Source: Chryseolinea sp. H1M3-3 (GTDB taxonomy: Bacteria; Bacteroidota; Bacteroidia; Cytophagales; Cyclobacteriaceae). Taken from it: a stretch of 64,000 nucleotides of DNA. The position numbers and the translations under genes are program-made. A model generated the notes under the pieces. It made no database searches. It saw only the letters and a program-made list of their open reading frames with translations, and was not told where the DNA came from. Below, piece by piece: positions 1 to 64,000 of this stretch. The stretch spans positions 1,312,730 through 1,376,729 of the forward strand of contig NZ_JARKMY010000002.1 in the NCBI RefSeq assembly GCF_029360725.1, read 5' to 3'. Positions within the stretch are counted from its first letter, which is position 1. Each line of letters starts with the position of its first letter.

Positions 1-1
1 T

Positions 2-409
2 TTCAAGCAAGGTGATGAGGTGGCATTCAAAGTGCGATCGATGCCCTCGGAAAATTTCAAAGCGAAGTTGACAAGGCTTTCAGGTGCCCTTGACCTTCGG
101 CTTCGTTCTCAACGGGCGGAAGCAGATATTGAAAACAGCGATGGTAAGCTGCTGGCTGGTACGGTGGCGGATGTTAGTACAACGCTTCATTCTTCCAGCA
201 ATTCCTTCATCGTTCCTAAAAGCACGGTTGTAAATGCAGCAGAAGGCGTCTACGTGATAAAAATTGTAAATGGAAAAGCTGCATACGTTCCAGTGAAAAA
301 AGGATTGGAAGCAAATGGGATGGTGGAAGTATTTGGTGCGTTAGCTGAAAACGACACGTTGTTAAAAAAAGGGAGCGACGAGATAAAGGCAGGGCAGGAG
401 GTAAGATAA
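2..409 (+). CDS. RND efflux periplasmic adaptor subunit, C-terminal part (5' end outside window)
   Basis: This is the last 135 codons of a membrane-fusion (HlyD/AcrA-type) protein, which would bridge an RND inner-membrane pump and an outer-membrane channel. The reading frame is open from base 2, so the GTG at 20 is an internal codon and the true start lies upstream of the window. The visible part has the usual end of such proteins: a beta-barrel segment with a leucine/arginine-rich strand, then the phrase IVPKSTVVNAAEGVYVIKI, and a membrane-proximal domain ending in GQEVR. The family assignment rests on this pattern. The pump gene, normally next to the adaptor, is not downstream: the next gene is an unrelated kelch protein, so it may lie upstream or be absent. 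Confidence 0.75.
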   Translation, partial: FKQGDEVAFKVRSMPSENFKAKLTRLSGALDLRLRSQRAEADIENSDGKLLAGTVADVSTTLHSSSNSFIVPKSTVVNAAEGVYVIKIVNGKAAYVPVKKGLEANGMVEVFGALAENDTLLKKGSDEIKAGQEVR

Positions 410-580
410 TGAGCAGCAAAGCTAATGGTTATAGTTTCTGATATCAACCGCCGTGCACGTAATTCTTGGAACATAACATATATCATATTCTGATTATTCC
501 ATTCATGATTTAAATCATTGGATGAAGCTGCTGCATTCATTAACATTGAGAACACTTAAAGTTAGCATAGACAGGCCGTT

Positions 581-1594
581 ATGAAATATGATTTTAGTTT
601 TCTTTTTAGTAGAGAAGAAGGTGTATGCCAAATTTCGCTTGTTCTCGCCCTTTCGTTAGCATTGATTTTGCCTGGCTGTTCTGATTCTGAAGTGGATTCT
701 AGCGCGAGAAAGAATGTATGGACAAGAATGAGTGATTTTCCAGGTGAGGCGAGATTTGAAGCACAGTCATTTACGATTAATGGAAAAGGTTATCTTGTTG
801 GAGGATATTCGTCGAACCAATACAATCATTATACATCATATCGAGATGTTTGGGAATACAATCCGGACAGTGATGAGTGGACAAGAAAAAATGATGTGCC
901 AGGGATATTTGCAATCATGAAAATTTCAGTAATAGATACCAAAGCGTATGTTTTTACACAATCTACTGTTCAATTTTGGATGTATGATCCCTTCAATGAT
1001 ACATGGACAAGAAAGGCGGATTTTCCTGGCGGCTATCGATCTTCAACCAGTACCTTTACTATTGGTGGAAAAATGTACGTGACCTGTGGTCGGGAAAAAA
1101 TTGGTCCTACTTACTACAACGACGCGTGGGAATACGACCCGGTTACTGATGCTTGGACACAACTGGCTGACCTGCTATTTGGGGCTAGATATTTTAGCCT
1201 GGCGTGCGCTACCTCTCAACATGGGTACTTAGCATACGGTTATTACAATATTGATACCTTAAATGAATTTTTGGAGTATGATCCAAAGATTGATACCTGG
1301 AAAGAAAAGACCCCAGTTCCTTTTCCTTCTTTCGTGTTCAGCAGCCAGACAGCAAATGCTGTAACGATCAATGATAAGCCATTTATCCAAAGTATTTCTT
1401 CGGAAAACAGTAAGACACTCCAACTTTTTGAATATGATCCTGCCGGTGATAAATGGCAACAGATGTCGTCATTGACTTATGAGTATAATGGAGGAATGAC
1501 TATGTTTTCTATACAGTCCTTTGGCTATCTGGTAGGGGGGACCATTCCCAACTCGCACATATTTAGTAATCAAGTGTGGAGGTATGAGTATTAA
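581..1594 (+). CDS. Kelch-repeat lipoprotein
   Basis: A 337-residue exported protein. The N-terminus has a hydrophobic stretch (about residues 18-32) ending in a lipobox, LPGC, with the lipidated cysteine at position 33. The rest consists of kelch-like beta-propeller blades, visible as repeated phrases of the type VWEYNPDSDEWTRK, FWMYDPFNDTWTRK, AWEYDPVTDAWTQ, FLEYDPKIDTWKEK and LFEYDPAGDKWQQ. Each precedes a PxPF or DFPG turn and a strand such as INGKGYLVGG. About six blades can be counted, which would close a propeller. Kelch lipoproteins of this kind are common in Bacteroidota and usually have no known ligand. No partner gene is adjacent. The start follows an A/T-rich spacer with no clear ribosome binding site. 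Confidence 0.8.
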   Translation: MKYDFSFLFSREEGVCQISLVLALSLALILPGCSDSEVDSSARKNVWTRMSDFPGEARFEAQSFTINGKGYLVGGYSSNQYNHYTSYRDVWEYNPDSDEWTRKNDVPGIFAIMKISVIDTKAYVFTQSTVQFWMYDPFNDTWTRKADFPGGYRSSTSTFTIGGKMYVTCGREKIGPTYYNDAWEYDPVTDAWTQLADLLFGARYFSLACATSQHGYLAYGYYNIDTLNEFLEYDPKIDTWKEKTPVPFPSFVFSSQTANAVTINDKPFIQSISSENSKTLQLFEYDPAGDKWQQMSSLTYEYNGGMTMFSIQSFGYLVGGTIPNSHIFSNQVWRYEY

Positions 1595-1773
1595 TCACTG
1601 GTTATTACTACATTAACCGTTGCTAAGTATTCCGCTTCATCTTGCCAATTGGTAAATATTGGTATAAACCGATCCTCCTGCACTGTATCATTCGACAAAC
1701 GCCGTAAATCCCTTCTTTGATTGCAATTGTGTGTATTTAACAACCCGCTGAAAAAGTAACCTTGAGACAACAT
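1591..1773 (-). pseudogene. Possible gene remnant or small protein, weakly SseB-like
   Basis: A 60-codon reading frame lies in the spacer between the kelch gene and the antiporter, on the opposite strand. Its second half reads like real protein (RFIPIFTNWQDEAEYL), and the phrase PIFTNW resembles the core of SseB-domain proteins. No promoter or ribosome binding site is evident, the frame overlaps the last codon of the kelch gene, and there is no companion gene. It may be the tail of a decayed gene or a chance frame. I list it only because its composition differs from the clear shadow frames. Confidence 0.2.
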
Positions 1774-1829
1774 TCCTCGCGTATTGTCGGCCCAATTGCT
1801 TTTTTTACTTTTACAAATTGCTATCCATT

Positions 1830-3434
1830 ATGCAGGTCATTTTCATTGAATACGTATATCTTATTTTTATCATCATAGCGCTGGTGATGCTGGCGAATAA
1901 ATTAAAGATTGCCTACCCGATTGTACTCGTGTTGGGAGGATTAGCCCTAAGTTTTACAAAGTTCTTTTCGAATATCACGATTGACCCGGAATTGATTTTC
2001 TTCATTTTTCTTCCTCCCTTACTTTATGATGCTGCATGGCAGACATCATGGAAAGAATTCTGGAAATGGAGGCGCGTTATCACAAGCTTCGCCTTTCCGA
2101 TTGTGATCATCACGTCTTGTGTCGTCGCCTTTGCATCAACAGCATTGATTCCGGGATTTACACTTGCCTTGGGATTTCTTTTAGGTGGTATTGTATCTCC
2201 ACCCGATGCCATATCTGCTACGACCATCATGCGCCAAGTGAAGGCGCCCAAAATTTTGGTCAGTGTAGCCGAAGGAGAGAGCCTGCTCAATGATGCCTCT
2301 GCACTCATCGTCTTCCGATTTGCACTGGCGGCGGTAGTAACAGGACAGTTTTATTTCACCGAGGCAGTGGGTGATTTCTTTCTCGTAATTATTATGGGAA
2401 CGCTTATCGGACTGGCTATTGGATTGATCTTCTATGGTATTTACCGTTGGTTACCCACAACACCAAGCATAGAAATCATTCTAAGTTTCTTAGCACCTTA
2501 TTGTATGTATTATTTTGCCGAGCGATTCCATTTCTCGGGTGTTCTGGCTGTCGTTGCCGGAGGACTTTTGCTTTCCAATAAACGTGATAAGATGCTCTCT
2601 TACCAGGGACGAGTGCAAGGATCAAACGTATGGTCTACTGTTGGATTCATGCTCAACGGTGTTGTGTTTATGCTGATAGGCCTTGAGTTACCCTACATTA
2701 CCAACCAGGTTGAAGAGGTAAGTCTTGGCCAGGCAATCTGGTATGGAGTAGTGATCTCGCTGGTTCTCATTGTTACGAGATTGTGCTCTGCCTTTGGCGC
2801 AGGACTTTTTACGCGGTTCATTGGACGCTTCATTACCGTGGCCGATCGAAATCCGGGGTGGAAAATACCTTTTGTTTTCGGATGGTCGGGCATGCGTGGC
2901 GTTGTTTCTCTCGCAGCAGCTTTGTCTATCCCGGTGCTCATTCAACCAGGCCACCCCTTTCCCTACCGGAACCTGATCCTGGTTATCACTTTCGTCGTGA
3001 TCCTGGTGACGTTGGTTCTTCAAGGCTTAACGCTTCCGTGGATCATTAAAAAAATAAACATAGAAGATAAGTCTGCGATTCGTGAGCAAGAACATGAATT
3101 GAGTATTAGGAAAACGATCGCTGAAACTTCACTGCGATTTCTTGAACAAGCACATGGTAAGGAACAAGAATTGAATGATCATTTAAGAAATTTGTCATCA
3201 AAGCTTCGAACCGACTTAACTGTATTTCAAAAAGATGTTGATGACTTCAACAGTGTGAGTCGCAGTGTGCTCGTCGAATACCAGGATATTTACCTTGCCA
3301 TATTGAATGAACAAAGAAAAGCGCTTCATGAACTCAATCATCAACAAGAATACGATGAGGAATTAGTCAGGAAATACCTCTCACTTGTTGATCTTGAAGA
3401 GACTAAACTGAGAGAGGTTTCATATAGTCGTTGA
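1830..3434 (+). CDS. Na+/H+ antiporter, CPA1 family
   Basis: An inner-membrane sodium/proton exchanger of 534 residues. About twelve hydrophobic segments fill residues 1-410, and a hydrophilic cytoplasmic tail of about 120 residues rich in charged, heptad-like sequence follows. Signature motifs of bacterial NhaP/CPA1 exchangers are present: SPPDA with Asp at 126 and GESLLNDA with the Asn-Asp pair at 154-155, the ion-binding centre in this family. GMRGVVSLAAAL in the second half is also typical. A TTG 12 bases upstream (1818) is in frame, but the ATG at 1830 gives a better membrane start. The gene stands alone and probably serves pH and sodium homeostasis. Confidence 0.9.
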   Translation: MQVIFIEYVYLIFIIIALVMLANKLKIAYPIVLVLGGLALSFTKFFSNITIDPELIFFIFLPPLLYDAAWQTSWKEFWKWRRVITSFAFPIVIITSCVVAFASTALIPGFTLALGFLLGGIVSPPDAISATTIMRQVKAPKILVSVAEGESLLNDASALIVFRFALAAVVTGQFYFTEAVGDFFLVIIMGTLIGLAIGLIFYGIYRWLPTTPSIEIILSFLAPYCMYYFAERFHFSGVLAVVAGGLLLSNKRDKMLSYQGRVQGSNVWSTVGFMLNGVVFMLIGLELPYITNQVEEVSLGQAIWYGVVISLVLIVTRLCSAFGAGLFTRFIGRFITVADRNPGWKIPFVFGWSGMRGVVSLAAALSIPVLIQPGHPFPYRNLILVITFVVILVTLVLQGLTLPWIIKKINIEDKSAIREQEHELSIRKTIAETSLRFLEQAHGKEQELNDHLRNLSSKLRTDLTVFQKDVDDFNSVSRSVLVEYQDIYLAILNEQRKALHELNHQQEYDEELVRKYLSLVDLEETKLREVSYSR

Positions 3435-3468
3435 CATGTCGAAAGGGATCCAGTTTAATCAAAGTGGA

Positions 3469-3549
3469 GACTTTGATTTTTAGGATTGAGAAGATTAAAG
3501 GGATCGTAGATGCAGCATGACGGAGTATTAATTTTACTCTGTTAATTCT
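3469..3549 (+). repeat. Imperfect direct repeat, copy 1
   Basis: Starts GACTTTGATTTTTAGGATTG, continues through GAAGATTAAAGGGATCG and GATGCAGCA, and ends TTAATTTTACTCTGTTAATTCT. A second copy with the same order of blocks begins at 3676. AGGATTGAGA...GATTAAAG followed by TTAATTTTACTCTGTTAATTC resembles the semi-palindromic 'aggattaaagg / ttaatcct' intergenic repeats of Bacteroidota; that link is from memory and unverified. Confidence 0.6.
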
Positions 3550-3675
3550 TCAACCAAAATGCAGATCGCTGAATTCAGCCTTTCTTCACGCCCTCTATGA
3601 AACGATATCCTGAGCAGCGGAAGTGTGTAGGTTTGAACCCGAGCAGGATCTCGTTCAAATCAAGCTGCGAACCAG

Positions 3676-3752
3676 GACTTTTTAGGATTGAGAAAGATTA
3701 AAGAGATGGTGGATGCAGCACGAAACGGCATTAATTTTACTCTGTTAATTCT
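3676..3752 (+). repeat. Imperfect direct repeat, copy 2
   Basis: Matches copy 1 (3469-3549) block by block: TTTTTAGGATTGAGAAAGAT, then TTAAAGAGATGGTGGATGCA, then TTAATTTTACTCTGTTAATT. Short insertions and deletions separate the copies. The last 22 bases are identical, which suggests either recent duplication or conservation of that end. Confidence 0.6.
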
Positions 3753-3835
3753 CTGCAATGACAGACTGACATAGAATAAAATTGGATTATTAATTGGTAG
3801 CGAATCCAACTATAGTTCAAACAAAGACAATAACC

Positions 3836-4012
3836 ATGAAGTCTCTCTTCTATCAATTGATAAAATATCTGAGAAGACAACTATGGGCACTCATTGTCGC
3901 TTACATGTTGGGCATGCACAATTTCTACAAAGGTGAAAACAAGACACCCGATGACATCGTTATTACTATTGAATATAAGCAAGTGCAAGAAGATGGCACA
4001 CCAGAGGATTGA
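3836..4012 (+). CDS. Small hypothetical protein with one hydrophobic segment
   Basis: A 58-residue reading frame starting at ATG 3836; the frame is open further upstream to 3794. It begins with a basic amphipathic stretch (about residues 1-13), has a hydrophobic run around LWALIVAYMLGM (about 14-26) and ends in a polar tail, DIVITIEYKQVQEDGTPED. The shape suggests a small membrane-associated protein. The clean composition and acidic C-terminus make it more protein-like than neighbouring chance frames, but I recognise no family. It sits just after the direct repeats and 240 bases before the PQQ dehydrogenase. Confidence 0.45.
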   Translation: MKSLFYQLIKYLRRQLWALIVAYMLGMHNFYKGENKTPDDIVITIEYKQVQEDGTPED

Positions 4013-4254
4013 AATCCTAGGTGAGACTTTTGATGCATATACGTATACAATTAAATTTAACAGAATTAATTCGTAGACTTTTAGTCGTCGATTCCCCCAA
4101 CGCCGCATCCCTCCACTTGTGGGTACCCAATCAAACCAATTTTTCCTGCTCTTTTCAGTTTTTTTGTCCAGTCTTCCTAAATCTCAACCTGTTGCATAGT
4201 CATTAATCGAGATCCCAGCCTTAGTTTGTATACTTGTCATTGAAAAGTATTTTC

Positions 4255-6513
4255 ATGCCGACTATCTACATTCACAAGCTGACTAGCAGAACCATCATTA
4301 CTTTTGTTTCGTTATTTTCCCTGGTTGTTTACGTAGGCTGTGATAACCGCACATCCAATAAGGATCATACAACATGGACCCACTATGGAGGAAGTGCAGA
4401 CCAATCTAAATATTTTCAAGCCTCCCAGATCACCAAGCAAAACGTGGGACAAATGGCGGTAGCGTGGACTTATCCTTCCGGTGATAACTTTCCTTACTTC
4501 TTTAGTCCCATAGTGGTGGATACAACGATGTATGTATTGGGAAAAAATTCTTCGCTCATTGCTGTAAACGTAGTTACCGGAAAGGAAATCTGGATTCACG
4601 CGAATCTTACTGGAATGACAAGAAGGGGTATCAACTACTGGGAAAGCAAAGACAAAAAAGACAAACGCCTGATTTTTACCCTCAATAATTCCTTGCAGGC
4701 TATTGATGCTGTCACCGGAAAATCCATCCTCACTTTTGGCGACAGCGGGTATGTGGACATGCGTCAGGGCCTCGACCGGGATCCTTCGTCCATCCGGAGA
4801 ATGCAAGCCATGATGCCTGGCGTTATATATGATGATCTCGTTATCATGGGTTCTGCACCGGGTGAAAGTTATTTCTCACCCCCAGGCTATGTGAGGGCCT
4901 ACAATGTTGTTACCGGCAAACTGGAATGGACCTTTCATACCATTCCTCATCCAGGAGAATTTGGTTATGATACATGGCCAAAAGATGCTTACAAATATGT
5001 GGGTGGCGTGAATGTGTGGAGTGAAATTTCAGTAGATCCCGAAAGAGGGATTGCTTATTTGCCGCTGGGATCTCCGACTTACGATTATTATGGCGGTGAT
5101 CGCAAAGGAAGCAACCTGTTTGGCAACTCCCTTGTAGCATTGGACGCCCGTACTGGTAAACGGTTGTGGCATTTTCAAACTGTTCATCATGATATCTGGG
5201 ACTATGATCTTTCCCCAGCGCCACAGTTGTTAACGGTAAATCGAAATGGAAAAAATATTGATGCCGTGGCGATCGCTACTAAACATGGTTTCGTATTTGT
5301 ATTCGACAGGGTAACCGGTGAGCCGATATTTCCCATCGATGAAAAACCTTTTCCTAAAAGTGAAATGCCGGAAGAAGTATCGTGGCCTACGCAACCGATA
5401 TCTTCGCTTCCAAGTTTTACCAGGCACGAAGTAACGAAGGAGACATTGAATCCTTATTTCCCCGACAGCATCAAACAACAATGGTACAAAAGACTGGAGT
5501 CTGCGAAATCAGGATTATATGTCCCGCCTTCAGATCAGTATGAGACCATCATGATGCCCGGTGCTTTGGGTGGTGCCAATTTTGGAAATACAGCGGCAGA
5601 TCCTGAAAACGGCATCATGTACATACAGACGCAGGAATATGCATCGGTTTACAAGCTGGAGAAAGTAGGACCACCGAAAATTGACCTATCTGAAAATGAC
5701 GTTAAAAAAGTAAAATCATTTTATACTGGCAACTGTCAGACGTGCCATGGTGAAAATATGGCCGGCGGCGTTGGTCCATCACTCGTGAATGTAGGGCAGC
5801 GTATTTTTTACAGCGAATTTAAAAGCATCGTCACTAATGGCAGCGGACAAATGCCTGGGTTTACTCATGTTGATGAGGAAACGTTAAAAGCATTGTACCG
5901 CTATTTGGGAGGTAATCCCATTAGTTTTAATTTCGGCAGAAGAGGCGGGGACAACACAACACCGGAGGGCCCGGTAGTCGCATCAGGTGGGGCGAAAATC
6001 AGGCCTGATGCCAAACGAAACGCGCCGATGTTGGATTATCCGGAAGGTGTGCAGCATCCTGCAGATCGTTATACCACCGACTACGGACTTGAATGGCCAG
6101 GTTTATTATCGCCGCCATGGTCTTCCATTCTGGCGTATGACTTGAACAATGGAACCATTAAATGGCGAAAACCCATCGGCGAAGACTCATTATATGTTCA
6201 AGGCGACAAGACCAAAGGTGCTCCGAATGGTACACAAAGAAAAGGCATGGTTGTTACGTCAACGGGCGTTGTATTTGCCACAGCCAAAGGAGGGAAGGTG
6301 TATGCATTTGATGCAGACAACGGTAATATTTTATGGGAAACGACGCTGAGTCACGAAACCAACGCACAACCCATTATGTACACGCTCAATGGAAAACAAT
6401 ACCTGGTGATCAATGCAACATCTAATTTTATGAAAGACAGCTATGATCATTCTAAAAAGGAGGGAGCTTTGCCGAGAGGTTATGTCGTGTATTCACTTCC
6501 AGATGCTAAGTGA
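4255..6513 (+). CDS. PQQ-dependent dehydrogenase with cytochrome c domain (lipoprotein)
   Basis: A quinoprotein alcohol/glucose-dehydrogenase-type enzyme of 752 residues that would oxidise a sugar or alcohol using pyrroloquinoline quinone and pass electrons to haem c. Start chosen at ATG 4255; this gives a signal sequence with a lipobox-like VYVGC, so the protein is probably anchored facing the periplasm. Propeller blades are seen as repeated 'AxDxxTGKxxW' phrases (VNVVTGKEIWIH, YNVVTGKLEWTFH, LDARTGKRLWHF, FDADNGNILWETT). The motif HHDIWDYDLSPAPQL is characteristic of the family. A class I cytochrome c domain is inserted before the last blades: CQTCH at 494-498 binds haem and Met533 in GQMPGF is the likely sixth ligand. 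No PQQ biosynthesis genes lie in the window. Downstream neighbours are exported cupin and RraA proteins on the same strand. Confidence 0.9.
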   Translation: MPTIYIHKLTSRTIITFVSLFSLVVYVGCDNRTSNKDHTTWTHYGGSADQSKYFQASQITKQNVGQMAVAWTYPSGDNFPYFFSPIVVDTTMYVLGKNSSLIAVNVVTGKEIWIHANLTGMTRRGINYWESKDKKDKRLIFTLNNSLQAIDAVTGKSILTFGDSGYVDMRQGLDRDPSSIRRMQAMMPGVIYDDLVIMGSAPGESYFSPPGYVRAYNVVTGKLEWTFHTIPHPGEFGYDTWPKDAYKYVGGVNVWSEISVDPERGIAYLPLGSPTYDYYGGDRKGSNLFGNSLVALDARTGKRLWHFQTVHHDIWDYDLSPAPQLLTVNRNGKNIDAVAIATKHGFVFVFDRVTGEPIFPIDEKPFPKSEMPEEVSWPTQPISSLPSFTRHEVTKETLNPYFPDSIKQQWYKRLESAKSGLYVPPSDQYETIMMPGALGGANFGNTAADPENGIMYIQTQEYASVYKLEKVGPPKIDLSENDVKKVKSFYTGNCQTCHGENMAGGVGPSLVNVGQRIFYSEFKSIVTNGSGQMPGFTHVDEETLKALYRYLGGNPISFNFGRRGGDNTTPEGPVVASGGAKIRPDAKRNAPMLDYPEGVQHPADRYTTDYGLEWPGLLSPPWSSILAYDLNNGTIKWRKPIGEDSLYVQGDKTKGAPNGTQRKGMVVTSTGVVFATAKGGKVYAFDADNGNILWETTLSHETNAQPIMYTLNGKQYLVINATSNFMKDSYDHSKKEGALPRGYVVYSLPDAK

Positions 6514-6646
6514 TCTACAGGGCACGGGCGTTGCAATGGATGAGAGGTAGTTAAACTATTTTTGTGTTTTTTAATTTATAAGCGGAGGACATTTTTTAAA
6601 ACAAGTGATACATTTCGAGAAGTAATAAAAACCCAAGCTGACCCTT

Positions 6647-7861
6647 ATGAAACGATTGTTTGTATTATTCCTGATGATCATAGCCATGAACGCCATTGCT
6701 CAGTCTGTCAAAGATCGTGTTGTACACAACGATCCGGCTAAATACAAAGAGCTATCTGCTGTGCATGCCGGTGCAGGAAAAATGGAATTCACCCAATTGA
6801 TTGGCCGCAATGAGTTGTCAACAAACTTTCTTTACCTGCACGCGGGGGTGATTCATCCTAAGTCAGGTATTGGTCATCATTTTCATCATAATATTGAAGA
6901 GATGTATGTGCTCCTCAATGGTGCGGCAGAATTCACAATTAATGGACGCACGTCAACGATAAAGGCGCCGGCGATTGTTCCCTGCAAGATGGGCGATGCG
7001 CATGCCATTTACAATCCCTCCGGGGAAAGGCTTCGCTGGCTCAATTTTGCGGTAAGCGTAAACAAAGGTCGCGGAGATGCTTTTGATCTTGGTGATGCAA
7101 GAGTAGGTGTGAAAACCGATCCTACGCCTGTGTTTGTTTCGGCTCGCTTGGAACGTGATAAACTCAAAGCAAATGATGCCGCTTATGGTGGCAAGGGTGT
7201 GCTTTATCGTCGCATGCTGGGCCCTGAAGTCTTCAGCACTGATTGGGCGCATGTTGATCACGTTGTAATTCCAGCCGGTAGTGCTGTTCCCCCCCGTCAG
7301 TTGGAAGGTGTCGAAGAAGTTTATTATGTGATAAAAGGGTCAGGCGAAGTTGCAGTTAATGAAGCAAAGATGAGCGTTAAAGCGGATGACACTTTCTTTG
7401 GTGGTTTGGGTGAGAAGGTAGCACTGTCGAATGCTGGAAACGAAGACCTTGAAGTATTGGTGATTGGTATAGCTCCGTCAAAAGAAAAAGGTCTTATGCT
7501 AGCCAAGCCGTTGACGAAACCAAAAGCCATGGCATTGCAAATGGACTTTGTTGTTGCCAAAGAAAATGCTGATGCTTTTGAGAAAATGTATTATTCTATT
7601 TATGTGCCCGCCATGACAGTGCAGCAGGGCTATCTCGGTTCAAAACTTTTGCGCCTCTTTTCGGCTGACATTTCTAAAACGATAGAAGCTGAGCCTACCA
7701 CCTATAATTACCAAATTCAGATTTCGTTTGACACGGAAGAAAACCGCCGGAAGTGGGTAGCCAGCAGTCAACACCAGATTGCATGGCCAAGTGCTACTGC
7801 GCTGGCGAAGGAATATAAATGGCGTGGTTACGATGTGATGGGTGATGACGATCAGCGATGA
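6647..7861 (+). CDS. Exported dicupin protein with C-terminal dimeric alpha/beta-barrel-like domain
   Basis: 404 residues. The first 18 form a cleavable signal peptide ending AIAQ. Two cupin barrels follow. The first (about 50-150) carries the metal-binding pattern HHFHHNIEEMYVLLNG, which fits G(X)5HXH(X)3,4E(X)6G. The second (about 205-285) has degenerate ligands around LEGVEEVYYVIKGSG. The last 100 residues (from about 300, MDFVVAKENADAFEKMYYS) look like an antibiotic-biosynthesis-monooxygenase or ferredoxin-like fold. The reaction is unknown: cupins of this sort act as isomerases, dioxygenases or binding proteins. It sits 133 bases after the PQQ dehydrogenase and 74 bases before the RraA gene, which suggests one transcription unit. 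Confidence 0.75.
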   Translation: MKRLFVLFLMIIAMNAIAQSVKDRVVHNDPAKYKELSAVHAGAGKMEFTQLIGRNELSTNFLYLHAGVIHPKSGIGHHFHHNIEEMYVLLNGAAEFTINGRTSTIKAPAIVPCKMGDAHAIYNPSGERLRWLNFAVSVNKGRGDAFDLGDARVGVKTDPTPVFVSARLERDKLKANDAAYGGKGVLYRRMLGPEVFSTDWAHVDHVVIPAGSAVPPRQLEGVEEVYYVIKGSGEVAVNEAKMSVKADDTFFGGLGEKVALSNAGNEDLEVLVIGIAPSKEKGLMLAKPLTKPKAMALQMDFVVAKENADAFEKMYYSIYVPAMTVQQGYLGSKLLRLFSADISKTIEAEPTTYNYQIQISFDTEENRRKWVASSQHQIAWPSATALAKEYKWRGYDVMGDDDQR

Positions 7862-7935
7862 CCATTTATGTAACCAAGTGAACAGTAGATTTGATAACTT
7901 AGAGCCTATATAACTATTTTAAAATTGATGCATCC

Positions 7936-8862
7936 ATGAAACTAAAATTTGCTATTCTGTTGCTCTTGTTAAGCAGCATCTCCTGTGAAAATTTGTTGTT
8001 AGCACAAACCATCTCGAAGGATGAATTGATTTTTCTTACCTCGGAATGGAAAGGAGAACGATTTGCAGACGGCAGACCAAAAATTCCAGACAACTTGTTG
8101 GAGAGAGCAAAGCATATCATGATCGACGATGCGTGGACCGTGTTGAAGAATGAAGGCTACTTAAATCAATTCGAAGGTGGATGGAAAACAGTTAACAATA
8201 CGCCAATGACAGGGCGAGCCTTAACGGCGATGTATTTGCCCAGCCGTCCCGATGTAGAAAAAAATATTAAGGCCCGCGGTGCCAAAGAAGGACGAAAAGG
8301 AAATACCAATTCCTGGCCGATCGATGTACTTGTGAAAGGCGACTTATATGTTGCTGATGCGTATGGAAAAATTAGCGGCGGCAGTATCATGGGAGCTACC
8401 TTAGCCAACTCGATTTACAGTAAATCCGGTAATGGTGTTGTGTTCAACGGCGCCGCAAGGGATTTGACGGAGATAGGAAACATCAAAGGGTTCAATGCTT
8501 TTGTTCGTGATTTTCATCCTTCCTTCGTAGAGGAAATGGTTTTGATGGGCCTCAATACTCCCATTCGTATTGGAACGGCTTTGGTGCTTCCGGGAGATCT
8601 TGTTATAGCCACAAGCGAAGGTGTCCTTTTTGTACCGGCGCACATGGCAGAGCAAGTCGTAACAACATCGGAGTTTGTGATACGAAAAGATCAATTCGGT
8701 TTTGAGATGGTACGCACGGGAAAATACAGCACCGGAGAAATCGATAGTCAGTGGACCGATGTGATGAAAACCGATTTTTTAAAATGGCTTGAAAAACATC
8801 CCGAGTTAGGTAAAATGACCCGGGAAGAATTGGAAAAGGTGATGAGCAAAAGGACGTGGTAA
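7936..8862 (+). CDS. Exported RraA-like aldolase/decarboxylase family protein
   Basis: 308 residues belonging to the RraA / HMG-aldolase family, whose members cleave 4-hydroxy-4-methyl-2-oxoglutarate, decarboxylate oxaloacetate, or regulate RNase E. Signature elements are in order: GGSIMGATLANS, then VVFNGAARDLTEI with the Arg-Asp pair that contacts the keto acid and metal in the aldolases, then LPGDLVIATSEGVLFVP. In the last motif the family's usual Asp (VxADxDGV) reads Thr-Ser. Two things are odd. The protein starts with a hydrophobic export signal (about 1-24, with a possible lipobox around Cys17), whereas RraA proteins are normally cytoplasmic. It also has about 100 extra N-terminal residues. 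The gene ends convergently with the cupin/SMP-30 gene. Confidence 0.8.
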   Translation: MKLKFAILLLLLSSISCENLLLAQTISKDELIFLTSEWKGERFADGRPKIPDNLLERAKHIMIDDAWTVLKNEGYLNQFEGGWKTVNNTPMTGRALTAMYLPSRPDVEKNIKARGAKEGRKGNTNSWPIDVLVKGDLYVADAYGKISGGSIMGATLANSIYSKSGNGVVFNGAARDLTEIGNIKGFNAFVRDFHPSFVEEMVLMGLNTPIRIGTALVLPGDLVIATSEGVLFVPAHMAEQVVTTSEFVIRKDQFGFEMVRTGKYSTGEIDSQWTDVMKTDFLKWLEKHPELGKMTREELEKVMSKRTW

Positions 8863-8977
8863 GTCTCTTCAACGACCAAGCAAAAGGATAACATTAAAAA
8901 AAACTTTGCGCCTTGCGTGATTAATTATTCGCAGGCACCAGGTTTCCTTGCAGTATCTATCCTGCAACCCTCTCGTC

Positions 8978-10915
8978 CTACAAATACTGCACAAAGCCTT
9001 CCATGTTTGTTCGGATCTTATACACCTTACTATAACTCACGATATAAAGCGTTTTCATATCAGCATCTCCAAAACAGAGGCTCACAGGGAATGAAGGTAG
9101 ATTGATCATGCCCACGTATTCGCCCTTAGTATTGAAAATCTGCACGCCATAATACGTAGCAACGTAAAGGTTACCTGTTTTATCGATAGCCATGCCATCG
9201 GCGCTGGAAGACTTCCCCTTTCTATCAAGTACGTTTCCAGTTAGAAATAATTTCGCAAACTTGCGACCATTGCTGATAGTGCCATCGGGGTTTACATCAT
9301 AGGCCCAAACATAATTATCTTTTTCACTCTTAACAGGGTACCATGACTCATCATCGTAGCAATTATTGATGTAAAGTGTTTTGCCATCCGGCGATAGTAC
9401 GATTCCATTAGGCATGGCAAATTCATTGGGCTCTACGAGTCTTGTCACTTTGCCGTCAGGCGAAACATAATATACAGCACGCCCGGGCTGAAATTTTTCC
9501 GCTTCCATAGTAAACTGCGGGTCAGTGAAGTAAACGCCACCTTTAGCATCTGCGATCACATCATTAGGGCCGTCAATAGGCTTGTCGTTGTATTTGTCGG
9601 CGATTACCTTTACTACTTCCCCGCTCGTTGTCATTTCGACTACCCGGTGTCCCATCATATCGCAGACCAGCAAGTGGCCATTTTTATAAGGGTAAAGTCC
9701 GTTTGCCTGCATTTTACCTTCAGTAATATTTTTATAACTGCCATCGGGATTGAGCTCTACAATAGAGCTCTTCTTGGGGTTGGCGCCAAAATTCTGATCG
9801 AAGAACATGTTTGAAAAATATACTTTGCCATTCAGCCATTTTGGGCCTTCGCTAAAATATAATTCAGGTTTCGTTTTCTTGCCATCGATAACCAGTTCCA
9901 GTTTGGCGTCATCTGGAATAATAGCATGATATGCTGCCATGGTCGTGTTTTCCTTTTCCAAATAATCTGCTCTTGCAGGCCAGAAAATATCCAGTACATC
10001 GCATCCGACTTCTCCGATCTTTGCAGCGTGGACCATGTTTGCCGGAATACGCACCATATCATTTTTTTTCATGTCGGTTTCGTCTTCCAAAAGAGTCTCC
10101 TTACAGTCTCCGCGCAATACCAGCATCATTTGCTCTTCTGGATGAATATGATGTGGAAAATTTGATCCTGGATCCATCGTTATAAAACTGAGCTGGATAT
10201 TCTTTCCTGAAACCAATCTTGAATGCGCGCCTGGGGCAAGTGCTGTAAGCTGAATATCATACAAATCATAAACTTTGTTTGGTTCAACATTAGGGGTGAG
10301 CGCAGTTGCCACATCGGCTATGTCACGTGGAAGGTTTGTTACTCCCGCCTTTTGCAAATAGTCCAACCGTAGTGGACTGTAAACCTCCAACAGTTTTGCA
10401 CCCGATGGCCCTGCAGTCACGGCACTTTTGCTGCCTTTTTCCAGGTAAACAAAGTCAGTTCTCGGCGTCCCGCTATGGATGCCGTCTGGATTCTCTCTTT
10501 CCTTTGAGGTCAGTGTTAGGGCTGTTCCATCGATAAGCTGAACGACAGATCCTTCAAGGACAAAAACAAACTTTTCAGCGGGCAATACTTCTTCCGGGAT
10601 GTTTGAATTGGGTTTCAGTTGGAGAATACTGGCCATTCCACCGCTTCCCCAGAATATTCTGGCATTAACGCCCGGATGCAACTCAATGCGCTCCACCGTA
10701 TCAAGATTTTTTACTTTTCCGCTTTCGAGGTTTGACTCAATATCATTTTCGGGAAGACCCGGAAGATCCCGTACCGTCAAATTGTGTTTACTAATCAGTT
10801 CTTTATTTTTCTTTTGCCATTCAGGCGCAGAAGGTGACGTACATTCTGTCGTCGCAAATGCAATGATGGCAAGCAAAGCGCTGCCGATAACGTTCGTTGT
10901 TATTGTCCGGCTCAT
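8978..10915 (-). CDS. Exported cupin-cupin-SMP-30/gluconolactonase fusion protein
   Basis: 645 residues with an N-terminal signal (about 1-25, cysteine 25 possibly lipidated). Two cupin domains come first (about 75-165 and 215-310); the second has the metal pattern HHIHPEEQMMLVLRG. From about 330 to the end there is a six-bladed SMP-30 / gluconolactonase / LRE propeller. Its metal-ligand motifs are visible: SEGPKW (Glu), IDGPNDVIAD (Asn-Asp) and SSADGMAID (Asp). The C-terminal domain probably hydrolyses a lactone, and the cupins may bind or isomerise a related sugar acid. Separate cupin and SMP-30 genes are common; this three-domain fusion is less so. It is transcribed towards the RraA gene. 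Confidence 0.8.
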   Translation of the reverse strand: MSRTITTNVIGSALLAIIAFATTECTSPSAPEWQKKNKELISKHNLTVRDLPGLPENDIESNLESGKVKNLDTVERIELHPGVNARIFWGSGGMASILQLKPNSNIPEEVLPAEKFVFVLEGSVVQLIDGTALTLTSKERENPDGIHSGTPRTDFVYLEKGSKSAVTAGPSGAKLLEVYSPLRLDYLQKAGVTNLPRDIADVATALTPNVEPNKVYDLYDIQLTALAPGAHSRLVSGKNIQLSFITMDPGSNFPHHIHPEEQMMLVLRGDCKETLLEDETDMKKNDMVRIPANMVHAAKIGEVGCDVLDIFWPARADYLEKENTTMAAYHAIIPDDAKLELVIDGKKTKPELYFSEGPKWLNGKVYFSNMFFDQNFGANPKKSSIVELNPDGSYKNITEGKMQANGLYPYKNGHLLVCDMMGHRVVEMTTSGEVVKVIADKYNDKPIDGPNDVIADAKGGVYFTDPQFTMEAEKFQPGRAVYYVSPDGKVTRLVEPNEFAMPNGIVLSPDGKTLYINNCYDDESWYPVKSEKDNYVWAYDVNPDGTISNGRKFAKLFLTGNVLDRKGKSSSADGMAIDKTGNLYVATYYGVQIFNTKGEYVGMINLPSFPVSLCFGDADMKTLYIVSYSKVYKIRTNMEGFVQYL

Positions 10916-11288
10916 AGGTCCTTTGGGTTTGGAAACGGGAATGAAAAATAACTTTTTTTATTTGATTAAGACAGGTATGTTAACGAATTGACCATTGCGC
11001 AAGATAAGATATTCAGATATTCAATGATCTAAGTTTCTGAACTATACCGGCGCAATGTATAATGAACTTAACCGTTATACAATAAATTTCATCTTTGCCG
11101 TATGTTAGTGATACGTTCGGATTGAATCAGGCAATATGGAGACAGGACTTAAGCAATAAAATATTCTGGTCATTTGGTAATTAAATAGCTGGCTATACCG
11201 ATGTATTGATGCGGTACATGACCAGGACCATCTGCAAAAAAAGAGGGTATCTAATATAAGATACCCTCAGAGCGTTTTAATATATACA
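10916..11288. other. Spacer upstream of the cupin/SMP-30 gene
   Basis: About 370 bases. The side next to 10915 should hold the promoter of the cupin/SMP-30 gene, but no clear TAnnTTTG element was found. The far end holds the terminator of the esterase gene (11236-11268). No small gene is convincing. Confidence 0.5.
11236..11268 (-). terminator. Rho-independent terminator of the carboxylesterase gene
   Basis: Perfect 10-bp inverted repeat, GAGGGTATCT / AGATACCCTC at 11243-11268 with a 6-base loop. On the minus strand it is followed by a run of T residues (the A-run just before 11243 on the plus strand). It lies about 20 bases past the stop codon of the esterase gene. Confidence 0.85.
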
Positions 11289-12941
11289 TCAAACAAAAGC
11301 CTTACGTGCCTCACGGTCCGGATCATTCTTCACGACGCAGTTGTCATCCAGTATCATAGTCTCTCCGTTGGCACTGGTGTACGATGGCCACTTTGGTAAT
11401 GATCCGCCATTCGGATTGCCAGTACGCATAAAATTAAGAAGCGCATCACTCATTTTGGTTGAAAGCTTCCGCGGCCTGGCGCCGCCGCCCGTGTGGGTAA
11501 GCATCAAGTCTGTATTATAAAACCAGAAGCAGATATCTACGCAGTGGAATGCGCGCATGCGGTTATCAAACATGGGAGGCTGCCAGCCAAACCATGCCAG
11601 ATAAACGCCGGCTGACTGTTTTGATTTCGCGTCTGCGAGCGCGATTGCATTCTGGCGGTTACTGGCAATCATGGACCATATTTCGATGGGACGTTTGTCA
11701 GGGAAGGCTTTTGCATAAGCATCCACGATGGATCCCGTCTTATCGCCAAAACGTTCCTTTAATTTTTCTTTCACGCCATTGATATCGATCTTTTCAAGAG
11801 AGGCATCGGTCCGGCTAGGCGATTGTTCATTGAACGTTGAACAAATCAGCATTGGTACCTCTGATGCTGTTGGAGCGGGATCAACGTTATAAGGATGTTG
11901 CGGCAGGTGCGTTCCATCCACAACAGGAGCAAAGCCACCACCTCCGCCGAACATCGGCAGTTTCATTTCTTCCCTGTATTTGACTAGCGCACGCGTTGCA
12001 AATTCATGATATTGCTTCCATGGCATTTGCTGAAGCTTATCCATATCGTTGTAGGTAAGGCCAGCTTCTTTAAGAATGTATGATGCCAGCTTTTCTGCGT
12101 TACCTTTTTCCACTGCCTTTAAGGATGATCCGCTTAATGCAACGGCTTTGTGAAATAATCCCTTTGCGGCAGGCATGGCAGTAAGCACACATACTTTAGC
12201 GCCTCCTCCGGATTGTCCCATGATGGTAACATTGGCTGGGTCACCTCCAAAATTGGTGATGTTGTCGCGTATCCACTCCAGGGCTGCAACGCAATCCAAC
12301 ATGCCCACGTTTCCTGAAGCTGCAAATTTTTCACCTGCCTGTCCAAAGTGGGCATAACCGAAAGGGCCAAGCCTGTGGTTTATGGAAACGAACACCACGT
12401 CACCCTTGCGGGAAAAATTTTCACCATGATATCCATCTTGTTCTATAGCGTTACCGTTAGCGTATCCGCCGCCGTGCAACCAAACCATGACAGGACGTTT
12501 TTTACCGTCGTTGATAGCAGGTGTCCACACATTCAGTTTAAGACAGTCTTCACTAACATCATCATAATTCCAGTGATCCACGAAAGAGGCATAAACATTT
12601 GCATACCTTCTTTCCATATTCTGAGGCGCCGTGTTTCCCCACCAGACTGTCGGAAGCACTTCGGCCCACGGATTTGGTTTTTGAGGCGGCATGAAACGGT
12701 TCGCTCCGGCAGTATCTGCACCATAAGGTATTCCAAGAAAAGTATTAATGCCCCGAAGAATAAAACCCCTGACTTTTCCGTAAGCAGTATTAGCGACAGC
12801 AATATTGTCGCCCACAAATAATATCTGCCCGTCTTTGTCTGCACTTTCTCGTGTTACGGCAGCAAGGGAAGGAGCTCCAACACTAAGTGCTGCTGCGCCT
12901 AGCCCGGCATTTTGAATGAATTTTCTGCGATTGGTATTCAT
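11289..12941 (-). CDS. Carboxylesterase type B family protein with Tat signal
   Basis: A 550-residue alpha/beta-hydrolase of the carboxylesterase type B family, which cleaves carboxylic esters. The N-terminus carries a twin-arginine export signal (RRKFIQNAGLGAAALSVG), so the folded enzyme is probably exported. Family landmarks are present in order: VRGFILRGINTFLGIPYG, the oxyanion motif WLHGGGYANGN, and the nucleophile elbow GQSGGGAK with Ser244. A histidine in AFHCVDICFWF near residue 470 is the likely catalytic base. The length matches the family. The gene has its own terminator (11236-11268) and faces the same way as the cupin/SMP-30 fusion. The natural ester is unknown. Confidence 0.9.
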   Translation of the reverse strand: MNTNRRKFIQNAGLGAAALSVGAPSLAAVTRESADKDGQILFVGDNIAVANTAYGKVRGFILRGINTFLGIPYGADTAGANRFMPPQKPNPWAEVLPTVWWGNTAPQNMERRYANVYASFVDHWNYDDVSEDCLKLNVWTPAINDGKKRPVMVWLHGGGYANGNAIEQDGYHGENFSRKGDVVFVSINHRLGPFGYAHFGQAGEKFAASGNVGMLDCVAALEWIRDNITNFGGDPANVTIMGQSGGGAKVCVLTAMPAAKGLFHKAVALSGSSLKAVEKGNAEKLASYILKEAGLTYNDMDKLQQMPWKQYHEFATRALVKYREEMKLPMFGGGGGFAPVVDGTHLPQHPYNVDPAPTASEVPMLICSTFNEQSPSRTDASLEKIDINGVKEKLKERFGDKTGSIVDAYAKAFPDKRPIEIWSMIASNRQNAIALADAKSKQSAGVYLAWFGWQPPMFDNRMRAFHCVDICFWFYNTDLMLTHTGGGARPRKLSTKMSDALLNFMRTGNPNGGSLPKWPSYTSANGETMILDDNCVVKNDPDREARKAFV

Positions 12942-13271
12942 GAGTTTTATCAGTTAAGTAGGTAATAGGGATTATTGCGTATGCGGTACACATTAGTATT
13001 AAAGTACGAGATTTTTTTGTCAATCGTCATTGTTTTACACAGACGGAGATAGCTTTAGAAATACACCGAATTAGTGATTAATGAAGAGCAACCGAGCAAT
13101 GAACTGGCCTCAAGCTTCCTGTCTTGTGCAGGCGCCGCTAGACTGTTGCGGAACTGCTATTATGATGTTCACCTCTAAACCTGTTCCTACTGCGGTAGTT
13201 TCGTTTAGAAATATGCAGTCGTTCAAAGAATTTCTCTGCAGGTAGTAGACTGAAATAAACGAAAGACTACT
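12942..13271. other. Spacer with no recognised feature
   Basis: 330 bases between the start of the esterase gene and the end of the permease gene, both on the minus strand. It should contain the esterase promoter. I see no open frame of interest, hairpin with T-run or repeat. Confidence 0.5.
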
Positions 13272-15635
13272 CTAGTCCGATCGCAAACTACTTATCGGAT
13301 TTACAACAAGAACTTTAAAGGTTTGGATGCCTAGTGGGATAAGAGCGATCGCAACGGTCAAGGTCCCCGCCAGTAGAAATATCCACCAGCCTATTCCGAT
13401 GTGGTATGCATACGCCTGCAGCCAGTTTTCCATGAGATACCATGCCAGGGGTGATGCGATCATTAATGAAATTGCAATAAGAATGAACAACTCTTTCGAT
13501 AGTAGTCCAAAAAGAGAGGCCATGCTGGCGCCAAGCACTTTACGAATTCCAATTTCCTTGTTACGCTGCTCTGCTGTAAACATTGCAAGGCCTAACAGAC
13601 CAATGCAGGAAATAAAAATCGCAAGGAACGCAAAGGTATTTGAAAGCGTTTGAACGACCTGTTCGTTACCGTATAACTTTTTGTATTCCTCGTCCAAAAA
13701 CTGGAAGGTGAACGGAAATTGCGGATTCAGTTTTTTATGAAGGACTTCAACGCTGGCTAACACTTCTTTTGTTTGGCCAGGCGCAGTTCTTATCAGCGCC
13801 CACCCTGATCGTTGTTTTTCCTCCAGGTGTAGCAGCGTAGGGGTGATGGCATGATGAAGGGAGTTGATGTGAAAATCTTTTATAATTCCTACGATTTTCC
13901 CTTGCTTGCCCCAAAACCTGAACGGCTTTCCTATGGGATCTTCAAAGCCTACAATTTGAAGCGCAGCTTCATTTAAAATATAGCTTACAGAATCAGAAGA
14001 ATCTCCATCAGAAAAATCACGCCCCTGCAGCATTTGTACACCCATGGTTTTGGCGAAATCTAAACCCACTGGAATTTGCGTAAAGTGCGGCTTTGAATTT
14101 GCGTCTTTTCCTTCCCAGTTGACAGCTCCTGTTCTATTAAAAATATTCGTTGGGGGGTCTGACATACTGCTTACCAGCTCAATTCCGGACAGGGTCGTCA
14201 GTTGTTTCTTGAAAAGATCGTACTTTGATTTTAGGTCGCCTTCTAGCGGCACCATGATGAGATTCGCCCAATCGTACCCCAGATTTGCTGAATGTATATA
14301 ATCCACTTGTCGGGCGATAACAATTGTTCCGATGATCAGTATTGTTGACAGCGTGAATTGAAAAACCACCAAGGTTTTACGAAACCATAAAGCGCTATTG
14401 CTGAATCTCGGTATGCCTTTTAGAACAGTCACGGGCTTGAACGACGAAAGGTAAAGCGCTGGGTAGCTGCCGGATAAGATGCCTGTTAAAATAATCAGAA
14501 AGAGCATGCCTACCCAGAACGAATATTGATCAAAGGGAAGTTCTATCTGTTTTTGGGTAAGCGTATTGAACATGGGTAACAAAAGTGATACAATCATCAG
14601 GGAGACAAGAAATGATAGTGCGACGATCGAGAGTGCTTCTCCCATGAATTGACGAATTAAGCCGCTTTGACGGGCCCCAATAACTTTTCGCACGCCGATT
14701 TCTTTTCCTCTTTTTATCGAATTTGCTGTTGTAAGATTCATGAAATTAATACAGGCAATCAGCAACACTAGCGCTGCCACAATGGTAAAAAGTCTAACAT
14801 ATTGTATTCGGCCTCCTGTGTTCTCTCCGTTTTTAAAATTGGAATTGAGATAGATATCACTGTATTTCTGCAACGATAAGCGGATTACAAAGTTTTTTTG
14901 ATCAAGATATGGATCAAGAAATTCTTTGATCTTCAGTTCAAATTCGATTGGATTTGCGTCACTGCGAAGTACAATGTAAGTAGCCGGACCGTTGGCCTTC
15001 CAATTTTTTGCCCATGAAGTTTCCTCCATGAAAATTTCCCAATGTAAAATGTAATCGAAATTCATGGAGCTGTTCGGAGGTAAGTTTTCAAAGATGGCAG
15101 AGATGTTAAAATCTCTTTTATTATTAAACCGTATCACCTGGCCCATTGCGGCTTCGGGCGTGCCGAAAAAGTTTTCAGCCATTTTGCGGGATATGATAAT
15201 ATCGCCAGGGTTCTTTATTGCTGTTTCAGGCTGACCTTTGATAAGTTGGTAACTAAATACGGAAAAGAAATCCGGGCTACCGTAGGCGCCGCTTTGTTTC
15301 AAAACTTTATTGTTGGCTTCAAAGGTGTTGAGGCCAGCTGCCGACATTCCAGTAGCAAATTTAACCTCAGGGAAAGTGGTTTTTAATGCTTCCGGAAGCT
15401 GAGCAGGAGTAAAGTATCCTGCTTCAACCTTTCCATCATAGAATTGCCTCTCTACAACAGCATATAAATGTGCATCATTAGCATGAAATTTATCAATACT
15501 TTTTTCATTTTGAATCCACAACCAGATCAAAAGACTACAGCTCATGCCAAGAGCAAGTCCAAAAATATTAATCAAAGAAAATAACTTATTCTTCAAAAGA
15601 TTTCTACTGGTAATCTTGATATAGTTTCTTAGCAT
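13272..15635 (-). CDS. FtsX/MacB-type ABC transporter permease
   Basis: 787 residues counted from the ATG at 15635 (MLRNYIKITSRNLLKNK), which fits the conserved start of this Bacteroidota family better than the longer frame from 15707. The order is: one transmembrane helix (about 22-40), a MacB-type periplasmic core domain (about 45-270), three membrane helices of a first FtsX domain containing RGKEIGVRKVIGA (about 280-410), a second periplasmic domain, and a second FtsX domain with RNKEIGIRKVLGAS (about 665-780). Such proteins are mechanotransmission permeases that need an ATPase partner, which is not encoded nearby. The function could be drug or lipoprotein export, or cell-envelope signalling. 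Confidence 0.9.
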   Translation of the reverse strand: MLRNYIKITSRNLLKNKLFSLINIFGLALGMSCSLLIWLWIQNEKSIDKFHANDAHLYAVVERQFYDGKVEAGYFTPAQLPEALKTTFPEVKFATGMSAAGLNTFEANNKVLKQSGAYGSPDFFSVFSYQLIKGQPETAIKNPGDIIISRKMAENFFGTPEAAMGQVIRFNNKRDFNISAIFENLPPNSSMNFDYILHWEIFMEETSWAKNWKANGPATYIVLRSDANPIEFELKIKEFLDPYLDQKNFVIRLSLQKYSDIYLNSNFKNGENTGGRIQYVRLFTIVAALVLLIACINFMNLTTANSIKRGKEIGVRKVIGARQSGLIRQFMGEALSIVALSFLVSLMIVSLLLPMFNTLTQKQIELPFDQYSFWVGMLFLIILTGILSGSYPALYLSSFKPVTVLKGIPRFSNSALWFRKTLVVFQFTLSTILIIGTIVIARQVDYIHSANLGYDWANLIMVPLEGDLKSKYDLFKKQLTTLSGIELVSSMSDPPTNIFNRTGAVNWEGKDANSKPHFTQIPVGLDFAKTMGVQMLQGRDFSDGDSSDSVSYILNEAALQIVGFEDPIGKPFRFWGKQGKIVGIIKDFHINSLHHAITPTLLHLEEKQRSGWALIRTAPGQTKEVLASVEVLHKKLNPQFPFTFQFLDEEYKKLYGNEQVVQTLSNTFAFLAIFISCIGLLGLAMFTAEQRNKEIGIRKVLGASMASLFGLLSKELFILIAISLMIASPLAWYLMENWLQAYAYHIGIGWWIFLLAGTLTVAIALIPLGIQTFKVLVVNPISSLRSD

Positions 15636-16318
15636 ACGAACAACGTTTAATGATTGGATGAACCACGTCCTCGAAGGTACTGAACCGGAAGGCAGTTGCA
15701 ATACCAATGCATCGGATATTTGTAAGAGTTAGGGCAAATTTAGTCGTTGCACGAGAACATTTGACACGATGTTTCAACCACACGGAGTCTGCGATGAAGC
15801 CCGACGCCTCATTTCAGGTTTATACCCATTTTCACGGGAAGTCAGCTTTCACGTTTCCGTTCATGAAGCAGAACCTGTCGTTGAATTATACCAATAAACA
15901 ACGAGCAGTTGAGTGATGTAACGACAATCTTGTAGTAAAAGATGGTGCAATCGTTGCAACGAACTGTTTTAAGATCTTCTTCTAATCCCGACGTCTGTTG
16001 TTGATTTTATGCGATTACAAGCAAGCGATGCAAGTTTTTGTGTCTTTAATGGGGAGGCATAAACGCTCAATGCCTAAGAGCGAAAAAAATAGAAAACACT
16101 TAAGTGTGTGAATCGATATTAAGGCCGCATTGGACGAAGAAAACGCCATTTGGCAGATACGGATAGGGTTGTGTATTAAGTACACGTAAATCTGTCAACG
16201 TTAGATTGCTTCTCACTTTCAACTTTTCCATCGCTGTCTTTGATGCAGCTTTGCACCGGGTTGTCTGGCTTCCTCTCATCTGCACACCTCTATTTGTCTA
16301 TAACTAAATAAAATTTTA
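15636..16318. other. Long divergent spacer between permease and TonB receptor
   Basis: About 680 bases without a convincing gene. It must hold both divergent promoters. A short inverted repeat, AGGCAT / ATGCCT (16055-16075, 9-base loop), is the only structure noticed and has no T-run. Short open frames at 15707-15916 (+) and 16100-16285 (-) have no family resemblance. Confidence 0.5.
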
Positions 16319-18439
16319 ATGACTAAAAAATTTTACCATGGCGCGGTCCTGGCGCTGGTGCTTGGAATGCCACCAGTCGTTCAGGCTCAATCGAGCGAAG
16401 AGCAGGATCTTTATGCTTTGACGCTGGAAGAATTAATGAATATTCCGATTAACTCAGCTTCAAAGAAGGATGAAACTTTATTTGATGCACCCTTGTCAAG
16501 TTACACCATTACTCGTGCGGACATCCTTCAGGCTGGATCCACTTCTATCATGGAAGCACTTCGGCTGGCTCCCGGTGTAATTGTCAGGGAACAGACGAAC
16601 GGAAACTATGATATCCATATCAGAGGCTTTGATAATATTCTTCGAACTACTGGAGTTGTCGAAAAGAGCAATCTTACGACTTTAGTTATGATTGACAACC
16701 GTCCGGTTTTTAATCACAACCTTGGAGGCACGGCATGGGAAACGCTTCCTGTAGATATAAACGACGTAGAGCGAATTGAAATCGTGCGGGGGCCATCAGC
16801 ACCTTTATTCGGTCCAAATGCTGCATCAGGAGTAATTAATATTATTACAAGGCAAGTGACGCGTGATAAACATGCATATGCCTCACTTCAATACGGCACA
16901 CCTGGTACATTCATCGGTCAGGCAAGTTTTGGAAAACAGGTGACGGATAAATTGGCGATCCTAGCCTCTGCAAATTTTCAGCAGAAGGAACGTTTTCAAA
17001 CCGAATATTTTAACCCGCTCACAAATACTTACCAAGATTTTTCATCCGATCCAATGCTAAGCAAAAGGTATCCCAATATGAATAGGGCAATGCAGAAGTG
17101 GGGCGCGAATGCATTCATAAATTACAACCCGAATAAGAATATTGACTTGGACATCACACTTGGCTTACAGCAATCAGATGCACAAAAGCCGCTGCTGGCG
17201 CCAATGGATGTTCCGCTCACGACGAACCTCGCTAAAACAGAATACATCAATCTCGCCGCTAAAATTTACGGTCTGGCCATACGCACATCATACCTGATGG
17301 GTGTGGATGAATTGAACGTGGGTGCGACGCCGAATGGCTACGATTATAAAAACTTTGACGTGAATGCTGAATACGTATTGCAGGTCACCAAGAAAATAAT
17401 GATCACACCGGGACTGGCATTCCAAGATGTCAATTACAGCGACAATGGCTATGCAACAGCGGGTGACACCCGCACCGGGTATCTCAACGGAAGTTATTCC
17501 ATTGCTACCGCCGCTGCCTTTGTTCGCACTGACATTAACCTGACCAAAAATTGGCGATTTCTTACCGCGATCCGCGGTGATAAATTTTCCACGCCGGATA
17601 AAACGACCCTGGCATATGAATTTGCATCAACCTATAAAATTGGAGGAGCGCATATCGTCCGCGCGGCAGTAACGCGCTCTAACACGGGCTCATTCATCGG
17701 CCAAAACTATGGAAATTTTGATCTTGAGCCGTATCCTGGTTACATCATCAACGTTCGTGGAAATAGAAACTATAATCTCTTTAGAATTCAAATGCTCGAA
17801 GTGGGCTACCGCGTGAAGATTAATAAGAATATTCAGGTTGACGTTGACCTCTTCCATCAGACGGGTAGTGAATTTGGAACATACCTGGTCACTGGATTTG
17901 CTCCATCTCCTCCCGCTCCTCCCTTCAGCCCATCTCAAATCCAATTTAATAACGTGCCAACGGAAGCGATACAGCTCGGGGGTACAATATCAGTGAACCT
18001 TGTGCCGAATGAAAAACTACAATTCAAGCCATTCATCACCATCCAGGAAACAGAAGTAAAAAACCTTCCTGATGCATTTATTTCACCAGCGGCAATGCCC
18101 GGTTTGACTTACCGTGACGAAAAGCATAAAAACACGCCCGCCTTTTATGGGGGTTATTTTTTGACTTATAAATTGAATGAAAAAATCAATTTCAATGTGA
18201 ACGGCTATTACTACAAATCGCACGTTCAATACGACGCAACTGATCCAAATGGTTTAGGTGAGCATGCTCAAATCAAAGGAAAAGTTTTAGTAAATGCCAA
18301 AATAAATTATACCCCGCTGGCAAATTTCAATGTGTTTTTGAATGGCAGAAATGTTTTGAATAATGAGAATAGGGAATTTTTTGGAACAGACAAAACGGGA
18401 AGTATTTATATGTTGGGAGCTTCTTACGTGTTCAATTAA
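16319..18439 (+). CDS. TonB-dependent outer-membrane receptor
   Basis: A 706-residue ligand-gated outer-membrane barrel. Residues 1-24 are a signal peptide ending in VQAQ. A plug domain follows (about 45-175) with typical phrases: APLSSYTITRADILQAG, SIMEALRLAPGVIV, IEIVRGPSAPLFGPNAASG and VINIITR. The rest is beta-barrel, ending in a beta-strand with Phe next to last (SYVFN). There is no carboxypeptidase-like leader domain and no SusD gene beside it, so it is not a standard glycan SusCD pair; a siderophore, cobalamin or small-molecule role is possible. A strong terminator follows. Confidence 0.9.
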   Translation: MTKKFYHGAVLALVLGMPPVVQAQSSEEQDLYALTLEELMNIPINSASKKDETLFDAPLSSYTITRADILQAGSTSIMEALRLAPGVIVREQTNGNYDIHIRGFDNILRTTGVVEKSNLTTLVMIDNRPVFNHNLGGTAWETLPVDINDVERIEIVRGPSAPLFGPNAASGVINIITRQVTRDKHAYASLQYGTPGTFIGQASFGKQVTDKLAILASANFQQKERFQTEYFNPLTNTYQDFSSDPMLSKRYPNMNRAMQKWGANAFINYNPNKNIDLDITLGLQQSDAQKPLLAPMDVPLTTNLAKTEYINLAAKIYGLAIRTSYLMGVDELNVGATPNGYDYKNFDVNAEYVLQVTKKIMITPGLAFQDVNYSDNGYATAGDTRTGYLNGSYSIATAAAFVRTDINLTKNWRFLTAIRGDKFSTPDKTTLAYEFASTYKIGGAHIVRAAVTRSNTGSFIGQNYGNFDLEPYPGYIINVRGNRNYNLFRIQMLEVGYRVKINKNIQVDVDLFHQTGSEFGTYLVTGFAPSPPAPPFSPSQIQFNNVPTEAIQLGGTISVNLVPNEKLQFKPFITIQETEVKNLPDAFISPAAMPGLTYRDEKHKNTPAFYGGYFLTYKLNEKINFNVNGYYYKSHVQYDATDPNGLGEHAQIKGKVLVNAKINYTPLANFNVFLNGRNVLNNENREFFGTDKTGSIYMLGASYVFN

Positions 18440-18459
18440 ATAGTTGACTACTTTAGAAA

Positions 18460-18495
18460 AAAACCTGCAACTGAACGGCGGCAGGTTTTTTTATT
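18460..18495. terminator. Bidirectional terminator between TonB receptor and ThuA genes
   Basis: AAACCTGC and GCAGGTTT form a stem around an 11-13 base loop, with A-run and T-run on opposite sides (AAAAAAACCTGC ... GCAGGTTTTTTT). The two convergent genes end at 18439 and 18513, so it can serve both. Confidence 0.85.
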
Positions 18496-18512
18496 TATAA
18501 CGTTTTAACAGA

Positions 18513-19361
18513 TCACCATTTTACTGCGTTTTCAAGCATTCGCACAAAGGGCTCTTGTTTCCAGGCGGCAGCATCATGGCCAATGGATGTGTAGAAGGTT
18601 CTTCCTTTGCCCGTTACTCGATACCAGGCAACCGGATGTTTTTTTCCCATGCCGAAATCCTTGTCTCTTATCCAAAGAAAGTTTCCATTGGAAATTATTT
18701 TTTCACCATCAATTTCATAGAGTACATTAAAACCTTTGTCATGCGGATTTTTATAGAATACATACCACTCATCGGTATGTTGCCACGTTGAAGGCAAACC
18801 TTGTAACAACGCACTGTCTATTCCAATACCATTTCGTATAAGGGTCGCCTCTTGCAATTGTGGGTTCATTGGGTGATGTGAAAATTTTGCACCCACAAAA
18901 TTCTGTTCATACCAATCCCAATGATGCGAGTCATCACCCGACCCGTGAATACCTATAAGCTTACCGCCGTTTCCAACGTATGCTTCGAGTGTTTTCTGTT
19001 GTTCCTCATTTAGCACACGACCTGTTGAGTTGTTGAATATCACTGCATCAAACCTGGCAAGTTGATCTGGGTTGAATACACCGCCTTCTTCGGTGCTATA
19101 GAGAAACCAGTTATTTCTTTTCGCCAACTTGTCAAAAACTTTTTTACCCGCTTCAATGGATTCACCATGACGAAAGCCGGTGGCTTTGGAAAAGAGCAGT
19201 ACGTTTGTACGATCTTGCGGAAAGTCAATAGAAGGTATTTCCGTTTCGTATGAAACCGGAAAGCCATTTTTTACTTTGTACATAAAGACACTCAAAGCGA
19301 TCACAATCAAGGCGAAAATCGACACGATCGTCCAGAGTAAAATCTTTAGGAATTTTTTCAT
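18513..19361 (-). CDS. ThuA domain protein
   Basis: 282 residues. The first 28 are a membrane anchor or uncleaved signal, followed by a single ThuA-like domain (about 45-282). Family landmarks are RTNVLLFSKATGFRHGESI, a central FDAVIFNNSTGRVL, GKLIGIHGSGDDSHHWDWYE and the C-terminal HPVAWYRVTGKGRTFYTSIG. The ThuA fold is a glutamine-amidotransferase-like flavodoxin fold named for trehalose utilisation; members act on oxidised (keto) sugars, but the exact reaction here is unknown. It is the second gene of an operon, 57 bases after the large ThuA/dehydrogenase gene, and is a paralogue of that gene's N-terminal domain. Confidence 0.9.
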   Translation of the reverse strand: MKKFLKILLWTIVSIFALIVIALSVFMYKVKNGFPVSYETEIPSIDFPQDRTNVLLFSKATGFRHGESIEAGKKVFDKLAKRNNWFLYSTEEGGVFNPDQLARFDAVIFNNSTGRVLNEEQQKTLEAYVGNGGKLIGIHGSGDDSHHWDWYEQNFVGAKFSHHPMNPQLQEATLIRNGIGIDSALLQGLPSTWQHTDEWYVFYKNPHDKGFNVLYEIDGEKIISNGNFLWIRDKDFGMGKKHPVAWYRVTGKGRTFYTSIGHDAAAWKQEPFVRMLENAVKW

Positions 19362-19418
19362 GTGCTGATTTCTTTCGTTAGGTCTATCTCTTTTTATAAC
19401 TACCTGTTTGTTATATGG

Positions 19419-22400
19419 TCATTTTCGCTTAACAAATTCAAGTGTCGCAATACCCGCAAATATTTTGCTCGGGTCTTTGCATTTTACTTTCAAAATAAGG
19501 TCATGAATGCCTTGGGTCGATTTTATGTCCACGCCTAAGTCCTTAAAGCCCATATCTGTGAGTCCAGGCTCGAAGTTGGCAACACCGATGGGTTGGCTGT
19601 CTTCACTATCGATAAACAACTGAAGTTCACCTCCGGAGAAATAGTTTGGCGCTACGGCAAGATTAAATTTGATCTGACCTACATCCGTTAGATCGATACC
19701 GTTGTAACGTATCACGCCCTGATCACTTGGCAACACAATCATGATCTCGTTTTCCAACCCGGGCCAGATATCTTTGGTAACCTTAAAGGTCGTTGTTTTC
19801 TTCCGCTCGTGGAATCGGTCGGCGCTGATCAACGGATATGAAAGTGATATTACCTTAGTTGCTGTTAAAGGTTTTATTCCATTAGCACCTTTGTCAGTGT
19901 AAGAAGCAGTGAAAATATAAGCTCCTTCTTTGTCTTCGGGTTTGTGTTTATTCAACGCATAGGAGCCTTTGTAGGGTAGCCCTGCCGTAATACCTTTTTT
20001 GTTCATGGAAAGGATATAGCGGATCATCTTTTCCGTTTCCTCTGTGGTAAGCTGTGGATGTGGCGACATCATCAGGTTGCCCCATACACCCGAGCCTCCT
20101 TTAATCACCTTGTCCACCAAACCTTTGATCACCGTTTCATCTCCAGCATACTTGTCGGCAATTTGTGTTAGAGATGGACCAACAGATTTTTCAGTCAGGT
20201 TGTGGCATGATTTGCAGTCCGAGTTTTCAAGCAGGGTTTTTCCCACCAGGTTGGCTGATGCTTCCATATTGGCTTGATGTCCCTGAATAATTTCAGTAAC
20301 GTCATGCCCTCGCTGAAGGTAATCTGCGGTAAAAGTGATTGACGAAGGATCAATGCCATTGTTAATGCTCCCGTCTTCGGTATCTTTTACATCGACGCTG
20401 TAGTCGAACGTTGAGTTGTCCCAATAAAACTTGCTATTACCTTTAAAACTCATCTTGATTTCAGGGAGGTCGTTTCCGGCAACAACAAGTAAGTGTTGTG
20501 TGGCACTTTCGCCTGCCGGATCCGTTACCATCAATGTTACCTTGTATTCACCCGGCTTCGTAAATACATGCGATGGATTTTTCTCTGAAGATTTTTCTCC
20601 ATCACCAAACGCCCATTCATAGGTCAGTTCATCACCATCGAAATCTTTGGATTCATCAGAACTGAATTGAATGGCAAATGGTGTTTTTCCCACGGTCTTA
20701 TCTGCGCTAATTGCTGCGAGCGGTACACGATTGGCTGATGAATACGTAATGTGGATAAGTCGTGCATCCATATTTTGCGAAAACCAATTGGTGCCGTATT
20801 CGAGGGCGTAGATGTCACCGGATGGACCAAAGACAATGTCAACAAGATTGTTAAACGGCATGGTGGGAAGGAATCTTTCCATTCGCACATAGTTTCCATC
20901 TTCATCAAGGGTTACAGCCACGACCCATCCTCTCATCCAGTCATAGGCGAAAAACTTCTTGTCGTAGTACACTGGAAACCGCTGTTCGGATTCAGGGTAT
21001 TCATCGGCGTAAAAAACAGGTCCAGCCATAGCGTTGCGACCGCCTTCACCAACCAAAGGAAATTCTTTTGACGTCGCATAAGGATAATAAATTAACGGGG
21101 GAACAGCTTCCGGTAGTTCTTTTACGCCTGTGTTATTAGGGGAATTGTTAACGGGTTTCTTTGGATCAAACAAGGGACCGGATTTATTAGAAGCATAATC
21201 GTAGTCGTTATATGGAAAATTGTTTCCGACGAAGTATGGCCATCCATGGTTCCCCGCTTTCCGGGCTTGGTTGATTTCGTCATAACCACGAGAACCAAAT
21301 CCAACGCTATCCTTACCTGCATCTGGTCCTACATCGCCCCAATAAAGATATCCGGTTTTTGAATCGACCGAGATCCTGAATGGATTTCTAACACCCATCA
21401 CGAAGATCTCCGGCCTTCCTTTGGCTGGATCAGTGAAAAGATTTCCTTTGGGTATTGAGTAAGTGCCGTCATCTTCAGGTTTGATGCGAAGAATTTTACC
21501 TCGCAGATCCTTTGTGTTTGAGGATGACTTTTGTGCATCCCAGGCTGAACGACCGGGGCTTTCGTCCATCGGACCATAACCCGTAGCCCGCGGACTTGTA
21601 TTATCGCCAACTGACAGATAAAGCAATCGGTCCGGACCAAATTCAATTGATCCGGCGGAGTGACAACATTCGTCACGTTGTGTGGATACCGTCAAGATAA
21701 TTTTTTCGCTCGATCGGTCTAAAGAGTCGCCGATGAAACTGAAACGTGAAAGACGCTGGACAGCTTCCTTTCCGACTGGAGAATAATAAAGATATATCCA
21801 ATGATTTTTCTCGTATTCTGGATCCACTGCAAGCCCGAGCAACCCATCTTCCAATTCATTGAATACAGGAAATGTGGTAACGAGCTTTGTTTTATTTTCA
21901 GCTTTCTTGAATAGCTTGATGCCACCTCTTCGTTCGATAAAAAGCACATCTTCATTCGGGAGCATGTCGAGCTCCATGGGTTCGTTGAGGTTGAAATCAA
22001 GAACAACTTTCTGAAATCTGTTTTCTTCTGGTGCGACCTTTGAGTTGTTATAATCCACAGGCGAACCGGGGCCTGCTGCGTACTGTATACCGCCCCAAAG
22101 CATTTCAAGAAAGTCCTTGTCTTGGTAACATTCATTTGTATGTCCGAGTCCTGTGTACCATGTTCTTCCTCCATCAAAATCGCGATACCATGCCATGGGG
22201 TGGTTGTCTCCATTCGTGCCACCTTGATATGATTTTTCATCGAGGTTTAGCAATACATTGATTTCCGGCCTGATGTCCTTATAGTTGTACCATTCGTCTG
22301 TACGTTTCCAGGTTTCCGGCAGATGCTTTGTTGAAACGTGTGTCTTGTCAATTACCTTTATTGTTGCATCGCGTACGTTGGGATCATTGGGATGTCCATT

Positions 22401-22805
22401 AAAATAAGCACCGACTAGCTCACCGTACCACGGCCATTCATATTCGGTATCTGCAGCGGCGTGTATCCCGACGAACCCGCCACCTGCCTGAACCCAACGG
22501 TTCAGCTCAAGCTGCTGCGTGTCGTTCAATACATCGCCGGTAGTATTAAGGAAAACAATTACATTATAACGTTTCAATGTATTTTCATTGAATGAGGCAC
22601 TGTTTTCAGTCGTGTCTACCACGAAGCCATGCTGCATTCCGAGAGTGCGGATGGCCTCAATTCCTGCAGGTATTGACTCGTGCCGAAACGACGATGTTTT
22701 TGAAAATACCAGTACTTTTATATCTCGCGTGTCGCGGGTAAAATAAAAGTATGCCCCAATACATAATGCAATGATGATTAGCAGGATTATATAGCGTTTT
22801 TTCAT
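19419..22805 (-). CDS. Multidomain ThuA / PQQ-type sugar dehydrogenase / PKD / cytochrome c protein
   Basis: 1128 residues in order: membrane anchor or signal (1-22); ThuA domain (about 28-245, with GFVGIHAAADTEYEWPWYG); glucose/sorbosone-dehydrogenase propeller (about 270-690; ISVDSKTGYLYWGDVGPDAG is diagnostic); PKD domain (about 695-790; DELTYEWAFGDGE); cytochrome c domain with CKSCH at 864-868; and a C-terminal beta-sandwich resembling a family 6 carbohydrate-binding module (about 980-1128). It would oxidise a sugar outside the cytoplasm and hand electrons to haem c, while ThuA processes the product. It is the first gene of a two-gene operon. A perfect palindrome overlaps its promoter, and a Nudix-type regulator lies divergently. 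Confidence 0.9.
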   Translation of the reverse strand: MKKRYIILLIIIALCIGAYFYFTRDTRDIKVLVFSKTSSFRHESIPAGIEAIRTLGMQHGFVVDTTENSASFNENTLKRYNVIVFLNTTGDVLNDTQQLELNRWVQAGGGFVGIHAAADTEYEWPWYGELVGAYFNGHPNDPNVRDATIKVIDKTHVSTKHLPETWKRTDEWYNYKDIRPEINVLLNLDEKSYQGGTNGDNHPMAWYRDFDGGRTWYTGLGHTNECYQDKDFLEMLWGGIQYAAGPGSPVDYNNSKVAPEENRFQKVVLDFNLNEPMELDMLPNEDVLFIERRGGIKLFKKAENKTKLVTTFPVFNELEDGLLGLAVDPEYEKNHWIYLYYSPVGKEAVQRLSRFSFIGDSLDRSSEKIILTVSTQRDECCHSAGSIEFGPDRLLYLSVGDNTSPRATGYGPMDESPGRSAWDAQKSSSNTKDLRGKILRIKPEDDGTYSIPKGNLFTDPAKGRPEIFVMGVRNPFRISVDSKTGYLYWGDVGPDAGKDSVGFGSRGYDEINQARKAGNHGWPYFVGNNFPYNDYDYASNKSGPLFDPKKPVNNSPNNTGVKELPEAVPPLIYYPYATSKEFPLVGEGGRNAMAGPVFYADEYPESEQRFPVYYDKKFFAYDWMRGWVVAVTLDEDGNYVRMERFLPTMPFNNLVDIVFGPSGDIYALEYGTNWFSQNMDARLIHITYSSANRVPLAAISADKTVGKTPFAIQFSSDESKDFDGDELTYEWAFGDGEKSSEKNPSHVFTKPGEYKVTLMVTDPAGESATQHLLVVAGNDLPEIKMSFKGNSKFYWDNSTFDYSVDVKDTEDGSINNGIDPSSITFTADYLQRGHDVTEIIQGHQANMEASANLVGKTLLENSDCKSCHNLTEKSVGPSLTQIADKYAGDETVIKGLVDKVIKGGSGVWGNLMMSPHPQLTTEETEKMIRYILSMNKKGITAGLPYKGSYALNKHKPEDKEGAYIFTASYTDKGANGIKPLTATKVISLSYPLISADRFHERKKTTTFKVTKDIWPGLENEIMIVLPSDQGVIRYNGIDLTDVGQIKFNLAVAPNYFSGGELQLFIDSEDSQPIGVANFEPGLTDMGFKDLGVDIKSTQGIHDLILKVKCKDPSKIFAGIATLEFVKRK

Positions 22806-22827
22806 GCAGGTAGGAGACGTTTAAACA

Positions 22828-22850
22828 ATTTGAGTCAATATGACTCAAAT
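22828..22850. promoter_or_regulatory. Probable operator: perfect 10-3-10 palindrome
   Basis: ATTTGAGTCA, spacer ATA, TGACTCAAAT: both arms are exactly complementary. It lies in the 132-base gap between the divergent ThuA/dehydrogenase gene and the Nudix-type regulator gene. It overlaps the -7 element and expected transcription start of the ThuA operon, which is where a repressor would act. Assignment to the adjacent regulator is inference from position. Confidence 0.8.
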
Positions 22851-22875
22851 ATACATGAAATTTGTTTCCATGCAA
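22846..22875 (-). promoter_or_regulatory. Promoter of the ThuA/dehydrogenase operon
   Basis: Read on the minus strand, TTG (22875-22873) is followed after 19 bases by TATATTTG (22853-22846). This fits the Bacteroidetes vegetative promoter pattern, a TTTG or TTG element near -33 and TAnnTTTG near -7. The start codon lies 40 bases downstream. Confidence 0.65.
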
Positions 22876-22937
22876 TTTTGTGCTGTACTTGCCCGATGGG
22901 TGATGAACCGGTAATTTGATTATTGAGGAACGAGAAC

Positions 22938-23708
22938 ATGATTGATAAGATTAAAAAATATATTAGATCTCTTGAAAAGGAAGCTATTCCCCAGTTGTCT
23001 GTAAACTGCGTCATTTTTGGTTTTCATGAGAAGACGCTCAAAGTGATTGTTAATAAAATAGCGCTTGGCCAGTCAACGATGTTCGTGTTACCCGGCGGTT
23101 ATGTTAAGCAGACGGAGAATTTGACCGATGCGGTTCAGCGAATTGTTAAGGAAAGTACGGGATTAGAAAAAATATTATTTAAACAGTTTGCAGTATTTGG
23201 CGATGCTTCACGATCCTTTGAAAAAGAATTCAAGGTACTCAGAACTTCTAAGCTTGATGGCGACGCCGAGGTATTAAAATGGTTCTCTAAACGATTTATC
23301 AGTGTTTGTTATCTGGCTCTTGTGGATTTTAGTAAAATTGAACTGAAGCCAACACAGTTTCTGGATGCGGCGCAATGGCTTTCCGTAGAGAAGGCAAAGA
23401 CCTTAGCAATGGATCATAGTCATATTGTTGAAAGTGCCAGAGAATCGCTGATTAAAGAACTTCCGTATGCTCCTATAGCGTCCAACCTGCTGCCGCCTAA
23501 ATTTACGTTGCCCGACCTCCATGCGTTGGTTGAGGGGATTCTGGGCAGAACAATCGACAGACCTAACTTCAGAAGGAAAATTCTAAAGTCCGACATGATT
23601 GTGAAAGTAGGTCAGGACAATTCGAATAAAAGACGACCTGCTGACTTATACGCTTTCAGGCACGGTAAAAAGACCAGTCTGATTGATGAGTACAAGTTGG
23701 GATTTTAG
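22938..23708 (+). CDS. Nudix-fold transcriptional regulator (NrtR-like) with winged helix
   Basis: 256 residues from ATG 22938; an in-frame TTG lies 15 bases earlier, and AGGAACGAG precedes the ATG as a fair ribosome binding site. Residues about 20-150 form a Nudix domain, but the Nudix box (G54 to L76) is degraded: the catalytic REUxEE reads R68-I-V-K-E-S73, losing two of three metal-binding glutamates. Residues about 165-256 match the C-terminal winged helix of the NrtR group (FTLPDLHALVEGILGR, then NFRRKILKSDMI). Proteins of this make-up are sugar- or nucleotide-responsive regulators rather than hydrolases. The divergent ThuA operon and the 23-bp palindrome between them suggest its target. 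Confidence 0.85.
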   Translation: MIDKIKKYIRSLEKEAIPQLSVNCVIFGFHEKTLKVIVNKIALGQSTMFVLPGGYVKQTENLTDAVQRIVKESTGLEKILFKQFAVFGDASRSFEKEFKVLRTSKLDGDAEVLKWFSKRFISVCYLALVDFSKIELKPTQFLDAAQWLSVEKAKTLAMDHSHIVESARESLIKELPYAPIASNLLPPKFTLPDLHALVEGILGRTIDRPNFRRKILKSDMIVKVGQDNSNKRRPADLYAFRHGKKTSLIDEYKLGF

Positions 23709-23946
23709 GTGATCCGTACGGGAACGGGTCAACAAGTATTAGATGACATTTGGAACTTCTCCTGATATCAATGCCGAAAAATTCCTAATACCACGCCGCT
23801 CATTCCAGCCACCACGTTGGATTAGCTGAAAAGAGTTTCTTACTGGTAGCAAACACAATCGCGCTGCTAACAATTTCTATTTTCTGATTTTCCTTTCGAA
23901 ATATCATGAGTGAGTATAACCTCTCCGCTCGAATGAGGTTAATGCA

Positions 23947-24420
23947 TTAATCACGCTTAGGAATTATTGCTGTTGCTTCGATTTCAATTAAAACATCCTC
24001 CCTGAAGAGTTTGTTTACTTCAATTAATGTGCTAGTCGGAGGGTTTTTGCTATTAACAAATTTGTCTCTAACATCTCGAAAATTCTGTATATGAGAAACG
24101 TCACGCATAAAGACTCCAATCTTTATAACATTCTCCATTGTCCCGCCGAGTTCAGACATAATATTTTTGATATTTAAGAATACTTGTTCAGTTTGTCTGC
24201 TCACATCGCCTGCCCCAACCAAATCGCCTTTTTGATCGAACGGAACTTGGCCGGATAAAATTATCATTTCACAATTTCCCAAATCTACAATAGCCGCATG
24301 AGAGTATCCTTTGGGTGTTGCTATCGATGATGGATTTCTAAACTTTGTTATTGAGGTTTTCGTCTGTGAAAAACAGGATATACAAGCGGAAAACAGAAGG
24401 AGTAACACTGCCGTTTTCAT
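23947..24420 (-). CDS. Exported RidA/YjgF-family protein
   Basis: 157 residues from the ATG at 24420 (an ATG at 24438 adds six residues). The first 19 are an export signal with a lipobox-like FSAC, so it may be a lipoprotein. The rest is one YjgF/RidA domain with recognisable blocks: MIILSGQVPFDQKGDLVG, SRQTEQVFLNIKNIMSELGG and DVLIEIEATAI. RidA proteins hydrolyse reactive enamine/imine intermediates in the cytoplasm using an arginine in the PARxxVxV motif; here the corresponding segment is PPTSTLIEV without arginine. Both the export and the missing arginine argue against classic RidA activity. The neighbours give no functional link. Confidence 0.8.
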   Translation of the reverse strand: MKTAVLLLLFSACISCFSQTKTSITKFRNPSSIATPKGYSHAAIVDLGNCEMIILSGQVPFDQKGDLVGAGDVSRQTEQVFLNIKNIMSELGGTMENVIKIGVFMRDVSHIQNFRDVRDKFVNSKNPPTSTLIEVNKLFREDVLIEIEATAIIPKRD

Positions 24421-24705
24421 TTTTTCTTGTCGTCTCATTGTACATTTTTTAGTTACGGTAAATAGAATGGTCCTAGCTAAGCATTATACTAAACGTATTA
24501 AGAAACGTGGACGCTCTAATAATCGACGCGCATCAACGGTCGTACGTTTCCAAATAAATATCTGGAAATAATGCAGTGTTAACAAACCCGAAATTCTTTT
24601 GGCGTGCCTTTCAGGTTTTACTCAAATACTTTTCCAATCGCGCTATTCTGTAACCCAAATTATTTCGAGAGCGGGCAGGATAAGAAGTCATCCACGCTTA
24701 GTATC

Positions 24706-24948
24706 TCACCTTAGTTTCGAGCATGGAGCTTCGGTTGGGCTTCGGTGAACGCCCGGTAAATCTGCGCTAAAAGGCATTTTTTCCGAAGAAATACCGCAGC
24801 TACCGAGCAGCTCCACGGTTTCCCGATGCATCCTGTTCTCATCCATCAAGGAGAGAATGTTGCGTAAGCATGTTCGACCCAGTGTAGCGTATTTTTCTTT
24901 GTCATCCTTGAAGCTATCGGTGATTTCCAACAAGGTCGCAATCAGCAT
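24706..24948 (-). CDS. Possible small protein or frameshifted remnant downstream of SDR gene
   Basis: An 80-codon frame whose ATG lies 10 bases past the stop codon of the SDR gene; the frame also has a GTG exactly adjoining the SDR stop. The first 55 residues (LLEITDSFKDDKEKYATLGR and following) are helical and protein-like. The last 20 look less natural; shifting to another frame after about residue 60 gives IYRAFTEAQPKLHARN before a stop, so a frameshift is possible. No family is recognised. It could be co-transcribed with the SDR. Confidence 0.35.
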   Translation of the reverse strand: MLIATLLEITDSFKDDKEKYATLGRTCLRNILSLMDENRMHRETVELLGSCGISSEKMPFSADLPGVHRSPTEAPCSKLR

Positions 24949-24957
24949 CACAGACAC

Positions 24958-25722
24958 TTACAAATTCATTCCACCTGACACCTCAATGCGTTGGCCATTG
25001 ATCCAACGGCCTCCTTCACTGCATAAAAACGCCACGACTGCACCAATGTCTTCGGGAACACCGACGCGTCCCAAAGCTGTGACGCCGGCGATATATTTGT
25101 TGAGCTGCTCATTATCGCGTACCACTCCGCCGCTGAAATCCGTTTCAATGGCACCCGGCGCAACCGTGTTTACTGTTATTTTTCGAGCCCCTAATTCTTT
25201 CGCCATATACCTGGTTAACACTTCCACAGCCCCTTTCATTGAAGCATAAGCTGAGTATCCGGGATTTGAGAATCTGGCTAGCCCAGTAGAAATGTTGATA
25301 ATTCTTCCACCATCACTTAACAATGGCAGCGCCTTTTGAGTGATGAAGAACACACCTTTAAAATGGATATTCATTAGTGCATCAAACTGCGCTTCCGTAG
25401 TCTCGGCAAATGGCGCATGAATGCCAATGCCTGCATTGTTAATAAGAAAGTCAAATGCCTCAACTTCAAAAGTTTCCTTCAAAGCGTTCTTTACCTCGTT
25501 TATAAAATGAGGAAAACTTCCAATGTCACTTGCATCCAATTGAAGAGCGGTAGCTTTTCTTCCAAACTTTTTCACTTCATCTACGACAGCAATCGCTTCT
25601 TCTTTTTTTGTGTTGTATGTGATGATTACATCAATTTCATTTTTCGCAAGGTTTATAGCCATATCCTTGCCGAGGCCACGGCTCCCGCCGGTTATCAACG
25701 CGATCTTACTTTTTTGTGTCAT
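24958..25722 (-). CDS. Short-chain dehydrogenase/reductase
   Basis: 254 residues, the standard length of a classical SDR, a cytoplasmic NAD(P)-dependent oxidoreductase. The cofactor motif is ITGGSRGLGKDMA at the N-terminus, NNAG stabilises the central sheet, and the catalytic residues are Ser in INISTG and the YASMK pair. The C-terminal IDGxR-like INGQRIEVSGGMNL is typical of 3-oxoacyl-ACP-reductase-like and glucose-dehydrogenase-like members. The substrate cannot be told. An AraC regulator lies 86 bases upstream on the same strand, the first of two AraC/SDR pairs in the window. Confidence 0.9.
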   Translation of the reverse strand: MTQKSKIALITGGSRGLGKDMAINLAKNEIDVIITYNTKKEEAIAVVDEVKKFGRKATALQLDASDIGSFPHFINEVKNALKETFEVEAFDFLINNAGIGIHAPFAETTEAQFDALMNIHFKGVFFITQKALPLLSDGGRIINISTGLARFSNPGYSAYASMKGAVEVLTRYMAKELGARKITVNTVAPGAIETDFSGGVVRDNEQLNKYIAGVTALGRVGVPEDIGAVVAFLCSEGGRWINGQRIEVSGGMNL

Positions 25723-25808
25723 GGTTTTGTTTTTTTAATGACACAAAATTCACTCGCACCAGCGTTGTTTTTGTTGCAAGGATCAATCCGAAGTTTGCAA
25801 AAATCAAA

Positions 25809-26714
25809 TCAGCTACGAAAAGCGAGCGGCGCCAACTTCGTTTGTTTTTTAAAGAAGTTGGAAAAGTGTGCGACTTCTTCAAAGCCGAGGCTGTAGGCAA
25901 TTTCAGAGATGTTCCAATTCGTTTGCTTTAGCAGGATTTTGGCTTCTTGCAGGGTGCGCGCAGCAATCAATTCTGTAGTAGTCTTGCCAGTGTTTTCCTT
26001 CAAGACCTTATTAAGATGGTTAACATGAATGGCGAGCCGTTCTGAAAAATCCTTGGCCGTTCTGAGGGTTAGCCTTTGCTGTGGCGATTCTATTGGAAAT
26101 TGTCTTTCAAGCAATTCAATGAAAAGTGATGTCACCCGCGCAGACGCGTTGTGCGTACTGTATAAAGTAGATGCTGGCTGCAGTTTCTGTCCAAAGTGAA
26201 TGAGTTCCAGAACGTAATTTCTGATGAGGTCATATTTATAGATGTAGCTGGAGGAAAGCTCTTTGTGAATTTTCAGGAAAATGCGTGACACTTCTTTCGC
26301 ATCATCATTAGAAAGTTTAAAAACAGGATAACCTCCGGGCCGAAAAATTGGCAACTCATCAAGCACTACACCACTTTTACTTTGCATGAGGAAGTCATCT
26401 GTAAAAATGCAGAAGTGTCCTGTTTGATTCTCATCCTGGGGTATATAATTATAGGGAATTCGTGGCGTTGCAAACAGTAACGCTTTTTTGTCAATGTCAA
26501 TTACCTTGTCCGCATATTCTGCACGGTTCCGACCGATAATGAGACTGATCTTGTAGTAGGCTCGACGGTTGTACGGCATTTCTTTTTTTTCCCGCAACTT
26601 GGCCATGAGTTCATCAATTCGAAAAACATTAAAATGGCCAATCTCTTTGTTGATATTTTCAGGGATTAGATTTGCCGTCTGCCGGTAGAACTCTTCCAGG
26701 GATGTTGCGCTCAT
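25809..26714 (-). CDS. AraC-family transcriptional regulator
   Basis: 301 residues. An N-terminal cupin-like sensing domain (about 20-190) is followed by two helix-turn-helix motifs (about 205-301). The recognition region contains LAIHVNHLNKVLKENTGKTT and the second helix pair has WNISEIAYSLGFEEVAHFSNFFKKQT, the standard AraC signature. On the minus strand a TATATTTG element (26736-26729) lies 15 bases before the start codon; its -33 partner is weak. It probably controls the SDR gene 86 bases downstream and possibly itself. Confidence 0.9.
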   Translation of the reverse strand: MSATSLEEFYRQTANLIPENINKEIGHFNVFRIDELMAKLREKKEMPYNRRAYYKISLIIGRNRAEYADKVIDIDKKALLFATPRIPYNYIPQDENQTGHFCIFTDDFLMQSKSGVVLDELPIFRPGGYPVFKLSNDDAKEVSRIFLKIHKELSSSYIYKYDLIRNYVLELIHFGQKLQPASTLYSTHNASARVTSLFIELLERQFPIESPQQRLTLRTAKDFSERLAIHVNHLNKVLKENTGKTTTELIAARTLQEAKILLKQTNWNISEIAYSLGFEEVAHFSNFFKKQTKLAPLAFRS

Positions 26715-27059
26715 TGTTTTGTAAAATTCAAATATATCGATTTTTGAATACTAAGTTTTCTAGGTTTCTTCCTTACGTTGTAATTGTGTACGTGCAGGTT
26801 TGGTCCGTTGAACTTATGCTCCTGCGCAAATAGGGAACTTTTTCTCAGCATATTTTTTACTCATCCACTCAAGTGGTTTTTGATACGCGGAGACAATTCC
26901 ATCCATCAGGTCTGCCGATAACCTCCTGGGATAACTCAATAAAACCCTGAAAGTACCGCTTTATATTCCCACTTTTACAGGTCTACTACGAAGAGGGGCT
27001 ATCGAACGTCATACGTAAATTTTTGGAGCAGAGAAAACTTGGAAGCCGTAATCACATCG
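26715..27059. other. Divergent spacer between AraC gene and BamA-like gene
   Basis: 345 bases holding divergent promoters. TATATTTG on the minus strand at 26729-26736 is a candidate -7 element for the AraC gene. Nothing else was recognised. Confidence 0.45.
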
Positions 27060-28910
27060 ATGTATCATAAAACTGCAGGGCCGTGGTGCACCTTGTTGCT
27101 TATCGTTTTTGGTTTTAATATCGGCAGCCTTGCACAGGAAAAAAAGGATACGGTTAGCTCGCAAGCAGGAATTGATACGACGAAATTTAACAAAGGCGTC
27201 AAAAAGCTCTTGGGACTTATCACGCGTGTACCTGAAGTGGACCAATCACCTTTCACCATCAAAAGTGAAGATCCTTTTTTGAAATACGAGGGAAAAATTA
27301 TTCGGAAGATCAACATACGACGCATTGGGTTTGACAAAATTGTTTTAGATACGGCCTACACTTTTCGAAGTTTTATTGCCAACACAGCCAACAATCTCCA
27401 TACGGATACTAAGGAATCTGTGATCAGAAATCATTTGTTCATTAGAGAAGGCAGACCACTGAATGCATATCGGGTGGCGGATAATGAACGCACAATTCGT
27501 AACCTGGAATTTATTTTGGATGCGCGAATTTTTGTAAAGCCGATTTCAAAAAGTTCAGACTCGGTCGATTTGCTTATCGTCACAAGAGATGTATTCAGTC
27601 TTGGTGGATCTGTCAGTACTTCCCTGCCCGGAAAATACAGAATAAGAATTCGCGATATAAATATTGCAGGTCTGGGACATTATGTTCAGGTCGGCCAAAT
27701 CTACGACCAGCGAAGAACACCTCGTTATGCTTACGAGGGTTTCTATCAGATAAACAATATAAAGGGGAGTTTTATCGACGCGAGCCTTGGCTACACAAAA
27801 CTCAATAGGGGTATCAGCGTTGGAAACGAGAATGAACGTTCTGTTTACTTCAAGCTGAGTAGAGCGCTATACCAACCTTTTGCCCGTTTCGCTGGGGCCA
27901 TTGAGTACAGTGATAACCTTTCAAGGAATGTTTACAGCGAAGCCGATAGCACTTTTTCCAGATATCATTATAGAATTCAAGATTATTGGATTGGGTATTC
28001 AATTGGTCATAAAAGATTGCCGAAAAACCTAAGGGAAAACAGGAACAGAACATTTCTCGCACTACGAAGTTTTAAGCAGTATTTTCTGAAGGGCGCAACG
28101 AATATTGATTTAACTGAGCCTGATCGTTTTGCATATAGGGATAGGTTGTCAATATTGGCGCAGCTGACATTCTTCCGGCAAGATTTCTACAAGACGCAAT
28201 ATGTGTTAGGCTTCGGACGAACAGAAGATGTGCCTCATGGCTACCGGATATCCTTTACGGGAGGGTGGGAGAGAGAATTACAAAGCAAAAGACCTTATGT
28301 AGGCAGCGAATTGAATTATAACAAAGTTCAGGCTACCGGAACCATCTTGACCTTCAATCTGAAGGTTGCCTCCTTTTGGAATGGAAGCGACGCTGAAGAC
28401 GGTCTGTTTTCATTTGATTTTACCAAATACAGTAAGATAAATAAGATAAGGAGATCGATTATCCGTACTCAATTCGAGTCCGGGTATGCTGTACTTTTTA
28501 ATCAAAATGTAAAAAGGGGAATTGATATTCGCGACTTGAATGGAATTGCGGGTTTCTTGACTGACAGTTTGGTAGGGCTCCAGCGTTTCACGATTGCACA
28601 GGAAGCAACGATTTTTACGCCATGGAAAGTTTTGGGATTTCGAATGGCGCCTACCGGAAGAGTTGAGTTTGCGTTGATTCAGCGCAGCGGCAAATTTTTG
28701 CAAGCACGAAATTTGTTTGCGGGATTGTCAGTGGGCCTAAGGGCTCGCAATGAAAATCTTATTTTCAACACGTTTGAAGCACGAATATTTTACTACCCCA
28801 GGATAGTTGAAGGACTTGACCATTTTCGGGCCACGATCATAACGAATTTCAGAATAAGATATCCCACCAACCTGGTAAACAAACCTTCCACTGTCTTTCC
28901 ATATTATTAG
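27060..28910 (+). CDS. BamA/TamA-like outer-membrane protein with POTRA domain
   Basis: 616 residues from the ATG at 27060. A signal peptide (1-26, ending LAQ) is followed by a linker and one or two POTRA-type domains (about 70-170). Characteristic phrases are GKIIRKINIRRIGFDKIV, VIRNHLFIREGRPLNAYRV, ERTIRNLEFILDARIFV and SVDLLIVTRDVFSLGG. From about 175 to the end the sequence is beta-barrel. The family exports or inserts proteins or lipids at the outer membrane. It is shorter than BamA (one or two POTRA domains instead of five) and has no chaperone or lipoprotein partner nearby, so it is a paralogue of unknown cargo. A small hairpin without T-run follows at 28927-28946. Confidence 0.75.
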   Translation: MYHKTAGPWCTLLLIVFGFNIGSLAQEKKDTVSSQAGIDTTKFNKGVKKLLGLITRVPEVDQSPFTIKSEDPFLKYEGKIIRKINIRRIGFDKIVLDTAYTFRSFIANTANNLHTDTKESVIRNHLFIREGRPLNAYRVADNERTIRNLEFILDARIFVKPISKSSDSVDLLIVTRDVFSLGGSVSTSLPGKYRIRIRDINIAGLGHYVQVGQIYDQRRTPRYAYEGFYQINNIKGSFIDASLGYTKLNRGISVGNENERSVYFKLSRALYQPFARFAGAIEYSDNLSRNVYSEADSTFSRYHYRIQDYWIGYSIGHKRLPKNLRENRNRTFLALRSFKQYFLKGATNIDLTEPDRFAYRDRLSILAQLTFFRQDFYKTQYVLGFGRTEDVPHGYRISFTGGWERELQSKRPYVGSELNYNKVQATGTILTFNLKVASFWNGSDAEDGLFSFDFTKYSKINKIRRSIIRTQFESGYAVLFNQNVKRGIDIRDLNGIAGFLTDSLVGLQRFTIAQEATIFTPWKVLGFRMAPTGRVEFALIQRSGKFLQARNLFAGLSVGLRARNENLIFNTFEARIFYYPRIVEGLDHFRATIITNFRIRYPTNLVNKPSTVFPYY

Positions 28911-29067
28911 GGCCTTAATTTCTTCAAGGATCAAGATGTTGATCCTCGCACTCGTAACTTTAATTTAAACATCTGACAAAAGGCTCAAATTAATTCTGAT
29001 AAACTACTATATCTTTTCCTAGATCCTTCCGTATAATGCTGTTATTCGGAAATCACCAACAAATTCA

Positions 29068-29835
29068 ATGATACACCCCATTTCTTTTATTAAGCCCACG
29101 CTGTCATTATTGTTTTTACTTTCTATTATCGCTGCTGCACCCGTGCAGGCCCAAAATTATTGGGAAAAGATCCCGGCACTTACTAGCCAGTGTTACTCCG
29201 ACAAGGATGATTTTGGGGAAAAGATTTACCTTCTCAAATCTGAGATTAAAGAAAAGTTGCAAAAAAGCCAGCAAGCAGCAGAGGCAAAGGCCAATAAGAT
29301 GACGAATGAAGAAAGGATGGCCATCGCCACAAAATATCAGCAGATGAAGCCGGATGAAATCATCAAAATGCAAAATGAGATGATGGAGATGCAACAATTA
29401 CAGGCCGATTTTCAGCAAAAGGCTACGGAATATGAAAACAGTTTTAATCAACTTGAAGCAGATTTCCGCGCTGAGTTTGGTAAAAAACTGGGCCCGATAG
29501 AACAGGAATATCAAAAGCTTCCCGATGGTGAAGGCACACCGGCGTGGGCTATAAAAAAAGGAGAGGAGTTGATGGCTGCATATAACAAAACCTATGAATC
29601 GATTTGTGATGCATACTTCACCTCACCTAATGCAAAATTTAAAATTTGGCTTAAAGACTATAATACCTTTCTTCGCGAACATGAAGTCCCCTTTAACAAG
29701 AAAATGCTAAAAACACAATATGCCCAAATTAATCTCACACCCGATGATGCCGATGCTACACTCATGGCTGTAGAAAAGTACCTGGATAAATGCGCCCTGA
29801 TATTTGCGCTTCGCAGACCTTATCGCCAAGGATGA
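29068..29835 (+). CDS. Exported hypothetical protein, largely helical/coiled coil
   Basis: 255 residues with a signal peptide ending VQAQ (about 1-28). The mature part is rich in Glu, Lys and Gln and strongly helical, with a heptad-like stretch from about 55 to 155 (SEIKEKLQKSQQAAEAKAN; NEMMEMQQLQADFQQKATEY). A conserved-looking tail contains FKIWLKDYNTFLREHEVPF, and two cysteines, at about 42 and 182, could pair. The family is not recognised. It follows the BamA-like gene by 157 bases on the same strand, so a periplasmic role near the outer membrane is conceivable but unproven. Confidence 0.7.
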   Translation: MIHPISFIKPTLSLLFLLSIIAAAPVQAQNYWEKIPALTSQCYSDKDDFGEKIYLLKSEIKEKLQKSQQAAEAKANKMTNEERMAIATKYQQMKPDEIIKMQNEMMEMQQLQADFQQKATEYENSFNQLEADFRAEFGKKLGPIEQEYQKLPDGEGTPAWAIKKGEELMAAYNKTYESICDAYFTSPNAKFKIWLKDYNTFLREHEVPFNKKMLKTQYAQINLTPDDADATLMAVEKYLDKCALIFALRRPYRQG

Positions 29836-30006
29836 TGTGATATGGAGTTGAGTCACCTAAGCATGAATTGGCCATAAAGAACTTGCTGGTTCCATCGTTC
29901 GGCTTGAAGTTTATTTGTCTGCTACACGTTGCGTCCTGAAGAGTATTTTACATCCTAACTATAAGGGATTTTCTGGGCCGAGAAGTGAGATTACGCAGTT
30001 TACCAA

Positions 30007-30990
30007 TCACTGCGAAACCATAGCGACTTCTTTACTATACTTCGACCTGTATTCCAAAGGAGACAAGCCTGTTATTTTTTTAAACACTTCCCTAAATGCT
30101 TTGTCATCAGAATAACCCACTTCACTCATCACCTCAAAAACACTTTTCCTCCCTTTTTCCAACGTACTTTTCGCGACTTCCACTTTTACACGTTGCAAAT
30201 ATTCTACCGGCGTATTTCCCGTTGCTTTGTTAAAACGTCGATCAAAATTCCGTCTGCTGATAGCAAGCTTGGAAGCCAGTTCCTCGAAAGAAATTTTTTC
30301 ACTAAGATTTTCTTCAATATAAGTTTGTGCTCTGCTTATCAACTCATCACCATGATTCTTCTGCGTTTGAAATATGTGAAAAGGTGATTGAGAGTGTCTT
30401 TCAATATCAATTTGAAAAAGTTTTGAACAGAAGATAGCAATCTCTCTGTTAAAATATTTTTCAACCAGCAATAGAATCAGGTTTAAAAATGAGTAGCCGC
30501 CACCATTGGTATAAATTCCCTTTTCAACAGTGATCAATTTGTCCGTTTGAAGATTAATATGGGGAAACATTCGTCTGAAATTTGCTGCTGCATTCCAATG
30601 TGTTGAACAGATTTTTCCATCTAGGAGACCTGAGGCTGCAAGTAAAAATACGCCTGAACAGATGCTCGCAATTTCAGCGCCACCCTTATATTGTTCTCCG
30701 ATCCAGTTAATCAGTCGTTGATTGTCTTCAATCAAATGTTCGTCATAATAAAATGAAGGTATAATGACCAGATCCGTTTTTTTAATGTCGCTAATATTTA
30801 TGGGATAAATCGAAAAGAATCCAAGATCCAACTTGAGTTCTTTTACGAGACCTGCAATGCGAACTTCAATTTTTGGCTGGTTTCCCATCGAGCGCCAATG
30901 TTCGTTTGCCCGTGTGAGAATTTCAAATGAACCTGTTATACTGCTCAGGTTAACATTGCCATTCGGAACAACTATGGTGACTTGTTTCAT
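30007..30990 (-). CDS. GlxA-type transcriptional regulator (DJ-1/PfpI domain plus AraC HTH)
   Basis: 327 residues from the ATG at 30990 (MKQVTIVVPNG); a longer frame to 31035 looks like untranslated leader. Residues 1-190 form a DJ-1/PfpI-like domain with the nucleophile-elbow region AEIASICSGVFLLAASGLL, and residues about 215-327 hold the AraC double helix-turn-helix (FNKATGNTPVEYLQRVKVE, SEVGYSDDKAFREVFKKITG). Regulators of this architecture sense small amides, amines or reactive carbonyls in other bacteria; here the ligand is unknown. The adjacent genes are the helical hypothetical and the DinB-like gene. Confidence 0.9.
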   Translation of the reverse strand: MKQVTIVVPNGNVNLSSITGSFEILTRANEHWRSMGNQPKIEVRIAGLVKELKLDLGFFSIYPINISDIKKTDLVIIPSFYYDEHLIEDNQRLINWIGEQYKGGAEIASICSGVFLLAASGLLDGKICSTHWNAAANFRRMFPHINLQTDKLITVEKGIYTNGGGYSFLNLILLLVEKYFNREIAIFCSKLFQIDIERHSQSPFHIFQTQKNHGDELISRAQTYIEENLSEKISFEELASKLAISRRNFDRRFNKATGNTPVEYLQRVKVEVAKSTLEKGRKSVFEVMSEVGYSDDKAFREVFKKITGLSPLEYRSKYSKEVAMVSQ

Positions 30991-31338
30991 TGCAGAATTT
31001 TGAACAAAGATACTTCGTGAGGTTGTCCAAATCAACCCCTTACAATGTCTACTTTACCCCTGTTGGCTCATGGATCCAGACTATATTTTTAAGACAAAAT
31101 TGTTCAAGCAACGTTGGGTGAGCAAAGGAGGTGAGATGTGCCTTCCAATCGTGTTATAGGTATCGTGACCGGAAATTCTCAAAGTCGTTGTTTTGAATTG
31201 CAACGATGTAACTAAGCTCGAAACGGTATTGAATGATAAATAACAAATCAACGAAACGTATTTATCGGTTAATGAGCAATATTTGCATGAATCTTTAACA
31301 TAAACAGCCAACTTTTACCCAATAAATCTCTTATCATT
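30991..31338. other. Divergent spacer between GlxA-type regulator and DinB-like gene
   Basis: About 350 bases expected to hold both promoters. No convincing promoter match, repeat, RNA or short gene was found. Confidence 0.45.
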
Positions 31339-31866
31339 ATGAAACTCACAAACCTTTTATCAGCATTATTGCTTCTTTTAACAGCCACTTTTGTTCATGC
31401 GCAACAGTCCATCGACGACATGGTAAAAGAATGGGAACGAGCCAAGGCTTATACCAAAGAATATCTGGATGTCATGCCCGAGTCTGGTTACGCGCTCAAA
31501 CCCACGCCGGAGATGCGCTCATTTGCTGACCAAATGCTGCACCTGACTGACGCTAACTATGGCTTTGCTGCCGGGGCGTCTGGTGAGAAAAGTCCCGTTG
31601 CATTCGGGGAGTCAGAGAAGGCAACGGATAAGTCCAAGGCTAATGTCACAAAACTCGTGATGGCCGGGTATGATTTTGTTATCAACACCATTAAAAAAAT
31701 GACGCCCCAGCAACTTGCCGAGCAAACAAAGTTGTTCAACAAGTTTGATATGACGAAGGGGATGGTGTTGACTAAATTGTTCGAACATCAGACGCATCAT
31801 CGGGGACAAACAACAGTTTATCTTCGTCTTGCAAAGGTTGTTCCTCCACAAGAGAAACTGTTTTAA
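31339..31866 (+). CDS. Exported DinB-family protein
   Basis: 175 residues with a cleavable signal peptide (1-21, ending VHAQ) and a DinB-like four-helix bundle. The likely metal-binding histidines are in HLTDAN (about residue 67) and HQTHHRGQ (about 151-158), which matches the His-x3-His pattern of the DinB/YfiT superfamily. Family members include metal-dependent thiol transferases and hydrolases, mostly cytoplasmic; this one is exported. The reaction is unknown. A terminator follows 25 bases after the stop codon. Confidence 0.8.
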   Translation: MKLTNLLSALLLLLTATFVHAQQSIDDMVKEWERAKAYTKEYLDVMPESGYALKPTPEMRSFADQMLHLTDANYGFAAGASGEKSPVAFGESEKATDKSKANVTKLVMAGYDFVINTIKKMTPQQLAEQTKLFNKFDMTKGMVLTKLFEHQTHHRGQTTVYLRLAKVVPPQEKLF

Positions 31867-31891
31867 TCATTTAACGTTTTGTTCGTAAAGC

Positions 31892-31920
31892 AAAGCACGG
31901 CATAAAGTCGTGCTTTTTTA
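31892..31920. terminator. Terminator after the DinB-like gene
   Basis: Inverted repeat AAAGCACG (31892-31899) / CGTGCTTT (31909-31916) followed by TTTT on the plus strand. It can also stop the convergent cyclase transcript ending at 31957. Confidence 0.8.
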
Positions 31921-31956
31921 TTTCCGTTGATGCAAGTGGAATAAGGCTGTCATACG

Positions 31957-33012
31957 CTATGCTAACAGGATCTCATTTAAGTCCAATTCCCGTTCCTTAC
32001 CTTTTAATTTGAACGCGCCAATTGGACGAATCTTGAAACCGGCATCAAATGTCAACTCGCGAAGGAGCGACGAAGATGAAATAATTCCTGCACCAATTTC
32101 TTTTCCTTTGCTCAAAATTCTAGCCGTTGTGTTAAGAACATCGCCCGAATACGTGATCTCTCTTTTTAATACGCCAACTTCACCCGCAACCACTTTTCCA
32201 CTGTGCAAGCCGGCGCTGAAACTTGGAACAAATCCGTAACGGCGAATATATTTCTGCTGGTTTCTTTTTATGTTCTCAATGATATCAAAATAACAACGAA
32301 TGCAGCGGTTGTCTACGATGCCATCCTGATGATCCCACGCTACAACGGCCTCATCACCTACATATTGATAAATCTCCCCCTGGTTGTTGAGAATCGGTTC
32401 TGCCATGTCGGCAAAGAAATCACGGAGCAATTGATGATACAATTCGTCCCCGAGTTTTTCCGCGATCGTTGTGGATGAGTTTAGATCCAGGAACATGAAA
32501 ATTCTCTTCTCCTCTTGCGGTACATGGTATTTTCCACGCAAGATATTTCCGAAACCATTTTGTCCTACCTTACAGCTTAGTTGAAGTAAAAATTGGGTCA
32601 ACGCAACAACTACAAACCATGCCATAATATTTTTGATGCGACTTGTGTCATGTAGAAAATAAGTGAAAGATCCATTGGATGTTCCAAAGGCTGTGGCTTT
32701 CACTATGATAATAATCAAGATAATGATTGCGAACGAAAAGATAATGGCGAGGATCGTGTAGCCATACGGTTTATCCTGGAACCAGACATTAATGTAAAAA
32801 ACGAGAAAGCTGCCCCCCAATAATCCACCAATCAACGCGGAGACCAGATGTTGACTGAGCGAATTTGAAAATGAATAGCTGGATGATAGACCTTTCGAAT
32901 CATGTGTCAGGAGCACCAGGTGATCATAAAACGAAATAAAGGTTCCAACCACCATCCAAGATAAAATGATGATGAACAATTGCCGGACTTTTATTTCTGT
33001 GGATCGACTCAT
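31957..33012 (-). CDS. Membrane-bound class III adenylate/guanylate cyclase
   Basis: 351 residues. Four hydrophobic segments (about 10-30, 55-75, 85-106, 128-148) anchor a cytoplasmic catalytic domain (about 168-345). The key catalytic residues are present: metal-binding Asp176 in FMFLDLNSS and Asp220 in YQYVGDEAVVAW, and transition-state Asn294 and Arg298 in DVLNTTARIL. It should therefore make a cyclic nucleotide; whether cAMP or cGMP cannot be read safely. It is a paralogue of the cyclase at 47402-48544, with the same layout. No cyclic-nucleotide receptor is nearby. Confidence 0.85.
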   Translation of the reverse strand: MSRSTEIKVRQLFIIILSWMVVGTFISFYDHLVLLTHDSKGLSSSYSFSNSLSQHLVSALIGGLLGGSFLVFYINVWFQDKPYGYTILAIIFSFAIIILIIIIVKATAFGTSNGSFTYFLHDTSRIKNIMAWFVVVALTQFLLQLSCKVGQNGFGNILRGKYHVPQEEKRIFMFLDLNSSTTIAEKLGDELYHQLLRDFFADMAEPILNNQGEIYQYVGDEAVVAWDHQDGIVDNRCIRCYFDIIENIKRNQQKYIRRYGFVPSFSAGLHSGKVVAGEVGVLKREITYSGDVLNTTARILSKGKEIGAGIISSSSLLRELTFDAGFKIRPIGAFKLKGKERELDLNEILLA

Positions 33013-33214
33013 ACTTGCGTTTCCTTCTTTCTTAACAGTAAAATTAGCCGCGGCCGTTGACTCAACCGGGGGGTAATTCGGCCTTTTAAAGGGTATTTTG
33101 CGACAAATTCAATTTCAGTGACTAAGGAATTTCTAAGTCAATTTCTAACAATGTTATGGTTTTCGAGTTTAAGCACTGGCGGGTAACAGCTCCCATTAAG
33201 ACTTCGATATCTGA

Positions 33215-33754
33215 ATGAAATACAAAATATTTATCACTGGGCTAACAGTTTTCATCGGTACGCTATTGATCCTTACCGCGTGCCAAACAACACCTAACAA
33301 TGTTGAAGTTGTTAAGTCGTTTGATATCAGCAAGTATACAGGCAATTGGTTCGAAATTGCGCGTCTTGATTTTCGTTTTGAAAAGAACCTGAACAACACC
33401 ACAGCGGATTACTCACTAAATGATGACGGTACCATTAAAGTTGTCAACCGTGGTTATAACTATAAAAAACAGAAGTGGGTAGAAGCTACAGGCAAAGCAA
33501 AATTTGTGGAAGCAAAGGATGAGGGACGGCTCAAAGTTTCCTTCTTTGGACCATTCTATTCAGGTTACAACGTTATCGCCATTGATCCGGACTACAAATA
33601 TGCCCTCATAGCAGGGGAGAGTATGAAATACCTGTGGCTACTGTCACGCGAAACAACCATGCCGGAAAATATTAAACAGGCCTACCTAAAAAAGGCAGAA
33701 GGCATTGGCTACAAGACTTCTGATTTGGTTTGGGTTGAACATAATCGTCAATAA
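33215..33754 (+). CDS. Lipocalin family lipoprotein (Blc-like)
   Basis: 179 residues, very close to the length of E. coli Blc. The signal ends with a lipobox LLILTAC (Cys about 22). The lipocalin signature YTGNWFEIARLDFRFE is followed by the strands of the barrel, including YNVIAIDPDYKYALIAG and YLWLLSRETTMP, both typical of bacterial lipocalins. The protein is expected to be an outer-membrane lipoprotein binding fatty acids or lysophospholipids and acting in envelope stress. It is a single gene. Confidence 0.9.
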   Translation: MKYKIFITGLTVFIGTLLILTACQTTPNNVEVVKSFDISKYTGNWFEIARLDFRFEKNLNNTTADYSLNDDGTIKVVNRGYNYKKQKWVEATGKAKFVEAKDEGRLKVSFFGPFYSGYNVIAIDPDYKYALIAGESMKYLWLLSRETTMPENIKQAYLKKAEGIGYKTSDLVWVEHNRQ

Positions 33755-33800
33755 CGACGTTGATTGATCATGCCTGAATCCAGCCGTCTTCTCATCACCC

Positions 33801-36629
33801 TCACAAAGATTCATCAACCAGGTATAGAATAGATTCATAGTTTGCGTTCACCGCTTCCGTCATAGCGATCTCACATGTTTTTGTTGAAGCGTAGTAACCA
33901 TCGTATTGCTCCTTTCGAACTTCAGCCGCTTCAAAAAATGTCGCTGACGCCGTTAACTCGGGAATAAGAAAACCTCGATCACCTGCCATACCACAGCATC
34001 CCTTGTGTTTAGGAACAGTCACTTGCTGGGCAAAATACGTTGCTATTGCAACGAACTTGTTTTCGGTTTTCATTTTCGTTAATGAGCATACCGGGTGCAG
34101 GACAACACGTCTGCTCTTTTGCTTCGCATCTGCATAAGGCATTACCATGTCATGTAAAAAATCCACAACATCAAAAATGACCAAGCGATCATATTTTGCG
34201 GCTCTTTCAATATCGAGTGCTGGCCGGATCTGATGGAGTGTATAGGCGCATGAACTGATGTCGATAACCACGGGAATTCGCCCTTCGATGGTAGCATTCC
34301 ACAGGTGATCCACAATCTTGTTTGCGGTGAAGCAGTAAGCATCTTGAAATCCTTTAGAAGAAAATATTTGACTGCAGCAACTTCCCGTAGCCTCATCCAG
34401 TATGCTAACGCTAACATTTACTTTTTGACAAACGCTTAGAAACGTCTCCATGATGTTTTTTTCTTTTCCCGCATAGCTTCCCATAACCCTTGATATACAC
34501 GATGGAAAATACACAATGGATCTTTCGCTGCGATCAGTCACTGCGTTGTCTTTTCCGTTGATGGACGGCAGGGAAGGAGGAGCCTGCAGCGCGTTTGACC
34601 AAAGCGGCATGCCTGGAAAAACAGTTTTAATTCCCTTCGTCATTTTTCGCATGGCGTTGATTCCAAAAATCTTATTGACAGCATGTCCCGTCGTCAAGGC
34701 CACCCTGGTAAGCCATTCCATTGTTTTAAAATTCTTCGCCACCGTTAAAGCAATTCGATTCGCCCAAGGCGAATGATTTTCCCTTCTTAGCCTTTTGATA
34801 AGGTCGCCGGTATTAATGTCGACAGGACATGCCGTTGCACACATTCCATCCACTGCGCAAGTATCTTTCCCATCATATTCGTATTCGTTCAGCAGTTGTT
34901 TATACCTCGATTGGTCTCCCTGAAGTTGCAGGCTTTTCATTACCCTTCGTATCACGATTCGTCGCCTGGGAGAGGTCGTAAGGTCATGGCTCGGACAAAC
35001 ATGTTCACAAAAACCACATTCTATGCATCGGTCTACCTCTTCTTCAACAGCGGGTAACTTCTTCAGGTATTTGATGTGCGCATCGGAATTGTCGTTGATG
35101 ATAACCCCCGGATTGAGAAGATTTTCGGGATCTATAATTTTTTTAAGCCTTCTCATCATGTCGTAAGCTTCACCGCCCCATTCGACTTCAACAAAAGGCG
35201 CCATGTTACGGCCGGTGCCATGTTCACCTTTAAGGGTACCGTTATATTTATCAACAACGAGTTTCACTACGTCCCGGATAAATCGATCATACCGAAGTAT
35301 GTCATCTTCATCATTGAATGATTGGGTGACGACAAAGTGAATATTGCCATCTTTAGCGTGGCCAAAGATGATGGCATTAAAGTATTTGTATTTTTTAAAG
35401 AGTACTTGCAAATCGAGTATGGCATCTCCAAGCCTTTCTACTGGAAAAGCCAAATCTTCCAAAATCACCGTTGTTCCGCTAGCCCTGACTGCACCTACGG
35501 CAGGAAAAAGTCCTTTGCGGACTTTCCATAAGAATGCTTGCTCATCCGGGTCTGTGGTAAATTGTGGTGTATTCAGCAATGACAGTTCATGGATCGAATT
35601 TAGAAAGCGGTCTACTCTTTCCGTCAAGTCTGTGTTTGACTTCTCCTGAAATTCAATTAAAAGCGCAGCGGCCGTTTCCGGTAGTGTTTTAATAACGGCA
35701 GGCATACCCGCCAGGTTCTCCACTGCATGAAGTGATGCCCTATCCATGAGCTCGACCATCATCGCGCCAGCTAGCTTGAGTGGTACAATCGCCTTGCAGG
35801 CCGCGTAGATGTCGGGAAAATAAAGTAGCGTTGTGGATTTATAAGGATAGTCTGGCACGGTTTCCAAAACTGCTTCCGAAATAAATGCGAGCGTGCCTTC
35901 TGCTCCGATCAATAGATGCGCTAGGATGTCAAGCGGATGTTCAAAATCGACAAAAGCATTTAAAGAATAACCGACCGTTGTTTTTGTTTTGTATTTAGCA
36001 CGTATCTTCTCATATAACATTTTATTCTGCCTGATCTCATCCCGGATAGTCTGAAGTGTTTCCGAAATCTCTTTACATTCTATTTTAAATCTTTCGTAAT
36101 CTGTTTTGGACTCTGTCGTGAACGTTTTTCCATTGGGAAGAATGAACCGGATATATTTTGTTGTGTGATAAGAGTTGAGGCTTACGCCGCAGCACATTCC
36201 GCTCGCATTGTTGGATAGGATTCCTCCGATCATCGCCGAATTGATGCTGGCAGGATCGGGCCCAATTTTACGTTGATGTTTTTTTAAATAGGTATTCACC
36301 ATGGCACCGGTTATGCCAGGTTGCACGCGCACCAGTGCTCCATCATCCTGGAGCGTTACCTTCTTCCAAAACTTGCTAAGGTCTACAAGAATACCATCCG
36401 TGATCGACTGCCCCGAAAGACTCGTTCCTCCGGTACGAAATACCAAAGGGATTTTGTTTTTATTAGAAAACTCAAACAATGCAATTATTTCTTCCTCCGT
36501 ATTCGGCTGCACCACAGCTTTAGGCATCAGGTAATAAAATCCTGCGTCGGCAGCAAAGGATACCAGATCAATGAACCGATCCCTGATTCTGCTTTCCGGT
36601 ATTATCTTCGTCAATTCGTTTCTCATCAC
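33801..36629 (-). CDS. FAD-linked oxidase / Fe-S fusion, D-lactate dehydrogenase-like
   Basis: 942 residues combining a flavoprotein and an iron-sulfur subunit. Residues about 30-260 are an FAD-binding PCMH domain (FRTGGTSLSGQSITDGILVD; GGILSNNASGMCCG), about 270-500 the FAD-oxidase C-terminal domain (HAKDGNIHFV, LKGEHGTGRNMAPF), and about 530-610 two 4Fe-4S motifs starting with CIECGFCEHVC at 535 and CAVDGMCATACP. The C-terminal 280 residues carry two cysteine-rich CCG-type blocks (GSCCSQIF, GCCGMAGD). This order matches the Dld-type or GlcD-GlcF-type respiratory dehydrogenases that oxidise D-lactate, glycolate or other 2-hydroxy acids at the membrane. A second Met follows the first, so the start may be one codon later. 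Confidence 0.9.
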   Translation of the reverse strand: MMRNELTKIIPESRIRDRFIDLVSFAADAGFYYLMPKAVVQPNTEEEIIALFEFSNKNKIPLVFRTGGTSLSGQSITDGILVDLSKFWKKVTLQDDGALVRVQPGITGAMVNTYLKKHQRKIGPDPASINSAMIGGILSNNASGMCCGVSLNSYHTTKYIRFILPNGKTFTTESKTDYERFKIECKEISETLQTIRDEIRQNKMLYEKIRAKYKTKTTVGYSLNAFVDFEHPLDILAHLLIGAEGTLAFISEAVLETVPDYPYKSTTLLYFPDIYAACKAIVPLKLAGAMMVELMDRASLHAVENLAGMPAVIKTLPETAAALLIEFQEKSNTDLTERVDRFLNSIHELSLLNTPQFTTDPDEQAFLWKVRKGLFPAVGAVRASGTTVILEDLAFPVERLGDAILDLQVLFKKYKYFNAIIFGHAKDGNIHFVVTQSFNDEDDILRYDRFIRDVVKLVVDKYNGTLKGEHGTGRNMAPFVEVEWGGEAYDMMRRLKKIIDPENLLNPGVIINDNSDAHIKYLKKLPAVEEEVDRCIECGFCEHVCPSHDLTTSPRRRIVIRRVMKSLQLQGDQSRYKQLLNEYEYDGKDTCAVDGMCATACPVDINTGDLIKRLRRENHSPWANRIALTVAKNFKTMEWLTRVALTTGHAVNKIFGINAMRKMTKGIKTVFPGMPLWSNALQAPPSLPSINGKDNAVTDRSERSIVYFPSCISRVMGSYAGKEKNIMETFLSVCQKVNVSVSILDEATGSCCSQIFSSKGFQDAYCFTANKIVDHLWNATIEGRIPVVIDISSCAYTLHQIRPALDIERAAKYDRLVIFDVVDFLHDMVMPYADAKQKSRRVVLHPVCSLTKMKTENKFVAIATYFAQQVTVPKHKGCCGMAGDRGFLIPELTASATFFEAAEVRKEQYDGYYASTKTCEIAMTEAVNANYESILYLVDESL

Positions 36630-36929
36630 TTACTGAACCAAAATTTCATTCTATAATACGACAAATTCGTTTCAGTTTTCTTAACTATCGGGCCGAGCAT
36701 CCCCTTTATCCATCAATTGAAGACTGAGAAGTGACGAGGAAGTATGCTAAGTAACTCAAACAGTGAGCTAACTGCTACGGTCGTGCTTTTGACTAATTAC
36801 TTAATCACAAAAGAGGTTGTAAAGTTGATAAGGCTGAAGCCGTAAAGCAGGTCTAGCATAGCGCTCTGAGATTCTTTGCAGAGTACATCTTCCTCGTTAT
36901 CCATTCAACTCCGACGCTCGCTGTAAGTC
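36630..36929. other. Spacer upstream of the FAD/Fe-S gene
   Basis: 300 bases between two minus-strand genes. It presumably carries the promoter of the FAD/Fe-S gene; nothing specific was recognised. Confidence 0.4.
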
Positions 36930-37775
36930 TTACCGGATAGAAATGATCTCTCCATCCACAGGTATGTGGATATTTATGTTTTTGTGTCGGATGCTGTTAG
37001 CCAGATCTTGCCTGGTGACGAAGCAATGATTTACGCAATCCATGTGAACTGCAATCAATTTACTCGGAGATACTTCACTCACAGCAATAACATCATCAGG
37101 CGTCATTGTTATTGGTCCTCCTGTAAGAAACTGCGCACCGCCCGCATTTAAAACAATATAGTCAGGATTAAATGTTTTAATGGCTCCCTCCACATCTTTG
37201 CACCAGATGGTATCTCCGGCAATGTAGATTTTGGTTTTGTTAGTGCTGATGACAAAGCCCGATACTTCTCCCATTTGTCTCCCAACCTCACCGGTCCCAT
37301 GTTGTCCGCTTGTGCGGTGAATGAGCAAACCTTTCCACACGATTTCCTGCGGAATTGCGCGAACGTCTAGAAAATTTTGAGCGCGTATTTTTTCTTCGTC
37401 CGACGGCTGACAAAAGATAGGTTTGCTTTTTGGAATTAAATGTTGGGCTTCAATATCCCAATGGTCCCGATGAGTATGCGTTACAATAACGGCGTCGATA
37501 TCCGCAAGGAGTTCGGATATGCTGCTTCTTTCGAAGGGCAACGGAACCATTGGAATTCGTTTTTCATTGCCACAGTTTTTGACGGGATCCAGTTGTTCTT
37601 TCTCTGACAGCATGGGATCGATCAACATTCGCTTTCCTTCGATTTGAAGTACCAGCGTCGCATGCCTGATTAACTGTATATAGCTTGTTGATTTCATTTT
37701 TTTGCGTTCGCCAACGAAGACTGCTTTCGGGGCAGCCAGCAACATGAAGGACTGAAGAAATGTTCGTCTCAGCAT
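36930..37775 (-). CDS. Exported MBL-fold metal-dependent hydrolase (UlaG-like)
   Basis: 281 residues from the ATG at 37775, chosen because MLRRTFLQSFMLLAAP is a twin-arginine-type export signal; a longer frame begins at 37856. The hydrolase fold is marked by THTHRDHWD (zinc ligands), RTSGQHGTG, AGDTIWCKDV and HMDCVNHC. These features fit the beta-lactamase-superfamily group that includes UlaG and YtnP-like enzymes. The substrate is unknown: a lactone or phosphodiester are possibilities. A strong hairpin lies between this gene and the GMC oxidoreductase gene upstream. Confidence 0.85.
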   Translation of the reverse strand: MLRRTFLQSFMLLAAPKAVFVGERKKMKSTSYIQLIRHATLVLQIEGKRMLIDPMLSEKEQLDPVKNCGNEKRIPMVPLPFERSSISELLADIDAVIVTHTHRDHWDIEAQHLIPKSKPIFCQPSDEEKIRAQNFLDVRAIPQEIVWKGLLIHRTSGQHGTGEVGRQMGEVSGFVISTNKTKIYIAGDTIWCKDVEGAIKTFNPDYIVLNAGGAQFLTGGPITMTPDDVIAVSEVSPSKLIAVHMDCVNHCFVTRQDLANSIRHKNINIHIPVDGEIISIR

Positions 37776-37929
37776 GTGTGTGGTACGATACAAAGCCAGA
37801 TACTGTTGCATGTTTTCGCGGCTTTCGATTGCTCCGCGGAAAGAAATGTATTTCAATCGATGTAACCGAGGGGAGGATGATTATCTCAACGGTGTGGAAT
37901 TCATGGACGGGGTGCTTGTTAGAAATTAC

Positions 37930-37972
37930 GCCGTTGTTGATATGTGTTACAAGTATACACATCAACAACGGC
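37930..37972. terminator. Strong hairpin between GMC oxidoreductase and MBL genes
   Basis: GCCGTTGTTGATATGTGT (37930-37947) pairs with ACACATCAACAACGGC (37957-37972) with a two-base bulge and a nine-base loop. It sits just past the stop codon of the minus-strand GMC gene (37987), where a terminator belongs, but it lacks a clear T-run on either side. It may act as an mRNA-stabilising hairpin instead. Confidence 0.5.
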
Positions 37973-37986
37973 AGTTTATAAAAGCA

Positions 37987-39726
37987 TTAGATATTCTGTT
38001 TTTTCAACTGATCAAGGATATATTCAGACGCTCTCATTGAAAGCGCAAGGATGGTCCATGTTGGATTTTTATCTGCCTGTGATACGAACGGCCCACCATC
38101 AACAACAAATAAATTTTTGCAGTCATGCGCCTGATTAAATTTATTCAAGGCCGATTTTTTTGGATCATTACCCATACGCGTAGTACCAACCTCATGGATG
38201 ATCCTCCCGGGTGCCAGCAGACCGTAATCATTTTCCGGACCATCGTCGCCAGAAGTAACGACACCTCCCATTTTATGAATTAGCTCTTTGAAAGTCTCCT
38301 TCATGTGCTTCGCTTGTTTTACCTCGTGCTCACTCCACTTGTAATGAAAACGCAACACTGGAATACCAAACTTATCTACCGTATGCGGATCGATCTCACA
38401 GTAATTATCTTCGCGGGCGATAGCTTCACCACGTCCTGACATACCAATGGCGGCCCCATAAAAATACCGGTAATCATCTTTCAAGGAAGCGCCATATCCA
38501 CCCGCGGCTTTTTGCTTGCCATCGCGACCAGGATATTTTCCATTTGTTTTTTCCATTCCAAATCCAAACCCGTAGCCAGGCATGTTCATGCCGCCGCCAT
38601 ATTCGATATGGTATCCTCTTGCAAAGTCAAGGTTTTTGTTATCAAGCCACCACGGTGTGTATACATGCATACCACCAACACCATCCTCGTTATAACGTTT
38701 TCTTCCCACCAGGTGCGGTAGAATTCCACCCATGGAAGCACCTGTCGAGTCGTGCAGGTACTTGCCGACAACGCCGCTGGTATTGGCCAGACCGTTGGGA
38801 TTTCTTGATGATTTTGAGTTTAACAACAATCGCGAAGATTCACATGCGCTCGCTGCCAGTATGACGATCTTGGCATTGACCGTATATTCCTGTAAGTCTT
38901 GCGTATTGACAAATGATACGCCTGTTGCTTTACCCTCACCGTTGGTTAATACTTCGCGCGCCATGGCGTGGGGTATTACATCAACGTTGCCTGTTGCTAA
39001 CGCCGGTTTTACCAACACGGAAGAAGAAGAGAAATCTGCATATACCGTACAACCACGTCCACACTGACGGCAATAGAAGCAAGACCCTCTGTCTTTATTG
39101 ACAGGCTTCGTAAGGATTGAAAGCCGCGATGGAATGACAGGAATATTGAGTGCTTTTCCAGCATTCTGAATCATGAGCTCATGCAACCTTGGTTTTGGTG
39201 GAGGCAGATAAATGCTATCCGGATCGTTGGGAAGATTTTCCTTCGAACCAAAAACCCCAATCAGCCGGTCAACCTTGTCGTAAAAAGGTGCCACATCTTC
39301 ATATCCAATCGGCCAGTCATCACCCAAGCCATCAATACTTTTACGTTTAAAATCTTTCGGACCAAAGCGCAACGAAATTCGTCCCCAGTGATTGGTACGC
39401 CCTCCCACCATTCGGGCCCGGAACCAGTCGAACTGCGTTCCATCTTTATGTGTATATGGTTCGCCTTCAAGTTCCCACCCACCATAAGCGGCATCAAAAT
39501 CCCCAAAATGACGATAAGGTGTACTTGCTCCACGTCGTGGGGACTCCCACGGCCATTTTAGTTGTGTTACATTTTTAGCAGGATCATATAACGGCCCCGC
39601 TTCCAGCAGAACTACTTTTACACCAGCGTTCGCCAGCACGTAAGCAGCCATACCTCCGCCGGCACCAGATCCAACAATACAAACGTCATATGATTTTGAA
39701 GTCTCCTTGATTTGAAAATCAGGCAT
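37987..39726 (-). CDS. GMC-family oxidoreductase
   Basis: 579 residues, an FAD-dependent alcohol or sugar dehydrogenase. Dinucleotide binding is by VGSGAGGGMAAYVLANAG (about 18-36). The central region has CRQCGRGCTVY and the C-terminal part HEVGTTRMG followed by LFVVDGGPFV and KNPTWTI, where the Asn-Pro-Thr motif supplies the second catalytic position. No export signal is visible. In related bacteria such flavoproteins usually pair with a gluconate-dehydrogenase subunit-3-type protein carrying the Tat signal, but no such gene lies beside this one. The spacer upstream (39727-40049) has no gene. Confidence 0.9.
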   Translation of the reverse strand: MPDFQIKETSKSYDVCIVGSGAGGGMAAYVLANAGVKVVLLEAGPLYDPAKNVTQLKWPWESPRRGASTPYRHFGDFDAAYGGWELEGEPYTHKDGTQFDWFRARMVGGRTNHWGRISLRFGPKDFKRKSIDGLGDDWPIGYEDVAPFYDKVDRLIGVFGSKENLPNDPDSIYLPPPKPRLHELMIQNAGKALNIPVIPSRLSILTKPVNKDRGSCFYCRQCGRGCTVYADFSSSSVLVKPALATGNVDVIPHAMAREVLTNGEGKATGVSFVNTQDLQEYTVNAKIVILAASACESSRLLLNSKSSRNPNGLANTSGVVGKYLHDSTGASMGGILPHLVGRKRYNEDGVGGMHVYTPWWLDNKNLDFARGYHIEYGGGMNMPGYGFGFGMEKTNGKYPGRDGKQKAAGGYGASLKDDYRYFYGAAIGMSGRGEAIAREDNYCEIDPHTVDKFGIPVLRFHYKWSEHEVKQAKHMKETFKELIHKMGGVVTSGDDGPENDYGLLAPGRIIHEVGTTRMGNDPKKSALNKFNQAHDCKNLFVVDGGPFVSQADKNPTWTILALSMRASEYILDQLKKQNI

Positions 39727-40049
39727 ATAAATTTCGTTTTAGCGTTTTAAGATTTGAACGATTTAACCATTGTTCAGACGCCTAAATAAAACTATTCTTA
39801 CGCAGATTATCACTATCGATTTGCGATAATGTATGCGCATAAATCGTCCACCAGCGCATCAGACTGACTTCCGCAACAGTGATGTGCGATGTGTCGGCTG
39901 CTGCCGGCAATGTAGACGAGAGGTACGAGCGTTGAAAAAATATGACGAGAACATAAAAACGCGACTAACTGGACAGCTTTGTTGAGGACGGACCCATCTC
40001 GAATGTCAAGTTTTTAACTTTATCTTTAAGTTGAAGTCACCAACCAATT
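39727..40049. other. Divergent spacer between GMC gene and LigD-like gene
   Basis: 323 bases that should hold both promoters. ATTATC ... GATAAT around 39808-39832 is a weak inverted repeat. No subunit-3 gene, RNA or repeat was found. Confidence 0.4.
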
Positions 40050-41453
40050 ATGTTGATTCGAAAAAACACAAAGGCATTTAAAACTATTTATGAAATAATA
40101 ACAAAGTGTAAGGACAGGCCCGACCGCGAAAAACTTATACGTCTTTACATTACAAAAGCTGGACATTCAATAGAAGACAGAATAAGCGTAGAAGGAATTC
40201 AGGGTGAAGCAGCGCTGTTCTATGAAATGAATTATTATGCCGTATTGAGTAATTTGGAATCGTCAAATCGCCAACTGCATGCAAGTGATGATACTCCGGG
40301 AATTTATTTTTTCCACAGCACTTCAAATAAAGCATGGGATGAAACGCCATTCGAATTTGACGAGGCTGTAAAAAAAGATTTTGCTTCTCTTCCGGATCTG
40401 CCGGTATTCAGAAAAAAGGAGAAGGCTGAAAAGTATGCTTTTCCTGCCGCGAACATAAAGACAGAATCGAAGCACGTAAAAAAAGAAAAAGATCAGAAAA
40501 AGATTCCTGCAAAAGTTATCGATAAGGGGCCCAGGCAGCCGGACTTTAAACTCAAGCATAAAATTAAGTTTACCGATCTCGATAAAATTGTTTTCAGGAA
40601 ACCATCACTTACTAAAAAAGATGTCCTGGAGTACTATAATAAAATCGCTGATTACATCTTGCCTTATCTTAAAGATCGACCCATTGCCATTAGAATTCTT
40701 TCAGCTGATGGCTCGCATACGGAATATAAAACTTTAGGCGCGCTCCCTGAAAATGTGGAACCGCCAGACTGGATTCAAACAACAAACGCCGCTAAGCCAA
40801 AAGAGAAAGAACAATCGCTGCTCTGCAATAACAAAGAACATCTGTTGTACTACGCGGAGATTGGTTGTGTGGAATTTATGAGTGGTCTTTCGCGTACGAA
40901 GTCTTTGGAATTGCCTGATTATTTTGTTATCGAAATTGAGTCTCCGGAAGCAGAACTTGGAAACGCAATCAAGGTCGCCCTTGCTGCTAATGAGATATTA
41001 TCGGGTTTGAAACTGCCATCTTTTGTTAAAACAGACGGTCGGTCCAGCCTGCAGATTTATATACCACTCGATGCCAAAAGTAAATTTGAAACAAGCCAGG
41101 CGGCAGCTCAATACATCTGTAAACTTATCAGGCTTAAAATACCCGAATTTGTGTTCCTGGAAGGGTCTGAAGACAACAGTTACGGGAAGGTGTCATTGAA
41201 GTATTTCCTTAACGAAGGAGGTCAAAATATCATTACACCTTATTCTCTTGTGGCAGGAGAATCATTAACGGTTGCGGCACCGCTTTTATGGGAAGAAATA
41301 AAGGAGGACCTTCGGTTGGATGAGTTCAACCATGTGGAGATTTTTAAGAGGCTTAAGAATGTAGGTGATCCGTTGGAACCCATTTTCAGGAAAAAGGTTA
41401 ACGCAGATGTTCTGCTTGAACGAATGGAAGCGAACTATTCATTTCTTTTGTAA
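40050..41453 (+). CDS. LigD polymerase-domain-like protein with altered catalytic motifs
   Basis: 467 residues. The second half (about 170-450) follows the LigD polymerase/primase (archaeo-eukaryotic primase) domain: LTKKDVLEYYNKIADYILPY, LKDRPIAIR, PPDWIQT, IGCVEFMSGLSR, then LPDYFVIEIE, and near the end KYFLNEGGQNIITPYSL and GDPLEPIF. The usual catalytic DLDP reads EIES (295-298), the SGGxGLH motif reads DGRSSLQ (329-335) with the histidine gone, and ExHxW reads EFMSG. The first 150 residues are unlike LigD ligase or nuclease domains and end in a lysine-rich linker. No Ku or DNA-ligase gene is adjacent. It may be a non-catalytic nucleic-acid-binding relative. A P-loop kinase gene follows after 125 bases. 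Confidence 0.7.
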   Translation: MLIRKNTKAFKTIYEIITKCKDRPDREKLIRLYITKAGHSIEDRISVEGIQGEAALFYEMNYYAVLSNLESSNRQLHASDDTPGIYFFHSTSNKAWDETPFEFDEAVKKDFASLPDLPVFRKKEKAEKYAFPAANIKTESKHVKKEKDQKKIPAKVIDKGPRQPDFKLKHKIKFTDLDKIVFRKPSLTKKDVLEYYNKIADYILPYLKDRPIAIRILSADGSHTEYKTLGALPENVEPPDWIQTTNAAKPKEKEQSLLCNNKEHLLYYAEIGCVEFMSGLSRTKSLELPDYFVIEIESPEAELGNAIKVALAANEILSGLKLPSFVKTDGRSSLQIYIPLDAKSKFETSQAAAQYICKLIRLKIPEFVFLEGSEDNSYGKVSLKYFLNEGGQNIITPYSLVAGESLTVAAPLLWEEIKEDLRLDEFNHVEIFKRLKNVGDPLEPIFRKKVNADVLLERMEANYSFLL

Positions 41454-41578
41454 GTATGAATTTTCTCTTTTCTCTTTTCATCTCCCTTACTTGAATATTT
41501 ATGCTATGACTATAGGAATGACGGGTGTGTTTGTAGAGTATCTTGTAAAAGCTATCTAGGATATTTAACGTCACGATA

Positions 41579-42112
41579 ATGAATAGGAGTGAAGGAAAGA
41601 TGGTGTATTTTATTACAGGTGCCTCTGGTGTCGGCAAGACAACTTTAGTTACCCAGCTAGAGGAAAAGTATAGCAACAGACCCTGGTCATTCCTGCACTT
41701 TGACACGATTGGAGTCCCTTCGTTAGAAGAGATGCGAGAAAAATTCAGCTCGCCTGTTCGGTGGCAGGAAATTAAAACACACGAATGGATCGACCGAATT
41801 ATGCATGAATACACGGATGAAAAAATCTTTTTGGAAGGCCAGGTGAACTTGGAATTTATTCGCAGTGGTTTTGCAAAACACCACTTCGACAACTATACAA
41901 TCATCCTCATCCACTGCAGTGAAGATGAAATGCGTTACAGGCTCACACACGGACGGGAACAGCCTGAGCTGTTTAATAAACATATGATAAATTGGCTTAA
42001 GTTTTTAAGAGACCAAGCGAAGGACTTTAAGGCGGTGGTGATTGATAGCAGCACCTTATCTAAGGGCGAGGTATTGCAAAAGTTTGAGGAAGCATTGGAT
42101 TTCCTGCATTAA
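41579..42112 (+). CDS. P-loop kinase-like nucleotide-binding protein
   Basis: 177 residues with a Walker A motif GASGVGKTT (14-22) and layout of a small kinase: a second-strand FHD-like FLHFDTIG, a middle strand KIFLEGQVNLEF and the later strand YTIILIHCSEDEMRYRL, after which an R-x-G-R-E-Q lid-like segment follows. This fits the shikimate/adenylylsulfate/nucleoside-kinase-like superfamily, but the acceptor is not known. Start at 41579; a Met at residue 8 is an alternative. It shares strand and neighbourhood with the LigD-like gene, and the two may work on the same substrate. Confidence 0.7.
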   Translation: MNRSEGKMVYFITGASGVGKTTLVTQLEEKYSNRPWSFLHFDTIGVPSLEEMREKFSSPVRWQEIKTHEWIDRIMHEYTDEKIFLEGQVNLEFIRSGFAKHHFDNYTIILIHCSEDEMRYRLTHGREQPELFNKHMINWLKFLRDQAKDFKAVVIDSSTLSKGEVLQKFEEALDFLH

Positions 42113-42130
42113 CCAAAAATAACGTAAGGG

Positions 42131-43252
42131 CTAGATCTTGACAAAGATTTTTCGCCTGTATAGAATATATAGAAAGATCCATACGATAGCCAACGCGCCA
42201 ATGCTTTCGAAAACAGGGTGCCATTCTTCCGGGGTGTCTTTATAAAGGCCTTCAAAAAGTAATTTTGACGTATGGCCAAAATCAATAAACCGGTACGCCA
42301 GATAAATAGTCAGACTATTCATGCCGATCACAATAAAAAAGAAGGTCCATTTCTGATACTTCAGAATGTCAATAATCCAATAGAACAATGCGAAGGACAG
42401 AAACGCCATTCCGCCTGTGAGCATAATGAATGAACTGCTCCACAAATGCTTGTTGATTGGAAAATGTAAGCTCCATAAAAGTCCGATTGCGACGCAGATA
42501 GCTCCTGACACCACAAGGTTCCGAAGTTTCGCATAATCAGAAAGTTCTTCCTTTCTTAAGATATCTGATGCCAATGTTCCAAGTATGGTAAGACACAACG
42601 CAGGAATTTGTGTAAGTATTCCATTTTCGTCATACGTTTTTTGCAGTAGTCTGCCGGGCAGGAAATTCCGGTCGATCCAGCCATGGAGGTTTCCTTCGAT
42701 CGAAAGGTCACCAGCACCATATCCTGGAACCGGGATAAGAAACATAGCTCCATAGTATAACAACAATAGCCCTGCCACCCAAAACATTCTGCTTCGCACA
42801 TTAAAATTTAGGTAGAGAATCGTCACTATAAATCCCGCGAATCCGATCCGTTGAAGTACGCCAACAAAACGGATCTCAGACCACTCAAAAAAAGGAACAG
42901 GGGCATTTTTATCAAGTATACCTAACGCGATTAAAATCAGCATCCTTTTAAAAGCTTTCCAGTAAAGCTGAGATTTCGACAGCCCTTGTTCTAGCCCTTT
43001 GCGAGTGGAAAAAGGGATTGACATGCCTGCGATAAAAAGAAAAAGTGGAAAGATAAAATCGTAAAAGGTAAAACCATTCCACGGCGGATGTTCGAACTGC
43101 AACGCAAGCGCGTCTACCCACGGCCAATCCGTTTTGCCATGTAAAAGGTAAATAAACGATCCGGCGCCAGATATCATGAGCATATCAAAACCGCGCAATG
43201 CATCGATGGATACCAATCGTTTTGTTGGTGTATGAGATTGATCAGACGTCAT
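42131..43252 (-). CDS. HGSNAT-like transmembrane acyltransferase (DUF5009 type)
   Basis: 373 residues with about ten transmembrane helices. The N-terminus has RLVSIDALRGFDMLMISGAG, the signature of the heparan-alpha-glucosaminide N-acetyltransferase (HGSNAT/NagX) family. It is followed by PWNGFTFYDFIFPLFLFIAG, also typical. In bacteria these inner-membrane proteins are thought to acetylate amino sugars across the membrane, for example in glycan salvage. There is no glycan operon beside it. It ends convergently with the kinase gene, 18 bases apart. Confidence 0.85.
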   Translation of the reverse strand: MTSDQSHTPTKRLVSIDALRGFDMLMISGAGSFIYLLHGKTDWPWVDALALQFEHPPWNGFTFYDFIFPLFLFIAGMSIPFSTRKGLEQGLSKSQLYWKAFKRMLILIALGILDKNAPVPFFEWSEIRFVGVLQRIGFAGFIVTILYLNFNVRSRMFWVAGLLLLYYGAMFLIPVPGYGAGDLSIEGNLHGWIDRNFLPGRLLQKTYDENGILTQIPALCLTILGTLASDILRKEELSDYAKLRNLVVSGAICVAIGLLWSLHFPINKHLWSSSFIMLTGGMAFLSFALFYWIIDILKYQKWTFFFIVIGMNSLTIYLAYRFIDFGHTSKLLFEGLYKDTPEEWHPVFESIGALAIVWIFLYILYRRKIFVKI

Positions 43253-43451
43253 TCGGTATACAAGACCTTTCTAGTTCAGGAGCTGCTTGTGAGTTAGTGC
43301 CTTAAGGAAGCTTGTTCATCAAAGTTATGACTTTCACGTGAATGACAATTTATCGGCAATGAAAGGAATGAAAAGCTTGCTCCACAATTCGTTTCCAGTT
43401 TTAAATTGAAGCAAATCAGTATCCCTACTTCTTGGGATTTCCAATGAAGCA

Positions 43452-44279
43452 CTAGTTTCTTACAACAGCAGTGGGGATATAACCAAAATGTTTCTTGAAC
43501 GCGAACGAAAAATGGGAGAGATCTTCAAAACCAACTTCCAGATATACGTCGACGGGCTTTTTCGCTTGAGCTGCAATTTGATAGTGCGCTAATTCCAGCC
43601 TTTTCTTTGTTAACCAACGTTGCGGCGTGGCTTTGAAGGTTTTTCGAAAATCGCGGTTGAATGTTGAGAGGCTACGGCCAGTGAGATAACCAAACTTTTC
43701 TAAAGGCAAATTGAACATAAAATGACTTTCCATAAACTTTGCCAAATCAATTTTCCCAGGTGTGTCGAAGTTTGCGAGGATCCCATCCACGTTTTTGTCA
43801 ATCGTTCTTAAAATGGTGATCGCTTCTGTAATTTTTAGTGCGGCCAGGCTTTCCGGAAATTTCTCTTGCAAGTCAAAGTAGGGAAGTAGTGACGAAAAAC
43901 AACTCTGGAGAAGCGGATGATTCTTGAACGAATATATTTTGTCAGTAAAGCCGGCCTCGGATTTCATTTCCAGTTTTGAATAAAAATCTCTGAGTCGCTC
44001 TATCGTGAGATGCATTCCTACAGCTTTGTGCGGAAGTCCATCTTTGGGATAATTAATAATGGTTACCACTTGATTACGCGGGATCAGGAAAATATCTCCC
44101 GCGTTGAACACATATGAAGTTCCAGCCTGAATAATTTTTGTTTCACCGGAAATAAACCAAATGAGCAAGTGGTGTTCAAAAAGCACTTCGGTCTTAAACA
44201 ATTCGTCCTCAAAAACTGAAAGCTTGATATCTGGAGTGATATAGTTTGTTTTGAATTCCATATCTCTTGTCATTGGCAT
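43452..44279 (-). CDS. AraC-family transcriptional regulator
   Basis: 275 residues. An N-terminal cupin-like sensor (about 15-150, with SYVFNAGDIFLIPRNQVV) is followed by the double helix-turn-helix (about 165-275), including LEKFGYLTGRSLSTFNRDFR and VDVYLEVGFEDLSHFSFAFK, the AraC signature. It resembles the ExsA-N-terminal-type regulators widespread in Bacteroidota. It lies 140 bases downstream of an SDR gene on the same strand, in the reverse order to the SDR/AraC pair at 25 kb. Confidence 0.9.
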   Translation of the reverse strand: MPMTRDMEFKTNYITPDIKLSVFEDELFKTEVLFEHHLLIWFISGETKIIQAGTSYVFNAGDIFLIPRNQVVTIINYPKDGLPHKAVGMHLTIERLRDFYSKLEMKSEAGFTDKIYSFKNHPLLQSCFSSLLPYFDLQEKFPESLAALKITEAITILRTIDKNVDGILANFDTPGKIDLAKFMESHFMFNLPLEKFGYLTGRSLSTFNRDFRKTFKATPQRWLTKKRLELAHYQIAAQAKKPVDVYLEVGFEDLSHFSFAFKKHFGYIPTAVVRN

Positions 44280-44419
44280 ACAATTTACAATTTAGTGGGG
44301 TTGTCCCAAACGACAACCCCAGGTAGTATTTTAGGTACATCTTGTTGAATTGATAGTATGGTTTGATCGCTATCTATAAAAAATCTTGACCTATGATTAA
44401 AGGCATCTGATGTAATGCC

Positions 44420-45460
44420 CTACAACGACGAACTGTTCGTGAGGAATGTTATACCAGTCATCTCCTCACTTAGTTTCCACAAACGTTTTGCATTCGTTTC
44501 GTCCAACGAATAGGGCTGCACGCCCCGCGACGAAGAAGGGTCGTCGTACCGATGTTCAATCCCCAAATCCAGTTCAGCTACGTCTGCATCTTCACAATAC
44601 ACACCGCCGATATCATTCAGCATTGGACTTGTTGCACACCACACGGTAGTGGCGGCACCTTGAGGGATTGTTTTCAGCTTGGCAGCTACTTCCGGAAGCA
44701 CGTTACCCTGAGCGTCACAAAAACCCATTTGCTGAAATAATTCAATAGGAGCTTCACGCCCCAGTTCGGTGCCGTTAATGGAACCAGGGTGTACTGAATA
44801 GGCCCTGACGTTAAAAGGTTTACCACGATGGTCAAGCTCAAGCGAAAATAAATTCGTCGCGGTCTTTGATTGTCCATAGCCTTGCAATGTCTCATACGGG
44901 CGATGAAGAAAGTTCGGATCGTCAAAGTTGAACGGTGCCATTTGATGGCCGAAAGATGACAGGTTTACAACCCTGGCGCCATTGGCTTTCTTCATTGCTG
45001 GCCATAGCCTTGCCGTTAAGTGAAATTGTCCTAGATAATTAGTGGCTAATTGAGATTCGATGCCCCGGCTGTCCCTGCGTATGGGCACCCACATGATACC
45101 CGCATTGTTGATCAGTAAATGAAGCGCTCTGCCAGACGCTAAAAAATTTTCCGCAAAGGCATCAATGGATTTGGGACTCATTAAATCCATTGGGGCGAGT
45201 TCCACATTGGCAATACCTTCGAGATTTTTCTTTGCCTTCTTAATATCTCTTGCAGGAACAATCACGGTGGCGCCAGCAGCAGCCATGATTTTCGTAGTTT
45301 CCAAACCAATACCGGCATTACCCCCAGTTACGATTGCAACTTTCCCGGTAAGGTCGATGCCATTGATGACATCACTTGCTGTTGAGCTTGCCGTAAATCC
45401 TGAACCAACTGCTTTTTGAAGCTGCCCATTATAATTGTCGAGTGTTTTTGTTTGAGTCAT
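44420..45460 (-). CDS. Short-chain dehydrogenase/reductase (retinol-dehydrogenase-like)
   Basis: 346 residues from the ATG at 45460. The Rossmann motif is IVTGGNAGIGLETTKIMAAA, the structural motif NNAG, and the catalytic set is Ser in VNLSSFG and YGQSK. The N-terminal extension (about 45 residues) and the long C-terminal region (YSVHPGSINGTELGRE and beyond) match the extended SDR members near WW-domain oxidoreductases and retinol dehydrogenases. The substrate is unknown. TACTTTTG on the minus strand (45492-45485), 25 bases before the start codon, is a possible -7 element. Confidence 0.9.
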   Translation of the reverse strand: MTQTKTLDNYNGQLQKAVGSGFTASSTASDVINGIDLTGKVAIVTGGNAGIGLETTKIMAAAGATVIVPARDIKKAKKNLEGIANVELAPMDLMSPKSIDAFAENFLASGRALHLLINNAGIMWVPIRRDSRGIESQLATNYLGQFHLTARLWPAMKKANGARVVNLSSFGHQMAPFNFDDPNFLHRPYETLQGYGQSKTATNLFSLELDHRGKPFNVRAYSVHPGSINGTELGREAPIELFQQMGFCDAQGNVLPEVAAKLKTIPQGAATTVWCATSPMLNDIGGVYCEDADVAELDLGIEHRYDDPSSSRGVQPYSLDETNAKRLWKLSEEMTGITFLTNSSSL

Positions 45461-45626
45461 AAATTGAAATTGTTTTTGTTTATACAAAAGTAGAGTCTAC
45501 TACTACGACCGACTTTGTTTAAAATTTCAATTTCGCTTTGTTGAGCGTGTCAGTGATTGCGACCAGCGACCGATTTGGGTATGTTAAGAGGGAGAGAAGA
45601 AATATCAAGTCAAGTGTGCGGAACAA

Positions 45627-45657
45627 TTGGGAATTCCTCAATAGATAAATAATTTTG
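45627..45657 (+). promoter_or_regulatory. Promoter of the poly-gamma-glutamate hydrolase gene
   Basis: TTG at 45627-45629 and TAATTTTG at 45650-45657 are 20 bases apart, matching the Bacteroidetes -33/-7 pattern. The start codon is about 50 bases further. Confidence 0.6.
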
Positions 45658-45709
45658 TAGTGATTGGTGTATCGGAAGCCGGAGAGTTAAACCATTTAAA
45701 AATAACGTT

Positions 45710-46444
45710 ATGCCTGAAGGACCTGATTATTATGATAGCATGAGCGCGCTGTATGCCAATGAAACAGAGGGAATAAATTTTACCAAAGAGTGGTACCGCC
45801 ACCGCGCCCGTTATAAAAGTCTGAAGGGTTATGTTGATGCAAACAAAATATTTATCATAGCGCCTCATGGTGGCAGTATCGAAAGTGGCACCACAGAACT
45901 TGCCCTTGCAACCGCCGGGTTTGTTAAAAATTTCAACGGCGCTACAGACACAAGTAACACCTATGACTATTTTATATTCAACGGAACAAATCCAAGCGGT
46001 GAAAATGGAAAGCTACACGTGACTTCTTCCCATTACAATGACGTTGACGCAAATGTAATCGTAAAGAATAGCGTAATCAGTCTCGCGTTTCATGGCTGCA
46101 CTGATCTGCAACCCGATGAATCCACCGGAAAAGGATATAAAGCTTGTCTTATCGGAGGCCTTGATGAGGAATTAAAAGAGATTCTTGAAGTTCAACTGAT
46201 GACCGCGGGTTTCAATGCCTATATTACAACTCAGGATATGCTTGACGGAAGTCTGCCGAACAATATCGTTAACAAGAATAAGCGAAAACAGGGGATACAG
46301 GTAGAGTTGACCACCTCCTTAAGAAAATCATTCTTCACGAAAAATAACCGTAAGGGTAGACGCAATAGCACTACAACGGATTTCTGGGTCTTCGTAAATG
46401 TGATTCGGGCATGTCTTGAAGACTACGGAATTCAATTCGTGTAA
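45710..46444 (+). CDS. Poly-gamma-glutamate hydrolase family protein (PghP-like)
   Basis: 244 residues with no signal peptide. The family's metal-binding pattern is present: APHGGSIESGTTELA (His53, Glu58), LAFHGC (His128) and a later IQVELTTSLR (Glu199). These belong to the zinc-peptidase-like enzymes first known from Bacillus phages, which hydrolyse the gamma-polyglutamate capsule. The remaining segments, including the strand EEGKIFIIAPHGG-like start (YVDANKIFII), fit the family length. The gene is a single unit with its own promoter, no phage genes surround it, and the host's capsule or another gamma-glutamyl substrate is an open question. Confidence 0.85.
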   Translation: MPEGPDYYDSMSALYANETEGINFTKEWYRHRARYKSLKGYVDANKIFIIAPHGGSIESGTTELALATAGFVKNFNGATDTSNTYDYFIFNGTNPSGENGKLHVTSSHYNDVDANVIVKNSVISLAFHGCTDLQPDESTGKGYKACLIGGLDEELKEILEVQLMTAGFNAYITTQDMLDGSLPNNIVNKNKRKQGIQVELTTSLRKSFFTKNNRKGRRNSTTTDFWVFVNVIRACLEDYGIQFV

Positions 46445-46524
46445 CGCCGGTCAAAGCAAAGACGCCAAAATTGGCCAATCTTCGCAGGGAAGACTTTGTT
46501 AATGTTCGGAGATTTATTTTGTCA

Positions 46525-47163
46525 CTAGGTCTTATACAGGTGTTCTGATATTTGCGCGAGCGCCGACTCATGAATTTGTTTTCCTAATCCATAGAATTGT
46601 TGAAAGCTCATAATTAATGGTCGCCATTTGTCAGGATCAACATGATTACGGTCGCCAGGAAACAGAATGTTTTCTTCCAGCCGAACTTTTATAATTTTTA
46701 GTTCTATAGAAACGAGGCGGTTTTTCAGGGATTCATCATCTTCCCCAATGGGGTTAAAAGCGGTAACTATTGCCTCCATTTGTACAGGACATTCCTTAAC
46801 CGACGGCACTGCTACAACCTCCGAATCCATGGGGTGAAGCCCCGCTGTTTCGAACTTATTGGGTTCGTAACGATATCCTTTTATACGCTTCCTTTCAGGT
46901 ACCGGATCACAACCGGTAAGCAATGCTAATTTGTTTACAGCATGTACTTGTTCTACGGAAGGCAGGTTGAGCACGCACATCTTTGTTCGTTTTAGGTTTT
47001 GAGCCGTCTTGGTGTTCGTCCCTATTCCTATGATACATCGCCAACCCAGCCAAAAAACAGAAGAAATAGGGGCAAGGTTGTACGAACCGTTTTCATTCTC
47101 GCTGCTGATTAATACCACCGGTGTCCCAAAATACAGAATGGAAGGTTGACTTGATTGATGCAT
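46525..47163 (-). CDS. Flavin reductase family protein
   Basis: 212 residues of the FMN-binding split-barrel type: TPVVLISSENENGSYNLAPI and VFWLGWRCIIGIG at the N-terminus form the flavin-binding region, and the middle block TAQNLKRTKMCVLNLPS matches the flavin-reductase domain. Such proteins supply reduced FMN or act on other acceptors. In the spacer upstream (47164-47401) there are short direct repeats, possibly regulatory. No monooxygenase partner is adjacent. Confidence 0.8.
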   Translation of the reverse strand: MHQSSQPSILYFGTPVVLISSENENGSYNLAPISSVFWLGWRCIIGIGTNTKTAQNLKRTKMCVLNLPSVEQVHAVNKLALLTGCDPVPERKRIKGYRYEPNKFETAGLHPMDSEVVAVPSVKECPVQMEAIVTAFNPIGEDDESLKNRLVSIELKIIKVRLEENILFPGDRNHVDPDKWRPLIMSFQQFYGLGKQIHESALAQISEHLYKT

Positions 47164-47274
47164 AGTGCTGTCTTTTGTTCAAAGATCACGCAGCCGCATC
47201 TTCAACAAAACCCGCTTCTTGCGATTCTCTTGTAGCCCACAACGCAGGCTTTGCAACTTACAGCTTCACCATAG

Positions 47275-47351
47275 TGTCAGTATAGCCAACCCTTAGCTAC
47301 CCCTTAGCTAGAGTCAGGTTTGCTAAAAGCCCTGCAATAATGTCAGTATAG
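47275..47351. repeat. Short direct repeats upstream of flavin reductase gene
   Basis: TGTCAGTATAG occurs at 47275-47285 and again at 47341-47351, and CCCTTAGCTA occurs at 47290-47299 and 47301-47310. They lie between the flavin-reductase start (47163) and the cyclase stop (47402). They might be binding sites for a regulator; chance is not excluded. Confidence 0.4.
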
Positions 47352-47401
47352 TACCGTGGATGAGATTAATATTCCGTGCGTGTAATTGGAGCGACCTTCG
47401 C

Positions 47402-48544
47402 TTAAGAAAAAGGTGCAGGAAGTTCGTTACTTTCGATACTAACGAGCCCGATCTTCTCTGCCTTTCCTTTCAGCAAAATCATTCCCAACGGCAGCGTTTT
47501 AATGCCGTCATCCAACCCGATTTTTTGAATTAAATATTCGGAAGCGAGAAAACTTTTCTCGTATTCGTTGCAAACACTTTGAATTCTGGAGGCTGTATTT
47601 AATGTATCGCCGTGGAACGCAATATCTCTTTTAACGTCTCCTATCTCTACCGCCGTTACTTTTCCGGTATGAATACCAGCCTTGAAGTCCGGAAGTAAAC
47701 CATAGTTTGTTCGGTAATATTCGGCTCTTTTCAAAAACTGCTTTTTACAGGCAAAGTAAAATTTGATACAAAACAGATTTTTTAGCCCTTCGTCTTCCGT
47801 CCAGGTAACGACGATTTCATCCCCCACGTACTGATAGACCTGCGCATGAAAGGGGAGCAAAACATCATTGATGTCCATAAAACAATCCCGGATGAATGAG
47901 CTGTATTTCAGGTGCCCTAATTTTTCTGCCGTCGTTGTGGATGATTTCAAATCCATGAACATAAAAATTCTTTCTTCTTCTCTCGGATTTCGGTATCTCC
48001 CCATCAGTAAAGGCACCAGGACACCCGGACCATATTTCTTGTTTACCTGGTTGATGAAACTGATCACGAGTGTCATGAAAAAATAATAGATTAACAGGAC
48101 GTAAAACGTATACTCCCAGGACGTTTCATTCAGTGTAATGCCTTGCGTATACAACGATGGAGAAATGAAGGGTTCGAATAAAACAAATCTTGTGAATGCT
48201 ACAAGAACCGTAAGAACAGCCAGCGACCCCAATGCTTTGAATAAAATAACTTTTCCTAATGATAGCCTCCTGAAAACTTTTTTGTCTAGATAATAACTCG
48301 TTAGTCCTAGGCTCACCCCATATACAATACCTAAGATGACAGCGATCAATAGAATCGGACCAAAGCTTTTTGCTACCGGTATCTCGAAGGTCTGGCCAAT
48401 GATCTGGAGCTGCAGGTATATGATTGCAACAAGCAAGATGTTTGCAATGATCCAAAAGTTCACCTGAATGCCCACATAGGTAAGTACAGGAAATCTCGCA
48501 GTATATCGTTGAGCGAGTGTCGTGTATTCAAATCGCTTTGCCAT
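47402..48544 (-). CDS. Membrane-bound class III adenylate/guanylate cyclase
   Basis: 380 residues with four hydrophobic segments (about 28-48, 62-84, 98-122, 145-166) and a C-terminal catalytic domain (about 188-372). Catalytic residues: Asp198 in FMFMDLKSSTT, Asp242 in YQYVGDEIVVTW, Asn316 and Arg320 in GDTLNTASRIQ. It is clearly a paralogue of the cyclase at 31957-33012 (both contain ERIFMFxDL and IYQYVGDE/VYQYVGDE phrases). It should make a cyclic nucleotide from the membrane, presumably in response to a signal sensed through the N-terminal helices. It stands alone. Confidence 0.85.
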   Translation of the reverse strand: MAKRFEYTTLAQRYTARFPVLTYVGIQVNFWIIANILLVAIIYLQLQIIGQTFEIPVAKSFGPILLIAVILGIVYGVSLGLTSYYLDKKVFRRLSLGKVILFKALGSLAVLTVLVAFTRFVLFEPFISPSLYTQGITLNETSWEYTFYVLLIYYFFMTLVISFINQVNKKYGPGVLVPLLMGRYRNPREEERIFMFMDLKSSTTTAEKLGHLKYSSFIRDCFMDINDVLLPFHAQVYQYVGDEIVVTWTEDEGLKNLFCIKFYFACKKQFLKRAEYYRTNYGLLPDFKAGIHTGKVTAVEIGDVKRDIAFHGDTLNTASRIQSVCNEYEKSFLASEYLIQKIGLDDGIKTLPLGMILLKGKAEKIGLVSIESNELPAPFS

Positions 48545-48850
48545 TCACGTAGGATCAGTTAGTAAAAGAATATTTTATTATCATCAATAGATAACTCCCA
48601 AAGAATGAAATAAAATTTGTTACTGCAATAGCGTTTTAAAAGCAGTTATCATCATACGTCCGATCTTCAGATGAAATTATTTTACCTGTTCTATGAATTT
48701 GAATGGTGCCGTTAAAAAATCATTCCGTTTTTTGACCTGCGAAAACAAATCGGTTTTTTGAGGACCATCACCATTCGTACCGAAGTAATGATCATTCTCC
48801 AGGTGACCTATGATAAAATGGAGTGGACGGAAAAAATATTAAAGGCTGGA

Positions 48851-48879
48851 GCGAAGGATCTGCTCCTTCGAAAGAGCAC
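48851..48879 (+). repeat. 29-base palindromic repeat, copy A
   Basis: GCGAAGGATCTGCTCCTTCG followed by AAAGAGCAC. The part CGAAGGA ... TCCTTCG forms a hairpin with a 5-base loop. The same 29 bases recur exactly at 49063-49091, 212 bases downstream, in the same orientation. Confidence 0.85.
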
Positions 48880-49062
48880 ACTTCGAACAGCACCTTAACC
48901 CGCAACAGATCCTTCGCTCGCTCTTGCGCTACACAATACACCACTCAGGAACTCGATCCAAATGAGGAGCCAGCACTCTTTGATAATCAGCGGCTGTTCG
49001 AAAGCCCACCCTACCAATTTACCGATGTCCTGAGCAAGGGCCCGTGCAATGGCCGGTGCGGC

Positions 49063-49091
49063 GCGAAGGATCTGCTCCTTCGAAAGAGCAC
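49063..49091 (+). repeat. 29-base palindromic repeat, copy B
   Basis: Identical to copy A over 29 bases. Flanks differ from copy A beyond the repeat. The inverse complement of its first 12 bases also occurs at 48905-48917. Confidence 0.85.
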
Positions 49092-49393
49092 CCTTGGGGA
49101 TTCTACAGGCATACATGGCTGTCAAAACGTAAACTTGCAAGTGAAAAGTTGCCGGTTATGTCGTTAGTCTGGCCAGGCAAGGGTGGATCTAGGTAGTACA
49201 CTGCAATTCACTCACGGTACACTTTGGCTATTGGTAAAAAACTTTGAACAAACGGCTTTTGTTCAATATCTGTCGCCGACGTTTACTGGAAGTTCTTATC
49301 ATCCAAGTTCCTATAGCTTTACGCCCCGACAACGGAGTTTATATATGCTGTATCATAAACTCTCATTTTCTATTAAAACCTAAATTCTTCTTT

Positions 49394-50368
49394 ATGAAAA
49401 AACGACTTTTTTTTCTCCTTGGAGTTATGGGATCCTTAGGATATTATTCTTGCGATTCAGATGATCCCAAAATTACGCTTAGTACCGTTGGAAATTTAGA
49501 AACTCATGAAACGGGATTTAGCTTTACAGAAGGGCCTGCCGTTGATAAGGACGGAAATGTATTCTTTACAGATCAGCCTAATGATAAAATTTACAAGTGG
49601 GATGCATCAACGGGTGATGTCACTCCCTTTTTAGAAGGAACAGGTAGATCCAATGGGATGGCTTTTGACAAAGACGGGAATCTCATTGCTTGTGCTGATA
49701 TGTATGGCGAACTCTGGAAAATCGCTCCAAATGGCACTCACCAGGTGCTGGTAGATAACTATAAGGGAAAACGGTTAAATGGACCTAACGACGTGTGGAT
49801 AAATCCCATTACCGGCGGTATGTACATCACTGACCCCCTGTTCCCAAGAGGTTATTGGGAAGATGACGATCCGCGTAAGCAAAATTGGCCTCCAACTCAT
49901 TCGGAACAAGCCGACGCAGGTAAGGGTGGCCATGTTTACTATCTCGCGCCGGGCAGTTCTACATTGGTTCGTGTCACAGACGGATGGGATGCTGATTCAT
50001 GGCCTAACGGTGTTGTCGGAACGCCTGATGGAAAAAAACTCTACGTTAACAAATGGGCTGGCGATAACATGGGTGGTACCTGGGTATTTGATATAAAGGA
50101 CGATGGAACACTTTCTAATATGAACAAGTTTGTGGACATGGGCGGTGACGGTATGTCAATGGATGAACAAGGAAATATTTATATAAGTAATAGTCTGGGA
50201 GTTGTTGTGTTTGATCCGATGGGAAATAAAATTATGACCATCGATACCGGTGGTGGCGCCACCAACAACGTCTTTGCAGGTAAAGATGAAAAAACCTTAT
50301 TCATCACCGGTCCGGTGGATCGTGTAACATCGATAGAAATGAATGTGCGAGGTGTTGAAAAATTTTAA
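49394..50368 (+). CDS. SMP-30/gluconolactonase-like lipoprotein
   Basis: 324 residues from ATG 49394 (MKKRLFFLLGV); an open frame continues upstream to 49244 but gives no better signal. A lipobox-like LGYYSC precedes a six-bladed propeller with SMP-30 motifs: FTEGPAVDKDGN (metal Glu), RLNGPNDVWIN (Asn-Asp), WDADSWPNGVVG and GGDGMSMDEQGN (Asp). It probably hydrolyses a lactone outside the cytoplasm or at the outer membrane. It is separate from, but of the same family as, the SMP-30 domain at 9-10 kb. A strong terminator follows. Confidence 0.85.
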   Translation: MKKRLFFLLGVMGSLGYYSCDSDDPKITLSTVGNLETHETGFSFTEGPAVDKDGNVFFTDQPNDKIYKWDASTGDVTPFLEGTGRSNGMAFDKDGNLIACADMYGELWKIAPNGTHQVLVDNYKGKRLNGPNDVWINPITGGMYITDPLFPRGYWEDDDPRKQNWPPTHSEQADAGKGGHVYYLAPGSSTLVRVTDGWDADSWPNGVVGTPDGKKLYVNKWAGDNMGGTWVFDIKDDGTLSNMNKFVDMGGDGMSMDEQGNIYISNSLGVVVFDPMGNKIMTIDTGGGATNNVFAGKDEKTLFITGPVDRVTSIEMNVRGVEKF

Positions 50369-50412
50369 GACATAAAACGACGATCATGAGTTGTATATCA
50401 TAATCGATAGAT

Positions 50413-50450
50413 AAAAATAACACTCCTGTTTTTTCGGGAGTGTTATTTTT
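50413..50450. terminator. Bidirectional terminator between SMP-30 and TonB receptor genes
   Basis: Perfect 14-bp inverted repeat AAAAATAACACTCC (50413-50426) / GGAGTGTTATTTTT (50437-50450) with a 10-base loop. The convergent genes end at 50368 and 50528. Confidence 0.9.
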
Positions 50451-50527
50451 ATTTTCATGTAACGATGTTCGCGATGCGATCGGTTACTTAAGGTCCGTAT
50501 ATTAAAGCATAACACCAACGTTGAACG

Positions 50528-53407
50528 TTATAACTGAAACGTAAATTTCGCAAACACATATCGCCCATTGAATCCAAATTGCGACACATTTCTGCTGTAA
50601 AGAAAATGACCGTTGGATGTGTTATCACGTCCGGTGGTATAGTTGCTGGAAGGATCTCCGCTTAAATTAAATTGATTATTTCGTGGATCGATGTATGCTT
50701 TGTCGGGGTATACATCGAAGATATTATTTGCACCCAACGTAAGGTTGAGACTTTTAAGAAGGGCGTAACTAATGGAAACATCTGTTATCCATTTGGCGGA
50801 AAACGTCTGATCAATCGCAGTGGGTAAATTATTTGCGGCAACATGAGGATCAACCGCATTTAAATAAGTGACCTCGCCAAAGCGAACGGTTCGTAAAAGG
50901 ATGCTCCATTTTTTTACGTTGTAGTTTACACTGAATGTGATTTTGCTTTTTGGAACTGAGGATTCATAGCGTGACCGCTCTAAACGGTCAAACAGTTTTG
51001 TTTTTAAGCCTTGGTCACCTTCAATCACATCTGTACCCCGAATATCAGTCACCTTGGTGTTATTGAAATTGGCAGCAGCAACCAGGAAGAAGTTGCCTGC
51101 CGTTGTATTTATCCTGTCGGTTAAGACAATGTCAATTCCTTTTGTTCGGGTGGTAATTGCATTTGTAAAAAATTGCACACTGTTTACCGTAGCGCCGGGA
51201 TCAACGGTATTTAAAATTTGGTTTACCTTCCCCGTTGCTATTAGATGATTTCCTGCGTCGCGCTCCCGGGCATACTGACTGGAAAATACAATCCTGTTAT
51301 CAATATCAATTTGATATGCATCTATTGTGAAGTTTATCGAGTTCAGCAGTTCACCGGTAATACCCAAACTATAAGACGTGGAGATCTCTGGTTTTAACGA
51401 TCCTACTCCAAATTCACGTACAATAGGGTGGTCGTTGTTTACTGTTAATACCTGGGTCGGCTGCCCCTGAACAAATTGGGTGCTCTCGTTATTAAAATAA
51501 TGCTGATGCAGGGAAGGTGCTCTGAAGCCGGTGGCTATGCCGCCGCGAATCGCGAACTCATTATATATTTTAAATCGTCCTGAAAATTTGTAGGAGAAGT
51601 TGGAACCAAAGTCTGAAAAATTCTCAAATCGCCCCGCCACGTCTATAAGCAGTCGCGGACCAAACTCTGCTTCAATGTCTGCATATATACCTTTACTATT
51701 TCTCGATTGGTCTATTGCATTGGAAGGCCTGAACCCGGGGAATACCTGCGCACCGGCAGCTTTGCCAGGAAGACCATCGATATTTTTAGAGGGCTGTCCG
51801 TAAGAATAGGATAACTCTTCTCCAGCTGTAATCTGATATTTGTCCAGGCGAAATTCGGCGCCATATCCAATGTTCAGCGAGCTTAATATGCCGCTTGTCA
51901 AATTAAATCTTCTCGCCAGATCAAGGTTTACAGTGTTTTGTGAAAACTTCAGCATACCGGCATCGAACTCCCTTGGACTTGTTCCCGCAGGGAGCGACGC
52001 GTTCATGGTATTGGTAATATGGAAGTCCACGGAGTTTGTCCCAAAGGTATTGCTTACATCGTAGCTCCATTTTCCAACTTCGCCTTTAATACCGGCAATG
52101 GCCGACAAATCTTTTATGGTTGTATTAATGAAGGGAAGAAATCCATTGGGGTACAAAGAGAGATCGACTTGGGAGGTTTGAACAGGAAGTCTGTAAAAAC
52201 CGGCGGCCTTTCCCTTGCGTGCGCTATAACCTCCGGCAAAATAGCCCGTTAATGTTGGCGAGATTTTATATTCTGCATTTGCGAATACGCCTGCATTCGT
52301 TGATTGTGAGTTGCCTACCAGCATCGTGTTCCTGTCAAGCCCTGCCGCGCTCGCTTTGGCGTCATCCGCAGCTTTTAAAGTTGTATAGCGGGCTAGAAAG
52401 TCAGCTTCCGATTCTCCGGCAGCCTTTGATGGCAATGCGGAATAAAGCAAGGGACGTGTATCAGGACCCCCGCGATTGGTACCATCCCGGTGGAGTAACT
52501 GACCGCCAACATTGATAAACCCATTCTTGCCCAACGAGAAACTTTTGTTTCCATCCAGTTGAAAAGTTTTCCCATCTGTAAATTTTTCTCCAAAGGTGTT
52601 AGACAGTGACTGTCCATAGGTAGTTGACAAAATAAGTGGTGATTTTTTTTTCAACACGATGTTGACAACTCCGGCGATGGCGTCCGATCCATATTGTGCC
52701 GAAGCTCCGTCACGCAACACTTCAATACGATCAATCGCTGCTACAGGAATAGCATTCATATCAGTTCCCACACTTCCGCGACCAAACGTGCCGTTAATGT
52801 TCACAAGCGCAGTTGTGTGGCGCCGTTTACCATTTACCAGTAAAAGAACTTGATCCGTTCCTAAACCACGCAACGATGCAGGATCAATGTGGTCCGTTCC
52901 GTCGGCTACTGTTTGACGGTTAGAACTAAACGACGGCGCGACGTAATTTAAAATTTGAGAGAGATCAGTCTGCGCGAAATTCTTTATTTCCCTGGTATTG
53001 ATAACGTCTACCGCAACGGGTTTATCAATGTTTGTGCGCGCTGTTGCTGCCCTGGATCCAAGAATTACAACTTCATTTAATGAGGCAGCTGTTTCTGTTA
53101 GTAAGATATCCATGACCTGGTCGGTCTGACCGATTACAACCTCACGGGTAACAGTTTCGTAGCCTACAAAACTGAAACGAAGGCTGTACGAACCTGGGGC
53201 AATGAGCATGGCATACCGGCCATTCAAATCAGTAATGGTCCCTTGCGTAGTGCCGGGCACGATTACAGAAACTCCTTGTAATATTTCTCCGGTGGCGGAC
53301 GTAACGGTTCCCGAAATTCTCCTACGTGCATCATTTGTTTGCCCGTGCAAGCTGTAGGTCGCTGAAATCAAAAAGATAAAGGCTAATAGAAATACATTTT
53401 TACGCAT
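50528..53407 (-). CDS. TonB-dependent receptor with carboxypeptidase-regulatory leader
   Basis: 959 residues: signal peptide (1-22), carboxypeptidase-regulatory-like domain (about 28-115; RISGTVTSATGEILQGVSVI, DLNGRYAMLIAPGSYSLRF), TonB plug (about 125-260; VDVINTREIKNFAQTDLSQI, IEVLRDGASAQYGSDAIAG) and a beta-barrel to the end (FAKFTFQL). The leader domain is typical of SusC-like receptors, but no SusD gene follows, and the sequence lacks the usual SusC signature between leader and plug. It is better regarded as a general TonB-dependent transporter. Its start lies 499 bases downstream of the tandem lipoproteins, on the same strand. Confidence 0.9.
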   Translation of the reverse strand: MRKNVFLLAFIFLISATYSLHGQTNDARRRISGTVTSATGEILQGVSVIVPGTTQGTITDLNGRYAMLIAPGSYSLRFSFVGYETVTREVVIGQTDQVMDILLTETAASLNEVVILGSRAATARTNIDKPVAVDVINTREIKNFAQTDLSQILNYVAPSFSSNRQTVADGTDHIDPASLRGLGTDQVLLLVNGKRRHTTALVNINGTFGRGSVGTDMNAIPVAAIDRIEVLRDGASAQYGSDAIAGVVNIVLKKKSPLILSTTYGQSLSNTFGEKFTDGKTFQLDGNKSFSLGKNGFINVGGQLLHRDGTNRGGPDTRPLLYSALPSKAAGESEADFLARYTTLKAADDAKASAAGLDRNTMLVGNSQSTNAGVFANAEYKISPTLTGYFAGGYSARKGKAAGFYRLPVQTSQVDLSLYPNGFLPFINTTIKDLSAIAGIKGEVGKWSYDVSNTFGTNSVDFHITNTMNASLPAGTSPREFDAGMLKFSQNTVNLDLARRFNLTSGILSSLNIGYGAEFRLDKYQITAGEELSYSYGQPSKNIDGLPGKAAGAQVFPGFRPSNAIDQSRNSKGIYADIEAEFGPRLLIDVAGRFENFSDFGSNFSYKFSGRFKIYNEFAIRGGIATGFRAPSLHQHYFNNESTQFVQGQPTQVLTVNNDHPIVREFGVGSLKPEISTSYSLGITGELLNSINFTIDAYQIDIDNRIVFSSQYARERDAGNHLIATGKVNQILNTVDPGATVNSVQFFTNAITTRTKGIDIVLTDRINTTAGNFFLVAAANFNNTKVTDIRGTDVIEGDQGLKTKLFDRLERSRYESSVPKSKITFSVNYNVKKWSILLRTVRFGEVTYLNAVDPHVAANNLPTAIDQTFSAKWITDVSISYALLKSLNLTLGANNIFDVYPDKAYIDPRNNQFNLSGDPSSNYTTGRDNTSNGHFLYSRNVSQFGFNGRYVFAKFTFQL

Positions 53408-53905
53408 AAGTATGGCTTTCGTTTTTTTTAATATTTATAAAGTGAATTAATAAGCATGTAACGGCGCATTAGTGAGATGGTCAACGCCGCGTGGTTTGTT
53501 GGAGAACTCATTTCAACGACATCAATTTTTCTTGCAACAGATGATTTTCATACCACCTCGCAAAATATCTTAACGCAACCCGATTCCTTTTAATGCGGTG
53601 ATGAAATGCATCACCCGGGGGCTAGCTGCATGCGGAATTGAAGCCTGTCGTGGCACTCAATGCTAACCTTCATTTCTTCATACTATTTTGAATGTTGTTA
53701 ATGTTTTACACGGCTGATAGCCTAAACGTTGATCTGATCATAGAATTCAACCAAAGACCACATTCAAAAGTACATTCACTGAAAAGTGTGCGCCGGTAAT
53801 TTTAGTGCATACACCGATGAATTTGTTTCATCTTGCCCTTTAGAAAGGAAATTCGGTAAGACCCCTGCAGATTTTATGCTCATTTGCAATGGCATCGTAC
53901 AATTG
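53408..53905. other. Spacer between TonB receptor and tandem lipoproteins
   Basis: About 500 bases on the upstream side of the TonB receptor gene. No hairpin with T-run, repeat, RNA or small gene was recognised; it should contain the receptor promoter. Confidence 0.45.
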
Positions 53906-55099
53906 TCATCCACCTGTTGATGTTCTTAGATCCCATTCATCAAAAAATAACAATTCATTACCTTGATCATCGTACAGGATAATGAGGCCATCCACATAAT
54001 TCCATGTTTTATCCTTGACCTGAAGAATACCAGCTTGCAAGGAAGTTGTATCGATAATTCTTTTCTCGAGACGGTCATGACTGTCGCCACTTTTCCCATA
54101 AACTTCAAAGGCGCAACTTCCCTGGTGATAATTGCTGCTTCCGTCCTGACTGCGGTTGTAGAACGATCGTGATGTAAATAGATAAATCCACTTGGACTGA
54201 AATGTAGTCACTTCGATAAATGGATTTGTTGGATCGGTTGGAATCCTCGCGAAGCCTTCTATGGTATTGCCCAAAAACAATTGGTAATAGTAATATTTCT
54301 CCCAAAGAAACGTCTTTAGATCAGCGGGGCCCGAACCATCCTTAATGAATACATTGGTCTCGTTGGAAATTAAATCTGTAGCCGCGTTACTGATCTGGAG
54401 TTCAACTGTCCCCGCCGTTTCCAGACTTTTATAGTTCGCTATTATATTCCCGAAATATGAAGTTGAGATCTTCCAATTACCTACTGGAATACGAACATGA
54501 CCGGTTGCCGCGTACAGTAAATTGTCTACCGTTAGCGTGTATTTAAGTTCGGTCGAATCGTTTGTAAAAACAACATATGCGGAGTCGAAAGCAGTTAAAG
54601 CCGGATACCGCAGATGAATGTTAAGGTTGACTTGTTTTGCTAGATCATCATCTTGTACAGCCAATACCTGTGGCGTAACACGGATGCCTTCATTCTTAAC
54701 CATAAAGGTTATCGGCAACGGATCGGCAACATAGTTGGCGAGGTCAGAACTTTCCGACGGCGTGGCATAAATAGTTTTACCTGATTCGTCCAAGACCTCA
54801 AAATGTGTCAATTGATATTCACCAACTAACAACTCAAGGCTTTCACTGAGGTAGGCTTGGCCAAAATCATATAGCCGTAGTTTGATGAGTTCCTGCACGT
54901 CGCCGCTGCCATTTACAAGGCTGAGTTTTACAAACGCGGGAGTGACGGTCTCTTTCAAACGACCATTGCTTGCGATCACTTCGGATATGGAAAATTTCAC
55001 CTGACTTTTCACCGGTAATAGTGTTTCTTCCTGCTGACAAGAAGAAAAAGTGAGAAGTAAAACAAACAGGCCCAAATAGAAATTGCTATTATTTGACAT
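53906..55099 (-). CDS. Lipoprotein of unknown function, paralogue 2
   Basis: 397 residues from the ATG at 55099, which overlaps the last codons of the upstream paralogue by 11 bases, suggesting translational coupling; a longer frame to 55123 exists. A signal peptide ends in a lipobox, LLTFSSC. The first 150 mature residues match the upstream gene block by block: QVKFSISEVIAS, IKLRLYDFGQAYLSESLELL, GEYQLTHFEVLD, ANYVADPLPITFMV, VTPQVLAV. The rest (about 165-397) is different. The repeating beta-strand pattern suggests immunoglobulin-like domains. Function is unknown. Confidence 0.75.
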   Translation of the reverse strand: MSNNSNFYLGLFVLLLTFSSCQQEETLLPVKSQVKFSISEVIASNGRLKETVTPAFVKLSLVNGSGDVQELIKLRLYDFGQAYLSESLELLVGEYQLTHFEVLDESGKTIYATPSESSDLANYVADPLPITFMVKNEGIRVTPQVLAVQDDDLAKQVNLNIHLRYPALTAFDSAYVVFTNDSTELKYTLTVDNLLYAATGHVRIPVGNWKISTSYFGNIIANYKSLETAGTVELQISNAATDLISNETNVFIKDGSGPADLKTFLWEKYYYYQLFLGNTIEGFARIPTDPTNPFIEVTTFQSKWIYLFTSRSFYNRSQDGSSNYHQGSCAFEVYGKSGDSHDRLEKRIIDTTSLQAGILQVKDKTWNYVDGLIILYDDQGNELLFFDEWDLRTSTGG

Positions 55100-56303
55100 A
55101 ACTGATGATAATATTGTGAACATTGTTTTGTTTGGAAAAAGCTTTTCCTGAAATGAATCTTCCCGAGTTGTCTACAGTATAATTGTATTGAATGTGACTG
55201 ATGAGCACAGGGTGACCCGGTTGTGTAGGCGCCGCGTTGGTAATCGTTGCGGGAAGATGTTGTGAATAATAAAAAACAAAATTGTTGAACCCTGAAAATT
55301 CCACAGCATAGGAGAGGGCCTCCATCTTTTTGTAGAGCGGATTGATAATGCTGGTATATTCAATTTGGAAATCGGCAAGAAGTGTTCCTTGCTTTTTTAT
55401 CGTTTGGCGAATGAGATTGCCATCAGTGTTAAAGGTGAGCTCGACATCAGCTGTGGTTTCTTTTTCCTCCACGTTCAACCGCTTTGGATATGTTCCGGCG
55501 TATTCTAGAAAAGTAGTCGTACTGAAGTATTGATCGTCGTGGTAGGTAAGAATTTTCTTTCGGAGACCGTTTTCGTAAATGTAGGACAGATCCCATCGTC
55601 CGCTTATAGAACTTAGGTGTCCCACGTCGTTGTAGCTCCTCAATTCCGAATATCCCACTGTGCAGCCGTCAGTAGACGATGCGCCTTTAATATGTGTACA
55701 CCAGTTAACGGTACTTATTTTTCCGTTGTCATAATAAAAACTTAACGAGTCCTGAACACCGATACCGTCCAGCGTGACTTTCCTTACCAGATTATTTTGA
55801 ATAACCTCAAATCCGAAGATTACATATCCAAATATTTCCGGTTTATCGTCTTCAAAAACTTCCAATACTTGTGGCGTAATGAATGTGTTTTCATCATTGA
55901 CCGTAAATGGTATTGGCAGTGGATGTGCCACGTACTTGGCCATATCGGAATCTTCAGTGGGAGCGGCGTAAACAATTTTGTTTGTTATATCAAGTACTGC
56001 AAATCCGTTAAGTTGATATTTGCCGGCCGGGAGCTCAAGCTTGTCGCTTAAGTATCCTTGCCCAAAATCGAATAGCGCGAGTTTGATATTTTCTTGCGAA
56101 ACGCCATCGCTATTCTTAAAACTCAGCAGCACATAAGCAGGCGCTTTTGTTTCATTTCCTTTTCCATTATCTCTCGTGGTGGGCGAAAATGAGAACGTCA
56201 CCTGACCGGTGTCTAAAGGGTGGTTTTCTTCCGACTGACAGGCAAATAAAATTAACAGGGATAGATACGTTAAAAACGAGCGGGTGCGTGCTTTCATTCG
56301 CAA
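55089..56303 (-). CDS. Lipoprotein of unknown function, paralogue 1
   Basis: 404 residues with a lipobox LLILFAC near residue 22 and an alternative Met at 3. The N-terminal half shares the domain of the next gene: QVTFSFSPTTR, IKLALFDFGQGYLSDKLELP, GKYQLNGFAVLD, AKYVAHPLPIPFTV, ITPQVLEV. The C-terminal half contains repeat-like phrases (YDNGKISTVNWC, ELRSYNDVGHLSSISGRWDL) that resemble YD/RHS-style strand repeats. It is followed by a translationally coupled second paralogue, and the hybrid two-component regulator lies upstream on the same strand. Confidence 0.75.
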   Translation of the reverse strand: MRMKARTRSFLTYLSLLILFACQSEENHPLDTGQVTFSFSPTTRDNGKGNETKAPAYVLLSFKNSDGVSQENIKLALFDFGQGYLSDKLELPAGKYQLNGFAVLDITNKIVYAAPTEDSDMAKYVAHPLPIPFTVNDENTFITPQVLEVFEDDKPEIFGYVIFGFEVIQNNLVRKVTLDGIGVQDSLSFYYDNGKISTVNWCTHIKGASSTDGCTVGYSELRSYNDVGHLSSISGRWDLSYIYENGLRKKILTYHDDQYFSTTTFLEYAGTYPKRLNVEEKETTADVELTFNTDGNLIRQTIKKQGTLLADFQIEYTSIINPLYKKMEALSYAVEFSGFNNFVFYYSQHLPATITNAAPTQPGHPVLISHIQYNYTVDNSGRFISGKAFSKQNNVHNIIISYVK

Positions 56304-56450
56304 TAGAATTTATTTAAATAAAGGACGTTTAAAACCCTCAAACGGAATGGTAGGATCAGTTCAAAAAGAGGTACTTTCGTTGCAACCCGCTAAATCTTAA
56401 ATGCGTACCGTGTTTTTAATGAATATTCCCGCGTGTTCGTCAGGAAGAAG

Positions 56451-59219
56451 TCAATTCGCTGATTTAGCATATTCACTTGGCGACAATCCAAATTTTTTGC
56501 GGAATCGTTTGGCAAAATAAGATGGTTCGTTAAAGCCAACAGTATAACAGATTTGAGAAAGCGTATCCGCTTTGGCGAGAATTAGATCCGAAGCTTTTTG
56601 CAGTCTTAGGTTGTTAACGAAGTCTGAAGGAGAAACACCAAGAAGCGCTTTCATTTTGCGAAATAATTGCGTACGACTTAAATTCATTTCCGCTGCGAAT
56701 CTTTCAATACCGAATCCTGCATCACTCATGTTCGCCTCTACAACCAATGTTGCCTTCATGATGAATTTATCGTCGAGAGATAGCTCGCGTGGCTCTTTGG
56801 GTAGTGCACTAAATTCCTCCTGGAATTTTTCCGCTAATCTTCTTCGTTGTTCAATTAAATTGATTATTCGAACCTGCAACTCTTCAATCGAGAATGGTTT
56901 TGGCAGATAGTCATCAGCGCCCGTTTTTAATCCTTCGATCCGTGATTCAAAGTCAGTTTTTGCCGTAAGCAGAATAATCGGAATATGACTGGTTCGCTCA
57001 TCGGCTTTGAGCTTTTGTGTGAGTTCTATACCATTCATCTTTGGCATCATCACATCAGACAGAATTAGTGTTGGAATCTTTTCTATGGCTATTGAAAATC
57101 CTTCCTCACCATTTTTTGCAGCGAGTATTGCAAAATTGTCAAGGAATTTTCCCGCGATAAAATTTCTTAACTCAGGATTATCTTCCACAATAAGAATTGA
57201 CTCGGCGTGCATTTCATCGCTGTCAGTTTCTTTAAAACACCGCTCATCAGAACGGTCGTGAAGAAAAACTTCGACGTTTTGGTCTTGTGAGAAATAATGG
57301 TGTCGGGTCGTACCGGCTTGTGTTGCTTTAGGAAATTTTTCTTTATTAAAAGGTAGTGCGATGGAGACTCTTGTACCCACATTTTCTTGACTGGTTATTT
57401 CGATTTTCCCTTGGTAAAGTTTTACCAATTCGTTTACCAAAGACAACCCAAGACCGGTTCCTTGCTGTCCATCTTCGGCGGTGTTTCCGATTTGATAAAA
57501 TGGTAAAAAGATGTGTTGTAAATCCTTTTTAGGGATACCCCTGCCGTTATCAGTTACCCTGATCGTCAGAATTCCTGTTTCGGATGATGTAAAAGCCGAG
57601 AGCGTAACCGTACCCCCGATCGGAGTGAATTTAATTGCGTTCGACAAAATATTGTTGATGATTTTCTCCAGTTTGTCGGCGTCATACCATGCGTCTTCTG
57701 ATGTGATCTCAATGTCTTTTAGAAATGAAATGTTCCTCCTTTCTGCCAAAACATCAAAAGAAGCTATCAGCATTTTTACAAATTCATTCAGGTTGCCCGC
57801 TTGAATTTTGAGTACCATTTTGCCTTCCTCCAACTTGGACATGTCCAAGAGTTGATTAATCAGATCGAGTAAGCGATGCGCGTTTCGATTGACAAGTCTA
57901 AGATCATCTCGGTCCTGCTGACTCAAACCACCGGACTTCAATTTGCTTTCTATCGGCGCAAGGATGAGTGACAAAGGTGTTCGGAATTCGTGTGATACAT
58001 TTGCAAAAAACCTTGACTTTAATTGGTGAGCATCTTTTAGATTTTCATTAAGTTTTTTTTGTATATCCAACAGTTCTTTTGCCTTGCGAGACCGTAAGTG
58101 CTGTAGCCTGTAAATCGTGATGAGCGCCACGAGTAAAAGTAGTGATCCGGTAATAAGTGCATTTGTCCACAGCTTTTGAATTTTCTTTTCCTGCTCCAAT
58201 AGCTTTATGGCTTGTTCTTTTTTTTCAGATTCATAATACGCTTCAATCTCAGCGATTTTCCTGCTCTTACTTTCAGTATAGAGACTGTCCTGATAAGCGG
58301 ATTCCAAATCGCGGTAGGCAATTGCTTTTGCAAATCCTCCTCTTTTTTTCTCAAGGGCGACAAGTTGATTATAAGCTTCCTCCAATTTCTTTTTACCGTT
58401 AAAACTTTTGGCCAATGCGATCGATTTGAATAAATAGAATTCTGCTGTATCGTATTTGGCGGTAAGTGTATACAACTGCCCCATGGCTGTATATATAGTG
58501 GTCATCCGGAATTTATTATTAAACTTCAATGCAATGCCGAGTGACTTTTTGAAATAAGCTAATGCATTTTCTGGGTCGTTTTTCAACGTATACAGCCGCG
58601 CGAGATTTGCAAATACCTGGCCAATCCCATCCTCGTCGTTTAGCCGTTGCCTTATTTGTAGGGACCTTGAAAAATATTCTTCTGCTAACGCAAGCTGAGA
58701 AAGTTTTAAATAAAATGTTCCCATTAAATTGTAGCACCACGCTAAATCAGCGTCAAGACTTTCCTTTAAATATATAGCAACGGCCTTGTCATAGAAGTCT
58801 TTTGCTCTACTATATTCTCCTTCCAATTGATGAATAAGGCCGAGCATTTGATAGGACTGACCAATGCCTCGTTGGTAGTTGATGCTTTCATGTATGCTCA
58901 GCATTTTGTAGGCGTATCTTGTGGCTTTTTCGTACTCACCTATCACCCAGTAATAAAGTGCGATAGCCCCGTTAGCCGTACCGATGCCTTTTGGAAAATC
59001 TATTTGTTCGGCAATTTGCAGTGCTTCTTCTGCTAGTCTTTTATGCACTTCAGGACGGTTCGTATACTCCTGAAGACAGATGTCGAAAATAATGGCTAAC
59101 CGAATGGTGTCTTTCTCAGGGTGATTCTTCAACGCAATGTATAGGCTGTCCAAAATTCGATTCTGTCCAAAAGCAAAAGGAAGGATGATCAAACATAGAA
59201 GCAGGAGATAGTACCGCAT
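56451..59219 (-). CDS. Hybrid two-component regulator (TPR sensor, histidine kinase, receiver, AraC output)
   Basis: 922 residues. A signal or membrane-leading helix (1-18) precedes an extracytoplasmic TPR array (about 60-330; CYNLMGTFYLKLSQLALAEE, YFSRSLQIRQRLND). A membrane helix at about 350-372 leads to a HisKA domain with the phosphorylated His410 in NVSHEFRTP, a HATPase domain (NAIKFTPIGG, DNGRGIPKKDL, GTGLGLSLVNELV), a receiver domain with Asp722 in ILSDVMMPKMNG, and an AraC helix-turn-helix (about 815-922). This one-protein signalling layout is typical of Bacteroidota and usually governs adjacent transport or degradation genes. The likely targets are the tandem lipoproteins and perhaps the TonB receptor downstream. 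Confidence 0.95.
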   Translation of the reverse strand: MRYYLLLLCLIILPFAFGQNRILDSLYIALKNHPEKDTIRLAIIFDICLQEYTNRPEVHKRLAEEALQIAEQIDFPKGIGTANGAIALYYWVIGEYEKATRYAYKMLSIHESINYQRGIGQSYQMLGLIHQLEGEYSRAKDFYDKAVAIYLKESLDADLAWCYNLMGTFYLKLSQLALAEEYFSRSLQIRQRLNDEDGIGQVFANLARLYTLKNDPENALAYFKKSLGIALKFNNKFRMTTIYTAMGQLYTLTAKYDTAEFYLFKSIALAKSFNGKKKLEEAYNQLVALEKKRGGFAKAIAYRDLESAYQDSLYTESKSRKIAEIEAYYESEKKEQAIKLLEQEKKIQKLWTNALITGSLLLLVALITIYRLQHLRSRKAKELLDIQKKLNENLKDAHQLKSRFFANVSHEFRTPLSLILAPIESKLKSGGLSQQDRDDLRLVNRNAHRLLDLINQLLDMSKLEEGKMVLKIQAGNLNEFVKMLIASFDVLAERRNISFLKDIEITSEDAWYDADKLEKIINNILSNAIKFTPIGGTVTLSAFTSSETGILTIRVTDNGRGIPKKDLQHIFLPFYQIGNTAEDGQQGTGLGLSLVNELVKLYQGKIEITSQENVGTRVSIALPFNKEKFPKATQAGTTRHHYFSQDQNVEVFLHDRSDERCFKETDSDEMHAESILIVEDNPELRNFIAGKFLDNFAILAAKNGEEGFSIAIEKIPTLILSDVMMPKMNGIELTQKLKADERTSHIPIILLTAKTDFESRIEGLKTGADDYLPKPFSIEELQVRIINLIEQRRRLAEKFQEEFSALPKEPRELSLDDKFIMKATLVVEANMSDAGFGIERFAAEMNLSRTQLFRKMKALLGVSPSDFVNNLRLQKASDLILAKADTLSQICYTVGFNEPSYFAKRFRKKFGLSPSEYAKSAN

Positions 59220-59693
59220 ATCTTTATTATAAATCTTACTGGTTTTTGAGTGGAAAAAGGCGTTGCGTTTTCGTGAAAAGAAAACGAGGTTCGGTTAGGC
59301 TGGCTTGTTACGCTTCAAAAACAGGAAGACACAACACACTCGACCTTCGTGTACCTGTTTTTTTAGTAGGATAAAGTTACCGGTAATCAATATGTCGCTC
59401 GGGTATTATGGTTTCAACGGAGGATAGATTCGTTGCATTACCACGCAATCAAGTGTTCGATTACGCTTTGATTCTTATTGGAGCAACGCAATGCCTGGAC
59501 AAAAATCCCTTGCGTATGGTAGGATGGCAGCTTTAGCAGTGAGTGTCAGAGCCGCGCCTCAAAAAAGTTGCGTGCGTAAAAATTTGAAAGTATAATGTCA
59601 GTGCGGACAGCAAGCCGAGGCTGATTTACTGTCCCGTGGAGAAAAGATATGCATCGTGGTGAGAATACTGAGAAATGTTAGTGTCCGGTCTTT
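59220..59693. other. Spacer with a possible terminator
   Basis: About 470 bases between two minus-strand genes. Apart from a long-loop inverted repeat at 59317-59362, nothing was recognised. The promoter of the hybrid regulator should be near 59220-59320. Confidence 0.45.
59317..59362. terminator. Possible terminator with long loop
   Basis: AAAAACAGG (59317-59325) / CCTGTTTTT (59354-59362), with T-runs on both strands and a 28-base loop that can pair weakly within itself. It lies past the 59694 gene on its downstream side. Confidence 0.4.
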
Positions 59694-60110
59694 TCAATGC
59701 CCCGATGCATTGACCGTCGCGTTATCCGTAACGACCAATTTGATGACTCTCCCCTTGGTTTTGTATTGAAGGGTTCCACTTAACACGATAAAATAGGAGC
59801 CCACCTTGGTTGATGGCGCTACCGCTATGATCGCTTCACTCAAATCAATATCACCGCGTTCGGGCGCGAACGATATTTCGACACCGTCTGGCAGAAATGA
59901 TGTGGTTTCCATACGAACATTTTCATTGGATAAACCCTTTGCTCTGAGCACGGATACGTTTATTTTTTTTAATGTCCCTTTTTCAATGACGACGGAATCA
60001 TCCGCCACAATGAAGAATCCCTTTTTTGGAGTGGGAAAGTTTTGAGCATTGGCGGAAACGGAAAAAATGCAATTTGCGAATAGCAGTATAGTAATAAGAT
60101 GTATAATCAT
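59694..60110 (-). CDS. Exported hypothetical protein
   Basis: 138 residues with a signal peptide ending in ANAQ (about 1-23). The mature part is predicted to be a small beta-sandwich: DDSVVIEKGTLKKINVSVLR, FLPDGVEISFAPERGDI, LSEAIIAVAPSTKVGSYFI, LQYKTKGRVIKLVV. The strand order resembles an immunoglobulin-like or DUF4625-type domain, but no family is certain. The next gene upstream on the same strand (60345-60803) is also orphan; the 234-base gap argues for separate units. Confidence 0.55.
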   Translation of the reverse strand: MIIHLITILLFANCIFSVSANAQNFPTPKKGFFIVADDSVVIEKGTLKKINVSVLRAKGLSNENVRMETTSFLPDGVEISFAPERGDIDLSEAIIAVAPSTKVGSYFIVLSGTLQYKTKGRVIKLVVTDNATVNASGH

Positions 60111-60344
60111 AGCGGTGTTGAATTAAGCAATGAAGTTGGACCGATTTTGGTCTTCAAATGAAATACGCTTGTTGCAACGAATGGTAATTTTGTTTCATGC
60201 CATTCTTGATTTGATGGGAATAATGGGTGACATACATTCCGTTGGTTTACCGGCAGAACGCCACTGCTTGAGTTTAATGGTTATGTTAGGTTGCGATGAG
60301 AAAATATTACTCTTTCTCTTAACTAATTTGGGAATGCATCTTCG

Positions 60345-60803
60345 TCAATCCTTATCTGCGTCAATCAGGATCGTTATTTTTTCAAGCGCCTCTTCAGACT
60401 CAAATGAGCCCTTGACTTCCAGTTCAAACACGCCTTGAAAATGATGAAGGAAAAGTATCGTTGCTTTTTGAAGGGAAGCTGAACTTGTTTCGTACTTCTT
60501 TACGATATATGATTTGCTAGCTCCGTTGGCATATCGCTCTTTATACTGACCTAAAGATCTTCTCCATTCCTCTACTGGAACACGAATCGTTGGCGGAACA
60601 TCAATCTTCTTGGCATTTTTAAGAATGTTTTTTACGCTGAATACAAATCCCTTTTTCTCAAATGGAGGAGCTGGTTTGCTAGGGTCAACACTTTTGACGG
60701 GAACCTCTTCTGTATACCGCTCCAGGTACGCGACTTGCAGAATCAGGTCTGCCTCTTTTACGATCGACGACAATTCTACCGTTGTATATTTGATGATGCT
60801 CAT
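60345..60803 (-). CDS. Hypothetical cytoplasmic protein
   Basis: 152 residues with no signal peptide and mixed alpha/beta composition. A conserved-looking stretch is FVFSVKNILKNAKKIDVPPT and the C-terminus is acidic (FESEEALEKITILIDADKD). An ATG-initiated frame with codon usage like its neighbours makes it a credible gene, but no domain is recognised. The downstream neighbour on this strand is an exported small beta protein; the other side is the divergent sugar dehydrogenase gene, and its start lies 250 bases away. Confidence 0.55.
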   Translation of the reverse strand: MSIIKYTTVELSSIVKEADLILQVAYLERYTEEVPVKSVDPSKPAPPFEKKGFVFSVKNILKNAKKIDVPPTIRVPVEEWRRSLGQYKERYANGASKSYIVKKYETSSASLQKATILFLHHFQGVFELEVKGSFESEEALEKITILIDADKD

Positions 60804-61052
60804 GAATCCGATTTCCGCGAAGGTGATGAATTTTTCCGCGTGTTGTATTTAATATTATATCATTGCAGATATTCGTCCGCAAGTTTGCCTGAGTTCTCGA
60901 GCAGCTTGTGTCTCTGTAAAATTCTTTGAGAATAAATGTTTTGGAAGGAACTTGCGAATTTATGTTGGGTATCATGCATCCATTTGCTAATGACGGCATT
61001 GCAGGAAATTACTTACATTGAATGTATTGAGTAAGAAATTTTATAACAGATA

Positions 61053-63899
61053 ATGAATTACGCGCGAATCATAACTAAAGGTCTGTATTTATTGGTTTTG
61101 ATCATGACGGCCTCCTGTTCAGTAAAGGAAGAACAAGTCCAGAAGGTTTCTGTGTTAAAACCGGAAGACAATCGGTTTACGCCAGTCATCCTTACACCCG
61201 AAGGTGCGTTGGACGAGCCGATGATGTTCGAAGTTGCCGATGAGAACTCAGTTTTTATAATCGAGCGAAAGGGTGCTCTCAAAAGGTTCGACCTGAAGAC
61301 CAGAACCATGAACCTGATCACAACACTCGATGTATTTACCGGCAATGAACAAGGACTTATCGGGTTGACGCTTGATCCAAACTTTCAAACTAATCATTGG
61401 ATCTATCTCCAATACGCCCCGGCAAAAGAAAACGTGTTTAAACTGGTTAGATGGGAGGTGTCAAATGATAAACTCGTTGAAGGCTCCGAAAAGGTTGTAT
61501 TAACAATTCCTGTCGATCGTGAAAATACAAATCATACGGGAGGAGGAATGACCTGGGACAAAAATGGTAATTTATACCTTACTGTTGGAAACAATACAGG
61601 CAATCGATTAACAGCGCAGACGGATGAACGTCCCGGTTTCAGTTACCTTGATGACCAGCGTGGTGCATCTAACACCAATGACCTGCGCGGAAAAATACTT
61701 CGCATTCATCCTGAACCGGATGGGAGTTATTCCATTCCAAAAGGGAATTTGTTTCCTGAGAATACCGCTAAGACACGTCCTGAAATATACACGATGGGCC
61801 ATAGAAATGTCTGGCGTGTTTCAGTGGATAGCAAAACGGGTTGGATCTATTGGGGTGAGGTTGGCCCTGATCAGGATACCGATTCAGAGACAGGTCCCCG
61901 GGGTTACGATGAACAAAATCAAGCGAAAGGCCCTGGTTTTTTTGGCTGGCCTTATTTCATTGCAGACAATCAAGCGATTCCTAAATATGATTTTGCAAAT
62001 GACAGGGTAGGAGAAAAGCTTGATCCAACCAGGCCGGTTAATACTTCACCAAATAATACCGGCTTAAAAGAATTGCCGCCTGCACAACCCGCTTTGATTT
62101 ATTATCCATATGCAACGTCCGACAAATTTCCTCTTGTTGGTTCAAGCTCGCGTTGTGCGATTGGCGGCCCCATTTATCACAGAAGTGATTTTAAAAATCC
62201 GCAGCGGCCATTTCCTGAGTATTATGAAGGCAAATGGCTGATGGGCGACTATTCAAGATTCTGGATCATGGCGGTTACACTGGACGATGATGGAAATTAC
62301 GTATCCATGGAACGTTTTGCTCCGGACTACCATCCTGTACAACCACTGGATATTAAGTTTGGTCCTTCGGGAGATCTTTATGTCTTGGAGTACGGTAGCA
62401 ACACCGTTAGATCTGCAGCAGAATCCCGATTAGTGCGTGTGGAGTATAACGCTGGTAACAGAAAGCCAGTGGTGCAGGCGTCAGCCTCTAAGCGTGGAGG
62501 GGCTGTTCCATTTACTATCACTTTAAGTTCGAAGGGAACCGTCGACTACGACAACGATGAATTAAAATATGAATGGAAAATTAGCGGCGATAATAATAGT
62601 ACGATGAATGAAAAAGGAGAAAGTCCTGTGATTACGCTCACGGATCCTGGCGTTTACACAGCTACCCTGACCGTTACTGATGGAAAAGGTGAATCAGGAA
62701 GTGCAACGGTTCGATTGATTGCTGGAAACGAGCCGCCTGTTGTGGTTTTAAGATCTGAGGGCAATAAAACATTTTTCTTTCCGGAAACGACTTTTGAATA
62801 TGATGTAAAAGTAAGTGACAAAGAGGATGGAACGCTGGGTAACGGAATCGACAACAACGCTGTTGTCGTGAGTTTCGATTATACGTCGGAAGGTTTTGAT
62901 TTTGCCCCCATTCAACTAGGTCATGCAGACCTTGATGCGGCTTCGCGCGACGTTGTAGCACAAAGTATGATAAGATCAAGTGATTGCCGGAATTGTCATA
63001 CGGTGGACGTTAAAGCCGTAGGACCAGCTTTCAAGCAGATTGCAGAAAAATACAACGGTCTCCCTGGTAGCAAAGACACTTTGGCGCAGAGAATCATTAA
63101 GGGCAGTTCCGGCCTTTGGGGAACGGATAACAATATGCCTGCGCATCCCAACATGAGCGTGACCGATGCACGGACGATCGCCAATTATATTTTAAATATT
63201 AACAATCCAAAGCCCTCATCTCTTCCGGTAAAAGGAAAGTACAGCCTCAAAGTACCCTCCGATGATAATGGACGTGGAACGTATATTTTTCGAGCTGCCT
63301 ATACCGACCGTGGTGCCGGATCTATTCCACCACAAACCACAGATACCATAGTGTTGTTGAAAAGTCCAAAACTTAACCCGGTAAAGGCAGAAATAATTGA
63401 AGGCGGTGCATTAAGAGATCAGCTTGATGAATATATTTTTTTGACGGCAAAACCGGACGCATATATCGGCTACAAGGCTGTTGATCTTACAACTGTAAAA
63501 CAAATTTCCTTTCACCCAAATTGGCACTTATACGATATTTACCCCGGTGGAAAAGTCGAGGTACGGATTGATAAACCCGATGGCGAATTAATTGGTGAGG
63601 CTGCTTTCGAGCCTGAACAATTTAACACGCGTTACCGCGGATTATTTGATGGACTAAAAAATCCATCGGCCGAGCAACAAAAGAGAATGAAAAGATATCC
63701 GGCGCTGGATCCCTCCAGGTTTTTTGCGAGAGGCTCAGACAAAAACTCCTTTACCATTCCGTCGGAAACAATAATCAAGGAGACGAACGGGGTACATGAT
63801 CTCTATTTTGTATTCAGAAACTTTAAGCCGGGCAAGGCAGATGCACTATTCCCGTTGGCTGAAATTGTCTTGATGAATTCGACTTCAAAGAAAAAATAA
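61053..63899 (+). CDS. PQQ-type sugar dehydrogenase / PKD / cytochrome c lipoprotein
   Basis: 948 residues. A lipobox (LIMTASC, Cys about 23) follows a signal sequence. Then come a glucose/sorbosone-dehydrogenase propeller (about 40-465; VSVDSKTGWIYWGEVGPDQD is diagnostic), a PKD domain (about 465-560), a cytochrome c domain with CRNCH at 645-649, and a C-terminal beta-sandwich like a carbohydrate-binding module (about 740-948). It is a close relative of the C-terminal three quarters of the protein at 19419-22805 but lacks the ThuA domain. It probably oxidises a sugar in the periplasm. The next gene, starting 10 bases after the stop, looks like a formylglycine-generating-enzyme-type protein, so the two may be co-transcribed. 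Confidence 0.9.
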   Translation: MNYARIITKGLYLLVLIMTASCSVKEEQVQKVSVLKPEDNRFTPVILTPEGALDEPMMFEVADENSVFIIERKGALKRFDLKTRTMNLITTLDVFTGNEQGLIGLTLDPNFQTNHWIYLQYAPAKENVFKLVRWEVSNDKLVEGSEKVVLTIPVDRENTNHTGGGMTWDKNGNLYLTVGNNTGNRLTAQTDERPGFSYLDDQRGASNTNDLRGKILRIHPEPDGSYSIPKGNLFPENTAKTRPEIYTMGHRNVWRVSVDSKTGWIYWGEVGPDQDTDSETGPRGYDEQNQAKGPGFFGWPYFIADNQAIPKYDFANDRVGEKLDPTRPVNTSPNNTGLKELPPAQPALIYYPYATSDKFPLVGSSSRCAIGGPIYHRSDFKNPQRPFPEYYEGKWLMGDYSRFWIMAVTLDDDGNYVSMERFAPDYHPVQPLDIKFGPSGDLYVLEYGSNTVRSAAESRLVRVEYNAGNRKPVVQASASKRGGAVPFTITLSSKGTVDYDNDELKYEWKISGDNNSTMNEKGESPVITLTDPGVYTATLTVTDGKGESGSATVRLIAGNEPPVVVLRSEGNKTFFFPETTFEYDVKVSDKEDGTLGNGIDNNAVVVSFDYTSEGFDFAPIQLGHADLDAASRDVVAQSMIRSSDCRNCHTVDVKAVGPAFKQIAEKYNGLPGSKDTLAQRIIKGSSGLWGTDNNMPAHPNMSVTDARTIANYILNINNPKPSSLPVKGKYSLKVPSDDNGRGTYIFRAAYTDRGAGSIPPQTTDTIVLLKSPKLNPVKAEIIEGGALRDQLDEYIFLTAKPDAYIGYKAVDLTTVKQISFHPNWHLYDIYPGGKVEVRIDKPDGELIGEAAFEPEQFNTRYRGLFDGLKNPSAEQQKRMKRYPALDPSRFFARGSDKNSFTIPSETIIKETNGVHDLYFVFRNFKPGKADALFPLAEIVLMNSTSKKK

Positions 63900-63909
63900 T
63901 CTTTTCTGA

Positions 63910-64000
63910 ATGACTGAAAGATTTTTAATATGTTTTTGTCTCTTCGTTACGCATTTCGCAATGGGACAGGGAAGGATTACCAACAGCATCGGGATGGAGT
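63910..64000 (+). CDS. Start of a probable formylglycine-generating-enzyme (SUMF1)-like gene (cut at window end)
   Basis: Thirty codons from ATG 63910 to the window end. They encode a signal peptide (MTERFLICFCLFVTHFAMGQ) followed by GRITNSIGME, which matches the N-terminal TNSIGMEF block common in SUMF1/FGE-domain proteins. The gene begins 10 bases after the stop of the sugar dehydrogenase, so an operon is likely. Only the first 30 residues can be seen, so the family is a tentative call. Confidence 0.5.
   Translation, partial: MTERFLICFCLFVTHFAMGQGRITNSIGME

Follow-up and report, generated by a model that had tools for sequence, protein, structure and literature searches.

The window, by which we mean the whole 64-kb stretch of DNA analysed here, contains a two-gene operon and a regulator gene that are divergently arranged, and the gap between them carries a perfect palindrome (Table 1). 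As the initial annotation proposed, the operon next to the palindrome is a ThuA sugar-oxidation operon, in which, according to Pfam, a ThuA–dehydrogenase fusion is followed by a second ThuA protein. A CBM6 match in the fusion protein fell below the curated cut-off, and we found no paper that gives a substrate for the ThuA–dehydrogenase fusion. Homologues of the fusion gene were present in 29 of the 62 genomes of one relative genus. Before diverged homologues of this gene (L154, L158, L159 and L161), a palindrome of the ACCTCTTTA...TAAAGAGGT type recurs at a distance of ~50–60 bp; it looks like the terminator of the preceding gene.

Table 1. Features at the locus, with coordinates given as positions in the window.
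Feature	Position	Strand	Basis
Second operon gene, 282-aa ThuA protein	18513..19361	-	Pfam; gene order kept in G344, G348 and G076
First operon gene, 1128-aa fusion of ThuA, glucose/sorbosone dehydrogenase, PKD and cytochrome c	19419..22805	-	Pfam
Putative palindromic operator, ATTTGAGTCA-ATA-TGACTCAAAT	22828..22850	none	Sequence; core kept in relatives
Predicted +1 of the operon, inside the palindrome	22841	-	Predicted from a box position of -12 to -5
-7 box TATATTTG of the ThuA/GSDH operon promoter	22846..22853	-	Sequence; same register in six genomes and in the MAG contig L107
Candidate -33 TTG, 19 bp upstream of the -7 box	22873..22875	-	Sequence
NrtR/AraR-type regulator, 256 aa	22938..23708	+	Pfam; degenerate Nudix and winged helix

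The palindrome consists of ATTTGAGTCA (22828–22837), the spacer ATA (22838–22840) and TGACTCAAAT (22841–22850), and its center is at 22839. Because the fusion gene starts at 22805 on the minus strand and the ATG of the regulator lies at 22938 on the plus strand, the palindrome falls inside the intergenic gap, and the two complementary 10-base arms first described between the divergent genes proved exact in both letters and coordinates. Could such a palindrome have arisen by chance? The window contains five perfect inverted repeats with arms of 10 and a spacer of 0–10, compared with a mean of 0.7 (individual sequences, 0–7) in 20 simulated 64-kb sequences (order-1 Markov). The other four lie at 11243–11268, 44296–44321, 45163–45192 and 50417–50446, and some of them may be terminators. 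The presence of four such repeats elsewhere in the window is the point in favor of chance, but a random stretch of 132 bp would contain a perfect repeat with 10-bp arms with a probability of 0.0017, and the exact core recurs at the same place in three genera. A chance palindrome is, consequently, scarcely credible.

The exact core, TTTGAGTCA-N3-TGACTCAAA, occurs as a single copy in its own genome (6.88 Mb, 19 contigs), where no site with one or two core mismatches was found. At three mismatches, six further sites appeared, compared with five for the reversed control. A wider regulon was, thus, rejected, as the genome patterns at up to three mismatches are background only; a looser motif elsewhere in the genome could serve as an extra site of the regulator.

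Among 390 genomes of the family, at least six carry the exact core; those listed (G000, which is the own genome, and G076, G317, G342, G344 and G348) represent three genera. The initial annotation had suggested a scan for whether sites of this type always sit beside the regulator and ThuA or sorbosone-dehydrogenase genes. All six listed cores immediately precede the fusion gene or, in the other five genomes, its orthologue (66–79% identical), and in five of the six, the regulator (orthologues 61–73% identical) is divergent from the fusion gene. The expectation therefore held in large part, with G342 and the contig L107, described below, as exceptions. In G342 (L101:2110–2134), the exact core and the -7 box stand upstream of the fusion gene, and a DinB-like gene occupies the place of the regulator. 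No regulator orthologue was found in G342 (best match, 34%), and since this assembly is 92% complete and in ~400 contigs, the regulator gene may be missing from the assembly. The G344 regulator appears as two fragments that lie in different reading frames (L098:9147–9915), which would reflect either a sequencing error or decay.

The 9-3-9 core is identical in the three genera except for the spacer, and the remaining intergenic DNA is little alike between genera. As all six genomes come from a single family and just three genera, however, this conservation counts few independent events. Conversely, in the genus of G348, the exact core was present at all four fusion-gene orthologues that are at least 73% identical, all in genomes already among the six of the family-wide exact-core search, and at none of the 21 homologues that are at most 55% identical (best, 6 mismatches of 18). 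This converse test covered 30 of the 48 listed fusion-gene matches, and five lacked usable upstream DNA. A draw of 390 genomes from the order, which did not include the other five carriers, yielded the composite TAnnTTTGAGTCAnnnTGACTC, which joins the -7 box and the operator, in a single genome, the own one. Apart from the one in L107, no further regulator orthologue above 45% identity was present among the matches listed (196 family, 62 genus and 217 class genomes).

Sites with up to two mismatches were found in 79 of the 390 family genomes. The listed one-mismatch sites (G103, G042 and G074; L102–L104) were considered as further operators and rejected: at E 1e-8, neither the regulator nor the fusion gene nor any of three further window genes had a homologue at these loci.

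How does the palindrome relate to the promoter of the operon? It had been described as overlapping the -7 element of a Bacteroidetes-type promoter that reads into the ThuA/dehydrogenase operon, and the box, read from 22853 to 22846, indeed keeps its register in the relatives. The TTTG of the box (TAnnTTTG) is part of the operator in six of the six family genomes, where it is preceded by TATA, TATA, TAAT, TAAT, TAGT and TATA; on the regulator side, TAnnTTTG in register was found in none of the six. Since the in-register box faces the fusion gene in all six genomes, with a corresponding box in L107, and never faces the regulator, the promoter covered by the palindrome is the one that reads into the operon. 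The Bacteroidota promoter pattern is common by itself (the window has 3 matches on one strand and 5 on the other, versus 4.7 per strand in random sequence), and it is the conservation, rather than the pattern match, that makes the -7 box convincing. The -33 element is less constant, with TTG-N19 in the window, G344 and L107, N18 in G317, and no TTG at 17–21 bp from the -7 box in G076 or G342.

According to PMC9723704, flavobacterial start-site mapping places the -7 box at -12 to -5, which predicts the +1 of the operon within the palindrome. The palindrome would then extend from approximately -9 to +14 with its center at +3, and would cover the downstream half of the -7 box together with the start site. 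This geometry also bears on whether the palindrome might act as an RNA hairpin, in a leader or a terminator, for which the perfect 10-bp arms and the three-base loop would be suitable. With the +1 predicted at 22841, however, essentially one arm would be transcribed from the operon promoter. Moreover, the sequence itself is conserved, beyond the pairing, and the differences among related sites track residues of the protein, making an RNA hairpin very improbable.

The regulator protein matched NrtR_WHD (PF21906) at 74.5 bits (cut-off 27), AraR_C (PF19368) at 36.5 bits (cut-off 23.8) and NUDIX at 32.2 bits (cut-off 21.1), so that the winged helices of both NrtR and AraR are recognized in it. Its Nudix signature is impaired, reading GGYVKQTENLTDAVQRIVKESTGL compared with GX5EX7REUXEEXGU, with Ile69 and Ser73 standing in place of two Glu residues; across six aligned clade members, Ile/Val and Ser occupy these positions. 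The recognition helix, DRPNFRRK, occupies residues 207–214. The nearest solved relative by both sequence and fold is the arabinose repressor BtAraR (5bs6), followed by SoNrtR; the fold search was made with Foldseek on an AlphaFold model built from six sequences, which is of moderate confidence (mean pLDDT, 72.9). Pfam matches, residue alignment and fold search thus agree with the initial annotation in describing a degenerate Nudix and winged-helix regulator of the NrtR type. On the other hand, the protein scored 103.3 bits against the cut-off of 400 for the NCBIfam equivalog of NrtR proper (NF050029), and its single close genomic site belongs to the ThuA/GSDH operon and not to NAD biosynthesis, the target of NrtR proper. 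By its sequence and conservation, the palindrome has the character of the ~21–23-bp palindromic operators that NrtR-family regulators have at their target promoters.

The same regulator type was found with another target on a MAG contig named Bacteroidales (L107:1–1290). Here, the regulator is 54% identical and has the same helix, DRPNFRRK, and its divergent partner is a GH3 glycosidase gene (PF00933) that runs off the contig. Just upstream of the start of the GH3 gene lies CTATATTTGAGTCATATTGACTC, and the -7 box of this gene, again TATATTTG, is overlapped by the operator core. The right arm is full and the left arm keeps GAGTCA only, and because of this imperfect left arm, L107 was not counted among the exact cores. 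These data indicate that the regulator, the operator core and the promoter geometry were kept while the target changed.

More distant paralogous regulators (~35–41% identical) lie beside GH3, GSDH and xylose-isomerase-like TIM-barrel genes, for example at L175, L176, L177 and L179, with the neighboring genes identified by Pfam at L176 alone. As these loci were selected for a regulator match and a GSDH match on one contig, they establish that the link exists but give no frequency for it. Their palindromes are of the TTGTGT/ATGTGT...ACACAA type, and the sugar dehydrogenase genes at these loci are of the dehydrogenase–cytochrome kind. Genes for 3-keto-disaccharide hydrolases were observed near paralogous regulators at L178:8070–8747 (PF06439) and, by similar sequence only, at L182:13274–13951.

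To what extent do the operators follow the recognition helix? We assembled 241 distinct NrtR-like regulators, 239 of which had at least 150 bp of upstream DNA, and used a palindrome score that is neutral to the bases at -6 and -5. A palindrome in the same register was present upstream of 63 of the 239, compared with 1.6% in shuffled upstream sequences (~4 expected), and at that cut-off none was found for the remaining 176. Two of the sites (L063 and L247) look like chance finds and were kept in the counts.

For the base at -5, residue 207 (Asp178 in BtAraR) ranked first of 198 columns: G was present at -5 on both arms for 44 of the 46 regulators with Asp and for 0 of 17 without it. This is the position at which, in the BtAraR crystal structure, Asp178 contacts the cytosine paired with G (PMC4666351, Table 2). 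Similarly, residue 209 (Arg180 in BtAraR) was the top-ranking column for the presence of a pyrimidine-G step on both arms at -6/-5, the step occurring in 32 of 33 regulators with Arg209 and in 4 of 30 with other residues; one counter-example to this association, L128, is included in the counts. In the crystal, the base pairs at -6 and -5 have Arg180 intercalated between them, although the R180K variant of BtAraR retains DNA binding (PMC4666351), so that intercalation is not essential. In the window regulator, Asp207 and Arg213 fit the protein's own site (G at -5 and C at -3). Such residue–base agreements support the upstream palindromes, that of the window included, as the regulators' own sites.

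The recognition code is weakened, however, by other columns that rank higher for single bases: for the -6 base alone, residue 212 came first and residue 209 only 42nd of 198, and for the -3 base alone, residue 178 came first and residue 213 twelfth. On the tree, independent changes numbered five for residue 209 (Arg) and two for residue 207 (Asp), and the sign tests were not significant. A rule by which regulators that have lost Arg would carry A at -6 was tried and abandoned; nine Thr209 regulators keep T at -6 with a non-G at -5, two Pro209 regulators also keep T at -6, and the association of Arg with pyrimidine-G alone survives.

A tentative joint reading, which we rate at somewhat less than an even chance, is that the NrtR-like regulators of Bacteroidota are a large group of local sensors, with operators that are partly readable from the recognition helix. 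Asp207 would fix G at -5, Arg209 would demand a pyrimidine-G step at -6/-5, and the window clade (Pro209), with its operator shifted to A-G at these positions, would bind without intercalation; the two branches beside GH3 and sugar-dehydrogenase genes would share the sensing of products of glycoside breakdown or oxidation. The DNA motifs of the NrtR family are described as highly variable in PMC4666351. Within a limited literature collection, we found nothing in print on the recognition helix of the NrtR family in Bacteroid- taxa, on ThuA linked to a Nudix regulon, or on sorbosone dehydrogenase with Nudix in Bacteroidetes. The operator set offers a testable recognition code for the family and a means to test how general the arginine intercalation of BtAraR is.

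Does the palindrome in the window belong to the adjacent regulator or to another transcription factor encoded elsewhere, the Nudix regulator being a mere neighbor? The latter would account for G342, which has the site and no detectable regulator orthologue. On the other hand, the regulator or its orthologue stands beside five of the six listed exact cores, the core of L107 stays by the regulator even though the target is a GH3 gene, and both the register and the bases match the sites of related regulators. Another factor as the owner of the site is, thus, unlikely.

The site and its conservation, its register with the -7 box, its link to the genes and the match between its bases and the recognition helix can all be read from the sequence; that the regulator binds there, represses the operon and is released by an effector, and of what kind, is our inference. 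We put the probability at roughly 0.86 that, as a whole, the adjacent NrtR/AraR-type regulator uses the palindrome as its operator, acting there as a repressor that would block the polymerase and would probably be released by a sugar. A dimer of the regulator would bind the palindrome via its winged helices and, at the ThuA/sugar-dehydrogenase promoter, lie over the start site and the half of the -7 box next to it; with these covered, we propose, RNA polymerase could not open the promoter. A small ligand, in all likelihood a sugar or sugar derivative that the enzymes of the operon make or use, would enter the former Nudix pocket and shift the winged helices so that the DNA is let go, by analogy with L-arabinose in BtAraR. 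Autoregulation of the regulator gene is at most a possibility. Might the regulator activate the operon from the palindrome rather than repress it? In the six genomes and L107, the operator takes in both the predicted start and the box's TTTG, where a bound protein would be expected to block the polymerase, and activation therefore appears quite improbable compared with repression.

Which molecule might release the repressor? The clade pocket keeps the equivalents of Arg86 and His131 of BtAraR (Arg92 and His160) but has Ile/Val for Arg34 and Met for Phe129; of the arabinose-binding residues Arg34, Arg86 and His131, the window regulator has, accordingly, Ile41, Arg92 and His160. By the correspondences in PMC4666351, the ADP-ribose contacts of SoNrtR, Arg41, Asn43 and Lys76, are Ile41, Leu43 and Ser73. 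Because the residues for both ligands are partly lost, the effector is probably another, and L-arabinose and ADP-ribose both appear unlikely. The palindrome described in the initial annotation is real, and its reading as the operator of a metabolite-released repressor appears largely right, with the exception of ADP-ribose as a candidate effector, which the pocket residues disfavor. The GH3, sugar-dehydrogenase and ThuA genes found in both branches suggest a glucoside, glucose or an oxidized derivative. A dedicated repressor with a 23-bp operator would also provide a handle on the pathway, as the enzymes of the operon should have the releasing molecule among their substrates or products.

Compared with known systems, the window regulator is, on sequence grounds, a local regulator of the NrtR/AraR kind with a putative operator of its own, and most likely acts as a repressor. 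It shares with BtAraR (BT0354; 5bs6/5dd4/5ddg/5deq), which PMC4666351 describes as the NrtR-family L-arabinose repressor of Bacteroides, the combination of Nudix and winged helix, the impaired Nudix box and an operator register with GnGT at -7 to -4. At the DNA contacts invariant in BtAraR (Lys179, Arg180, Asn181, Lys184, Lys204 and Arg205), it has Arg208, Pro209, Asn210, Arg213, Arg232 and Arg233; hence, the equivalents of Asn181 and Arg205, as well as that of Asp178, are kept, Lys179, Lys184 and Lys204 are replaced by Arg, and the intercalating Arg180 is replaced by Pro209, just as the sugar-binding Arg34 is replaced by Ile41. The operator carries GAGT rather than the GTGT of BtAraR, and the target is ThuA/GSDH plus ThuA instead of araMPRDAB. 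XylR (BT0791), the predicted xylose regulator of Bacteroides as described in PMC3878776 and PMC4666351, is likewise a local NrtR-family regulator of sugar genes in Bacteroidota, a likeness drawn from its description, although its target genes differ. SoNrtR, the ADP-ribose-responsive regulator of Shewanella (3gz5/3gz6/3gz8), has the same fold and domain order, but, unlike in SoNrtR, the neighboring target of the window regulator is not NAD metabolism. What sets this regulator apart within the NrtR/AraR kind is its target operon, the sequence of its operator and the fact that the intercalating arginine has been lost.
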